This document shows positions 1 through 44,908 of a DNA stretch of 44,908 nucleotides, in pieces (positions within the stretch are counted from its first letter, which is position 1; each line of letters opens with the position of its first letter). The notes under the pieces were generated by a model that did not search any database, had not been told where the DNA came from, and saw nothing but the letters and a program-made list of their open reading frames with translations. Where the stretch lies: positions 1-44,908 of the forward strand of contig CALXKL010000012.1 of assembly GCA_944388965.1 (NCBI GenBank), read 5' to 3'. This DNA comes from an uncultured Spirochaetales bacterium. Its GTDB lineage: Bacteria; Spirochaetota; Spirochaetia; Sphaerochaetales; Sphaerochaetaceae. The translations under genes and the position numbers were made by a program.

Positions 1-863
1 GCAGACTTGGCTGCATTCTCCTTCGATGTGGCCGCATTCCTCTGCGACTCGGCTGATGCTTCCTCGGACTTCTTCGCAGCCTCTTCGGACGCCTTTGCGT
101 TGACTTCGGACTCGGCGGCAGCCTTCTCCGATTCCTTTGCGTTCGTCTCGGATGCCGAAGCATTGCGCTCGCTCTCGGCAGCGTTGGATGCGGACTTGGC
201 TGCATTCTCCTCCGATGTGGCCGCATTCCTCTGCGACTCGGCTGATGCTTCCTCGGACTTCTTCGCGGCCTCCTCCGATGCCTTGGAGTTGCGTTCGGAC
301 TCGGCGGCCGATTCTTCTGACTTCTTCGCATTGGTCTCGGATACTGCCGCATTTTTCGCTGATTCAACGGCCTGCTTGCCTGCCTCGATTCCCTCTTCCA
401 GCTGGCCGACGTACTGGCTCATCAGCTCCAGGGCCTGCTCGATGACCGTAGGCAGGGCCTGTGTGATCGGATCGGGGTTTATCCATTCCTCGACATAGAC
501 CGCGAATGGTGCACAGGTGAATCTGGATACGATCTCATCATCAGGACCCTTGGAAACCGCCGTCACCTGACATGTGAGCTTGCCGGAAACCTGGGTTGCA
601 GTCTGCGACGGCTTCCAATCGAGATACAGGTTCGCCTCCGATCCGCTGGACAAGGATTTGTTGAGGACGACGGTATCACCCTGCCCCTCCTTGTTCTCAT
701 ACGATATCGAGAAGACCCAGTCGTCCGTGGAGAAATCCAGTTCGTCTGAGAATCTCCTTGGCACGACGAAGCGGATCGTGTCCGCATTGGTCTGGCCGCC
801 TATGACCAGCCTTCTGAAATCCGCCTCGTCGAAGCTCTTGCCGTGGAGATGCACCTGTTTCAT
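1..863 (-). CDS. Tail fibre / receptor-binding protein, partial (C-terminus beyond left edge)
   Basis: An open frame on the minus strand starts with ATG at 861-863 and continues past base 1, giving 287 visible codons. The first 150 residues look like a globular attachment domain of the kind found on baseplate or tail-tip proteins (resembling BppU N-terminal domains, by eye only). From about residue 165 the protein becomes strict seven-residue repeats rich in Ala, Ser, Glu, Asn and Lys, such as ASETNAK and ESERNAS, typical of the phage tail-fibre repeat (PF03335-like) and expected to form a trimeric coiled coil. It lies directly downstream of the tail-tip gene, as expected for a fibre. No clear ribosome binding site precedes the ATG, and a small hairpin (6-bp stem CAGGCT/AGCCTG) lies there instead. 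The receptor-binding tip is not in the window. Confidence 0.8.
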   Translation of the reverse strand, partial: MKQVHLHGKSFDEADFRRLVIGGQTNADTIRFVVPRRFSDELDFSTDDWVFSISYENKEGQGDTVVLNKSLSSGSEANLYLDWKPSQTATQVSGKLTCQVTAVSKGPDDEIVSRFTCAPFAVYVEEWINPDPITQALPTVIEQALELMSQYVGQLEEGIEAGKQAVESAKNAAVSETNAKKSEESAAESERNSKASEEAAKKSEEASAESQRNAATSEENAAKSASNAAESERNASASETNAKESEKAAAESEVNAKASEEAAKKSEEASAESQRNAATSKENAAKS

Positions 864-901
864 GACTACAGGCTAACAGCCTGAACCGGATTTCTTTTTC
901 A

Positions 902-3637
902 CTATTGTTCAGTGTCGATCCTGATCTTCAGGATGACCTGCACCTGCACACGCCCCCTCGTGCTGCTTGCCACCCTTATGCTCTTCCAGCCGCTGGACGT
1001 TATCCCGAGGGAATAGGTCTGTCCGGATACGATCCCCTGCGTACCCCTCCATCCTTCGTCGCCGTTGGACCATGAGAGTGACATGTTGGTAGCCGTTTCG
1101 GCCTCGATGATTCCAAGCAGGGTGTCATGCGAGTGACGGAAGTCGAATGCATGCGAATGGTCTGCATTGAGCGAGAAATCATATGGAATGGAGATGTTTT
1201 CCGTTATGTTGTCCAGCGCCTCCGTAGTATTGGCATTTTTGGGCCATACCATGAAAGAATCGCCAGTCTTCTGGATTTCATCGTAACTGTAACCGTGCGT
1301 GTGCTTCAAAGGAAGGCTAATCGTTGTATGGTGTTCTTTGTAATCGATGGATGGAGCATGAAATCCCCAGCTTATGCTGTATGACGTCGATGAGCTTCCG
1401 CCTGCAGCGACTCCTGTCGAGTATGTCCTGTACTTCTGCGCCCTGACCCTCACCTGTACGTAGTCTATCTCCCCCTCGGGGATATAGAAGTCGAAGACGG
1501 CGGGGTGCGAGGAGTCGACGGAGTCGTTGAACGTGAAGGGCATGTACTGGACGACCCTGGCGAAGTTGCCGTACATCCTGCCCGTGTCCACATCGATCCA
1601 GAACAGCTTCTCTCCCTCGTTGCGGATCTCTATCACCGGCTTGTGGTCCACGCTCCCGTCGTCGTCCAGGAAGCGCATGAGCAGTCCCTTGTCAAGGGTG
1701 CCTCCGCCCACCATGAGCTTTCGTGCGACCAGAAGCTCGACGACGATCATCGCAGCGTAGATCAGCTCGCCGGTCTTCTTGGCTATCTGCAGTGCATCGT
1801 ACTGTGCCGCCATGACCTTGTCGCTCTCGATCGTCTCAACCCAGGTGCCGTCCACGGCCACGAACTTGTAGATGTGATACTGCTGGAAGCCGGTCGTGGT
1901 CGGCCCGGTGTACAGTATGAAGTCGCCGTCGGCTGGGTCGTCCGGGAAGTCCTCCCTGGCGCCGCGGTATGCACCCTTGTCGTAGCCGGTCATCCTGACC
2001 GGGATGGTCCACTCGCCTATGAGATTGCCTGTAGATGCGAACTTCGCCGTGCTCATCCACACAGGCTCGACCCCTTTCGGTATTATGTCGAACGTCCATC
2101 CGGCAGGCTCCTCGCCCACAGGGGTCGCAGGTTCATCGTACGACCTGATGTAGACGTACCTATTCGTCGCTCCGTCCTGCCCCGGGGAGGCGTTACCGGA
2201 GCCCTGGCTGCCGGTCGAGATCGTCCTGACCTCGGTGAAAGGCGCCGTCGAGAAGGCCACATAGCGTATCACGTCCGACGAGTCGTCGACCGTGGCGCTT
2301 GCGATCTGGACGAAGCCGTCGTATATCCCTTCCTGATGCAGTCTGTAGTGGTCGCCCGGAAGCAGTCGTCTGCAGGACGAGAAGGAGAACGTCAGCATGC
2401 CCCTGGTCATCCACATCCATCGGATGCGAGCAAGCCTCTCGGCCGAGTCCTGGTCGTATATGTATGTCGACCTGTACTCCTGTGCCCGCGTGCACCCTTC
2501 CGGAGTCTTCGTATACACCTTGTGCGTCTTCACCAGGGCCTTGCCGTTTATCTGGCTGTAGTAGAGCCGCTGCGTCAGGTCCGATTCGTTGTGGTAGCGC
2601 AGCCTCGCCCTCAGCGCCTCGTAGACGACCACGTGTCCGTCCTCGACCGGATCCAGGACTATGCCGTCGTCCCTTCTGTCCTTCAGGACCCAGTCGGAGG
2701 ATGAGACAAGAGCAAGTTCGTCGTTCTTCAGCCTGGTCCTGCCCTCCAGCCAGTCCACGTCGAGATAGTCCACGCCGTAGTTCTGCCATGTCTCTATGAT
2801 GTCGCTGTCCTCGGGCCAGTAGTCGTCCGATGCGATGGGTTCGCCAGGTCTGGGGTCGGAGGTATCCCCGATGGGCAGGTCGCCCCTCCACAGGAGCGCA
2901 TCCTCCATCACCTTGAGCTTCGACCACTCAACCGACACTCCGTTTGAGGTTATGTATGAGCGGCTGCGTCCGACCTGGCCAACTATGTCCTCCGGCCAGA
3001 TGTCGTCGACGTTTCCGATGGATGCGCATGCCGTCCTTACCCACGAGATTTTCTCGCTCCTCGTGATCAGGCACCATCCGTAATCGGAGAGCATTCCGTC
3101 GACGAGCTCGCGGTACGTCGTGCCTCCCGCGTTCCATGCGACATGCTGGATCTTCTGGTCTATGTCCGGAGCGTCCTGGGCGATCCTGTCGGCAAGGCCG
3201 GCGATCTCGAGGATGCGATACAGCAGGCTCATGTCGAGGACATCCCTCCTGAAGATCCAGAACGAGGGGCCGTCCACCGCCGCAGGGTACGAGGCCGACT
3301 GCATCACGTCCTCGTCCAGACGGACCGAGAAATCGACGCATTCAACGGATATCTCTGCAGGCTTGAGATCCCCGCTCCACGATGTGTCCATGACCGGATC
3401 CATGAATCCATCGAAGACGATGTCGATGTCTTCCCATATCCTGACCGGTATCTGGTCCGCCTGTCCCAGCACCTCCTCATCCAGTCTGCGGTCGTATCGA
3501 AGGCGGAAGGAGCATGACGACACGCTGCTGCTCCTTTCGGAGTTCATGGCCGTATCGCTGATGGTCAGACTGCCTGGAACATACAGTCCCGTGATGTCAT
3601 GCCAGACGCTGTCCAGGAATATCTCGAAACGTCTCAT
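902..3637 (-). CDS. Tail-tip / central tail-associated structural protein
   Basis: A 911-residue protein that follows the tape measure gene with a 4-base ATGA overlap and precedes the tail fibre, the usual place of siphovirus tail-tip or hub proteins. The first 460 residues look like a baseplate-hub type region (the N-terminus is a short domain containing FEIFLDSVWHDITGLY), followed by a linker and a fibre-like C-terminus. Between residues 779 and 837 there are three His-x-His motifs (H779/H781, H827/H829, H835/H837), reminiscent of metal-binding motifs in trimeric phage fibres. No enzyme motif was recognised. The role in tail assembly is inferred mainly from position and size; the exact family was not identified. 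Confidence 0.7.
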   Translation of the reverse strand: MRRFEIFLDSVWHDITGLYVPGSLTISDTAMNSERSSSVSSCSFRLRYDRRLDEEVLGQADQIPVRIWEDIDIVFDGFMDPVMDTSWSGDLKPAEISVECVDFSVRLDEDVMQSASYPAAVDGPSFWIFRRDVLDMSLLYRILEIAGLADRIAQDAPDIDQKIQHVAWNAGGTTYRELVDGMLSDYGWCLITRSEKISWVRTACASIGNVDDIWPEDIVGQVGRSRSYITSNGVSVEWSKLKVMEDALLWRGDLPIGDTSDPRPGEPIASDDYWPEDSDIIETWQNYGVDYLDVDWLEGRTRLKNDELALVSSSDWVLKDRRDDGIVLDPVEDGHVVVYEALRARLRYHNESDLTQRLYYSQINGKALVKTHKVYTKTPEGCTRAQEYRSTYIYDQDSAERLARIRWMWMTRGMLTFSFSSCRRLLPGDHYRLHQEGIYDGFVQIASATVDDSSDVIRYVAFSTAPFTEVRTISTGSQGSGNASPGQDGATNRYVYIRSYDEPATPVGEEPAGWTFDIIPKGVEPVWMSTAKFASTGNLIGEWTIPVRMTGYDKGAYRGAREDFPDDPADGDFILYTGPTTTGFQQYHIYKFVAVDGTWVETIESDKVMAAQYDALQIAKKTGELIYAAMIVVELLVARKLMVGGGTLDKGLLMRFLDDDGSVDHKPVIEIRNEGEKLFWIDVDTGRMYGNFARVVQYMPFTFNDSVDSSHPAVFDFYIPEGEIDYVQVRVRAQKYRTYSTGVAAGGSSSTSYSISWGFHAPSIDYKEHHTTISLPLKHTHGYSYDEIQKTGDSFMVWPKNANTTEALDNITENISIPYDFSLNADHSHAFDFRHSHDTLLGIIEAETATNMSLSWSNGDEGWRGTQGIVSGQTYSLGITSSGWKSIRVASSTRGRVQVQVILKIRIDTEQ

Positions 3638-6522
3638 CTCGCCCTCCTCTCCATCTTCACGCCTACCGCGGTGAGCTTGCCGTAGAGATCCTCTATTCCG
3701 TATACGTCACCGTTCAGATAGATGACCGTGGACGGGACCTGGACGGAAGGACTGCCGGAGGAATCCAGCGGCGTGATCCTCACGTGTTCCCGCCCGGATG
3801 CGTTGTCGCCGACCCTGATGAGCTGGGGACCGTCCGTCACGAAATCCCCTCCGTCGGCGAACGAGGGTACGTTCCCGACGGACACGCCGAGGTCGCGAAG
3901 GATGGACACGAGATTCCTCAGCTGGTCCTCTGTAGCGCTGCCGATCTGGTCGAAGTATGAGCGAAGGACCTCGATCTCCCTCTTTATCGCCTCGTCGCGT
4001 CCGGACCAGAAGCGGTCCCATCCGGACATGCCCTCGTATTCCGAGTTCAGCTCGCCTATCTTCGACGTCACCGAACTGGACAGCTCGGCCCTGGCATCCG
4101 CCACGTCCCTCTCGTGCTGGAGGTCTCCGGCCTTGTCGATGAAGTCCTCCTCGCTGATGAGGTTCCTGTCAAGCTGGCGGCGTAGCAGGTCGTACTCGGT
4201 GTCTATGGCCGAGCTGATGCTCTGGGCGAGCCGCTCCCTGGCGGCCAGCTCGTCCTCCATCGCCTGCATGATCGAATCGTCTATCGCCGAAGAGGACGAA
4301 CCCATCGCACCGGAGGCGAATCCCGTCAGTCCTCCTGCCGCAATAAGCGCAAGCCCGACGCCGAGTCCGCCGAGCCCACCTTCGATGATGCACTTGAGTC
4401 CGGCCGAAATGAACATGCTGCTCATCTCACGTGTGAGCTGCTGGGCGAAGTCCCCGAAGACATCCATGGCCGCCTGGCCCATGTCCTGTCCGCTACCCCA
4501 CGCATCCCCCATGGCGACGAACGCATCGGTGATGGTCCCTGCGATGCGCTCCACATCGAGCGATCTGTCCACGAAAGATGACCATTCATCGCCCACGGTG
4601 GCGCTCGTCTTCTCCCATTCCGAGAGCTCGGCCCTTCCAGACTCCAGACTGTCGATCTCTCTTGCGAGGAGCTCGTTGAACTGCTCCTGGGTGATCAGCT
4701 TCGCCTCGTACAGCTCGTTCAGCTGCTGCTGGTAGTCGCGGATCTCCTGTGCCTGCCGCTCCTCGTCGCTCATCAGCGTCGCCAGCTCGCGTTCGGCGAT
4801 TGCCCTGAGCTCGTCCTTATGCGCCATTTCCTCATGGACGGTGGAAAGCTCATCGTACCTGTCGACGAGGATGTCCATGTCCTCCTTCCACTGTTCGAGG
4901 GCATCCTCCTCGACCGGCTTCTGATCGTTCAGCCTGACGATTGCATCACGCAGGCTGGACAGCTGCTCCTCGACCTCCTCGATTCCGGTACGCCCGTCCA
5001 GGTCCAATGATACGGGAATGTCCAGCACATACTCGGACGTGCTGATGCCCAGGACCTTCTCGGCCACCGTCCTGGTGTCGACCTCGGGGACGACGGTCAG
5101 GTCCTCAAGCTCCTCACGCAGATACTCCAGCGCCGCATCGTACATGGAGAGGCGCTGGTCAAGGATCGCCTTGACCTCCGCATCCACATCACCAGAGGAG
5201 AGCATTTGCGCAAGTGCTTCCTCATCCTCCTTGCGCGCCTCCTCCAGGGATGCGATCTGCGCCTCGAGGGAGGCTGTCTGACCCTCCTTGGTCGCCGCAT
5301 ATATTGCCGCCAGGTCCTCCGTCGCGGCAATCTCCTCATCGATCATCGCCGCACGTTCTGCGGCGGCCTTGGCGGCCTCCTCGTCGGCCCTGGCCTGTGC
5401 CGCCTCCGCATCGGCCAGGCTCGCCCTGAGGTCCAGCTCCTCCTGGAGGGCCTCGACGAGCCCGCTGGCGGCTATCTCCCTCTGCAGCTGATGGAGGATC
5501 GTGTTCGCCTGGGTGCCGTAGGCGGTGTCCTCCATGGAGGATATCCTCTCCAGCCCGTCAAGTAGGTCCTGCAGGTCGCCGGTGTCCAAGGCCAGTGCAT
5601 CCTCCAGCGACAGGTTCTCGATCTCCGAGCCGATGTTCCTGATCTGGTTGCGGAACTCCATGTAGCCGGTGGCTCCGTTCAGCATGTCGGCTATGGCCTT
5701 CTGCACCGGAAGGAGGCCTCCCGTGAGGGTGTTGCCGATCTCGCCGACGAACTTGCCCCACATGGCTGATACGGACTGCGCGCCCGCCGCCTCGGCCATC
5801 CTCTCGGCCACGCCTCCGACCTTCGCGTCGATCTCGTCCAGGATGAGCACCTGGGCGTCGTACAGCCTGTTCTGCTCGACGAGCGAGGAGACCTGGTCCT
5901 CGATCTCCTGGCTTACCATGATGCCCTGGCGGCGCAGCCTGGTCAGGCCCTGTATCGGGTCCTCCATGACGCGCCCAAGGTCCCTGATCGCGCTTCCTAT
6001 ATCGCTGCCGAACGTGTAGGACATGTCTGCGGACGACTTCATGATCCGCTCGAACAGGTCGCTTGCGACGCCCTCGTAGGTGGCGACCGTCGCCATCGCG
6101 TCCATCACCGCCTGCTTGTCCAGGTTCATGTCGTCCTCGAGGACCTGGGCCGCGGCGTCGATCCTGCCGGCCGTGACCTCGTAGGTGCGCCCGGTGGACT
6201 CCAGGACGCTCTGGAGCCTGATGAGACCGAGGCGCTCGTCCTCGGCGTCCGAAAGCCCCTGCCTGATCGTGGCGTATACGGCAGCGGCCGCGCTGCCCAG
6301 GGTGAGGTAGCGGGCGGCCATGCCGACGAGGGACCGGATCGTCGTCTGCCCGGTCTGGGCGACGCTGCGGTTCGAGTCCGCCATCCTCCCGTTCGACGTC
6401 GCGGCTCCGTTGCCCGCCTTCTCCACCCCCTCGATCGCCTTCTCGACCTCGGCAAGGTTCCTCCTGGCCTGTTCGCCTTCCGCCGTTATGACGATCGCCA
6501 GCTGATCCGCGATGTTAGACAT
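3634..6522 (-). CDS. Tail length tape measure protein
   Basis: A 962-residue, mostly helical protein located after the two frameshift-linked tail chaperone genes, the standard position of the tape measure in long-tailed phages. The N-terminal 300 residues resemble prophage tail length tape measure proteins (TMP_2 / lambda H group), with a hydrophobic patch near residues 66-85. Residues about 330-700 are long charged coiled coils rich in Ala, Glu and Asp. A glycine-rich hydrophobic stretch lies near residues 720-745 (containing GGLGGLGVGLALIAAGGL). The size predicts a tail of roughly 140 nm if the usual 1.5 Angstrom per residue relation holds. The start ATG is preceded by AGGAGG at good spacing. 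The stop overlaps the next start by ATGA. Confidence 0.88.
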   Translation of the reverse strand: MSNIADQLAIVITAEGEQARRNLAEVEKAIEGVEKAGNGAATSNGRMADSNRSVAQTGQTTIRSLVGMAARYLTLGSAAAAVYATIRQGLSDAEDERLGLIRLQSVLESTGRTYEVTAGRIDAAAQVLEDDMNLDKQAVMDAMATVATYEGVASDLFERIMKSSADMSYTFGSDIGSAIRDLGRVMEDPIQGLTRLRRQGIMVSQEIEDQVSSLVEQNRLYDAQVLILDEIDAKVGGVAERMAEAAGAQSVSAMWGKFVGEIGNTLTGGLLPVQKAIADMLNGATGYMEFRNQIRNIGSEIENLSLEDALALDTGDLQDLLDGLERISSMEDTAYGTQANTILHQLQREIAASGLVEALQEELDLRASLADAEAAQARADEEAAKAAAERAAMIDEEIAATEDLAAIYAATKEGQTASLEAQIASLEEARKEDEEALAQMLSSGDVDAEVKAILDQRLSMYDAALEYLREELEDLTVVPEVDTRTVAEKVLGISTSEYVLDIPVSLDLDGRTGIEEVEEQLSSLRDAIVRLNDQKPVEEDALEQWKEDMDILVDRYDELSTVHEEMAHKDELRAIAERELATLMSDEERQAQEIRDYQQQLNELYEAKLITQEQFNELLAREIDSLESGRAELSEWEKTSATVGDEWSSFVDRSLDVERIAGTITDAFVAMGDAWGSGQDMGQAAMDVFGDFAQQLTREMSSMFISAGLKCIIEGGLGGLGVGLALIAAGGLTGFASGAMGSSSSAIDDSIMQAMEDELAARERLAQSISSAIDTEYDLLRRQLDRNLISEEDFIDKAGDLQHERDVADARAELSSSVTSKIGELNSEYEGMSGWDRFWSGRDEAIKREIEVLRSYFDQIGSATEDQLRNLVSILRDLGVSVGNVPSFADGGDFVTDGPQLIRVGDNASGREHVRITPLDSSGSPSVQVPSTVIYLNGDVYGIEDLYGKLTAVGVKMERRAR

Positions 6523-6558
6523 GTCGTCCTCCTGAATGCAGTCGAGGGGCCGGAATCG

Positions 6559-6864
6559 TCAATGCGCTCCTGCCCCTCCTGCTGCCCTCTCCTTCACCAT
6601 GGAGAGGACGGTCTCGTATTCATCCTCGAACGCCCTGATCAGCGCCATGTACTCCTCGCACTCCCCGGCGCTTCCACCACCATGCGGCAGTCCGAAGCGC
6701 CTGAAGTCCTTCCAGAGCCTCACGGCATGGTCGAGGTCGTCCGTGTACAGCGGGTACACGTCCCGCCTGGGCACCAGTCCATAGGGTGCACCCAGGTCCA
6801 CCGGCTGCCCGTCGTACCAGTCGGACTTCCGCTCCACACCCATGAGCAGGGCGCGGAAGCCCAT
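6559..6864 (-). CDS. Tail assembly chaperone T domain (downstream frame)
   Basis: A 101-residue frame beginning at the ATG at 6862-6864 and ending just before the tape measure gene. It is compact, acidic and aromatic (contains KSDWYDGQPVDLGAPYGL), similar in size to the T region of gpGT-type chaperones that contacts the tail tube protein. It may be made mainly as the C-terminal part of the frameshift fusion rather than from its own ATG, since no strong ribosome binding site stands in front and the ATG lies between the slip site and the stem. Free translation cannot be excluded. Confidence 0.65.
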   Translation of the reverse strand: MGFRALLMGVERKSDWYDGQPVDLGAPYGLVPRRDVYPLYTDDLDHAVRLWKDFRRFGLPHGGGSAGECEEYMALIRAFEDEYETVLSMVKERAAGGAGAH

Positions 6865-7241
6865 CGTCAGTTTGGGAGCTCGGCCCTGTAGTCCTCCCTG
6901 ATGATCTGGAACACCAGGAGGGTCGCCAGCGCAGAGCAGACGTCGCTTCTGGCCTCCAGCAGGTCGGCACCGGTCCTGATCTCCTTCTCCTTCCCATCCT
7001 CGACGACCGTCAGGTTCTCCACCGTGACGTTGGAGTCGAGGATGATCCTCCTCATGTCGCGTTCGGTATATGAGGAGATCGTGCCGGCGGCATCGCGCCT
7101 GGCGACCACCTTCATCCACGAATCGCGTCTGTAGGCCAGGGGCTTGTCGAAGGTGAAGCGCGGCCTCTCGTCCTCGGGGACGGCCTTGAACTCCTCTCCG
7201 TCCGGGACCCATGTGCGTCTCTTCTCCACGGTTATCCTCAT
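6559..7241 (-). CDS. Tail assembly chaperone, -1 frameshift fusion (G-T type)
   Basis: Predicted 227-residue product made by -1 ribosomal frameshifting from the 6867-7241 gene into the 6559-6864 frame. The slip site CCCAAAC lies immediately before the TGA of the first gene, in the correct X XXY YYZ register, and the -1 frame is open across the junction (reading P-K-L-T and then into the second ORF). In lambda and many siphophages the equivalent gpG and gpGT bind the tape measure and recruit tail tube protein, and the ratio of the two is set by the frameshift. The gene order here (tail tube, small ORF, G, GT, tape measure) fits that role. The fusion is inferred from sequence and has not been shown experimentally. 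Confidence 0.75.
6823..6876 (-). promoter_or_regulatory. Programmed -1 frameshift site: slippery heptamer plus stem-loop
   Basis: On the minus strand the heptamer CCCAAAC (6870-6876) is read as C CCA AAC just before the stop codon. After a 7-base spacer comes a 9-bp stem: GGGCTTCCG (6854-6862) pairs with CGGAAGTCC (6823-6831), with a single G-U pair and a 22-base loop. Slip site, spacer length and stem all match canonical -1 frameshift signals. Confidence 0.82.
6867..7241 (-). CDS. Tail assembly chaperone G (upstream frame)
   Basis: A 124-residue protein starting with MRITVEKRRTW, chosen over a longer frame beginning at 7379 because AGGAGGAGA stands at good distance before the ATG at 7241 and the upstream residues lack coding character. 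It ends in ELPN followed by TGA, and the P-N codons are the slippery heptamer. Size, position after the tail tube genes and the frameshift signal identify it as the short chaperone equivalent to lambda gpG. The start overlaps the stop of the preceding gene by ATGA, indicating translational coupling. Confidence 0.8.
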   Translation of the reverse strand: MRITVEKRRTWVPDGEEFKAVPEDERPRFTFDKPLAYRRDSWMKVVARRDAAGTISSYTERDMRRIILDSNVTVENLTVVEDGKEKEIRTGADLLEARSDVCSALATLLVFQIIREDYRAELPN

Positions 7242-7462
7242 GCCCTCTCCTCCTGTGCAGCCGCTGTTGTCCTGGCACCCGTCCTGGACACCGCGGCCTC
7301 CTGTCGATGAGGCGCGGCCTGCACCGTGGCGGTGAACTCGACCTGGCCGCCAGACACCCTGGCCGAGCCGGGGATGCACCTCACCCCATCCACGACCCTG
7401 CCATCCACCAGCAGCTCGACCACGCCGACCTTTCCTTCAACCTGTCGCACCGTCACCTTCAT
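7238..7462 (-). CDS. Small tail-region protein of unknown function
   Basis: A 74-residue frame starting MKVTVRQVEG, coupled by ATGA overlaps to both the tail tube gene before it and the chaperone gene after it. The N-terminal half is beta-rich (VGVVELLVDGRVVDGV) and the C-terminus is Ala/Arg-rich and probably disordered. No family was recognised. Its tight coupling in the tail operon argues that it is real; it may be a minor tail or assembly protein. Confidence 0.6.
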   Translation of the reverse strand: MKVTVRQVEGKVGVVELLVDGRVVDGVRCIPGSARVSGGQVEFTATVQAAPHRQEAAVSRTGARTTAAAQEERA

Positions 7463-8160
7463 GCGCCCACCTCCCTGCTGTAGTCGTACGAATCGCACGT
7501 GGTGTAGTTGAAGTTGAAAGGGACGTAGCCGCTCTGCGGATGGTCGGCTGTGAAGCCGGTGATCGCCATCTTGCGGATGAGGGTCCTCTCGACATCGCCG
7601 ACCGTGTTCGTCTCGCGGACCACCAGGAAATGCCAGAACTGGTTGTCCTCGGTGCGGGGGACGAAGGTGACCTTCTTCTGTCCGGACGCCCCGGTGTCCA
7701 CGATCTGCTTGCGGAAGAGCTTCTCGATGGCGCGCTGCATGTCGCTGTCTGTCTCGTAGTAGCCGTTGATCGTTCCGCTCTCCGTCGGGTTCCCGTCCCT
7801 CCTGACGTCCTTGCGCCCCATCATCCAGTCGCACTGGGTCGTGATCTCGACCGTACCCTCGCTGACGTTGTTCGCACAGTCCGTCGTCCAGCAGCTGATG
7901 CGCATGTCGAACGGGACCACGACATCGCCCTCCTCGAGAGGATTGTCCTCGAGACTCGAGAACGCCTCGATGTACACCGGCATGTCCACGTCCAGCGGCT
8001 GACCGCCCTCTATGGACGGGTCCACCAGCGTATCGAACCAGCTGCTGGCACCCTTGCTCCTGATGATGCAGAATCCTCCTGCGAAGGATTCGCTCGTGCT
8101 GGTGAGTTCGGTCCCCGGTACGAGGAATCCGCTCCTGCCCTCGGTCTTGTTTACCTTCAT
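7459..8160 (-). CDS. Major tail tube protein
   Basis: A 233-residue protein starting at the ATG at 8158-8160; a longer open frame reaches to 8487 but its upstream part overlaps the tail completion gene and has no coding character. Size, predominantly beta composition and position before the chaperone and tape measure genes match siphovirus tail tube (lambda gpV-type) proteins. An AGGAGACAGGA stretch precedes the start. The stop codon overlaps the next start (ATGA). The identification rests on order and size; no signature motif was relied upon. Confidence 0.72.
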   Translation of the reverse strand: MKVNKTEGRSGFLVPGTELTSTSESFAGGFCIIRSKGASSWFDTLVDPSIEGGQPLDVDMPVYIEAFSSLEDNPLEEGDVVVPFDMRISCWTTDCANNVSEGTVEITTQCDWMMGRKDVRRDGNPTESGTINGYYETDSDMQRAIEKLFRKQIVDTGASGQKKVTFVPRTEDNQFWHFLVVRETNTVGDVERTLIRKMAITGFTADHPQSGYVPFNFNYTTCDSYDYSREVGA

Positions 8161-8624
8161 GTCCTGTCTCCTGTCTTCCAGAACGTGTCCGGAACGGTCA
8201 TCGATACGTACCTGGGCTCGGTCCACAGGTAGGACCACTGGCCCGTCTCGACGACCTTCTGCTCGTTCTGGCTGAAGCCTCCCGACGCAGTGAGTGCCGC
8301 GTCGAAGCACATCCTGACCGTCACGCCGTCGACCACGAGGTCCTCGAACCCCGGCCGCCGGCACCGGTCGTACAGCTCCTCCACCGCGATGGAGGCCCTG
8401 ATCACGGCGGGCAGATAGACGTCCGGTCCATCCCCCGCCCCTATCAGCGAGACCTGCCATTTGAGGCGCATCGCCCCATGGCCGCATTCCTCGCTGCCCA
8501 TGTAGGTGAGCCTCAGATGGGGCCCGCCCGTCCTCACCGGCTGGGGGTCGTAGAGGACCTTCAGGCCGGTCAGATTCTCAATCCGGCTGGACGCCGCGTC
8601 CAGGAGAGACCTCAACGAGTCCAC
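8157..8624 (-). CDS. Tail completion / tail terminator-like protein
   Basis: A 155-residue protein starting with GTG at 8622-8624, preceded by GGGAGGTG. It lies between the gpG-like morphogenesis gene and the tail tube gene, where phages encode tail terminator or head-tail joining proteins. It has an N-terminal amphipathic helix (SLLDAASSRIENLTGL) followed by a beta-rich body, in keeping with gpU-type terminators. The start overlaps the end of the preceding gene by 47 bases in another frame, and the stop overlaps the tail tube start by ATGA. Function is inferred from position and size. Confidence 0.55.
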   Translation of the reverse strand: MDSLRSLLDAASSRIENLTGLKVLYDPQPVRTGGPHLRLTYMGSEECGHGAMRLKWQVSLIGAGDGPDVYLPAVIRASIAVEELYDRCRRPGFEDLVVDGVTVRMCFDAALTASGGFSQNEQKVVETGQWSYLWTEPRYVSMTVPDTFWKTGDRT

Positions 8625-9189
8625 CGAACACCTCCCGTATCATCCGCCTGTCGTCCGCATCCATGTACATGAACGGTCTGGCGGGGATCGTGACGCTGGA
8701 CTTGAGGATGAACAGCATCCTCGGCCGCCCTCCGTCACGTCCGGCGAAGAAGGCGTGGCCGCTCCGCCAGCAGTTCCATCCCCTCGCCTTGTAGCGGGCG
8801 ATCAGCGTCTTCGGCCGCCCGCCGACGGCCCTCAGCTCCATGCGCACCTCGCGCGAGGCCGGGATGTAGAGGTTGCCGGCCGGGTTCTTCGCCCTTATGG
8901 TGCCCCCCTCCTGCTGGAACCTGGCGTAGGCGCGGTTCGTGCCTACGATCGCGCTGTCGCCCTCGACCCTGCTGTGGATCGAGGCCAGGAGCGCGCCCGT
9001 GTCGTGAAGCGGCTTCGAGCTGCCCTTCAGAGCGACCGTCAGCGGGGCGTTCTCAGCGAAGGATCCCTTCTGCATCCTGGCGACTATGCGGCTTGCCATC
9101 AGCCTCCCGGCCCTGTCCAGCCGCTTCGTCATGTCCAAGTCGACCGAGGCGGTGGACACCACCTTCACCTCCATCGCCAGGTCAGGCAT
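8578..9189 (-). CDS. Phage virion morphogenesis protein (Mu gpG-like)
   Basis: A 203-residue protein with features of the virion morphogenesis / tail S family: an N-terminal helical region (DMTKRLDRAGRLMASRIVARM), a central HDTGALLASIHSRV segment typical of HK97 gp10/Mu gpG type head-tail joining proteins, and a C-terminal PARPFMYMDADDRRMI motif resembling the 'iPaRPFlgls' element of that family. The start at 9189 is the first ATG after the DUF1320 gene and overlaps it by 8 bases; a second ATG at 9174 is possible. In Mu, gpG is needed for joining heads and tails. Recognition is by eye. Confidence 0.75.
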   Translation of the reverse strand: MPDLAMEVKVVSTASVDLDMTKRLDRAGRLMASRIVARMQKGSFAENAPLTVALKGSSKPLHDTGALLASIHSRVEGDSAIVGTNRAYARFQQEGGTIRAKNPAGNLYIPASREVRMELRAVGGRPKTLIARYKARGWNCWRSGHAFFAGRDGGRPRMLFILKSSVTIPARPFMYMDADDRRMIREVFGGLVEVSPGRGVQPD

Positions 9190-9553
9190 GGCGTATCGCC
9201 CCCGTCGCGAGAGGGCTCTGCGGCTGCGCATTGCCGGCAACGTAGCCGGATGCGTCCACCGCGTTGCCGAACCTCGCCCTGAGAAGCTCCATGGCATCCT
9301 CCTTCTTGTCCTCCGCCACGGCCTCGTTCTCGGCCGCGCTGTACAGCTCGTACAACGCCCTCTTGACTATGGCCAGGCGCAGAGCCTCGTCCTCCTCGTC
9401 ATAGGGTGCGCGGGCCTGGATCAGCTTGGTCCGGGCCCAGGTGCGCGCCTTGTCCAGAGCCCTTGCGGCGACCTGGTCGTCGCCTCCGGTGAGGACGTCC
9501 CAGTTGTAGTCCCTGACCTCGACCCGGAGGTCCTCAACCGTCAGCAGCGCCAT
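9182..9553 (-). CDS. DUF1320 (Mu gp36-like) head-tail connector protein
   Basis: A 123-residue, helical protein that follows the major capsid gene and precedes the gpG-like gene, exactly as gp36 does in Mu. It contains an N-terminal helix, a conserved-looking segment around RLAIVKRALYELYSAAENEA, and a C-terminal helix ending MELLRARFGN. The family is thought to form part of the connector between portal and tail. Its ribosome binding site GAGGAGG is embedded in the last codons of the capsid gene, so translation is probably coupled to capsid synthesis. Confidence 0.75.
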   Translation of the reverse strand: MALLTVEDLRVEVRDYNWDVLTGGDDQVAARALDKARTWARTKLIQARAPYDEEDEALRLAIVKRALYELYSAAENEAVAEDKKEDAMELLRARFGNAVDASGYVAGNAQPQSPLATGAIRHA

Positions 9554-9557
9554 GCGC

Positions 9558-10820
9558 TCACTCCTCCTCGCCGTTCACCGCGGCCTGCAGCGCGAGGAAC
9601 TCCGTGACGATGTCAGACTTCGTGTCGTCCGACGTCTTCGTCATCTCGTACCCGCGCTCGGTGGCGATCTCGAGGATCTTGGCCTTGGTCAGCGCGTTGA
9701 GCGAGCTCTCGGTGTACACCTTCGCCTCGGTGCTGGTCACCTCGACGGTGGGGGCGATCACGTACTTCGTCCTGGCTCCGTCGCTGGAGGTGACTGTCGC
9801 CCAGCAGATCGCCTGGCTCGCCACCAGGGGCATCGGCTTGGACTCGCTGATCACCTGGATCGCGCTGGGATCCTGGATGCGGATGGTCTTGGTGAAGAAC
9901 GGAGTGGCGACGAGGCTGCTGTCGCCGACGCCGCTGTCGTCGTTGACGTCGAAGTCGTCGATCGCGCAGTAGTCGAGCTCCATTGCGTCCGCCATTACCA
10001 TGCACAGGCTGTTCGGGTCCATGCTCTCCTTGACGACGTCCTTGCCGCCTGCATCGGTGTCGTTGTAGGTGTCGTCGACCAGGGTGATCTCGTAGCCCAG
10101 GATCCTTATCGTCTCGCCGTCGATCTTCGCGCCCATCCTCGCCGTCTCGTCGGTGGCCATCACCAGGTTGGCGATGGTGGAGAAGGCGTTGCGTCCCGCG
10201 AGGACCATGGGCCGACCGGAGTAGCCTGCCGTGTTGATCTTCTTCCTCATGTCGGAAAGGATGTTGGACAGGGTGACAAGGGTCGCTCCCTGGTCGTCGA
10301 GCGCCGTCGTCGGCGTGTAGGTCTGCGTCGCACCGTAGTCGATGACGTAGCGCTCCTTGACGCCTTCGCTGTCCATCATGTAGTCGATCTTTCCGGTCAG
10401 CGCCTGGGCGCACAGGGCGTTGCGCGTGAGCTCGGTGGAGGTCATCAGCCTGAGGACCATCCTGTCCAGCTCGCTTGCCACAGCCGCCTGGCCGTTCTCG
10501 CCTCCGGCGCCGTACATTACGCGCAGATCGTTCATCGTGGATCCCTTTATGCTGTCGGAGAGCCTGATGGCCAGGGGCTCGATCAGCGTGATCGCGGCCT
10601 TGCTCCGCTCGAGCGGGATGGCCTGTCCGCCGCGGCTGATCACCGGCATCGACTTCGTGACCCGGAGTATGTCCGCAAGGGATATCCTGCTCGTGCCCCT
10701 CGGGACCCTGTTCGTGAAGACCCTCTCGAAGATGGTCGAGCTGACCGGGGTCCTCCTCTCCACCAGCTTCGTGACGAGAGCCAGCGTGAAATAGTTCGTG
10801 ATGAATTCCAGAAGAGTCAT
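9558..10820 (-). CDS. Major capsid protein
   Basis: A 420-residue protein starting with MTLLEFITNYFTLALVTKL at the ATG at 10818-10820, with GGAGGTGGACG before it; the longer open frame extending to 10985 was rejected because of this site and because it overlaps the decoration gene. The N-terminal 'phage capsid E' style region (VTKLVERRTPVSSTIFERVF and SRGGQAIPLERSKAA) and position after a decoration protein match lambda gpE-type HK97-fold capsids. The last 45 residues (from about LNALTKAKILEIATERGYEM) resemble a small HeH/LEM-like helical hairpin appended to the capsid, which is unusual for the core fold. Confidence 0.85.
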   Translation of the reverse strand: MTLLEFITNYFTLALVTKLVERRTPVSSTIFERVFTNRVPRGTSRISLADILRVTKSMPVISRGGQAIPLERSKAAITLIEPLAIRLSDSIKGSTMNDLRVMYGAGGENGQAAVASELDRMVLRLMTSTELTRNALCAQALTGKIDYMMDSEGVKERYVIDYGATQTYTPTTALDDQGATLVTLSNILSDMRKKINTAGYSGRPMVLAGRNAFSTIANLVMATDETARMGAKIDGETIRILGYEITLVDDTYNDTDAGGKDVVKESMDPNSLCMVMADAMELDYCAIDDFDVNDDSGVGDSSLVATPFFTKTIRIQDPSAIQVISESKPMPLVASQAICWATVTSSDGARTKYVIAPTVEVTSTEAKVYTESSLNALTKAKILEIATERGYEMTKTSDDTKSDIVTEFLALQAAVNGEEE

Positions 10821-10831
10821 CGTCCACCTCC

Positions 10832-11173
10832 TCAATTGAGTACGTAGATGCCCGCCGCCTTGAGCTTCTGGACATCCGCATCCGCCACGGCTGCCGAGCC
10901 GACCTTCGCCTTGCTCCTCTTCACCGTGCCATGAACCAGGACGCTTACATGCGTCACGTCCTGGGACTGCGTGACCGTCTCGCATGCGACGCCGTAGAAC
11001 GTGTCGCCCGAGGCCGCAGCCTCCACCGCCCCATCAGGGCTGACCTTGACGACCTGGCCGAAGCCGATGGTCGCGCCGGTCTTGATCGCCCTGCGCTCCG
11101 TCACCGGAGGATGTCTGAAATCGGCGAGGCTCTCCAGGCCGATGTCGCCGATAGTCGTGGACTGCTTTCCCAT
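10832..11173 (-). CDS. Head decoration protein (gpD-like)
   Basis: A 113-residue protein immediately before the major capsid gene. The middle (ATIGFGQVVKVSPDGAVEAA, then FYGVACETV) resembles the head decoration family (HdD / DUF2190-like), in which small trimeric proteins stabilise the expanded capsid. GAGGAGGGACT precedes the ATG at 11173. The C-terminal VQKLKAAGIYVLN resembles the usual ending of this family. The pairing protease - decoration - capsid is the standard head-gene order. Confidence 0.78.
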   Translation of the reverse strand: MGKQSTTIGDIGLESLADFRHPPVTERRAIKTGATIGFGQVVKVSPDGAVEAAASGDTFYGVACETVTQSQDVTHVSVLVHGTVKRSKAKVGSAAVADADVQKLKAAGIYVLN

Positions 11174-11185
11174 AGTCCCTCCTCG

Positions 11186-12130
11186 TTAGAATCTCGCGGC
11201 CAGCATGGCCGGATCCGTCCTCTCCACACTCCCCGCTCCATCGGAGTCGGAGAATCCCTTCATCCTGCCGGTGGCAGGCATCTTCCCGATCGACCTGACG
11301 ATCTCCTTGAACAGGGTGATCAGCCTGGGCTCCTCGTCCTCGTCGGAGAAGTCCCAGCGCTCCATCGCCAGATCGGCGAACTCGTGCACCTTGTCCTTCA
11401 TCCCTGCGGGGACCACCCCGTCCAGGGCGGCATCCAGAGAGGAGCGCACCGAGTTTGTGAATACCTTCCTGGCCTTCTCCACCACGGCGTCGGCCTCCGT
11501 CCTGTCCGCGAAGCCGTCTCCTCCGTCGGCATGCCCGTCGCCGGCATCGCCGTCCTTCTGCGGATCAGCGCCGGAAGAGCCATCGTCACCATCGTCCTCC
11601 CCGTCCGGCTCCCCGCCGTCCACGATCTCCCTGGGCCTGCCGTCGTCGCCGAAGTCGGCGTAGCTGTACTGGGCCGTGTCGCCGGCGGCGAATCCGACAT
11701 CCGTACGTACCGCGCCCTCAGGCATCTCGCCGTCGCTCGTCTGCAGGATCTTCAGGTCCCTGATCGCAGGCGGCACCGCACCGAGGAACGCCACGTGATG
11801 CAGGTAGTGCCTGCCGTCGGGTCCCGTCGGGATCGAGACCGACCAGCCCGGGTAGAACCCCGCCTGGATCGCATCCCAGAGGACGTCGCTGATCCTCATG
11901 TCGCCGATCAGGACCGTGCTTCCGCCTTCGCCCTGCCTCTCGAGCATGATGTTCTCGACGTTGCCCCAGCTCGGCATCCAGTCCTGCCTCGCGGCGTAGT
12001 GGCCCAGCGACACCGGGCACTTGCCGTCGAACGTGGCCTGGACATCCTCGAGATCCTTCTCGGTGATCTCCCTCCCGTCGGCGCCGAAGACGCCCGTCCT
12101 GGCCAGCTGAAGTCTTATGAGTTTCTCCAT
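11186..12130 (-). CDS. Prohead protease and scaffold (Mu I-like)
   Basis: A 314-residue protein; the ATG at 12128-12130 is chosen because GGGAGG stands 6 bases before it, while the open frame upstream is AT-poor nonsense. Residues 30-140 resemble Mu-type prophage protease I, with a conserved-looking VSLGHYAARQDWMPSWG segment where the family has a His and a PAYGW-like motif. Residues about 190-240 are a long Asp/Gly/Glu-rich disordered stretch, and the C-terminal 80 residues are helical, as expected of a scaffold released by self-processing. In Mu the protease and scaffold are made from overlapping products of one locus, and an internal start for a separate scaffold is possible here. Confidence 0.78.
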   Translation of the reverse strand: MEKLIRLQLARTGVFGADGREITEKDLEDVQATFDGKCPVSLGHYAARQDWMPSWGNVENIMLERQGEGGSTVLIGDMRISDVLWDAIQAGFYPGWSVSIPTGPDGRHYLHHVAFLGAVPPAIRDLKILQTSDGEMPEGAVRTDVGFAAGDTAQYSYADFGDDGRPREIVDGGEPDGEDDGDDGSSGADPQKDGDAGDGHADGGDGFADRTEADAVVEKARKVFTNSVRSSLDAALDGVVPAGMKDKVHEFADLAMERWDFSDEDEEPRLITLFKEIVRSIGKMPATGRMKGFSDSDGAGSVERTDPAMLAARF

Positions 12131-12221
12131 TCGAACCTCCCTTGACTCCATGCTCTCACAGGCGATTTGGAGTTTTTTTGACCTGTTGGATGCGGATGCA
12201 GGAGGGAGTGCGCACGGGAAC

Positions 12222-12257
12222 ACCGTTCAATAGCGTTTTTTGAACGGTTTTGAACGG
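12222..12257. promoter_or_regulatory. Inverted and direct TTGAACGG repeats, candidate regulator site for the capsid operon
   Basis: ACCGTTCAA (12222-12230) and TTGAACGGT (12240-12248) form a perfect 9-bp inverted repeat separated by 9 bases. A third TTGAACGG copy follows directly at 12250-12257. The cluster stands about 95 bp upstream of the protease start codon. Such symmetric plus extra half sites are typical of an operator or activator site; as a hairpin it lacks a convincing leftward U tract. Confidence 0.45.
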
Positions 12258-12356
12258 GGGTCATGGCAAAGGTGGGGTAATTTCACCTCCCGGCCGGGAG
12301 GATGCGTCTGAGGGCCGTTTTTCAGAATGGACGGAAAACGCCCGGTCCGGGCGGAC

Positions 12357-12384
12357 AAAAGAGAACCGGCCTCGACGGGCCGGT
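12357..12384 (-). terminator. Rho-independent terminator after the MuF gene
   Basis: On the minus strand ACCGGCC and GGCCGGT form a perfect 7-bp stem with a 6-base loop, followed by TCTCTTTT. It lies about 85 bp after the stop of the MuF/nuclease gene. Confidence 0.65.
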
Positions 12385-12468
12385 CTGTCTGCAACCGGGG
12401 GCTTGATATCATCGCGCCGTATATCCTCTGACGTTGCATCTCAAATCTATCATCGCCGTGGTGTCCGG

Positions 12469-13971
12469 TCAAGATTCCCTAGGCGGATAGATCGGAGACA
12501 GCTTCTCCTTCATGATGCTCCTGTTCCCTATCCTCAGGTCGTTCCGGGTCAGCGAGACGAACCTGTTTCCGAGCATTGCCATCACTTCCTTCACCCCATC
12601 CTTGTCCACAAGTTCGGCACCATGGTCGGCAAGATAGTTTGAGAGGGTGGCCACCTGGCCGCTGTATCTGAGCCGGATGACGATGGTGGATGCCTGCTGT
12701 TTCGCCTTGTTGATCTCCTTTTTGAAGGTTCCATAGCTGTTGCTCTTCATGTTCTTGAATTCGGCCTTCTCAATGCCGTTCAGAATGCAATCCCATTGTC
12801 TATTCTTTTCGGGGCCGGAATTCGCCTTGATCTCTACGTAGTATCCTCCGGTCTCGGCCAGGGGACGTGCGACCTCGAGATTGGTCTCGAGCTCCTGCTT
12901 CGTGATCCTGTCGTCGTACCTTATCCCCCCTCTGGAGACGTCCACGTTGGTGAAGCCGGCCTTCGCCTCTGCGAAGTCCCTGCAGATCGTCCGGCCGGCC
13001 ACGTCGTTGAGCTCGTCCTGGATCATGTAGTCGGCCACTCTCTGCTGCTGGCTAACCGTCGTGCCCCAGAAGGCGTTGTCGATGGCGGGCCTCCTGCCGA
13101 AGCCGGACGAAGGCAGGTTGCGCCTGATCGTGATCTCGTTGCCATCCTCGTCCTCTCCGGGCCTGTCCTCCTCCACCCTCTCCGGAAGCGGAGAAACCTT
13201 CAGTCCCATGGCCTCGGCCTCCTCCGCGAAGATCTCGCGGACGGTGGAGCGGCAGTTGAAATGCAGCGGCGGCCAGTTGTCGTCCCACCAGGGGTCTGTG
13301 TATGGGCGGATGACGCCGGTGCGCACGCTGCAGATCTCGCTCTGCCTCTCGTCGTCGATTCCCACGAACTGGAGATACATCGGAGGGTCCTGCATCATCT
13401 GGTAGGCCTTGCCGGCGTTGTAGTCCTTCTGCAGGTTCGTGCGGAATACGGTCGAGTAGTAGCCGGCGAATCCTGCCTGGTCCGCGTCGATCCGTCCGAC
13501 GTCCCTGAGAAAATCCTCCAGGGACATGCCCGAGGATTCAAGCTGTCTGACGTAGGCATCCTTGACCTTCCCTATCATGTCCAGCTGCGCAAGGCGGCCG
13601 ATCGTGAAGGCATGCAGCTTGAGGTCGTCCGAAAGACGCGAGAACTGCTGGGGGGTCAGTGAGAGCCTTCCCTTGGCGAACTCGATCGCCTCCTCGAAAG
13701 TGAGGCCGAAGTCCATGCTGATGTCGGCGTAGTCGTCCCCGCCCTGCCTGGACGAATGGGCCATGCCAAGCAGCCAGCCGCGGAAGAGCATCCTGTAGAC
13801 CTCCTCGACCAGCTCCATGTCCGGTTCGGGCTTCCATTCCTCGAGCATCTCCGTCATCGGAATCGTCAGAAGCTCTGGACGACCGTCGACGATCTCCCTG
13901 TCGAAGTTCTCGATGCAGGCATCGATGCGGCTTCTGATGCGCTTCTCCCCGTCCTCCTCGATGCCGATCAC
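12469..13971 (-). CDS. MuF-type head morphogenesis protein fused to a nuclease-like C-terminal domain
   Basis: A 500-residue protein. Residues about 130-250 are the SPP1 gp7/MuF minor head domain, with the diagnostic end DDNWPPLHFNCRSTVREIF (about 230-248). After a charged linker, residues about 360-480 are unrelated to the head domain and resemble CdiA C-terminal tRNA-nuclease-type toxin domains: LAETGGYYVEIKANSG, then a D394 - NG - E404-F405-K406 arrangement typical of PD-(D/E)XK-like nucleases, then a helix with KAKQQASTIVIRL. Fusions of MuF with polymorphic-toxin nucleases are known in prophages. The start is GTG at 13971 with GGAAGG before it, because the frame is closed by TAA upstream. 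The nuclease assignment is inference from motif pattern. Confidence 0.75.
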   Translation of the reverse strand: MIGIEEDGEKRIRSRIDACIENFDREIVDGRPELLTIPMTEMLEEWKPEPDMELVEEVYRMLFRGWLLGMAHSSRQGGDDYADISMDFGLTFEEAIEFAKGRLSLTPQQFSRLSDDLKLHAFTIGRLAQLDMIGKVKDAYVRQLESSGMSLEDFLRDVGRIDADQAGFAGYYSTVFRTNLQKDYNAGKAYQMMQDPPMYLQFVGIDDERQSEICSVRTGVIRPYTDPWWDDNWPPLHFNCRSTVREIFAEEAEAMGLKVSPLPERVEEDRPGEDEDGNEITIRRNLPSSGFGRRPAIDNAFWGTTVSQQQRVADYMIQDELNDVAGRTICRDFAEAKAGFTNVDVSRGGIRYDDRITKQELETNLEVARPLAETGGYYVEIKANSGPEKNRQWDCILNGIEKAEFKNMKSNSYGTFKKEINKAKQQASTIVIRLRYSGQVATLSNYLADHGAELVDKDGVKEVMAMLGNRFVSLTRNDLRIGNRSIMKEKLSPIYPPRES

Positions 13972-13997
13972 CTGCCGGACCTTCCGGATCTCCCCAG

Positions 13998-15218
13998 CTA
14001 TCTGCGGATCACCATCATCGGAAGATGGACTTTTTTTTTACCCTCGTCATCGGAGAAGTTGAACGCGCCGCCCATATAGGAGCCCTGTGCCTGGGGTCTG
14101 TCCAGGACGTCATCGTCGTCCTCAGGCTCGGGAAGGCCGTAGCGCGAGTACATGGCGCTGCGGCTTATCGGCACGCCGGAGCCCAGGGCCTGCATCACCT
14201 CCTGGAAGCTTGCATAGTCCTCCGTGTCGAAGGAGAAGCGCGGAGCCTCTGCCCCATTGCCGAAGTTCACCTCGATTGCCATGCCGATGAGCCTGTTGAG
14301 GGTGTATGCCAGGGCGCGAGCATCGTTCTCGTAGGCGCCCTGCTTCGTCCTCTCCTGCACGGTGCCCAGCGCCTGGGTGCCCGTGTCGCTGACATTGGTG
14401 GCAAGGGCCTGGCCGGTCATGCCGTAGGCGATCTGCAGGTCGCACGCCCTGATCAGGGAGTCGAAGTCCGACACGCTTCCGGCCATGCCGATCTGCTGCA
14501 GCCCCTTGACGTTCGCCAGGGCGCCGGCTGATCCGCTGCCGATCTGGATGATCAGGTCGGCCAGGTCCTGTGCGGTGACCCTGGCCTTGTCCGGGTCGCT
14601 CTGGTCGAACATGGCCACGAGGCTCGGCACGGAGAACTTCTCCGCCGCCGTCAGCCAGAACCTCCAGCCGGCCTGCTTGAACTTCCAGGGCCAGTAGACC
14701 CTCTTGAGATACGCCCTGCCGTAGGGGCGGTTGTACCTGTCCCCCTCGTTCCGGTGGACTATCCACTTGTACGGCTGGTCGAGAAGCATCGCATCGTAGT
14801 ACATGCGCCCCTCGCCGTCGAAGCGGTAGCGGCGGATGTCGTGGCAGTCGAGGCCGTCTATGACGAGGAGCCCGTCCTCCCTCCTCCAGACGATCTCGGC
14901 GGGCTGGAAGCCGTAGGTCAGCGCGCCGTCGAGGAGGACGAAGCCCCACTTGCGGATCTCCGCGACGTCCAGGAAGCGCTCGGCATATGCCTGCACCCTG
15001 GCGTCCTCGACGCTGGAGACGAGGGCCGGAAGGTTGTGCGTCGCGTTCCTCCTGTCGTCGAACAGGGATCCGACACGGGCGTCCAGCCTCATGTCGTCAT
15101 AGGTATGCAGGCCCCTGATGGAGCCCTTCACCAGATTCGTCGGATCCGGCATGTAGCTCCAGACGGCCGAGTCCCTTATTATCCTCACCTCGAGGTTCTT
15201 CTTCGATTCAGAAGGCAT
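13998..15218 (-). CDS. Portal protein (DUF935, Mu gp29-like)
   Basis: A 406-residue protein between the large terminase and MuF genes. Recognisable DUF935 features are the LLDGALTYGFQPAEIVWRR segment, the YGRAYLKRVYWPWKFKQAG motif, and the conserved end SRSAMYSRYGLPEPEDDDD. Portals form the dodecameric DNA gate at one capsid vertex. It is shorter than Mu gp29 (about 510 residues) because the sequence stops soon after the conserved core. A run of nine A residues (14031-14039) near the 3' end encodes KKK and offers a -1 slip into the MuF frame. The start overlaps the terminase end by 11 bases. Confidence 0.85.
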   Translation of the reverse strand: MPSESKKNLEVRIIRDSAVWSYMPDPTNLVKGSIRGLHTYDDMRLDARVGSLFDDRRNATHNLPALVSSVEDARVQAYAERFLDVAEIRKWGFVLLDGALTYGFQPAEIVWRREDGLLVIDGLDCHDIRRYRFDGEGRMYYDAMLLDQPYKWIVHRNEGDRYNRPYGRAYLKRVYWPWKFKQAGWRFWLTAAEKFSVPSLVAMFDQSDPDKARVTAQDLADLIIQIGSGSAGALANVKGLQQIGMAGSVSDFDSLIRACDLQIAYGMTGQALATNVSDTGTQALGTVQERTKQGAYENDARALAYTLNRLIGMAIEVNFGNGAEAPRFSFDTEDYASFQEVMQALGSGVPISRSAMYSRYGLPEPEDDDDVLDRPQAQGSYMGGAFNFSDDEGKKKVHLPMMVIRR

Positions 15219-16833
15219 TGGCGTATCTCCCCATCAGGCCCGGCAGTTCGGACCTCCGTCTCTCGGCATGGCCGGTCGGCTGGCCGATGTTCCTGTTGAA
15301 GCTGTACCAGCAGATGCTCAGCGCATCCACCGGCCCGTCGTTCACGCCCTTCATCGGGAAGGCGTGTATCTTGTACATGGAGGTGCCGTCCTTCAGCTCC
15401 TCCAGATGGCACCAGCTGCCGTTCTCCATGAACGGCTCCAGGGCTCCGGCCCGCTGCTCCTTGCTCCCCCTGACGTCGATCCCCACCATCGGCAGGACCA
15501 CGCCCTGCGGCATCAGGATCTCCTGCAGCAGCTTCTGGTAAATCTTTTGAAAGCCGACCTGCTCCCAGGCGATCAGGCTGGGCTCGTACTTCCGGTTCCA
15601 GTGCACCAGCTGGTCGACCAGCTCGGTTATCGTCGCGTTGTCCCTGTCCCACTGGTCTATGGTCAGGTAGCGCCCGCTCGTCCTGCTGCGCCCCACGACG
15701 GCTATCGCGGCATCGTCGCTCCCCTCCGCATTGGGGTCGACGCCGAAGTGGATGTCGTAGTCGACGAGGCTTACCTGCGTGGACGGGACCCAGACGAAGA
15801 TGCCGGCGGGAAGGATCCTGTCCCTGCCGTCCATGATGATCGACATGTACTCGACCAGGTAGATCTGGCTGCCGACTTCCTGCCTCTTGGCCGCCAGGTC
15901 CTCCATTGACCAGTACTCCGGCCAGAGGGCCGTGTGGTCGTCGATCTCGGCAGACAGCCTCAGACCCAGATAGCGCTCCAGCTCCCCGCGCTCTATCCTG
16001 TCCAGGATGCGGGCCATCGGATCCATCGCGTTGAATATCGTGTTGAGGTAGATCATGAGCGCGTCCTTCGCCAGACCGGCGACGGCCGAGAAGATCCAGT
16101 CGTAGATCCTGCCCATCATCCTCGGGGACTGCTTGTCCTCGTCCGTGGTGAGGTCGTCCATGATGACGAGGTCCGGCCTGCGGGAGCGCGAGGTCAGGCC
16201 TCTGACCGAAGCGCCACGTCCAAGCGAGATGACGACCGCGCCGTTCTTCAGACTGTACATCCCCTCCTTCCAGACGGTTCCCCTCAGGCTGCCGTAGTCG
16301 GCGACCAGACGGCGGTTGTCGGCGAACTCCGCCATGGTGTCGGCCAGGAAGTTCGCGGCCAGCGCCTCCGAGCTGCGGAAGTAGACGGCGAAGCGGACAT
16401 AGCCGTAGACCAGCATCCAGATCAGCACCAGACGCGCGAAGACCGTCGACTTGCCCTGCTCCCTGGGGGCGCACAGCGCGATCGCCCTAAGCGCGTCGAT
16501 GCGCCTGGGCAGATGGCGGAACTCCTGTCTGTGCAGCGATGCGAGCCTGTCGGCCTGCTCCTTCGTCACATGCCATGTCCAGCGGCCGTTGCGCGGATTG
16601 CGCTCGGGATGCTCGAGTATGTCGAAGACGGCCTTCTGCCACCCTGCAGGCTCGAGCGATATGTATTCGGGGAAGTAGTACCTGAGGAACCCTGCGATGT
16701 CCGTCCTGAAGCGTTCGTGCCGCTCCTGGGTCGCACGGTTGCGGCTGCCCAGCTCCGCGGCCTCGCCCCTGTCGATGTCGAGGATCCTGAAGAGGACGTC
16801 GTAGTCCCTTTCCATGGTTCCGGACTCATTCAC
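15208..16833 (-). CDS. Terminase large subunit (Mu gp28-like)
   Basis: A 541-residue packaging motor protein. The ATPase domain has a Walker A-like APREQGKST at about residues 122-130 and Walker B DLVIMDD at about 221-227. The C-terminal nuclease domain has acidic residues around D366 (HFGVDPNAEGSDDAA) and a late acidic motif GPVDAL. In Mu-like phages this enzyme cuts and packages host-flanked phage DNA into the prohead through the portal encoded next. The start taken is GTG at 16831-16833 with GGAGG 6 bases upstream; an in-frame ATG at 16815 is possible. It overlaps the small subunit gene by 8 bases. Confidence 0.88.
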   Translation of the reverse strand: MNESGTMERDYDVLFRILDIDRGEAAELGSRNRATQERHERFRTDIAGFLRYYFPEYISLEPAGWQKAVFDILEHPERNPRNGRWTWHVTKEQADRLASLHRQEFRHLPRRIDALRAIALCAPREQGKSTVFARLVLIWMLVYGYVRFAVYFRSSEALAANFLADTMAEFADNRRLVADYGSLRGTVWKEGMYSLKNGAVVISLGRGASVRGLTSRSRRPDLVIMDDLTTDEDKQSPRMMGRIYDWIFSAVAGLAKDALMIYLNTIFNAMDPMARILDRIERGELERYLGLRLSAEIDDHTALWPEYWSMEDLAAKRQEVGSQIYLVEYMSIIMDGRDRILPAGIFVWVPSTQVSLVDYDIHFGVDPNAEGSDDAAIAVVGRSRTSGRYLTIDQWDRDNATITELVDQLVHWNRKYEPSLIAWEQVGFQKIYQKLLQEILMPQGVVLPMVGIDVRGSKEQRAGALEPFMENGSWCHLEELKDGTSMYKIHAFPMKGVNDGPVDALSICWYSFNRNIGQPTGHAERRRSELPGLMGRYANAF

Positions 16834-17356
16834 AGGGCGCCTCCATGGCGGAGACGACCGTGAAGATCTGCTCGTACAGCTCCGGCCTGGCCTCGAGCGC
16901 CTTCTGCAGCTCGAGCAGGATGTCGTCCTTGGCCCTCTCGTATACCTTGCGGTAGTCCATCCTCTGCTTGACGATGTCCGTCTTGACCTTGGTGATCTTC
17001 CTCACGAAGTCCGCCAGCTCGGGAAGGTCCTTGAAGTCGACCGCGTCTATCTGCTTCGTGAAGTCGAAGACCTTGGCGATCAGGAAGTCCGCCGTCGCCT
17101 CGTTCACGTCGGTCGCGGGGTTGCTCCTGATCGTGTTGATCAGCGCCTCGGTCTCCGTCCTGGCCTTCTCCAGCTCGCGGGCTATCGTCCTGTTCTTCTT
17201 GACCGTCTTCCTGATGGACTCGCGCGATATGTCGTAGCCCTCGCCCCTGAGCGCCCCCTCTATGTCCTCTATCGTCATGTGGTCCTCGTTGTACATCCTG
17301 ACCACACGCTCCAGGAGGCCCAGCAGCTCCACCTTGGTCCTGCTCATCTTCCCCAT
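16826..17356 (-). CDS. Terminase small subunit-like protein (DUF3486, Mu gp27-like)
   Basis: A 176-residue, almost entirely helical protein directly upstream of the large terminase. The N-terminal region contains a helix-turn-helix-like element (DIEGALRGEGYDISRESIRKTVKKN), followed by long charged helices, matching DUF3486 proteins that serve as small terminase subunits in Mu-like phages. Three in-frame ATGs lie close together (17365, 17356, 17347); 17356 is preferred because GGAGG stands 9 bases before it, whereas GGAGG touches the ATG at 17365. Confidence 0.75.
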   Translation of the reverse strand: MGKMSRTKVELLGLLERVVRMYNEDHMTIEDIEGALRGEGYDISRESIRKTVKKNRTIARELEKARTETEALINTIRSNPATDVNEATADFLIAKVFDFTKQIDAVDFKDLPELADFVRKITKVKTDIVKQRMDYRKVYERAKDDILLELQKALEARPELYEQIFTVVSAMEAPCE

Positions 17357-17357
17357 C

Positions 17358-17663
17358 TCACGCATCCTCCCTGTCTATCGATATCCCCCTGTCGTCCAGT
17401 CCGCCCTCGACGATCAGCATGCCGTCCGCGGTGAGCGAGTAGAACTCCTCGCTCCTGCCCGCACCTATCGGCGAGCGGACCAGCACCTCGTCCAGGTAGC
17501 CCCTGTCCTTGAGGTAGGTGATCGCCAGGTCGATGTCGTGGTAGGTGTAGTCCTGGTAGTAGGCCGTGCGGATCGTGCTCCGCTTCACCTTCTCGACCCT
17601 GCTCTCGTATATGAACTGGAGGATGTCGCCCCTGAGGGTCTTCAGTATCTCCCTGTTCGTCAT
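17358..17663 (-). CDS. Small winged-helix protein upstream of terminase (Mu gp26 position)
   Basis: A 101-residue protein with AAGGAGAGGAG directly before the ATG. The pattern of three helices followed by RGYLDEVLVRSP and EEFYSLTADGMLIVEGG looks like a compact winged helix with a beta hairpin, comparable to the small proteins encoded ahead of the terminase in Mu-like prophages. It may bind DNA at packaging or regulate late genes; the function is not known. Confidence 0.6.
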   Translation of the reverse strand: MTNREILKTLRGDILQFIYESRVEKVKRSTIRTAYYQDYTYHDIDLAITYLKDRGYLDEVLVRSPIGAGRSEEFYSLTADGMLIVEGGLDDRGISIDREDA

Positions 17664-17690
17664 CTCCTCTCCTTCGACCGGATGCCGGCA

Positions 17691-18110
17691 TCAGCCCTCT
17701 TTCCTGTTCATGCCGTTCATCAGCACCTTGGTCAGCTTGTCATCTATCCGCCGGATCTCGTTCCTCCAGCCGGACACGATCTCCTGGACATAGGTCCTCT
17801 CCGCATAGTCCTTCTCGACCGCGACGAGCCGCTCCTCCATCTTCCGTATGGCGGCGTCCTGGCTGGCGATCTGCTTGTTGGTCGAGACCTTGTACTCGGC
17901 TATGGCCTGGTTCTGGACATTCGCCACACGCTCCGCGGCCGCCCTGTACTCCTCCAGGGCCTTGTCCACGTCCTGACGATGTCTGTCGAAGGACCTGGAC
18001 AGGTTCTCGTTCTCCCTCTTCACCTCCCTGACAAGGAGGATGAAGATGACGGTGATCAGCACGAGCATCGGCACGGTGCCCAGGGAGTTCACGCTGGATA
18101 GGAAGTCCAT
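17691..18110 (-). CDS. Membrane-anchored coiled-coil protein in lysis cassette
   Basis: A 139-residue protein starting MDFLSSVNSLGTVPM; the ATG at 18108-18110 is preferred over an upstream TTG because GAGGAGGAG stands in front of it. A single hydrophobic segment (about residues 14-28, MLVLITVIFILLV) is followed by about 90 residues of charged coiled coil. The topology (N-terminal anchor, periplasmic or cytoplasmic coil) resembles an inner-membrane spanin (Rz-like) or the small membrane proteins next to Mu gp25-gp26. The gene follows the spanin-like gene by 10 bases. Confidence 0.6.
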   Translation of the reverse strand: MDFLSSVNSLGTVPMLVLITVIFILLVREVKRENENLSRSFDRHRQDVDKALEEYRAAAERVANVQNQAIAEYKVSTNKQIASQDAAIRKMEERLVAVEKDYAERTYVQEIVSGWRNEIRRIDDKLTKVLMNGMNRKEG

Positions 18111-18120
18111 CGCCTCCTCC

Positions 18121-18621
18121 TCAGTCAAGCACCAGGGCGGTCACCGCCACCCCGGCCGTCAGCACCAGCAGCACCGTCAGCCAGACGTTCCTGGTCTGTA
18201 GCGAGCGCGCCTCTTCTGACAAGCTCGTCAATGAGCTCTCCAGTTCGCTTAGAGAGCTGCGCGTACTCCTCAAGGAGTCCTGCGCACTCAGCACCCGACT
18301 CTCGAGCCCGGCGGATCTTGTCGCCAAGCTCTCCAAGTCTGTCTGTACACTCGTGAGCGAGCTCTCGAGCTGCTTCGACCTTCCTGCCGCCTCCTCTTGC
18401 ATCGTCTGCAAGTCCTGCAACGTCAGATTCAAGTCGTCCAACGAGCTCCTGAGCCCTGTCAGCCTGCTCTCTTGCATCTGCCAGGTCAGACTCAGCTCTT
18501 CCAGCAGCTCCCCGTCCGACATCTCTGCCGGCGAGGGAGCGGCCCATAAGCAGGCCGGCAACAAGAAGCAGAGGATAAGCAACGACCTTGAGAACCTTCC
18601 TGACACGCTCCCACACCTCAC
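18121..18621 (-). CDS. Spanin-like protein: N-terminal lipoprotein-type signal, coiled coil and C-terminal membrane segment
   Basis: A 166-residue protein starting at a GTG (18619-18621) that overlaps the holin stop (GTGA), with GGTGAGG before it. A hydrophobic signal (SLLILCFLLPAC, Cys24 of a relaxed lipobox LPAC) is followed by a Ser/Leu/Glu-rich coiled coil of about 110 residues and a C-terminal transmembrane helix (WLTVLLVLTAGVAVTALVL). Lipid anchor at one end plus membrane helix at the other is the architecture of unimolecular spanins such as T1 gp11, which fuse inner and outer membranes after holin and endolysin action. Codon third positions are mostly G/C, unlike the overlapping frame, so this is the principal gene. 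The longer frame running up to 19428 was rejected. Cleavage by signal peptidase I after LWA is the alternative. Confidence 0.65.
   Translation of the reverse strand: MRCGSVSGRFSRSLLILCFLLPACLWAAPSPAEMSDGELLEELSLTWQMQESRLTGLRSSLDDLNLTLQDLQTMQEEAAGRSKQLESSLTSVQTDLESLATRSAGLESRVLSAQDSLRSTRSSLSELESSLTSLSEEARSLQTRNVWLTVLLVLTAGVAVTALVLD
18125..18616 (-). CDS. Alternative-frame ORF embedded in the spanin-like gene (possible second spanin, uncertain)
   Basis: A 163-codon frame overlapping almost all of the 18121-18621 gene. It encodes an N-terminal hydrophobic segment (VVAYPLLLVAGLLMG) and a long Ala/Glu/Arg coiled-coil-like region. In Rz/Rz1 pairs two membrane proteins are encoded in overlapping frames, so a real product is conceivable. 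Against it: the GTG start at 18616 has no well-spaced ribosome binding site, and its codon use has many T/A third positions, unlike its neighbours. It may be a by-product of the repetitive coiled-coil DNA. Confidence 0.25.
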   Translation of the reverse strand: MWERVRKVLKVVAYPLLLVAGLLMGRSLAGRDVGRGAAGRAESDLADAREQADRAQELVGRLESDVAGLADDARGGGRKVEAARELAHECTDRLGELGDKIRRARESGAECAGLLEEYAQLSKRTGELIDELVRRGALATDQERLADGAAGADGRGGGDRPGA

Positions 18622-18947
18622 TGCGCCCTCACCTTGTCGTAGAGCCTGGTCGAGATCCACACGCACACGGCCCCGTGGATGCCGTAGACGATGACCGCCT
18701 CGCCGACCCTCCTTCCCCCTTCGAGGTCGGAGAACACGAAGCCGATCAGCACCGCGACCAGGACGATCAGCGCGTACAGCGCCCCCTTGATCCTGGAAGT
18801 CGAGCCGAGGATCCTCTTCAGCAGCTTCATCACCCTTCCGTCGCCCTCGTATGCGACGGCCTTCTTGAGCCACATCCCAAGCACCCAGCAGAACGGGATC
18901 AGGATGAGCAGAACCGGCTTGATCCAACCTGTAACCATCTCGATCAT
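18618..18947 (-). CDS. Holin-like three-TM membrane protein
   Basis: A 109-residue protein with three hydrophobic segments (about residues 8-26, 56-73 and 82-100) and a basic C-terminus (RLYDKVRAQ), as in class I holins. AGGAGG stands 9 bases before the ATG. It is the first gene of the leftward late cluster, ahead of the spanin-like gene, and lies where Mu-like phages carry lysis genes. Holins form the inner-membrane hole at the end of infection. No endolysin gene was found beside it. Confidence 0.65.
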   Translation of the reverse strand: MIEMVTGWIKPVLLILIPFCWVLGMWLKKAVAYEGDGRVMKLLKRILGSTSRIKGALYALIVLVAVLIGFVFSDLEGGRRVGEAVIVYGIHGAVCVWISTRLYDKVRAQ

Positions 18948-19023
18948 GTACAGTCTCCTCCTGATTCCAGACTACCCTGCCGGAGACTGTATTTTTTTGA
19001 GCTTCCGGTTTAACCTTCAACCC

Positions 19024-19659
19024 ATGAAGAAGCTGTTTCCTCTTGCATTGATCATCGTCGTCCTCGCCCTCGTCTCCTGCAGCGGTGACACGCCATCGCC
19101 GGATGGAGGGATTGTCAATCCGGGTGGAGGCGGTACATCCTCCAGCTACCAGCTGTTCAAGGAGCTGTACAGCGAGGAGGCTGCCGCGGATGAGGGCGTA
19201 TCCATCATCACTGAACGGTTGCTGGCCCAGGAGATCGTCCCGGAGAGCATGGCGGAATACGAGGCGACTGAGCAGGTCATATACGACGAGTACTACGCCA
19301 CGACAGGGAACCTCGACGACCAGCTGGAGGCGGGCACGATAACAGATGTCGAATACTACGAAGGCCTTCAGAAGGCGAGACTGCTTTGGCAGGAGAAGCT
19401 GATGAGACTGGACATGGAATGGCAGCAAAGGGATGTCTGGGAGGGCTTTTCGATGATTGCGAGGATCGCCAACCGGTCAGACTGGGCAAGGGCTTTCAGG
19501 ATCGTCGTCTGGGATGGCGACATCTATACGGACGAAGGTGTCGTCTATTCGTCGCAGACGGTCACACTGCCTCCGGAGTCCGATGACGTCTACACCTTCC
19601 GGATAGCGACTGGAGGACGTTATCTGGAATCGTTCTTCATGGGTGTGGATCTGATCTGA
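19024..19659 (+). CDS. Prophage-encoded lipoprotein of unknown function
   Basis: A 211-residue protein starting at the ATG at 19024 with a textbook lipoprotein signal: MKK, a hydrophobic stretch and the lipobox LVSC (Cys19), followed by a Gly/Pro/Ser-rich linker. The mature part is acidic, with helices around residues 40-140 and a beta-rich C-terminus (TVTLPPESDDVYTFRIATGG). It is transcribed opposite to the late genes and is separated from them by 76 bp, so it can be expressed independently, as phage 'moron' genes are. A longer frame upstream was rejected because it overlaps the holin on the other strand. Surface alteration or superinfection exclusion are possible roles, not shown. Confidence 0.65.
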   Translation: MKKLFPLALIIVVLALVSCSGDTPSPDGGIVNPGGGGTSSSYQLFKELYSEEAAADEGVSIITERLLAQEIVPESMAEYEATEQVIYDEYYATTGNLDDQLEAGTITDVEYYEGLQKARLLWQEKLMRLDMEWQQRDVWEGFSMIARIANRSDWARAFRIVVWDGDIYTDEGVVYSSQTVTLPPESDDVYTFRIATGGRYLESFFMGVDLI

Positions 19660-19660
19660 G

Positions 19661-19680
19661 GGCATGGTGATTTCCATGCC
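19661..19680. terminator. Hairpin between convergent genes
   Basis: GGCATGG and CCATGCC form a perfect 7-bp stem with a 6-base loop in the short gap between the rightward lipoprotein gene and the leftward membrane protein gene. No U tract follows on either strand, so termination is only likely, not certain. Confidence 0.4.
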
Positions 19681-19682
19681 GC

Positions 19683-20195
19683 TCATGCTTCATCCTGGCC
19701 ATCAGCGGTCACAATCGAAATGAACGTGCTGGCCGTCATATATATTCTGACCAGAACAACACTCATCAGAAAACATGCCAAAAGAGTGAAAATGGATGAA
19801 ACACCAAATGCTGCTGCTGATACGGTCTCTTCGTCTTTCATGTCAAGATAATATGCTCCTTTATACAGTATGGAGATGAAGAACAGCACGACCAGCAATC
19901 TTATCACCCGAAGAAGGTTCTCCTTGAAGATGCTCCAATACGGGGTGTGAGCAACCCCTTTGCGGATCCATTCCTTGTCTGCAAGCACCTGAAGGAGGGA
20001 ATAGAAAGTCAAAAGTACGCCAATGAAAGTGAACGAGAAAGAAGCAGAGAGAGCTGCAATGTCGTTCGCAAGGCCTACGACCTCATCACCTTTTCTTCCA
20101 AACCAAAGCAGCAGCCCCATCAGGCATGACATTATCAGCCCGACTGCAACAGGCCTTATCCAATCACCCCAGAGAAATCCACTGTCCCTATTCAT
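19683..20195 (-). CDS. Four-TM membrane protein, partner of the 343-residue gene
   Basis: A 170-residue protein with four predicted membrane segments (about residues 14-32, 48-70, 95-112 and 127-150) and short charged loops. It lies 21 bp downstream of the 343-residue gene on the same strand and is therefore probably made with it and with the repressor. No family was recognised. Base composition is clearly more AT-rich than in the structural genes, as in its partner, which suggests that the two arrived together. A membrane partner for a cytosolic sensor would fit a prophage-borne exclusion or abortive-infection system, but this is inference from context. Confidence 0.6.
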   Translation of the reverse strand: MNRDSGFLWGDWIRPVAVGLIMSCLMGLLLWFGRKGDEVVGLANDIAALSASFSFTFIGVLLTFYSLLQVLADKEWIRKGVAHTPYWSIFKENLLRVIRLLVVLFFISILYKGAYYLDMKDEETVSAAAFGVSSIFTLLACFLMSVVLVRIYMTASTFISIVTADGQDEA

Positions 20196-20216
20196 GACTC
20201 CAATTCTGGCACACGA

Positions 20217-21248
20217 TCAAAGCGTGTTTTTCGTCCGCTCAACAAGAAGATGGCGCTGTTTCAGGAAATCGTCACGCATAGCCTCGAATACCGTGACATT
20301 TGCTACATACCTCCCTTCGTAACAGACTGATGTACTTAGCATGATGTCATCAGAAATGAAGTCCAAAGCGTCGGTTTGTCCATTCTTGTCCCGTCCCTCG
20401 ATCTTAAACTGCTTCTTCTCGCTTGTGGACTGGAAGCGGCTCGACAGGTTGTTGAAGAGCCGTCTGATTCCCGAAGCATCTAGACTGCCGTTTCGCTTTG
20501 ACCTGATCTTCACTTCGATTGAGAAGCCACCTAGGCTCTCCATGTCATCAATGGAATTGCCTTTTGAAGCCATGATCATTGCCTCGTCACTGGAGGAGTA
20601 TCCTGGAACCTGCATGGATTGACCTTCCCTTCCTCCGAGCTTGTAAATGAGCTGAGACACCCTTGCGAACCTGGCAAGATGGCCGAAGACATCCTCTGCC
20701 GGGATGTATGCAGCATTGAGCCTGTTTGCAAACCGATTCCCAATCATCAGTCTGTATTTCTTCGAATCTTCCCCTCCGGCCAGAAAGCCATTGAGATAAT
20801 AGCGGAACTGATTCAAAGAGCCCACATTCCTATTGTTGAGCAGAAGGATAATTCCATTCACCTTGTCGACCATGAAGTAGCTTACCTCGAACATGAAGGA
20901 CTTATCCCCAATCTCTATTTTCCTGACGACAAGACTGTCATCCGTCTGAGTCCCTTGCCGAGGAAGTGCCATGTCACGCTTTTTCATGAATAGGCCGTAG
21001 ATGAAATCGTCAGTATCAGCTGGCACTACAAAATCCGAATCGCCGGTGAGATTGTCGCCGTGGAATGCGATAAGTCTCTGCTCTTCATCTCCTGAATACC
21101 TATCTGAAATAGGCACCGACCTTATGTATGCAAACAGACCTGCAAGCTCGGAGCCAGTGAGCTTCTGTCCATTCATTTCTCCTGGTACGGTCTTCTCCCA
21201 TACGGAATAGAAACCCTTGATTGGTTTGTTTTTGATGTTGTTTCCCAT
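20217..21248 (-). CDS. Unrecognised 343-residue protein in the repressor operon (DUF6731-like pattern)
   Basis: A 343-residue soluble protein whose ATG (21248) is preceded by GGGGAGG and lies 13 bp after the repressor stop codon, so it should be transcribed from the repressor promoter in the lysogen. The order of elements (N-terminal YSVWEKT region, a WLF-like core with FEVSYFMVDKVNGIILLL, a run of helices with RFANRL, and a C-terminal IEGRDKNGQTDALDFI segment ending in a long helix) recalls the uncharacterised DUF6731 group, by eye only. No nuclease, ATPase or other catalytic motif was seen. Its AT-rich codon use matches the downstream four-TM gene. Kiwa (KwaA/KwaB) has a similar membrane-plus-soluble layout, but the sequence does not look like KwaB. 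Confidence 0.6.
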   Translation of the reverse strand: MGNNIKNKPIKGFYSVWEKTVPGEMNGQKLTGSELAGLFAYIRSVPISDRYSGDEEQRLIAFHGDNLTGDSDFVVPADTDDFIYGLFMKKRDMALPRQGTQTDDSLVVRKIEIGDKSFMFEVSYFMVDKVNGIILLLNNRNVGSLNQFRYYLNGFLAGGEDSKKYRLMIGNRFANRLNAAYIPAEDVFGHLARFARVSQLIYKLGGREGQSMQVPGYSSSDEAMIMASKGNSIDDMESLGGFSIEVKIRSKRNGSLDASGIRRLFNNLSSRFQSTSEKKQFKIEGRDKNGQTDALDFISDDIMLSTSVCYEGRYVANVTVFEAMRDDFLKQRHLLVERTKNTL

Positions 21249-21261
21249 ATTACAACCTCCC

Positions 21262-21975
21262 CTAGTTCGCGTACCTGTGCAGCCAGCCTATGACCTTGCC
21301 CAGGATGATCACCCTGTCCGGATCCACGACCTTGTCCGGATAGTCGCTGTTCTTCGAGATGATGCGCAGCTTCCTCTCCACGGTGTCTATCTCCAGCCTC
21401 TTGACGATGACCTCCGTGTCCAGGGCCATGACGTAGATCCCGTTCCCCCTGACGAGATTGTGGCAGGCGAAGACGAAGTCGCCGTCTATGAGGTCTATGT
21501 CCTGCATGGAGTCCCCCACCACCTCCGCCGCGAAGATGTCGTCCTTGGGGTATCCCAGGAAGAACTTCTCGAGCGTGGGCATGCGCAGCTCGCGGAAGTC
21601 AGCCTGGGACCATTCGCAACCGGGTCCGGCTGAGACCTTGGAGGCGAGGATGGGGACCGAATAGGTGGAACTGTCTTTTTGAATCAGAATGGTTTTGCCA
21701 GAAGGTGTCTTATATTCTCCTGAGTCGATTGCAAGCTGATTTGAACTAGATGGATTCGAGACGGCAGAAACAATCATTTCACCATTACCGGTTAATAGCC
21801 AATTAACATTCAGGCCAACTGAATTAATCAACTTAGTTTTTAGTTCATCGGGAATATTCGCCTTTCCACTTTCATAGTTTGCATATGTTGTTTGTGCAAT
21901 ACCAAGCATATCACCCATTTTTTTCTGCGAGAGTTTCAAACTATCTCTTAGCTCTTTTAATCGCAAACTAACCAT
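21262..21975 (-). CDS. Phage repressor, XRE-type HTH with S24/LexA-like self-cleaving domain
   Basis: A 237-residue CI-type repressor. Residues 4-60 form an XRE helix-turn-helix (LSQKKMGDMLGIAQTTYANYESG). The C-terminal peptidase domain has the Ser156 motif VGDSMQD and Lys192 in VIVKRLE, and a plausible Ala116-Gly117 cleavage site (SKVSAGPG). Damage-induced self-cleavage, as for lambda CI, would release the early operon; this is known of the family and inferred here. The HTH-coding part is AT-rich compared with the peptidase part, suggesting that the DNA-binding half was exchanged. The gene diverges from the early operon across a region of half-site repeats. Confidence 0.9.
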   Translation of the reverse strand: MVSLRLKELRDSLKLSQKKMGDMLGIAQTTYANYESGKANIPDELKTKLINSVGLNVNWLLTGNGEMIVSAVSNPSSSNQLAIDSGEYKTPSGKTILIQKDSSTYSVPILASKVSAGPGCEWSQADFRELRMPTLEKFFLGYPKDDIFAAEVVGDSMQDIDLIDGDFVFACHNLVRGNGIYVMALDTEVIVKRLEIDTVERKLRIISKNSDYPDKVVDPDRVIILGKVIGWLHRYAN

Positions 21976-22000
21976 AATCTACCTGTTTTTATCTAATTTC

Positions 22001-22056
22001 TAGTTGACAGTAAACTACGAAATAGTTAACCTGTTTCTAGGTTGAAATTTAAACCT
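22001..22056. promoter_or_regulatory. Operator cluster between repressor and early operon
   Basis: Six half sites alternate in orientation: TAGTT (22001), AACTA (22013), TAGTT (22023), AACCT (22028), AGGTT (22039) and AACCT (22052). They form several inverted repeats, for example AACCT-N6-AGGTT (22028-22043) and AGGTT-N8-AACCT (22039-22056). The last overlaps the -35 box of the early promoter, as expected for a repressor operator. Confidence 0.6.
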
Positions 22057-22069
22057 AAGCAACTATAAC
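22042..22069 (+). promoter_or_regulatory. Early promoter, rightward
   Basis: TTGAAA (22042-22047) and TATAAC (22064-22069) are separated by 16 bases and stand 31 bp upstream of the first early start codon. A second candidate further upstream has a consensus TTGACA (22004-22009) with a weaker TAACCT at 17 bases. Confidence 0.65.
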
Positions 22070-22099
22070 GCGGTATTTAGAAGGAGGTCAAACATAAAA

Positions 22100-22927
22100 G
22101 TGGAAACGCAACTCAAGAAGCTCATGACGGATTGGGATTATGACAAGGCGGTTGCGCTTGCCAGACCAATTGCAGAGGACTGGAAGAAACGTACTATCGA
22201 GATGGCTCGAATTCTGTACATCGCTAACGAGCAACTCAACAAAAAGGGCAAACGAACTGATTTGGCATTGAAAGGTTCAACTAAATGCAACGTTGCATTA
22301 GGTTCGGCTAACAAAACGCCCACATGGGAGGATTTCTGCATTGAAATCGGTCTCCCGATTAGAACGGCTTATGACTGGCTTGCATGCTATGACCCGGACA
22401 AGGACCTTCTCCTCTCCCACTCCGAATACAAGGAGGCGCGCCAGCTCGAACTCACGACGCTCTATGAGGACGTATACGCGAAGCGCAAGAAGGATGAGGG
22501 CTATGTGCCCGAGAAGCTCAGTCTCAAGTGGAACCGAAAGCAGACGAAATGGAGCGAGACGAAGTTCCAGAAGTGGGTCGCAGAGAAGGAGCAGACGGTA
22601 CAGGGGGAGGCGATTGCGAACCTCGTCCCGGACCGCTATTCGAAGGTTACCAGGTTCGGGCTCTGGACGATCGACTACATGATGGAGCTTCGCGACAGTT
22701 GCGAGGAGCTTACCTCGGGTGCCAGGGCAAGGCGTTTCAGCGACCTGGTCAACGCGTACGCACCGAAGATGCCGAAGTCGATCGACTCGCGTTCCTTCAT
22801 GCGGGCCGCCGTCCTGGTGGAGGGCGTCCTTTCATCCCTCCCCCAGGCGGACAGGGACTACTGCCGTGCACTTCTCGCCGACCTTCTCGGCAGGGATGGA
22901 TACAACAGGGAGGACCAGGATGATTGA
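22100..22927 (+). CDS. First early protein, unknown function
   Basis: A 275-residue protein starting with GTG at 22100; a perfect AAGGAGGT (22081-22088) stands upstream. The N-terminal half (ALARPIAEDWKKRTIEMARILY, then TWEDFCIEIGLPIRTAYDWL) contains a helix-turn-helix-like segment similar to plasmid/phage DUF3102-type proteins, so DNA binding is plausible. The C-terminal half is helical and basic. The first 250 bases are AT-rich and the rest GC-rich, suggesting a recombination joint inside the gene. Being first in the early operon, it may act in regulation or host takeover; no function is known. Confidence 0.6.
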   Translation: METQLKKLMTDWDYDKAVALARPIAEDWKKRTIEMARILYIANEQLNKKGKRTDLALKGSTKCNVALGSANKTPTWEDFCIEIGLPIRTAYDWLACYDPDKDLLLSHSEYKEARQLELTTLYEDVYAKRKKDEGYVPEKLSLKWNRKQTKWSETKFQKWVAEKEQTVQGEAIANLVPDRYSKVTRFGLWTIDYMMELRDSCEELTSGARARRFSDLVNAYAPKMPKSIDSRSFMRAAVLVEGVLSSLPQADRDYCRALLADLLGRDGYNREDQDD

Positions 22928-23234
22928 AAGCATCAGAAGGAAGATGCCCGAAGGACGCATCATCGAGCTGCAGCACTACCCCACGCTCTATCGTCAGCGC
23001 AAGGGGAAGCTGCTTGCCGTCAGGGAGATCAGGATCGGGGCCGACAGCTTCGACCTCATGCGGCTGGCGGTTCCTTCCGAGGAGCACAGGAGGCTGAAGA
23101 GGGACCATGTCATCCAGCTGGTCTTCGTCGGAGAGGGCCATATCCCCTTCTACACGCTCATCGACTACGAGGGCTGGAGGATGGAGTACTACAGGGCCAG
23201 GATCGGCGAGGTGTTCGCCGTGGAGGTGGTGTGA
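22920..23234 (+). CDS. Early operon protein of unknown function
   Basis: A 104-residue protein starting MIESIRRKMPEG at the ATG at 22920, overlapping the end of the previous gene by 8 bases. It has a beta-rich appearance (LLAVREIRIGADSFDLMRLAV, then VIQLVFVGEGHIPFYTLIDYEG). The longer open frame to the left was rejected because it runs through the preceding gene. No family was recognised. Confidence 0.55.
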   Translation: MIESIRRKMPEGRIIELQHYPTLYRQRKGKLLAVREIRIGADSFDLMRLAVPSEEHRRLKRDHVIQLVFVGEGHIPFYTLIDYEGWRMEYYRARIGEVFAVEVV

Positions 23235-23268
23235 TGGTCGAGCTGAGGATATCGATTGGAGGATGAAT

Positions 23269-23535
23269 ATGAAGAAGTGTGAAGCGATCACAGCGGTCAT
23301 GGATCTCAACCGGCTGGCGGCCCGCATCTTCGGCGTGGCTCTTTCGCTCGAAGGGATTCGAGACGAGATCGGAGACATCGATGCAGGCCTCGATATGGAG
23401 AAGGTTCTGGACAGGATCAGGGAGATGCTGAGGAAGGCCTCCGCCGAGGTGCTCAAGGCATACTCGCTTGCAGACGACCATGCCGTCAAGGCAACGGAGT
23501 TCGCGGTCTATCTGGCCGACGAGGACGATGAATGA
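23269..23535 (+). CDS. Small helical early protein of unknown function
   Basis: An 88-residue, helical acidic protein (MKKCEAITAVMDLNRLAARI). Of two nearby ATGs (23263 and 23269) the second is chosen because GGAGG is then 6 bases away. A 35-base gap separates it from the previous gene. Nothing is recognised; the coupled spacing in the operon supports its reality. Confidence 0.5.
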   Translation: MKKCEAITAVMDLNRLAARIFGVALSLEGIRDEIGDIDAGLDMEKVLDRIREMLRKASAEVLKAYSLADDHAVKATEFAVYLADEDDE

Positions 23536-23550
23536 TGAGGAGGAACCACC

Positions 23551-23841
23551 ATGGAGAGGAATGACAGGAGATCGGATATCGAGGATGCGAGACAGCTCCA
23601 CCCGGGCGACATCATCGAGGCCGGGCTCACCAGGAGGAGATGGCATGCACTTGTCATCGGTTCGCGCATGACGCTGATGGGCGAGATAGTCGAAGCCATC
23701 ATGCCCGATGGAGAGCTCATGGAGACAAGCTCCGCAAGACTTGCCGGCGAACGTGCCGTCATCATCGGCAACATGCCGCTTGACAAGGTCGTCCAGGACA
23801 TCCTGCGTGCGGCAGGAATCAAGGAGGAGAAGGATGAGTAG
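23551..23841 (+). CDS. Early operon protein of unknown function
   Basis: A 96-residue protein with GGAGGAACCACC before the ATG. The central part (LHPGDIIEAGLTRRRWHALVIG, then AGERAVIIGNMPL) is beta-rich like a small SH3-type or barrel fold, with a charged C-terminus. It overlaps the next gene by 8 bases. No family was recognised. Confidence 0.5.
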   Translation: MERNDRRSDIEDARQLHPGDIIEAGLTRRRWHALVIGSRMTLMGEIVEAIMPDGELMETSSARLAGERAVIIGNMPLDKVVQDILRAAGIKEEKDE

Positions 23842-24139
23842 ACGAGTCTCGTTCGACGTGTCCGAGAAGGACAGGGTCCTGATAGACGACATAGTCGTGA
23901 GGGCCGTTGTGGAGGGGCTGATCAAGGGCGAGCCCGATGCAATGGAGTGGCTCAGGCTGGACCTGTCGGCCTGCAAGGCGCAGGGATGCGACATCGACTT
24001 CGCCCGCCTCCTGGGCTTCGGACCGTTCAATTTCTCGCATGACATCCAGGGGATCATCGACACCCTGGACAGGGACACGGGCAGGCTGATGTGGTGCTTC
24101 ATCCCGCGTTCCGCCAGAGGGTCTGGAGGTGACTGGTGA
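23834..24139 (+). CDS. Early operon protein of unknown function
   Basis: A 101-residue protein starting at the ATG at 23834 (MSRRVSFDVSEKDRVLIDDI), with GGAGAAGG just upstream. It is acidic and probably helical, with a hydrophobic middle (FARLLGFGPFNFSHDIQG). The frame upstream of 23834 is a shadow of the preceding gene. Its stop overlaps the next GTG start (GTGA). Confidence 0.5.
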   Translation: MSRRVSFDVSEKDRVLIDDIVVRAVVEGLIKGEPDAMEWLRLDLSACKAQGCDIDFARLLGFGPFNFSHDIQGIIDTLDRDTGRLMWCFIPRSARGSGGDW

Positions 24140-24480
24140 AGGGCATAGTGGCAATGGGGTTCGACGGCGTGTTCACCCCCTCGCCTCCCCTCGGGCCGCC
24201 GATGCCCGGGATAAGGGGCCTGGTGAAGGACCTCTTCTCGCAGGGGTTCGACATCGAGGTCTGCACACCAAGGGCGCTGACGCAGGAGGGGCGGACCGAG
24301 GTGGTCCACTGGCTGAACGCGAACGGGATGCTGCAGTGGATAGCAAGGGTATCAGCATCGCTTCCACCGGCCGTGGCCTATGTGGGCACGAGAGCCGTCA
24401 GGTTCGACGGGGACTGTCTGGAGGCGGCCTCGAGGATAAGGGAGTTGTCAGGAGAGCTGGACAAGGAGGGTGCACGATGA
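24136..24480 (+). CDS. HAD-fold protein lacking catalytic residues
   Basis: A 114-residue protein starting with GTG and GGAGG upstream. The layout is that of small phage-type HAD phosphatases: a first strand followed by a loop (AMGFDGVF, where the family has DFDGT), PMPGIRGLVKDLFSQGFDI, then CTPRA (the T/S-x-R of motif II), and AVAYVGTRAVRFDGD where the family has a yIDDRavrFeG motif. The nucleophilic Asp is Gly8, the motif III Lys is missing and the DD pair is Gly84-Thr85. The fold is probably kept but phosphatase activity lost, so it may be a binding protein. Confidence 0.6.
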   Translation: MKGIVAMGFDGVFTPSPPLGPPMPGIRGLVKDLFSQGFDIEVCTPRALTQEGRTEVVHWLNANGMLQWIARVSASLPPAVAYVGTRAVRFDGDCLEAASRIRELSGELDKEGAR

Positions 24481-24923
24481 TCTTCGGATACGGACTGTTT
24501 GCAAGGAACGGGCGGACCACGGCCGTCGTGGATCCGACAGGGCTTACCAGTCTGGCCATGCTGATGGATGCCTTCGAAAGCCAGGGCATCATTTGCGGAA
24601 TGGCGACGGGTGACGGTGGGAGCTTCCTCATCGAGGCCTCCCATCTAAGTGCAAGTGCGGGGATTCCACTGGTCGACTACACGCTGTGCGTCGGCAGGCA
24701 GCGTCTACGGGACGGAGGATGCCGCTGCTACGAGATCTCGAAGAACCTCATCGAGTCCTTCAGAGCGGCGCACGTGCTGAAGCGGGTCCTCGGGATGAAC
24801 GAACGGATATGGTTGAACGAGATCTCGCGCTTCCTGCTGGACGGCAGTGTCGACAGGAGCATGGGGTGTTTTCAGATCGTCATGGTGATGCTGAACGAAT
24901 ACGGCAAGGAGGAGCAGGAATGA
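24477..24923 (+). CDS. Early operon protein of unknown function
   Basis: A 148-residue protein whose ATG overlaps the previous stop (ATGA). It has a beta-rich N-terminal half with several glycines (FGYGLFARNGRTTAVVDPTG, MATGDGGSFLIEA) and a helical C-terminal half. No family was recognised. Its stop overlaps the start of the next gene (ATGA). Confidence 0.5.
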   Translation: MIFGYGLFARNGRTTAVVDPTGLTSLAMLMDAFESQGIICGMATGDGGSFLIEASHLSASAGIPLVDYTLCVGRQRLRDGGCRCYEISKNLIESFRAAHVLKRVLGMNERIWLNEISRFLLDGSVDRSMGCFQIVMVMLNEYGKEEQE

Positions 24924-25264
24924 CGGAGGATCGGCTGATCGGATGGAGGAATGACATGAAGACAGGAGGAGGACGGTCCAGGGCGACCGTCGTCATGGAC
25001 AGCGCAATGCACACATACGTGATGGTGTGTCTGAGCCAGAGGAGGCTCAGCCAGACGGCTGCGGCCAGGATATGCGGATGCAGCGTGCAGTTCCTGAACG
25101 CGGTGATCATGGGCAGGAAGCGCAGCCAGGAGATCCAGCACCGGTTCGCGACCCTGGTCATGGGGGCGCGCAGCTGGGACGACCTCGAGTGGAGGGCGCT
25201 GGCGTTCCAGGAACACGTGGCCGCAAGCGCGGGGAGAAGCGGGGATGATGCGGATGTCGTCTGA
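24920..25264 (+). CDS. Ner-like HTH protein upstream of transposase
   Basis: A 114-residue basic protein. Residues about 35-70 form a probable helix-turn-helix (LSQRRLSQTAAARICGCSVQFLNAVI) of XRE type. It is the last gene before the transposase, where transposable phages carry Ner-like regulators. The role is inferred from position and HTH only. A 102-base gap with an imperfect hairpin (AGAGAGG/CCTCTCT) separates it from the transposase. Confidence 0.5.
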   Translation: MTEDRLIGWRNDMKTGGGRSRATVVMDSAMHTYVMVCLSQRRLSQTAAARICGCSVQFLNAVIMGRKRSQEIQHRFATLVMGARSWDDLEWRALAFQEHVAASAGRSGDDADVV

Positions 25265-25366
25265 GAAAGGAAAGAGAGGGGGACTGGTTGACGTTCGCAC
25301 CGCCCGGCCCTCACCTCTCTGCCGGAAGCATAGCCCCGATGGGCGTCCTGTGCAAGGAGGTGCATC

Positions 25367-27496
25367 GTGTGGCTCAGTGTGAAGAGGCTCGCGGATCTCA
25401 TGGAGGTCACGCCGAGGGCGATACAGAAGGCGATACACGACCATGTCGTGACAGCCAGGAAGAAGGACGGCAAGAGCTATGAGGTGGACCTCACCAGCCT
25501 GCCGCAGGACATGATGAACCGTCTTCCCGAGGAGTACAGGAAGTCCGCGGGAGACCTCACGGTCGTCGGTTCCGCCGGAGATGTCGTGCTCTCGGCCGCG
25601 TCGAGGGAGGCCCTGGGCAGGCAGCTCACCGACAGGGAGAAGCTGAAGGCCGAGCTGTACCGCTTCTGGTGCTCGCTCGACCCGGTCCTCCAGGAGCGGC
25701 AGAAGGCGGCGATCGCATCGAGCCAGTTCGGCATCTCGCTGTCCACCGTCCGGCGCATCGTCAAGGACGTCAGGACCAACGGCTTCCTCGAGGAGGCGAG
25801 GACGGGTGGCACCGGAGGCTCGTGGGACGAGGAGGCCATAGCCTGGATGAGGAGCTGGTATCTGAGCTTCCTCAAGAGGACCAACGTCTCATCTAAGGCC
25901 GCGGCGTACAAGGCGGTCAAGGCCGAGGCGGAGGTGAGAGGATGGAGCGTCGGCTGCAGGAGCACGGCGTATGAGCTCCTGTCGCAGATCCCCGAGATCA
26001 TGGTCAGGTACGCCATGGGCGGTTCCAGGGCGCTTGACAACTTCTTCTACATCTCCAGGGACTGGTCGAAGCTGAAGCCGAGCCAGATCTGGATCGGGGA
26101 CCAGCACATCTGCGACTTCTGGGTCGTGGACAAGCGGAATCCCGACAGGTGGGAGTACTACCGCCCCACCCTCTACGTCTGGGAGGACGGCGCGACCAGG
26201 TGCATCGCGGGACTTGCAGTCGACAGGGACTACGACAGCGGCACCGTGATCGAATCGATCAGGATGGGCATCAGGCGCTTCGGCTTCTTCGACTGCACAT
26301 ACAACGACAACGGATCCTCGGAGTGCTCCAGGGCGACGACGATGGTCGTGGACGAGCTCCTGATCCTCTCCGACGGCAGGAGCCAGATGAAGGACCTGTC
26401 CGAGCTCTACAGGACCGTGGACGGCAGCTATGTGGTGGAGGATCCCGATGGAAACGTCATGTCGGTCGACGAGACGCCCGAGGAATGGAGGCGCAAGCAC
26501 CGGAGGATCTATGCAGCCGTCAAGAACGCGAAGTCAAAGCCCATCGAGCGCCTGTTCGGGTCGATCGAGACGAGGATGGCGCAGCGCGGCATCCCGGGAC
26601 ACGTGGTCACGCCTGGCGCTCCTGCGGACCAGGAGGAGAAGGAGCAGAGGAACCTCGATTACTGGAAGTCGCACGACATGATCCTGACTCTCGACGAGTT
26701 CATGCTCGAGCTGGTCAAGGGCATCGATGAGTACGAGCACACCTATCATTCCGCGCTGAAGATGTCGCCATGGGAGGCGGTGCAGAAGCACATCGCGGAA
26801 GGCTGGCAGGCCCGCCGTCCGGCCAACCCTGCGGAGCTGGATTTCATCTTCCTTTCCCGCACCAGGGCCAAGGTGCGCCGCGGCCGGGTCTCGATCAACG
26901 GACTGCAGTACAAGGGAGAGGATCTCAAGGTCGTCGTCGGGCAGTTCGCCGACGTCGGTCTGGTGCTCCATGAGGGCGAGACGGTCGATCTGCGCTACGA
27001 TCCCCGCGACCCGTCGATGGCCTATGCGGTCTTCCCCGGTGCGGCCCAGAAGATCAGGCCGCTGAGGCTCGTCGAGAGCATCGACATGCTTGACGACCGT
27101 GCGATGGTGGAGGCCATCAGATGGAAGCGCGACCAGATGAAGGCCGTGAGGGAGGTCTTCAGGCGGCTGGAGATGCCCATCATGCAGGACGTGGAGACCA
27201 GGCTGACACAGCAGGTCCGACAGGCGGTGGAGCATTCGGCCGATATCGAGCTGCCGCCACCGGAGCCGCCGAAGGTCCACACCCCGGAACGGGAGACGCA
27301 CAGGACGTCGTCGGACGGAGCCCGCCTCCACTCGACGGCATACGAGCGTTACCAGTGGCTGGTGGACAGGCAGCTTGACGGCCAGGTCCTCGACGAGGAC
27401 GAGCTGGCCTTCATGAGGGAATACGAACAGGCGCCCGAGTACGAGATGCAGAGGTCGTACTGGGAGAACTACAGAAGATTCTATGGAGGACATTGA
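25367..27496 (+). CDS. MuA-type DDE transposase
   Basis: A 709-residue transposase starting with GTG and AAGGAGGTG in front. Residues 1-60 are the Mu-type N-terminal DNA-binding domain (VKRLADLMEVTPRAIQKAI). Residues about 95-215 hold further helix-turn-helix elements that would recognise the end repeats. The catalytic core follows: D245 in IWIGDQH, D314 in YNDNG and E394 in KPIERLFGSIE, the DDE triad of the retroviral-integrase fold. A beta-barrel domain (about residues 495-560) and a charged C-terminus, expected to contact the MuB partner, complete it. It cuts and joins the prophage ends during replicative transposition. Confidence 0.95.
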   Translation: MWLSVKRLADLMEVTPRAIQKAIHDHVVTARKKDGKSYEVDLTSLPQDMMNRLPEEYRKSAGDLTVVGSAGDVVLSAASREALGRQLTDREKLKAELYRFWCSLDPVLQERQKAAIASSQFGISLSTVRRIVKDVRTNGFLEEARTGGTGGSWDEEAIAWMRSWYLSFLKRTNVSSKAAAYKAVKAEAEVRGWSVGCRSTAYELLSQIPEIMVRYAMGGSRALDNFFYISRDWSKLKPSQIWIGDQHICDFWVVDKRNPDRWEYYRPTLYVWEDGATRCIAGLAVDRDYDSGTVIESIRMGIRRFGFFDCTYNDNGSSECSRATTMVVDELLILSDGRSQMKDLSELYRTVDGSYVVEDPDGNVMSVDETPEEWRRKHRRIYAAVKNAKSKPIERLFGSIETRMAQRGIPGHVVTPGAPADQEEKEQRNLDYWKSHDMILTLDEFMLELVKGIDEYEHTYHSALKMSPWEAVQKHIAEGWQARRPANPAELDFIFLSRTRAKVRRGRVSINGLQYKGEDLKVVVGQFADVGLVLHEGETVDLRYDPRDPSMAYAVFPGAAQKIRPLRLVESIDMLDDRAMVEAIRWKRDQMKAVREVFRRLEMPIMQDVETRLTQQVRQAVEHSADIELPPPEPPKVHTPERETHRTSSDGARLHSTAYERYQWLVDRQLDGQVLDEDELAFMREYEQAPEYEMQRSYWENYRRFYGGH

Positions 27497-27497
27497 G

Positions 27498-28403
27498 ATG
27501 ACAGGACAGCAGATCATCGATGAGTACAGGAGTCGCGAAGGCAAGGACTTCAGCCAGAGGGAGCTGGCGGACATACTCGGATGGAGCCCGGGGACCCTCT
27601 CCGGAGTGCTCAGCGGGAACTATCCGAAGGCCGAGACGAAGGTCGCGGAGATGGCCGAAAGGCTTCTGGGCGTCCGGCTTGCGGACCAGGACGGAGGATT
27701 CGTGCCGATACAGGTGCGTGACGTGACGATCGCCACAAAGGACTTCCAGGCGGTGTACGAGCTGTGCAACGGGCTCCTGTCGCCGGACTCGTCCCTGTCG
27801 GCATCCATCGGTCTGGTGATCGGCGATGCGGGGATGGGCAAGACCACGAGCGTCCAGCGCTATGCGGCCGAGCACTCCGCGGCGAGCTATGTGCTCTACA
27901 TGGGCTACACGAGGGCAAGCCTCTTCAGGGAGATCGCCGAGGCGCTCGTCGGCCGTTCGCATGTGGCATACTACTCCAACCTCCAGCTGATCATGAACAC
28001 GACGCAGGTCTTCCGCAAGCTGATCATCATCGACGAGGCCGACCGCATGCCGCTGTCGCTGCTCGAGGATCTCCGGACGCTCAACGAGCGTGGCAGGGTC
28101 CCCCTTCTCCTCGTCGGAGAACCCACCCTCGCCCGCACGGTCAGACGGGCAGACCGCATCGAGTCCAGGATACGGAAGCCGCGCATCGAGTTCCACAGAC
28201 TGGATCCGGTGACGCTCGCCACCCTGTATTCCGAGTCCTGCGGGCTGCGGATCCAGGCGGACGTCGCCAGGTCGCTCGTCGACATGGCCTCTGGCGACTT
28301 CCGCGTCGCCGTGAACGACATGCAGAACATCGTTCGCATGATGAACGTGTCCGGCCAGGGCGAGCTGACCAGGAAGGTGCTCGATGAGTATAGACGCCAG
28401 TGA
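27498..28403 (+). CDS. MuB-type AAA+ ATPase, transposition target selector
   Basis: A 301-residue protein starting one base after the transposase stop codon; the ATG at 27498 is preferred over 27483 because GGAGG stands 8 bases before it. Residues 19-40 form a helix-turn-helix (SQRELADILGWSPGTLSGVL). The AAA+ core has Walker A GDAGMGKTT (109-117) and Walker B LIIIDEAD (175-182), followed by an arginine-rich sensor region (ARTVRRADRIESRIRKPRIE). In Mu this protein polymerises on target DNA with ATP and delivers it to MuA, while protecting the phage's own DNA from insertion. Confidence 0.93.
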   Translation: MTGQQIIDEYRSREGKDFSQRELADILGWSPGTLSGVLSGNYPKAETKVAEMAERLLGVRLADQDGGFVPIQVRDVTIATKDFQAVYELCNGLLSPDSSLSASIGLVIGDAGMGKTTSVQRYAAEHSAASYVLYMGYTRASLFREIAEALVGRSHVAYYSNLQLIMNTTQVFRKLIIIDEADRMPLSLLEDLRTLNERGRVPLLLVGEPTLARTVRRADRIESRIRKPRIEFHRLDPVTLATLYSESCGLRIQADVARSLVDMASGDFRVAVNDMQNIVRMMNVSGQGELTRKVLDEYRRQ

Positions 28404-29121
28404 CCGCGCCGCGCTCCTGGGGACGGATAGCCTCCAGGTGCAGGTGGAGAGGATACTGAAGCAGCAGCCGGACGGCAGGGACAGCCTGTCGCATCTCAGG
28501 GAGATCTACAGGGACCTTTCCGAAGGGCGCTTCAGAAGTCTGATCTACTCCATGCAGGCGAATGGTCACGTCAGGCTAGAGGACGACGTCGTCGTGCTTG
28601 TGCATGAGAGCGTCCCCAGGGGTTATGTGGCCGACAAGGTGTGGAAGGCCATGAAGATGCTCGGCGTGTTCACATGCAGCGACGTCGCCAACATCTTGCC
28701 GGATGCCAGGCCGTCCGTCATCAGGGGCTTCCTGACGCGATGGGAGAAGGATGGTTCGATCGTCCGCATCGAAAGCTCCGGCGAAGAGACCTGGAGGGTG
28801 GCGAAGAGGCGGATTCTCAGACCGAGGTTCAAGGTCGAGAGAGGCCGGGACGAGAGCATGTCCGCCGTGATCATCGCAAGCGCCATGTCCGCCGTCGACT
28901 CGTTCGGACGGAGGATGTGGACGGTGGAGATGCTGGCCGAGGCCCTAGGAGATCCGCAGTCGCTGTCCCTCCCCTTCCTGGAGCACCTGCTCCGCAGCTG
29001 GGAGGCCATGGGCGCAATCAGGAGGATAGGCGACGATGGTCGCAGGAGAATGTATTCGACAGACCGGGAGAGGTTCAGACGCCTGGTCATGAAAGGAGGT
29101 CGGGATGGAGGAAAGAGATGA
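28384..29121 (+). CDS. Early winged-helix protein, unknown function
   Basis: A 245-residue protein overlapping the MuB gene end by 20 bases. The sequence shows several helix-turn-helix-like segments (LSHLREIYRDLSEGRFRSLIYSM, then FTCSDVANILPDARPSVIRGFL, and MWTVEMLAEALGDPQSLSLPF), each followed by a strand-turn, suggesting three tandem winged helices. Such proteins often bind DNA. No close family was recognised. In Mu the same place is held by small accessory early genes. Confidence 0.55.
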   Translation: MSIDASDRAALLGTDSLQVQVERILKQQPDGRDSLSHLREIYRDLSEGRFRSLIYSMQANGHVRLEDDVVVLVHESVPRGYVADKVWKAMKMLGVFTCSDVANILPDARPSVIRGFLTRWEKDGSIVRIESSGEETWRVAKRRILRPRFKVERGRDESMSAVIIASAMSAVDSFGRRMWTVEMLAEALGDPQSLSLPFLEHLLRSWEAMGAIRRIGDDGRRRMYSTDRERFRRLVMKGGRDGGKR

Positions 29122-29617
29122 GAGGAGACGGCTTGTCGGCATCGTGCATCAGCAGCGTGCCAGGGCCGTGGTCTGCGACCTGTGCGGCAGCATCCACTTC
29201 CAGGATGTCTGTCCCAACTGCAGGGGACATGGCCACGGCATGACCGATGAGGAGTACCGCGAGTTCCTGAGAGTACAGGTCGGCAAACGGTCCTGCTCGC
29301 AGATGGACGAGGTAGAGCTGCAGATGGTCGTGAACGCCTTCGACGAGACCGGCTGGAGGGAGTACTGGAGACGCCAGAGAGCCGCACACACGAGAAGACG
29401 GACGCAGACCATCCAGCTGATCAAGCGGGAGGCTGTACGGGTGCTGGGAGGTTCCTGGGTCGACAGGCTCCAGGGCTTCATCGACAAGGTCATCGGAGCG
29501 TCGAGCATCTATGCCCTGGACGACAGGGAGCTCAGGCAGGTGATCGGATGGCTGCGGCGGTTGAAAAAACACGACGCGGCGAAGGATAGGATTGAATCAG
29601 AGGAGAACAGGAGATGA
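29105..29617 (+). CDS. GemA-like protein (DUF1018, Mu gp16) with N-terminal zinc ribbon
   Basis: A 170-residue protein with two parts. Residues 20-42 contain four cysteines (C24-x2-C27 and C36-x2-C39), an apparent zinc ribbon. Residues 45 onward match the DUF1018/GemA family: MTDEEYREFLRVQVGKRSCSQM followed by an MDEVELQMVVNAFDETG segment. In Mu, GemA affects host gene expression and DNA topology during early infection. GGAGG precedes the ATG inside the previous gene. The zinc ribbon is an addition not typical of Mu GemA itself. Confidence 0.7.
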   Translation: MEERDERRRLVGIVHQQRARAVVCDLCGSIHFQDVCPNCRGHGHGMTDEEYREFLRVQVGKRSCSQMDEVELQMVVNAFDETGWREYWRRQRAAHTRRRTQTIQLIKREAVRVLGGSWVDRLQGFIDKVIGASSIYALDDRELRQVIGWLRRLKKHDAAKDRIESEENRR

Positions 29618-30306
29618 CTCTACAGATCGGCGACAAGACATACTACAAGAAGGCCAACGGCACGCTGGTTCCAGAGGACCAGGTGAAGGACTCCGACAGG
29701 CTGCGCGACCAGTTCGTGCTCGAGGCGGCGGAGAAGATCATGGACATCAGGACGCAGATGATCCGCGTCAAGGCCGAGATCCTGGACGACATAGAGGCGT
29801 TCATGCAGACCATGAGCGAGAGCTATGGCGTGAAGCTCGGCGGCGAGAAGGGAAACCTCTCCTTCACCAGCTTCGACGGACGCGTCCAGCTCAAGTACTA
29901 CCGCAACGACTATCTCACTTTCAACGAGGGCATCCACATCGCGAAGAAGCTGATAGACGAATTCCTGGAGGACATCACGAAGGATTCCTCGAGATCCATC
30001 AAGCAGATCGTCAACAGCGCGTTCAACCTCAAGCAGGGCCGAATGGACGTCAAGGCCATCCTCAAGCTGCGCGAGATCAACGAGACGGACCCCAGATGGG
30101 TCAAGGCGATGCAGATCATCGACGAATCCAAGCAGTGGAACGAAGGCAGCCGCGCACTTCGCCTGTACATAAGAGGCAAGAGCGGAGAGATGGAGCTCGT
30201 CCCGATGGACTTCACCAGTCTCATGGGAGAGGCGGCATCGGACTACGTCCCGATGGATGCCGAGGCCGTCGACGTTCCCGAGGGAGAGGAGAACCCAGGT
30301 GCCTGA
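29614..30306 (+). CDS. DUF3164 early protein
   Basis: A 230-residue protein coupled by ATGA to the GemA gene. It shows the DUF3164 pattern: a long helical N-terminal region (VKDSDRLRDQFVLEAAEKIMD), a beta core (FDGRVQLKYYRNDYLTFNEG) and a C-terminal RALRLYIRGKSGEMELVPMDF. This family occurs in the early regions of Mu-like prophages and its function is unknown. The acidic C-terminal tail is probably disordered. Confidence 0.75.
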   Translation: MTLQIGDKTYYKKANGTLVPEDQVKDSDRLRDQFVLEAAEKIMDIRTQMIRVKAEILDDIEAFMQTMSESYGVKLGGEKGNLSFTSFDGRVQLKYYRNDYLTFNEGIHIAKKLIDEFLEDITKDSSRSIKQIVNSAFNLKQGRMDVKAILKLREINETDPRWVKAMQIIDESKQWNEGSRALRLYIRGKSGEMELVPMDFTSLMGEAASDYVPMDAEAVDVPEGEENPGA

Positions 30307-31009
30307 TCTTTGTCTTTTCACTGCGGACCAGCCATCCGCAGATGAGGGGAGATCCTCCATATGTGTTGCTCTGCTGGACGACCTCGTCCGGCAGGGCTTT
30401 GTGTTTCTCACGCCCAAGCAGGTCATGGCGGTCCTCGGGAAGACCTGGGGCCAGGTGAGATACGCGATCTTCAACTACGAGCTGGACTGCTACATCATCT
30501 GCGGGGAGTTCCGCATCACGGTCCAGGCTCTGAAAGATTACATCGACGGGGTCCAGGACCGGTATGAGAGGCCATACCACGATGCGATGCTTCAGAGGGA
30601 GCTTTCAGGCATACACGCCCTGGCCTTCGAAGGGAGGATAACGGAGGCCTACGGATCGCTGCTGTCGCACGGCTATCCGGTATCGGCCATGGATGACCTC
30701 ATGCAGAAGACCAGGCAGAGCTGCTACAACGATATGCCTGCAGGAGAGACCGAAGCAGAGGACTTCTATGACATCCCTTCCCTGCCCATTCCGGACAAGG
30801 CTTATCTGTATGAGCTGGCCGATATCTTCCAGGTATCTTCAAGGGCTCTTTGCAACGAGATGGGAATAAGCGACTACACCGCCCAGGTCGACTGGCCCAC
30901 GATATATGACTACCTGGTCGTTGAACAGTTTTTGAACAGGAACATCCCCGTCCAGGTGAGTCGTTCGCAAAAGATTATCAAGGACGATGGACAGCTTATG
31001 CTGTTCTAG
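30299..31009 (+). CDS. Terminal early gene with two excisionase-like HTH segments
   Basis: A 236-residue protein starting with GTG at 30299-30301, overlapping the DUF3164 gene by 8 bases. Two segments look like excisionase/MerR-type helix-turn-helix (HTH_17): FLTPKQVMAVLGKTWGQVRY followed by RITVQALKDYI, and LYELADIFQVSSRALCNEMGI followed by a similar tail. It is the last gene before the right end, where Mu-like phages carry the activator of late or middle genes; a regulatory role is a reasonable guess. It ends about 45 bp before the first end repeat. Confidence 0.55.
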   Translation: MPDLCLFTADQPSADEGRSSICVALLDDLVRQGFVFLTPKQVMAVLGKTWGQVRYAIFNYELDCYIICGEFRITVQALKDYIDGVQDRYERPYHDAMLQRELSGIHALAFEGRITEAYGSLLSHGYPVSAMDDLMQKTRQSCYNDMPAGETEAEDFYDIPSLPIPDKAYLYELADIFQVSSRALCNEMGISDYTAQVDWPTIYDYLVVEQFLNRNIPVQVSRSQKIIKDDGQLMLF

Positions 31010-31054
31010 AAGACACGGTTTTGCAAGCTTAAACAGGGGATTGCAGACTAGAAA

Positions 31055-31122
31055 ATTGTCAAACTACTTGGAAAAAATTGTCAAACCGCCGGATTTTATT
31101 GTCAATTCCGGCGGATTGTACA
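31055..31122 (+). repeat. Right end of the prophage: transposase-binding repeats and terminal TGTACA
   Basis: TTGTCAAAC occurs at 31056-31064 and 31078-31086, TTGTCAA at 31099-31105 and TTGTACA at 31116-31122, with spacings of 22, 21 and 17 bases. Repeated sites ending in CA are what MuA-family transposases require at an element end. A palindrome (CCGCCGGA at 31086-31093 and TCCGGCGG at 31107-31114) surrounds the third copy. Confidence 0.7.
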
Positions 31123-31146
31123 TCAAACCTTAGATGATGATATGGA

Positions 31147-32748
31147 TTATCTGCCACCCTCCGCTGGACGGAACAGGTTGTAGTCCATCTCAGGGAAGAT
31201 CGCATTGCGCCTCTCGGCCTTCACCAGCCACTCGGTATGGACCGAGTTCTTGCACATGTTGCTGTACACGACGTTGAAGGATCCCAGATGGTTGCGAAGT
31301 CTTCTGTCGGCGTATGTGACGCTGGTCTTGTCATGCAGGATGTACGGCCAGTCGGAAGCCATGGCAAGCAGCACCTCGCGGGCAGCCTGGTTCAGGAAGC
31401 GGTTCTTGAGCGACTTCTGGTTGGGGAAGCGGAGAGCCAGCTCCTCCATCCTCTCTATCGCCTTGTGGGTATGGCGGTAGACCCAGTTGTTCTCGCCGTC
31501 GAGCCAGGAGTCGGAATATCCGCCCTTCCCCCATGAGCATTCGTTGAGCTCCGCCTTCTCGAACGACTCGCTTCTGGCGAGGATCTGGGAAGGTGTCGTG
31601 AACAGGAGACTGTCGTCCTTCGCACCGTTCATCAGGACCTTCTTCAGGAAGGCGATGCCTTCGAACCACCTGTGTCCAAACAGTTCTACGTCGAAGCAGA
31701 GGTTGATCACAGGCGGCTCCTGCATCTCCGCAGAGAGGGAGAGCGCCTTGCGTCTGATATGGTAGAGGAAGTTCTCCGCATGAAGCGATATCTTCCTGAT
31801 GGCGACCTGGGGATCGTATGCCTTCTTGTCGTCGTCGCGTCCTGTTATGGCCATGTACTTGTAGCCGGTGAACACCCTGACGTCAGGCTCGTGGACATAT
31901 GGCCTGATGTAGTCCATGTCCAGATCGTAGCCGATGTCACGGTAGAATTCACGGTAGTCGGGGTCGCAGGGATAGCCTGTCGAGTCGGACCATACGAGAT
32001 TCGTCAGTCCCCAGTCGCGTGGGAAGCCGACGACAGACGAGTCGTACAGCTGGACGGGCTGGTAGCCTGCACCGGAGATCCTGTTGCGGGCCGTGATGAT
32101 CGAATGGGCCGGGATCTGGCACCACCTGATGCCGTAGTTCTCGAGTTCCGACTCGATCCCCGGATAGTAGCCGCATTCGGGAAGCCAGAAACCCTTCGGA
32201 GCACTGTGGAAGAACCGGATATGGCTCTTGATCCCCATCTCGATCTGGGCTCTGACCGCTGTCGGATAGTTCTTGTAAAGGGGAAGATAACAGTGGGTCG
32301 CGGCCGTGGCGATCAGTTCGACCAGGCCTCTGTCCTGAAGACGGATGAAACCGTCCAGGATGTTGCGGCCGATGCTCTCGTAGTACTCCAGGTTCCTCCT
32401 GTATGCATCCAGATAGAACTTGGCCATATAGAGATGCTCGCTCGCCTCGTTCTGCGTCCGCACCACCTCCTTCTCGCCCAGCTCGATGCGGCTGTTCATA
32501 TACTCGACGAAACGCTCCTGCAATGGACCGTCGACAAGCATGGTGCACAGTGTCGGGGAGAAGCATATGGAGAGCTTGAACGGGCTGGACTCCGCGTCCA
32601 GGGATTCAAGCATTCTCAGAAGCGGAATATAGCTTTCGCACAGAGACTCGAACAGCCAGTTCTCCTCGAGGAACTTGGGATATTCAAGGTGTCTGACATA
32701 TGGTGAATGAGCATGGAGTATTAGATTGACACTTGCCTTGTCTCCCAT
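31147..32748 (-). CDS. GH57 family 1,4-alpha-glucan branching enzyme (DUF1957 type)
   Basis: A 533-residue protein starting MGDKASVNLILHAHSPYVRH. Signature GH57 elements are the N-terminal HAHSPYVRH motif, the nucleophile E191 in GFWLPECGY and the acid D353 in CFDVELFGHRW. The C-terminal region is the DUF1957-type helical domain. Family members make alpha-1,6 branches in glycogen-like glucans in the cytoplasm. The start overlaps the DUF4912 gene stop by one base (TGATG), indicating translational coupling. The prophage sits 25 bp beyond its stop codon, so the coding sequence is intact. Confidence 0.85.
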   Translation of the reverse strand: MGDKASVNLILHAHSPYVRHLEYPKFLEENWLFESLCESYIPLLRMLESLDAESSPFKLSICFSPTLCTMLVDGPLQERFVEYMNSRIELGEKEVVRTQNEASEHLYMAKFYLDAYRRNLEYYESIGRNILDGFIRLQDRGLVELIATAATHCYLPLYKNYPTAVRAQIEMGIKSHIRFFHSAPKGFWLPECGYYPGIESELENYGIRWCQIPAHSIITARNRISGAGYQPVQLYDSSVVGFPRDWGLTNLVWSDSTGYPCDPDYREFYRDIGYDLDMDYIRPYVHEPDVRVFTGYKYMAITGRDDDKKAYDPQVAIRKISLHAENFLYHIRRKALSLSAEMQEPPVINLCFDVELFGHRWFEGIAFLKKVLMNGAKDDSLLFTTPSQILARSESFEKAELNECSWGKGGYSDSWLDGENNWVYRHTHKAIERMEELALRFPNQKSLKNRFLNQAAREVLLAMASDWPYILHDKTSVTYADRRLRNHLGSFNVVYSNMCKNSVHTEWLVKAERRNAIFPEMDYNLFRPAEGGR

Positions 32749-33470
32749 CAGACTGTCTCCTCCTGTTCGATGCGGCGGACTATGGCCTCGACCGTCTCGC
32801 AGGGAAGGACTGTGCCCTCCCTGTTGGTCAGAAGCGAGAACTCCCTCTCGAGAAGATCGGCATCGGACCTGATCTGGTCTGCATGCTCGAGCCAGTAGCA
32901 TGAGACGAGCTGGACGGACTCGCTGAGCGCAAGGACCTCCCTTCTGCCCTCCGCGTTCTCGACGACGAGGTCGACCTTGGCGGTGCCACGCGTCGAACTG
33001 ACGTTGATGTTCCACTGGTAGTCGTTCTCTCCGACGCTTATGTCGTATGAATCGACCTCCTGGCCGTCCTCGCTGACAGTTACATGCAGAAGCACGTCGT
33101 AGCTGCCGAGCTCCTGGCTGAGGCGTTCGGCGTCAAGAGGCGCTATCGACCAGTAGCAGAAGAGCCAGGTGGCGCTCTTGGAAAGGACATGGATGGAGGT
33201 CTCGGGGTACAGTTCCGGAAGTTCCTCGACGCCTGGCAGGCTGGTCACCTCGCTCCCGTCTCCACGATAGTCGGTGAGCCATGTGACGAAGCGTCTTTGA
33301 ATATTGTCCTCACCCCCTTCATAGAAGTCTTCGCGCTCGTCCTCGTAGATGTCCTTCAGGGTCTCTATGAGCTCGTCGCGGGAAAGCGAGGACACATTCT
33401 GCACACCCTCCTGGAGGGCGATGTGCTCGAGTTCCTTCTGAGAAAGGGATTCGATTTTGATCAGAACCAT
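32748..33470 (-). CDS. DUF4912 protein, partner of GH57 branching enzyme
   Basis: A 240-residue acidic protein. The start at 33470 (MVLIKIESLSQKELEHIALQ) is chosen because GGGG lies 7 bases upstream; the frame continues to an upstream TTG without coding character. Residues 5-45 form a small Rho-N/SAP-like helical module, and residues about 75-190 are the DUF4912 domain (STHVLSKSATWLFCYWSI-type core). DUF4912 genes commonly sit beside GH57 alpha-glucan genes in spirochaetes, suggesting a carbohydrate-binding or regulatory role; none is proven. Confidence 0.75.
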   Translation of the reverse strand: MVLIKIESLSQKELEHIALQEGVQNVSSLSRDELIETLKDIYEDEREDFYEGGEDNIQRRFVTWLTDYRGDGSEVTSLPGVEELPELYPETSIHVLSKSATWLFCYWSIAPLDAERLSQELGSYDVLLHVTVSEDGQEVDSYDISVGENDYQWNINVSSTRGTAKVDLVVENAEGRREVLALSESVQLVSCYWLEHADQIRSDADLLEREFSLLTNREGTVLPCETVEAIVRRIEQEETV

Positions 33471-33575
33471 TGGCAACCCCTGTAATTCCTTCGTCTTATC
33501 GTAGGAAAAAGGCAATTCTTCGTCAACAGCTTGCAGGAATCGCGAAATGCGGGACAACTAAACTCAGATTAACAG

Positions 33576-33605
33576 TTGTTCACATTGCAGTCCTTCTGAT
33601 AAAAT
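33576..33605 (+). promoter_or_regulatory. Promoter of the rightward GH57 gene, probably giving a leaderless mRNA
   Basis: TTGTTC (33576-33581) and an extended -10 TGATAAAAT (33597-33605) are 18 bases apart. Transcription would start about 7 bases later, at or within 3 bases of the ATG at 33615. No ribosome binding site is present in front of that ATG, which fits a leaderless transcript. Confidence 0.5.
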
Positions 33606-33614
33606 TCTTCTGTT

Positions 33615-35942
33615 ATGGAAAACACTGAAAGGACCGCGCTGATTCTCCATGGCCACTTCTATCAGCCGCCAAGGGAGAATCCGTTCACCGGAATAATCGA
33701 GAAGCAGGTATCCGCTTCTCCCTACATGGACTGGAACGAGAGGATATACCACGACTGCTACGAGGCGAATGCACATTCAAGATACCTGTCACCCTCCTCC
33801 AGAATCATATCGCTGACGAACAACTACAGCTACATATCATTCAACTTCGGACACACTCTCCTGTCCTGGCTCCAGGAATACCATCCGGCGGTTCATGAGA
33901 TGATCGTCCAGGCGGACCGCGACAGCATCGCCAGACTGGGACATGGAAACGCAATGGCCCAGAGTTTCAACCATACGATCCTGCCTCTGGACAAGCCGGA
34001 GGACGCAAGGCTCCAGATCATGTGGGGCGTCGAAGACTTCATCTCGCGCTATGGACGCACACCGGAAGGCATGTGGCTTCCGGAATGCGGCGTCAACGAC
34101 AGGGTCATAGACATGCTCGCCGAGGCGGGCATCCGGTTCGTGGTTCTCTCGCCATGGCAGTGCAGCAGTGTCGAGAACCCTTCGACCCATCAGATGGAGC
34201 TGCTGTCCGGCCGACCAGCCCCATACTACCAGAGCTATATCCTCACCGGAGAGAAGGGACGCACCATAAGCGCATTCTTCTACCACCCCGGTCTTGCGGA
34301 GGGCATCAGCTTCGGTCATGCGCTGAGAAATGCCGACTCGCTGTACCAGACGCTCATAGACATCCGCAACGGAGATGGCAGAGGACTGATCCATACGGCG
34401 ACCGACGGTGAGATATACGGACATCACGAACCCTTCGGAGACATGGCCTTGGCCGCGCTCATCCGGAAGGTCGAGGAGAGGAACGACTTCGTCCTGACGA
34501 ACTACGCGACCTGGCTGGACAGCCATCCGGCGACCCTCCATGCCGTCCTTCATAAAGGAGAGGAAGGCAAAGGCACATCCTGGTCCTGTTCACATGGCGT
34601 GTCGCGCTGGTACAAGGACTGCGGCTGCCACACCGGCGGCGAGGAAGGCTGGAACCAGGCCTGGAGGACTCCGCTTCGCAACGCTCTCAGGAACCTTGCT
34701 GACAAGCTCGATGCGATATTCAGCAAGCGCATAAAGGAGATCTTCTCCAGCCGTCTGGAGCCCTACAGGCTGCTCGAGGAGGCGGGATGCACATTCTGCG
34801 GCCGCGTGCCGATGGCAAACTTCATCCGTTCGCTGCATGAGAAGTACTCCTTCCCGAACGAATATGACAGCCAGGTGTCATCGATGCTCAGCGGCATCAT
34901 GAACAAGCATTTCAGCCTCACCAGCTGCGGCTTCTTCTTCTCGGACCTTTCCGGAATCGAGACGCGGCAGAACATCAAGTACGCGATATACGCGATCAGA
35001 ATGTTCCAGCCATACGTCGCAGAGGACCTGATGAGGACCTTCCTTTCCGACCTCCGCCTTGCCAAGAGCAATCTCAAGAGCCAGGGGGACGGCATGAGCA
35101 TAGCGCAGGACGAGATGAAGGGGCTGTCGGGAGAGCTTGAGGCCGCGATCTACTTCTATCTCAACCGCCTTCTCGCGCTGCCGGCCGACTGGCACGACGA
35201 ATACGGGCGCTTCCATCTGGAGAAGGACTACTTCGATGACGATGAGAACTACATAGAGGTCGTCAGCGACAGTGTGAGCATGAAGAGCTGCACGTTCACG
35301 GTCCTTGCCTCCTCGCCCATCGAAAGCGGACTGAACCTGTACATCTGCGAAGGGGCCGACGCCTCGAGCGCCACAGGGCGCTACCGCATAACGACGGACG
35401 ACATCCCGCTGAGAATGCTTGATGATTCGTACCTGTGGATCGACAGGGCGATCTCCGACCTGCCCATCTCTGAGATCCGCGACATGACAAACTGTCTGAA
35501 GCACTATTCGATGCTGAGCAGGAACAGCCAGTACCTTCCGATGAAGACCCAGATGATAGAGAATCTCGGACTGTCCATGAAGATCCTCAAGGGGCTGTTC
35601 AACTGCTTCCTCGACGAGCTCGACGACAAGGAGATGTACGAGAACATGAATGCGATCCTGAACTTCATCAACAAGTGCGGTCGCAACGCGGAGAAGGATG
35701 CAATCAAGGGCATATTCTCATCGGCGCTCATGCTTCTCAGCAGGAAGATCGACGAGAAGGGTCTCGGAGAGACGACTGCAGACCAGGTGATAAACATCAT
35801 GACGCAGAGCCGCAACCAGGATTTCGAACCCGAGCTGAGGGACATCCAGAACTCGATATACCAGTACTACATAGGCGAAAGGTCTAGCGACATAGCACCT
35901 GAGAAGCTCAGAAGGGTCTACGACATCCTGAACTTCCAATGA
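33615..35942 (+). CDS. GH57 family glycoside hydrolase with DUF3536 C-terminal domain
   Basis: A 775-residue protein, transcribed divergently from the branching-enzyme operon. The GH57 catalytic part has LHGHFYQPPRENPF at the N-terminus, E157 in MWLPECGV and D264 in TATDGEIYGHHEPFG. Residues about 300-760 are the DUF3536 region, typical of the second GH57 type in spirochaetes and related bacteria. It probably acts on alpha-glucans in the cytoplasm (no signal peptide); the exact reaction is not known. The gene has no ribosome binding site and lies just behind a good promoter. Confidence 0.85.
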   Translation: MENTERTALILHGHFYQPPRENPFTGIIEKQVSASPYMDWNERIYHDCYEANAHSRYLSPSSRIISLTNNYSYISFNFGHTLLSWLQEYHPAVHEMIVQADRDSIARLGHGNAMAQSFNHTILPLDKPEDARLQIMWGVEDFISRYGRTPEGMWLPECGVNDRVIDMLAEAGIRFVVLSPWQCSSVENPSTHQMELLSGRPAPYYQSYILTGEKGRTISAFFYHPGLAEGISFGHALRNADSLYQTLIDIRNGDGRGLIHTATDGEIYGHHEPFGDMALAALIRKVEERNDFVLTNYATWLDSHPATLHAVLHKGEEGKGTSWSCSHGVSRWYKDCGCHTGGEEGWNQAWRTPLRNALRNLADKLDAIFSKRIKEIFSSRLEPYRLLEEAGCTFCGRVPMANFIRSLHEKYSFPNEYDSQVSSMLSGIMNKHFSLTSCGFFFSDLSGIETRQNIKYAIYAIRMFQPYVAEDLMRTFLSDLRLAKSNLKSQGDGMSIAQDEMKGLSGELEAAIYFYLNRLLALPADWHDEYGRFHLEKDYFDDDENYIEVVSDSVSMKSCTFTVLASSPIESGLNLYICEGADASSATGRYRITTDDIPLRMLDDSYLWIDRAISDLPISEIRDMTNCLKHYSMLSRNSQYLPMKTQMIENLGLSMKILKGLFNCFLDELDDKEMYENMNAILNFINKCGRNAEKDAIKGIFSSALMLLSRKIDEKGLGETTADQVINIMTQSRNQDFEPELRDIQNSIYQYYIGERSSDIAPEKLRRVYDILNFQ

Positions 35943-35966
35943 CCTCAGCGCAGTAAGGAAAGCATC

Positions 35967-35990
35967 GAGGCCGTCCACAAGGGCGGCCTC
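35967..35990. terminator. Hairpin between convergent GH57 and recN genes
   Basis: GAGGCCG and CGGCCTC form a 7-bp stem with a 10-base loop in the 58-bp gap between the two convergent genes. The following bases TTGCATATGT are only weakly U-rich. Confidence 0.45.
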
Positions 35991-36000
35991 TTGCATATGT

Positions 36001-37656
36001 TCATTGTGAAAGCAGACTCGCCGCGTGCTGTCTGGATATTCCGCTGACCTCGCCGGACAGGAGCCTGGCTATCTCGTCCACCCTGTCCTCTCCGGATATC
36101 TCCCCGATCGAGGAGATGGTGCGGCCAGCCTCCTCCCTCTTGTATACCATGTAGTGCGTCCTCGCCTTCGCGGCGATCTGCGCAAGATGCGTTATGGCTA
36201 TGACCTGATGGCTCCGGCTGAGCTTGTCCAGCTCCATGGCCACAGAGTTGGCAACCACACCGCCGAGACCGGAGTCGATCTCGTCGAACAACAGCGTCTC
36301 CACCTCGTCCTCGGCCGTCAAGGCGCTCTTGATGGCAAGCATGATCCTGCTGAGTTCGCCGCCCGATGCCACCTGGCTGACCGGACCTTCCTTCTCCCCC
36401 TTGTTGGCGGCCAGGGTGAAAACGACATCGTCCATGCCGTTGGCCTCCGCCTGGCGTCGGGTAATCACTATCCTGAAAACCGCGCTTTTGAGTCCAAGCG
36501 ATGCAAGGTTGCCCTGGATGGTCTTCTCCAGGGAGCGTGCACAGCTGCCTCTATGTGCACTGAGGGCCTCACCGGTTCTCATCAGCTCACGCTCAGCCTT
36601 CTCCACCCTGCGCCCGCTTTCAGCAAGCAGGTCCTCGAAGTTCTCTATGGTGGAAAGCGCACTGCGGTACTCATCGCGTCTCGAGACCACAGCCTCCAGA
36701 GAACCGCCGTACTTCTTCTTCAGTCTCTGCAGAAGCGCCAGACGCGCACTCTTCTCCTCGAGCTCGTCCTCGCTGAATGAAATGGAGGACAGGTATTCGC
36801 CAAGCGAGTATGCGATGTCCTCCAGCTCTATCGATGCCGACTCGATGCGCTCCCGATAGACATCGAGTCTCGCATCGGCTCTGGATGCCTTGACCACCGC
36901 GTTCAGGCACCTGGAGATCAGGGACAGGGCACCCAGGTCGTTTCCACCCCTTAAAGCCTCCTGCGCCTCTTCAAGCTCCCCTGTGAGGACTTCGCTCTGG
37001 CCTATGAGCTTGAGCTGTGCCGATAGCTCATCATCCTCGCCCACCTTCACATCCGCCTTCTCGATCTCGTCAAGGCAGAAGGAGATGTAGTCGGCCTCCT
37101 GGGACGCCTTTGCGTTCTCCTCGATAAGCCTCTGCTGCTCCTTCCTTGCCTGCATCAGCTCATCATAGGCCTGGCGGTAGGATGCAAGAAGCGGAGCGCT
37201 GTGCGCCGCCTTGTCGAGAAGAGATAGCTGTATCGCAGGCCTGAGAAGCGACTGGTGCGCATGCTGGCTGGATACGTCGACGAGCATCTGGCCCAGGATC
37301 TCGAGCTGCTCCCGTGTAACGCTGTAGCCGTTAACGCTCATGATCGACCTGCCGCTAGAGCGTACGATCCTCTGGATGAAGAGTCCTCCGTCCTCGTCCT
37401 CGAGTCCGTTCTCCTTGAGATATGCTTCAACGGATCCTCCGGACCTGTATGAGAACAGGGCCTCGATGCGCGCCTCCTTCTCACCCTGGCGGACCACATC
37501 GCCCTTGGACTTCTCGCCGAGGATAAGACCGAGCGCGCCGAGAATTATGGACTTTCCTGATCCCGTCTCGCCGGTGAGGACGGCGAAGCCCGATGTGAAA
37601 TCGAGGACGAGGGAACGGATCAGTACGTAGTTGCTGACCTCGAGACGCTCAAGCAT
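36001..37656 (-). CDS. recN: DNA repair protein RecN
   Basis: A 551-residue SMC-like ATPase. Walker A GETGSGKS is at residues 29-36 after MLERLEVSNYVLIRSLVLDF; the centre is a long coiled coil with a LGQMLVDVSSQHAHQSLL segment of RecN type; the C-terminal half has the ABC signature VASGGELSRIMLAIK, Walker B TLLFDEIDSGLGG and the QVIAITHLAQIAA switch region. RecN works with RecA in double-strand break repair. It overlaps the NAD kinase stop by 8 bases, so the two genes form one operon. Confidence 0.95.
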   Translation of the reverse strand: MLERLEVSNYVLIRSLVLDFTSGFAVLTGETGSGKSIILGALGLILGEKSKGDVVRQGEKEARIEALFSYRSGGSVEAYLKENGLEDEDGGLFIQRIVRSSGRSIMSVNGYSVTREQLEILGQMLVDVSSQHAHQSLLRPAIQLSLLDKAAHSAPLLASYRQAYDELMQARKEQQRLIEENAKASQEADYISFCLDEIEKADVKVGEDDELSAQLKLIGQSEVLTGELEEAQEALRGGNDLGALSLISRCLNAVVKASRADARLDVYRERIESASIELEDIAYSLGEYLSSISFSEDELEEKSARLALLQRLKKKYGGSLEAVVSRRDEYRSALSTIENFEDLLAESGRRVEKAERELMRTGEALSAHRGSCARSLEKTIQGNLASLGLKSAVFRIVITRRQAEANGMDDVVFTLAANKGEKEGPVSQVASGGELSRIMLAIKSALTAEDEVETLLFDEIDSGLGGVVANSVAMELDKLSRSHQVIAITHLAQIAAKARTHYMVYKREEAGRTISSIGEISGEDRVDEIARLLSGEVSGISRQHAASLLSQ

Positions 37657-38500
37657 GCATTCCTCCTGACCAGTTGAGCTTGCTGCTCAGGACCTGTGTG
37701 TAGTTCCTGACGTCGGAAGCGATCAGAAGGGCCTTGCTCCGGCTCTTCTCGACGACGATGTCGTCACCTTCCCTGAGTTCATAGTACTGCTGCCCGTCGA
37801 CGGTGAGCATGAGATCAGTCCTCTGCCCCTCGTCGACCCTCATCGTGATCACTTCGTTGGCGCCGAGCACCAGAGGTCTGTTGGACAGGGTGAAAGGACA
37901 GACAGGGGTTATTATGAGGGCGCTCATCTCGCTGTCGAGAATCGGTCCTCCGGCTGCAAGCGAATAACCGGTGGAACCGGTAGGCGTCGCGATGATGATT
38001 CCGTCGCTTCTGAACGTTCCAGCCCTGGTCTTTCCGACGAACAGGTCGATGTTGACGACCTTGGCGACACCGGATGACGTGACGACCGCCTCGTTGAGCC
38101 CCTGGCACTGGAAGACCCTCCGGCCTTCCCTCATGACGCTGACCTTGAGCATCAGACGACGGGATATCCTCTCCTCCCCGTCCAGGACGCACTGCAGGGC
38201 GTGTTGCCACTCGCTGGAGCTGATCTCGGTGATGAAGCCGAAGGTGCCCAGGTTGACGGCGAGGATCGGTATGCCCAGGTCCTGCACGAGACGGGCGCAG
38301 TACAGGACGGTTCCATCTCCACCCACGGACACCAGCAGGTCGGTCCTGATCGAGATCTCGATCGATTCGTCGAGGTTCTCGACTTCGTGCACGGTACACT
38401 CTATGCCGCGTTGTTCGAGATAAGTTCGCATCTCACGGGCGACGGCAAGGCTGTCGTTCTTCCAGAGATTGGCGATGATGACTACGTTCCTGATCTCCAA
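37649..38500 (-). CDS. nadK: NAD kinase
   Basis: A 283-residue protein that phosphorylates NAD to NADP. The GGDGT motif is at residues 60-64 (VSVGGDGTVLY), a GLNEAVV motif lies near 133-139, and the PTGSTGYSLAAGGPI motif of the family lies near 172-186. The N-terminus begins NVVIIANLWKNDSLAVA, a common NadK opening. It is followed by recN, an association known in several bacteria. The ATG start is placed at 38500 after a 14-base gap from the DegT-like gene. Confidence 0.95.
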   Translation of the reverse strand: MEIRNVVIIANLWKNDSLAVAREMRTYLEQRGIECTVHEVENLDESIEISIRTDLLVSVGGDGTVLYCARLVQDLGIPILAVNLGTFGFITEISSSEWQHALQCVLDGEERISRRLMLKVSVMREGRRVFQCQGLNEAVVTSSGVAKVVNIDLFVGKTRAGTFRSDGIIIATPTGSTGYSLAAGGPILDSEMSALIITPVCPFTLSNRPLVLGANEVITMRVDEGQRTDLMLTVDGQQYYELREGDDIVVEKSRSKALLIASDVRNYTQVLSSKLNWSGGMHA

Positions 38501-38514
38501 GACGGTCCGGCTCC

Positions 38515-39567
38515 TTATGGCAGATGGGAGAGGACCTTGTTCAGGGCCTCCGTGTCCTTCTGCTGAAGAAAAGGATACAGTGGGAAGGAAAGTCCCCTGT
38601 TCAATGCTGCAACGGCATTCGGATACAGGTCATAGCGTTCCTGATAGTGGATGCCGACGCTTCTGGTGAAGGTCCTCTTACAGGACACTCCGTATTTGTT
38701 GGCGAAGGCGATGCAGTCGTCAGGTCTTCCATTGACGACCACGGGAAAGACATAGCCGTTTGAGAGGAAGTCGACGCTTCTCAGACCGAAGACCTTGTTC
38801 TCGGTCTTCATGACGGCCTGCATGAACATCTTATACAGTTCGTTCCTACGCGACAGCAGACCATCGAGACCTGCAAGCTGGATGATCCCAAGTGCGGCGT
38901 TCATGTCCGGAAGATCTGTATAGGGACTGGTTGGGGCCACGAGCCTCTTGAGCACCTCTATGCGCTCGGGGCTGGACGAGAGCACTGCCGCTCCTCCTGC
39001 GGTGGATATTATGCAGTCCTCCTCGAAGGCGCACACAACCACGTCTCCAAGCGTTCCAGGGCAGACCACCTTTCCGCTTCCATCGTCGATTCTGGAACCG
39101 AACGACTGTGTGATGTCCTCGACTATTGGAAGGCCGAGGTCACGGATGTTGTCAAGTCCTGTCGGGATCTGGCACACGGGCTCGTGCAGGAGAATCGCCG
39201 AGCCTCCGGCCTCGAATGCACGGCTTATGGCCTCTGCACTCAGACAGCCGCACTCGGGAGAGACGTCGGCAAGCAGCATCGAGGCGCCAAGCGATTCGAT
39301 GACCGTCCTGTATATCTCGGGCGAGAGGACGGAGACGATGACCTTGTCACCCTCCTTCACCCCTACGGCCTTGAGAGCGGTCGCGAGAGCAGACGGATAT
39401 GACCGGTCGGTTATTCCGTCCTTGAGGTTCAGGTGCTGGGCGAACAGCTTGAGGAAGTCGCGTCTCCTCTCCCCGGGGCCGATCTTCTCGTCGACCATGG
39501 TCTGGAGCACGGCATCCATGTCCTTCCGTCTCAGCGTAGGCTTGAAGAATCTTATCAGTGAAGCCAT
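38515..39567 (-). CDS. DegT/DnrJ/EryC1-family protein lacking the PLP lysine
   Basis: A 350-residue protein of the DegT/DnrJ/EryC1/StrS fold. The family layout is clear: a substrate-loop at the N-terminus (SALATALKAVGVKEGDKVIV), the conserved acidic residue D151 in PIVEDITQSFGS, an IIST-GG segment at 186-192 and a MNAALGIIQLAGLDGLLSRR helix near 222-241. The residue that would be the Schiff-base lysine (family S-F-x-x-x-K) is replaced, as A-F-E-E-D-C at 180-185. It is therefore unlikely to be a normal aminotransferase. It precedes nadK on the same strand with a 14-base gap. Confidence 0.75.
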   Translation of the reverse strand: MASLIRFFKPTLRRKDMDAVLQTMVDEKIGPGERRRDFLKLFAQHLNLKDGITDRSYPSALATALKAVGVKEGDKVIVSVLSPEIYRTVIESLGASMLLADVSPECGCLSAEAISRAFEAGGSAILLHEPVCQIPTGLDNIRDLGLPIVEDITQSFGSRIDDGSGKVVCPGTLGDVVVCAFEEDCIISTAGGAAVLSSSPERIEVLKRLVAPTSPYTDLPDMNAALGIIQLAGLDGLLSRRNELYKMFMQAVMKTENKVFGLRSVDFLSNGYVFPVVVNGRPDDCIAFANKYGVSCKRTFTRSVGIHYQERYDLYPNAVAALNRGLSFPLYPFLQQKDTEALNKVLSHLP

Positions 39568-39660
39568 GCGACAATATTAGCATAGCAGGAGCCTGAGCTA
39601 CAATTGCGCTCCTGTCCACTTCAGGGCTTCAAGGGTTGTCCGAACAAGGTGGAGGAATGT

Positions 39661-40005
39661 TTGATCGGTGCGATGGGTATCATAGCCCGCGCTGCCGTCC
39701 TCGATCGAGACATCCCGGCGATGTTCCTGGCACACAGGGACAGGAGGACTTCGCTTCTGACCAATCTGATGGCCTTTCCCGTCTACGCATATGCCCTGAG
39801 CCCAATCGGCCTGATACCCGGCTTTCTACCTATGCTTGGATATCTTGATGACCTGATCGTCCTTCCTGCCCTGATTGCACTGACAATCAGGCTGATACCA
39901 CAGGAGATCTTCAAGGAATACAGGTCGAAGGAGGATGTGTCTATGAAACGGCACTGGTACTACGCCATACCGGTCATCATTGTCTATACCCTGCGTTTTT
40001 CGTAA
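39661..40005 (+). CDS. DUF1232 (YkvA-like) membrane protein
   Basis: A 114-residue protein with the DUF1232 signature YALSPIGLIPGFLPMLGYLDDL (usual form [22 protein letters not shown], so two Asp residues are Gly here). The following hydrophobic segment IVLPALIALTIRLIP and a second one near the C-terminus (WYYAIPVIIVYTL) suggest membrane insertion. The TTG at 39661 is taken as start because GGAGG is 5 bases before it; an ATG at 39673 has no such site. Function of the family is unknown. Confidence 0.7.
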   Translation: MIGAMGIIARAAVLDRDIPAMFLAHRDRRTSLLTNLMAFPVYAYALSPIGLIPGFLPMLGYLDDLIVLPALIALTIRLIPQEIFKEYRSKEDVSMKRHWYYAIPVIIVYTLRFS

Positions 40006-40023
40006 TCATGAAGGTCGTTTCTT

Positions 40024-40326
40024 CTAGATGAACAGCGATGATATGTATACGGTCAGACAGCAGCAGGCGGCCACCAGAGGAAGGCTCCCCTTCACAAGAG
40101 ATACGATGACGGCGACCGCAAAACCGATCACACCGCAAACGTAGCTGCCGCTTGCCGTGATGATTGCCGGAAAGGTCATCACGGAAAGAGTGACGTATGG
40201 TACGTAATGCAGGAAGCTGCGGAAGAATGCGGATCGGATTCCGCCATGGAAGAAGATGAGGGGGATGACCCTCACGAGATAGGTCACGACCGCCATCACG
40301 AGGATATGAATATAGACGTTCTTCAT
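40024..40326 (-). CDS. azlD: AzlD-type branched-chain amino acid exporter subunit
   Basis: A 100-residue hydrophobic protein with four predicted membrane segments and the AzlD feature VVTYLVRVIPLIFF near the N-terminus. It overlaps the azlC gene end by 4 bases. AzlC and AzlD together export branched-chain amino acids and analogues. Family membership rests on sequence pattern and pairing. Confidence 0.85.
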   Translation of the reverse strand: MKNVYIHILVMAVVTYLVRVIPLIFFHGGIRSAFFRSFLHYVPYVTLSVMTFPAIITASGSYVCGVIGFAVAVIVSLVKGSLPLVAACCCLTVYISSLFI

Positions 40327-41033
40327 TCCTCATCCTCCTTCAGCGGCCAGATGACGGCTGCCAGAGCGGAGATGACGAGAGTCAGGATTATGATCTTCAC
40401 GCCTTCGCTGATGTATGAGGCAATCGGCTCGAGAGTGAAGAGCCAGCTGCCGAGCATGGAGACAAGCACGATTGCGAGTATGCGACCGTCCTTCCTGGCA
40501 GGGGGTATGACGACGGCGATGAACATGGCATACAGTGCAACGGAGAGCGCACTGACGATGTCGGCAGGCAGAATGTCCCCGAAGACGATTCCAAGCACTG
40601 TCCCTGCCGCCCAGCCTGGAATCGTTATCGAGGCAAGCCCATAGGCGAAGTACTCGCTCACGGGCTGTTTCTGACCGATGAGAGTGGCGAAGATCTCGTC
40701 GGTGACGTCGAAGCCCACAAGCATGCGCCGCCCAAGCGACAGGCCAGGATCGAGATGGACGCACAGTGCGGCGCTCATCAGGAAATAGCGGATGTTGATG
40801 ACCGCCTGGTTGATCGCCATCTCCAGATAAGAGCCTCCATCCGCAATGATTCCCACAGCTGCGGCCTCACCTGCCGAAGTGTTGTTGACAAGACTCATCA
40901 CCAGGCCCTGCAAAGGATCGAGTCCCGAGTTGCGCATGAGGATTCCAAGAGAGAAGGATACGGCGAAATAGCCGATCGCAATCGGCAGTCCGTCTCTTAT
41001 CCCCCTGGTATATGATGAAAGTCCTGTGCCCAT
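40323..41033 (-). CDS. azlC: AzlC-type branched-chain amino acid exporter subunit
   Basis: A 236-residue membrane protein with the AzlC opening RGIRDGLPIAIGYFAVSFSLGIL, a SAGEAAAVGIIADGG segment, and a VINIRYFLMSAALCVHLDPGLS segment typical of the family. The ATG at 41031-41033 is preferred over a TTG two codons earlier. It forms the larger half of the AzlCD exporter. No strong ribosome binding site is visible. Confidence 0.88.
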   Translation of the reverse strand: MGTGLSSYTRGIRDGLPIAIGYFAVSFSLGILMRNSGLDPLQGLVMSLVNNTSAGEAAAVGIIADGGSYLEMAINQAVINIRYFLMSAALCVHLDPGLSLGRRMLVGFDVTDEIFATLIGQKQPVSEYFAYGLASITIPGWAAGTVLGIVFGDILPADIVSALSVALYAMFIAVVIPPARKDGRILAIVLVSMLGSWLFTLEPIASYISEGVKIIILTLVISALAAVIWPLKEDEE

Positions 41034-41046
41034 TTCCAAATGCGAA

Positions 41047-41068
41047 GGGACGGGATATCTCCCGCCCC
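41047..41068 (-). terminator. Hairpin downstream of kduI
   Basis: On the minus strand GGGGCGGGA and TCCCGTCCC pair over 9 bp (one G-U) around a GATA loop, followed by TTCGCATTT. It stands between the kduI stop and the azlC start and probably ends the GntR-kduI transcript. Confidence 0.55.
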
Positions 41069-41093
41069 TGTCGCTCTCCAGCTCTTACGTGGA

Positions 41094-41936
41094 CTAGCGG
41101 AGGTCTTCCGTCTTGATCCAGTCCTGGTCGTCGTATGCACGGTTCTCGCCGCACATGCCCCAGATGAAGGTGTAGTTCGTGGTACCGCATCCGGAGTGGA
41201 TGGACCAGGAGGGGTTGATGACCGCCTCGTCGTTGTGCATGACGATGTGGCGCGTCTCGTCCGGCTCGCCCATGAAGTGGAACACGCACTGGTTCTCGGG
41301 GATGTCGAAGTAGAAGTAGACCTCCATCCTCCTCTCGTGGGTGTGAGCAGGCATGGTGTTCCACACGGATCCCTCCTCAAGGTGTGTCAGGCCCATCGAA
41401 AGCTGACAGGTCTCGAGGATGTCCGGATGGATGTACTGGTTGATCGTCCTCTCATTGGAATCCTTGAGAGAGCCCAGGTGCTTGTGGATCGCCTTCTCAT
41501 AGGGGATGAGGGTGATCGGACAGGGCTTGTGGGCCGGACAGGTGAGGATATAGAACTTGGCAGGCTTGGTCTTGTCGACGCTTCTGAAGTTGACTTCCTT
41601 CGTGCCCATGGGCAGATAGAGTGCGTCGTAGTTCTTGACCTCATAGTCCTTGCCGTCGACCTTGACGATTCCGTCTCCACCGATGTTGATCGTTCCAAGC
41701 TCTCTTCTTTCCAGAAGATAATGGACGCCGAAGTTCTTCCAGGGGTCGATGTTCTTCTCGAGGTTCACCTCCTCGTCCACCGGCATGGCACCCATGGTGA
41801 CGATCCTGTCGACGTGAGAGTAGACGCATGAGACATCATCCTTGCTGAAGATGTTCTGGATGAGGAACTCCTTTCTGAGTTCTTCCGTGTTCATTCTGGT
41901 GAAAGGCTCCTTGCCTGTCGAATAGCGGATATCCAT
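41094..41936 (-). CDS. kduI: 5-keto-4-deoxyuronate isomerase (KduI)
   Basis: A 280-residue protein that converts 5-keto-4-deoxyuronate to 3-deoxy-D-glycero-2,5-hexodiulosonate in pectin and uronate breakdown. The zinc ligands of the family are present: H198 and H200 (MPAHTHERR), E205 and H247 (SIHSG). The N-terminal MDIRYSTGKEPFTRMNTEELRKEF is the usual opening. AAAGGAG precedes the ATG. It follows a GntR-family regulator gene by 29 bp in the same direction, suggesting substrate-induced control. Confidence 0.95.
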   Translation of the reverse strand: MDIRYSTGKEPFTRMNTEELRKEFLIQNIFSKDDVSCVYSHVDRIVTMGAMPVDEEVNLEKNIDPWKNFGVHYLLERRELGTINIGGDGIVKVDGKDYEVKNYDALYLPMGTKEVNFRSVDKTKPAKFYILTCPAHKPCPITLIPYEKAIHKHLGSLKDSNERTINQYIHPDILETCQLSMGLTHLEEGSVWNTMPAHTHERRMEVYFYFDIPENQCVFHFMGEPDETRHIVMHNDEAVINPSWSIHSGCGTTNYTFIWGMCGENRAYDDQDWIKTEDLR

Positions 41937-41965
41937 TTCTGAAAACTCCTTTTACTTTTTTCAGG

Positions 41966-42634
41966 TCACTTGAAATAAGCGGCCAGTCGTTCATCCATAC
42001 GGGCCTCGATCCTCTTCAATCCTCCGTTGAGATGTCTCTCGACGATCGGATCGATCATAGTGAAGTCCTTCTTCCTTATCACCTCGAGAAGCTCCAGGTG
42101 ATCGTCGACTATCGAACGGTAGTCCTTGTCTTCCTTGATATCAAGAATGCGGATTCTTGTATAGTCCGTAGACGAGCTGAACAGTCTCCACAAGGCGGAT
42201 TTCTTCACTGCATCGAACCAGAGCCTGTGCATTCCGCTGTCCAGTTCGTAGAAGTCCTGTGGGCTGAACGAATCCTCCTCGAGTATGATTTCCTGCTTCC
42301 TGACCAGATGGCTCACATCCTCCACAAGCAGAGGATCGTCAAGCCTGATGAAATCCCTTATGACGTTGGTCTCGATGGCGACACGGGCATAAATGAACTC
42401 CTTGACCGCCTTGAGATCTATGTAGCTGACGATAGACTGCTGATAGGGCAGAAGCTCGATGAGATTCTGGTCGGCAAGCCGATGAAGCGCAGTCCTGACA
42501 GGTGTTCTTGAAGCCTCATAGCGCTCGCAGAGCTCACCCTCCGATATGGGGCTGCCTGGAACAAGTGTCAGGTCGAGGATACCCGCCCTAATATCCTCGT
42601 AGATGCTGCTTGCCATATCCTTGGCAGTGCTCAT
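41966..42634 (-). CDS. GntR-family (FadR subfamily) transcriptional regulator
   Basis: A 222-residue regulator starting MSTAKDMASSIYEDIRAGIL; the ATG at 42632-42634 is preferred over an upstream in-frame ATG at 42691 because that lies in the AT-rich promoter region. Residues 5-70 are the winged helix (ISEGELCERYEASRTPVRTAL, then LIELLPYQQSIVSYI). The C-terminal FCD-type domain has the ligand-binding His/Asp residues expected of the family (MHRLWFD, DDHLELLE, RHLNGGL). It probably controls the following kduI gene and itself in response to a uronate. Confidence 0.85.
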   Translation of the reverse strand: MSTAKDMASSIYEDIRAGILDLTLVPGSPISEGELCERYEASRTPVRTALHRLADQNLIELLPYQQSIVSYIDLKAVKEFIYARVAIETNVIRDFIRLDDPLLVEDVSHLVRKQEIILEEDSFSPQDFYELDSGMHRLWFDAVKKSALWRLFSSSTDYTRIRILDIKEDKDYRSIVDDHLELLEVIRKKDFTMIDPIVERHLNGGLKRIEARMDERLAAYFK

Positions 42635-42689
42635 TCCTGTAATTCCCTCACTGATATACAACGAAGATATTTCATATGTTAAGATTGTC

Positions 42690-42758
42690 ATGTATACCTG
42701 TCAAGAAAAAATATTGTAATCAATAGGATTAAATTCAAATTCTCAAGAATGTATACAT
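42690..42758. promoter_or_regulatory. Two ATGTATAC motifs upstream of the GntR-kduI operon
   Basis: ATGTATAC occurs at 42690-42697 and as the 10-bp palindrome ATGTATACAT at 42749-42758, in an AT-rich region about 55-125 bp before the regulator start. A TATACAT half copy follows near 42785. GTATAC-type palindromes are common GntR/FadR operators, so autoregulation is plausible. Confidence 0.45.
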
Positions 42759-42850
42759 ATCTATGATTGCTTATCTGGTAGATCTATACATCACAACCTA
42801 TTCATAATCTTCCAAATCTCTCATATAGGCCGTAAGAATCGAGTAGGTAG

Positions 42851-42922
42851 GCTCTCAGAGCGTCAGCACTGAGAGCTTTCCTCTCACACCACCCACCGTA
42901 CGGTTCCGTAGTGGGCGGTTCA
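42851..42922 (-). ncRNA. Group II intron domains V and VI
   Basis: On the minus strand GAACCGCCCACTACGG, an ACCGTACGGT region and GGTGTGAGAGG make up the domain V catalytic hairpin; its 5' end overlaps the reverse transcriptase stop codon. Domain VI follows as an 8-bp stem GCTCTCAG/CTGAGAGC with a 10-base loop, then CCTACCTACTCGAT at the 3' end. These match class C domain V conventions (GGUGUGAGAGG after the stem). Confidence 0.85.
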
Positions 42923-44278
42923 GATGAATACGAACTCCAGCTGGGAGTTGTATGTCCTGTCCCATTCCATGCGCTCGTTGTGCTTCACTCTGTAATACTC
43001 TTCGATGTTCAGCAAGCCGAGCTTCTCATGCAGGATGTCATTGTTCAGACCATTGCTTAGGCATTGAGCCATCCGCCAGTTCCTGTTGGTCGAGAGTCCC
43101 TTCTGGTATCTGCGTATCCACCATTCAGGCACACCCATCTCCCGCAGGTGTTTCTTTCTTGCATCCTTCTTCTTCCACAGTTTCCATAGGTACTGCCGTA
43201 CCATCCGCCTTATCCACTGAGCCTTTTCTCCTAGCCATTTCTTGAAGTATCCTCTCGCATAGTAGTTTATCCACCCGCGGAGGTATGAGTTGAGCTCTGT
43301 AATCATGCGCTCGGCAGAAACTCCGCGGCTTCGCTTCGTTATCTCCCTTATGCGCTGCTCGAACTTCTCGATCTTCTTCTGCTTCGGCTTGCACATTCCA
43401 AGGCCGTCTCTGGATCTGGTGGTCATGAATGTGAATCCAAGGAATGAAGAGCCGACGGCTCTCCTTGCCTCCGTCTTCTCCATGTTCACCTTCAGCCTCA
43501 TCCTGTTCTCGAGGAACCGTATCACGGAATCCTTCACCCTCTTCGCAGAATACTTGCTCTTCGTGAATATGTTGCAGTCGTCGGCGTATCTGACGAACTT
43601 ATGACCCCTCTTCTCAAGCTCCTTGTCATAGGGCGTGAGATAGATGTTCGACAGAAGCGGCGACAGCGGCCCGCCCTGCGGCGTTCCCTCATCGCTTTCC
43701 ATCATGCATCCGTTGGTCATTATCCCGCTCTTGAGGTACACGTATATCAGTCTCCTGATGTCCTTGTCCTCAAGCGTCCGGTCCACCAGACTCATCAGAA
43801 GGTCGTGGTTGACCGTGTCGAAGAATCTGGACAGGTCGAGGTCTACAACATGCCTGTATCCCTCTGCCATGTACTCCTGTGCCTTCCTCACCGCATCCTC
43901 GGCACTGCGTCCGGGCCTGAACCCGTAGCTGTACTGTGAGAATGTCGGTTCGAAGACCGGCTGGAGAACCTGCACCATCGCCTGCTGTATCACCCTGTCC
44001 ATTACACAGGGTACTCCAAGAAGCCGGACCCCTCCGTTGTCCTTCGGTATCTCGACTCTCTTTACAGGTTTCGGTTTGTACGTTCTTGCAAGTATCTGTT
44101 CCTCAATCCGTGTCCAGTTGTCTTCCATGTACTCGTCAATGTCCTTGACCTCCACTCCATCGACACCGGCACTGCCCTTGTTCCGCTTTACATTCTGGAT
44201 GGCTACTTCAAGGTTATGAGGCGAGAGCATCCTCCTGCATAGCTCCGTATTGGGTTCTCTCAGGTTCCCTTCTTTCAT
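42920..44278 (-). CDS. Group IIC intron reverse transcriptase/maturase
   Basis: A 452-residue intron-encoded protein. The reverse transcriptase domain includes KGSAGVDGVEV, the FRPGRSAEDAV motif, the TPQGGPLSPLLSNIYL motif and the YADD active site (231-234). A maturase region follows (SYLRGWINYYARGYFKKWL). There is no HNH endonuclease domain, as usual for class C introns, which use single-stranded or hairpin-adjacent targets. The ATG at 44278 is preferred because AAGGA stands 5 bases before it; a GTG at 44314 is the alternative. The stop codon overlaps the beginning of domain V. Confidence 0.9.
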   Translation of the reverse strand: MKEGNLREPNTELCRRMLSPHNLEVAIQNVKRNKGSAGVDGVEVKDIDEYMEDNWTRIEEQILARTYKPKPVKRVEIPKDNGGVRLLGVPCVMDRVIQQAMVQVLQPVFEPTFSQYSYGFRPGRSAEDAVRKAQEYMAEGYRHVVDLDLSRFFDTVNHDLLMSLVDRTLEDKDIRRLIYVYLKSGIMTNGCMMESDEGTPQGGPLSPLLSNIYLTPYDKELEKRGHKFVRYADDCNIFTKSKYSAKRVKDSVIRFLENRMRLKVNMEKTEARRAVGSSFLGFTFMTTRSRDGLGMCKPKQKKIEKFEQRIREITKRSRGVSAERMITELNSYLRGWINYYARGYFKKWLGEKAQWIRRMVRQYLWKLWKKKDARKKHLREMGVPEWWIRRYQKGLSTNRNWRMAQCLSNGLNNDILHEKLGLLNIEEYYRVKHNERMEWDRTYNSQLEFVFI

Positions 44279-44760
44279 CGATTTCCTTCTTCCAGCATCC
44301 GACTTACTCCGCACTGCGGTATCTATCGCAGATGCTGTAGCTCTTCCTCCCTACTCGAAGATTCATCTGTTCGGTCCTTCGCCATCTCCCTTATGACTAC
44401 TATGACCTCGGCTGACTTCTCACAGTTCGTTGTTACTACGCTGTCATAGGCGATGTTGCAGCCTCGGCGCCTGTGAGACCTCCCCCGTTAAGAGCATTGA
44501 CCTTCCTCGCATATAGCCTCCACATTTACATACATGACCCAGCTCTGGATTTTGCCTTTGCTTGCAGTCTCATCCATCATGCATGCCTTGTATGCGGTTT
44601 CTGTCCGTAGGCCCGCGATTTTTGCCTCCAGCTTCCTCCCGACCCTGCCTCACGGCAACGCCCTTGCTCTTGGCTAGCGATTTGGAACTCCCGTTCCGAG
44701 CTGTACTCGCAGTGGACTTTCACCACCAAGTCAATGCCCATGCAGGGCAAACAAGCGAAC

Positions 44761-44783
44761 AGGGAGCCTTTTGTGGGCTCCCT
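44761..44783 (-). terminator. rRNA operon terminator hairpin interrupted downstream by the intron
   Basis: On the minus strand AGGGAGCC and GGCTCCCT form a perfect 8-bp stem with a 7-base loop, followed by GTTCGCTT and then the intron 5' end. If the exons are rejoined (CGCTT plus TCTTACGG), a pyrimidine tract suitable for termination is restored. Confidence 0.7.
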
Positions 44784-44800
44784 GCGGTGTATGGTGTACG

Positions 44801-44820
44801 TCCCGGAGAGGAATCCGGGA
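44801..44820 (-). other. Perfect hairpin between 5S rRNA and the terminator
   Basis: TCCCGGA and TCCGGGA form a 7-bp stem with a 6-base loop, about 20 bp after the 5S end. It is probably a 5S processing signal or an auxiliary terminator; no U tract follows it. Confidence 0.45.
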
Positions 44821-44838
44821 GCGGAAGGATGAAAAAAA

Positions 44839-44908
44839 ACCTGGCGACGCCCTACTCTCCCACGGACAAGCCGCAGTACCATCGGCGAAGAGGCGTTTCA
44901 CTTTCGTG
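44839..44908 (-). rRNA. 5S ribosomal RNA, 3' part only (continues beyond right edge)
   Basis: The minus strand reads CACGAAAGTGAAACGCCTC, then CGCCGATGGTACTGCGGC, and ends GGGAGAGTAGGGCGTCGCCAGG, a typical 5S rRNA 3' half of about 70 bases. Eight T residues follow at once on the minus strand. The 5' half and the rest of the rRNA operon lie outside the window. Confidence 0.92.

Follow-up and report, generated by a model that had tools for sequence, protein, structure and literature searches.

A probable diverged RexAB-type exclusion pair in the repressor operon of a spirochaete prophage

In phage lambda, Gordonia phage CarolAnn, Mycobacterium phage Sbash and Pseudomonas putida, lysogens express the two genes of RexAB-type exclusion systems together with the repressor or close to it. 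RexA binds DNA as a dimer, irrespective of sequence, and upon an infection signal it activates RexB, which damages the membrane so that growth stops (PMC11077077, PMC6426606, PMC6426596, PMC12894663). In CarolAnn, repressor and exclusion pair share a transcript, and the pair is both necessary and sufficient for defence (PMC6426606). RexABpp of P. putida consists of a DNA-binding RexA-like protein and a RexB-like protein with four transmembrane (TM) segments, and acts by membrane damage (PMC12894663).

The window analyzed here, a stretch of 44,908 nucleotides from an uncultured Spirochaetales bacterium, represents a prophage region, in which a large terminase gene is present. Three of its minus-strand genes follow one another head to tail:

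21262-21975, minus strand: CI-type repressor of 237 aa with HTH and S24 autoprotease domains (Pfam, PHROGs), first gene of the operon
20217-21248, minus strand: putative RexA-like soluble protein of 343 aa, assigned to the DUF6731 superfamily by BLASTP, custom profile and family model
19683-20195, minus strand: putative RexB-like four-TM membrane protein of 170 aa, assigned by hydropathy peaks, position and size, with marginal profile similarity

The repressor contains HTH_19, HTH_3 and Peptidase_S24 domains (Pfam) and matches phrog_4 at E 5.5e-41. The 343-aa gene is preceded by a ribosome-binding site graded good (GGGGAGG) and the 170-aa gene by TTGGAG. A scan of the minus strand between the three genes revealed no terminator-like sites. 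The open reading frames and the gaps of 13 and 21 bp behind the repressor confirmed what a preliminary description of this DNA had stated. Its remark that the pair is AT-richer also stands, because the GC content is 58.7% in the window and 63.5% in the terminase gene, but 47.8% and 46.6% in the two genes. Lambda cI-rexA-rexB has the same gene order and strand, the same close spacing and likewise a soluble protein followed by a four-TM protein. An adjacent soluble-then-membrane gene pair in a prophage, which characterizes RexAB-type systems, is thus present in the window. We consider it probable that the two genes form a diverged RexAB-type exclusion (abortive-infection) system as the distal portion of the repressor operon of the prophage. 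The preliminary description had proposed a repressor-coupled exclusion or defence pair without naming RexAB. Homology of the soluble protein to DUF6731, the fold of this family, the recurrent pairing of soluble and TM genes and the cI-rexA-rexB order support that proposal and point to the RexAB type.

Neither protein was recognized in searches of Pfam, NCBIfam, PADLOC and PDB sequences, in agreement with the preliminary description, which had recognized neither. The 343-aa protein matched phrog_10865 in the PHROGs collection at E 2.3e-4. It had been called DUF6731-like by eye; the Pfam model PF20505 (DUF6731) was silent, with no match up to E 1 and the curated cut-off of 27 bits not reached, but pairwise and profile comparisons proved the designation right. 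The only phage record matching the protein came from the P. aeruginosa phage AUS531phi (E 0.2, a weak match covering 77% of the length). This relative is a DUF6731 member (PF20505, E 8.6e-13), and pairwise BLASTP of the two proteins gave E 4e-8 over approx. 270 aa with 20% identity. A profile built from the DUF6731 proteins of the fetched loci scored the window protein with 16.1 bits, and the score was 33.0 bits with three further gammaproteobacterial members in the profile (E 1.7e-12, a one-comparison E value). With either profile, 0 of 1000 shuffled copies scored as high. These similarities exceed the shuffled controls and identify DUF6731 proteins as homologues of the 343-aa protein.

To find close relatives, the 343-aa sequence was searched against viral contigs, genome contigs, plasmids and 139 genomes of the family, and a profile was run on 395 genomes of the class; the window itself was the only match. 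FlaA, the flagellar sheath protein of spirochaetes, was found in 40 of 41 sampled Spirochaetota genomes, the exception being the source genome; its absence there fits the non-motile Sphaerochaetaceae. When both window proteins were compared directly with lambda RexA and RexB, sequence similarity was not significant, and the models PF15969 and PF15968 as well as the RexA and RexB models of PADLOC did not match the pair. A RexA Pfam match in one spirochaete (L028) was set aside, as it was below the cut-off and located in a 467-aa ORF. Comparison of DUF6731 with lambda RexA by sequence profile was marginal, since 18-59 of 1000 shuffles scored as high, and the DUF6731-RexA link consequently rests on structure.

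A direct AF2 model of the 343-aa protein was too poor to show a fold (pLDDT 39); its input was a seven-row alignment including badly aligned lambda rows. Structural matches of this model, RdgC among them, were discounted. In contrast, the AlphaFold model of cdtI orf54, a phage DUF6731 protein, calculated from a 21-row alignment with the window protein among the rows, was good (pLDDT 77.6, pTM 0.77). Its best match in the PDB was lambda RexA (8TWQ; Foldseek E 2.2e-7), with a Z score of 13.1 and 158 residues aligned at 3.6 Å, while the next entry reached Z 8.0. Yeast and human CENP-N/Iml3 kinetochore proteins followed with Z 5-8, and RdgC was found with Z 5.5 (Foldseek E 8e-5). For the RexA crystal structure, RdgC and kinetochore proteins have likewise been reported as relatives (PMC11077077). 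According to the model, DUF6731 has the RexA fold. The window protein takes over this assignment through homology, so that a RexA/RdgC-like fold is supported for it through its family.

The 170-aa protein exhibits four hydrophobic peaks (at 15, 46, 93 and 131), the same number as lambda RexB, and the four membrane segments listed in the preliminary description were thereby recovered. Hydropathy thus provides the four-TM RexB-like protein expected of a RexAB-type pair. In the window protein and in lambda RexB alike, positive charge is highest in the TM2-TM3 loop, as would suit a central loop on the cytoplasmic side. Compared with a profile of three TM partners of DUF6731 proteins, the 170-aa protein scored 9.5 bits (a score reached by 0 of 1000 shuffles in one run and 2 of 1000 in another) and lambda RexB 8.2 bits. 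Sequence likeness to RexB is marginal, and the protein is assigned as RexB-like chiefly by its position, size and four-TM topology.

A survey of DUF6731 genes in other phages and genomes displayed a recurrent gene pair. In AUS531phi, the DUF6731 gene is located directly after a Cro/CI-family repressor gene and before a gene for a small membrane protein, which matched PADLOC RexB at E 2.9e-5. Phrog_17119 was weakly touched by this membrane protein, by the partner at locus L094 and by lambda RexB. The first survey, which covered phages and genomes, comprised 28 distinct DUF6731 loci, and at each of them a gene for a 3-4-TM protein of 113-161 aa is located immediately downstream of the DUF6731 gene or overlaps it. 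Fewer than 28 independent events underlie this figure, since related lambdoid prophages of enterics account for many of the loci. The pairs of phage cdtI and of E. coli prophages are encoded between Q and the lysis genes on the opposite strand. The survey of co-occurrence suggested in the preliminary description thus revealed soluble and TM genes that recur together, and not independent common families found apart from each other.

Several of these loci deserve separate mention. The cdtI pair orf54-orf53 (DUF6731 and four-TM; L003:3580-4968, plus strand) is antisense between Q and holin, and near-identical copies were present in 23 of 5,426 complete E. coli genomes. In a gammaproteobacterial genome (L094:1453-2741, plus strand), the DUF6731 and TM genes overlap by four bases with no repressor ahead; the soluble protein matched the PADLOC defence candidate PDC-M67A at E 1.4e-6, which suggests that PDC-M67A may be RexA-like. 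Two distant members in gammaproteobacterial genomes (L095:1366-2232 and L096:1375-2241, both minus strand) adjoin a helicase-like gene, possibly another defence arrangement.

The latter two members have no TM partner, which speaks against the RexAB assignment, as do the lack of a significant match of either window protein to lambda RexA or RexB, the poor model of the 343-aa protein itself and the marginal RexB likeness. The same orphan members and the missing direct similarity to RexA, together with a fold common to RdgC and kinetochore proteins, could be taken to mean that the 343-aa protein is a RexA-fold protein with another job, such as an RdgC-like DNA-binding or recombination factor, located beside a membrane gene by chance as cargo without defence function. 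We regard this as very unlikely, given that RexA stands approx. 5 Z units above all other PDB entries, that the pairing with TM genes recurs and that the repressor-linked position is found in two unrelated phages.

Three operator-like sites lie next to the repressor gene:

21975-21991, no strand assigned: operator-like 17-mer a, identified by repeat scan and comparison, identical to 17-mer c at 13 of 17 positions
22001-22017, no strand assigned: operator-like 17-mer b, near-perfect dyad TAGTTGACAGTAAACTA, conserved at 14 of 17 positions in the sister prophage
22023-22039, no strand assigned: operator-like 17-mer c, conserved at 16 of 17 positions in the sister prophage

In 17-mer b, seven of eight half pairs follow the dyad, as found for 0.07% of the 17-mers of the window. 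Divergent from cI and in the place of cro, a gene at 22100-22927 (plus strand) codes for a 275-aa protein of no known family, far bigger than a Cro protein. On the other side, convergent with the rexB-like gene, a gene at 19024-19659 (plus strand) codes for a 211-aa lipoprotein with a signal peptide and cysteine, for which surface exclusion or another cargo role is possible.

The sister prophage was found on contig 18 of a genome of the same genus (G008; loci L098 and L109). Its repressor is 67-70% identical to that of the window, and the syntenic neighbours are conserved as well (terminase 75%, small membrane protein 45%, lipoprotein 43%, divergent gene 45% and 709-aa protein 68%). Of the three operator-like 17-mers, which are located between the repressor and the divergent gene, two have counterparts. 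The only genes replaced are the two between lipoprotein and repressor:

L098:97-1513 (= L109:7225-8641), minus strand: soluble and membrane protein pair of the sister prophage, in the slot behind the repressor

Genes for a soluble protein of 322 aa and a membrane protein of 153 aa occupy the slot, ordered as in the window, and sequence similarity of these proteins to the window pair was not detectable. The 322-aa protein matched solely phrog_3482 (E 2.3e-4, full length), for which a search of 148 genomes gave no match. Comparison of the sister pair with RexA and RexB did not reveal a relation. A clean pair-for-pair exchange with the surroundings kept is as expected for an exclusion cassette under selection.

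Operator-like sites adjoining cI, and the report that lambda RexA without RexB can shift the switch towards lysis (PMC11077077), would suit a pair that mainly tunes the lysis-lysogeny switch, with the RexA-like protein binding DNA of the operator region and favouring the lytic state, and exclusion secondary or absent. This is quite unlikely in our estimation, as it leaves unexplained both the conserved membrane partner and the unrelated pair in a sister prophage with the same switch. For the RexAB-type reading, a broader version has about an even chance of being correct: DUF6731 would be the wider RexA family, and the slot behind CI in this spirochaete prophage lineage would take interchangeable, sequence-unrelated RexAB-type pairs (343 + 170 aa in the window, 322 + 153 aa in the sister), with repressor, operators and flanking lipoprotein kept. 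If so, RexAB-type exclusion would be a broad and fast-diversifying class of prophage defence, largely missed by current tools. The two sister prophages constitute a natural experiment with the same repressor lineage and switch and a different putative exclusion pair.

The function of the pair is inferred by analogy, with co-expression in the lysogen, DNA binding, sensing and membrane damage taken from lambda, P. putida, Sbash and CarolAnn. As long as the prophage is silent, the CI promoter would transcribe the pair as well. The 343-aa RexA-like protein would act as a dimeric, non-specific DNA-binding sensor that is triggered upon infection by another phage, either by DNA-protein intermediates or by a phage protein. 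It would then activate the four-TM RexB-like protein, which would permeabilize or depolarize the inner membrane, so that growth stops and the infection is aborted. Reversed roles, with the soluble protein as antiviral effector that the membrane protein keeps inactive until infection, have a precedent in gp30/gp31 of mycobacteriophage Butters, where gene kinds and layout are alike (PMC12894663). Because of Butters, the direction of control is unreadable from layout alone, and the sequence is silent on it; four of the five described systems act in the lambda manner, and we judge the reversed arrangement unlikely.

The layout, the DUF6731 homology, the RexA fold of DUF6731 (by model), the TM pairing and the cassette replacement come from the present analysis of a RexAB-type candidate. 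The class of system is known; as far as checked, its occurrence in Spirochaetota, where this pair is apparently the first seen, the DUF6731-RexA link and the cassette exchange are new. The link may be new because DUF6731 was mentioned nowhere in the literature searched, in which most subscription journals are missing. Tying DUF6731 to RexA would contribute many members carried by prophages, among them pairs of E. coli and Pseudomonas prophages testable in standard laboratory strains.

Compared with lambda RexA and RexB, the window proteins are longer (343 versus 279 aa and 170 versus 144 aa), pairwise similarity is not significant and the RexA/RexB models miss the pair. Kiwa, in which a four-TM KwaA is combined with KwaB, was considered for its four-TM and soluble layout, and gene order and fold favour Rex; the Kiwa models of PADLOC matched neither the window pair nor its relatives, and a distant relation is compatible with such an absence of matches. 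Gp30/gp31 of Sbash form a RexA-like and four-TM exclusion pair (PMC6426596). They are not repressor-linked and lack profile similarity to DUF6731 or the TM partners. PADLOC also missed this accepted Rex-like pair, indicating that its RexA and RexB models are narrow. CarolAnn gp44/gp43 are a RexA-like and four-TM exclusion pair with the cI-rexA-rexB arrangement of the window (PMC6426606), and RexABpp of P. putida prophage P1 (PP_5643-5644) is, like the window pair, a two-gene prophage system (PMC12894663). The DUF6731 (PF20505) and TM pairs of AUS531phi, cdtI and E. coli prophages, whose function is predicted, share a homologous soluble protein at approx. 20% identity with the TM gene directly downstream. 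Pairs of the cdtI type are located between Q and the lysis genes, whereas the AUS531phi pair follows CI, as in the spirochaete prophage.
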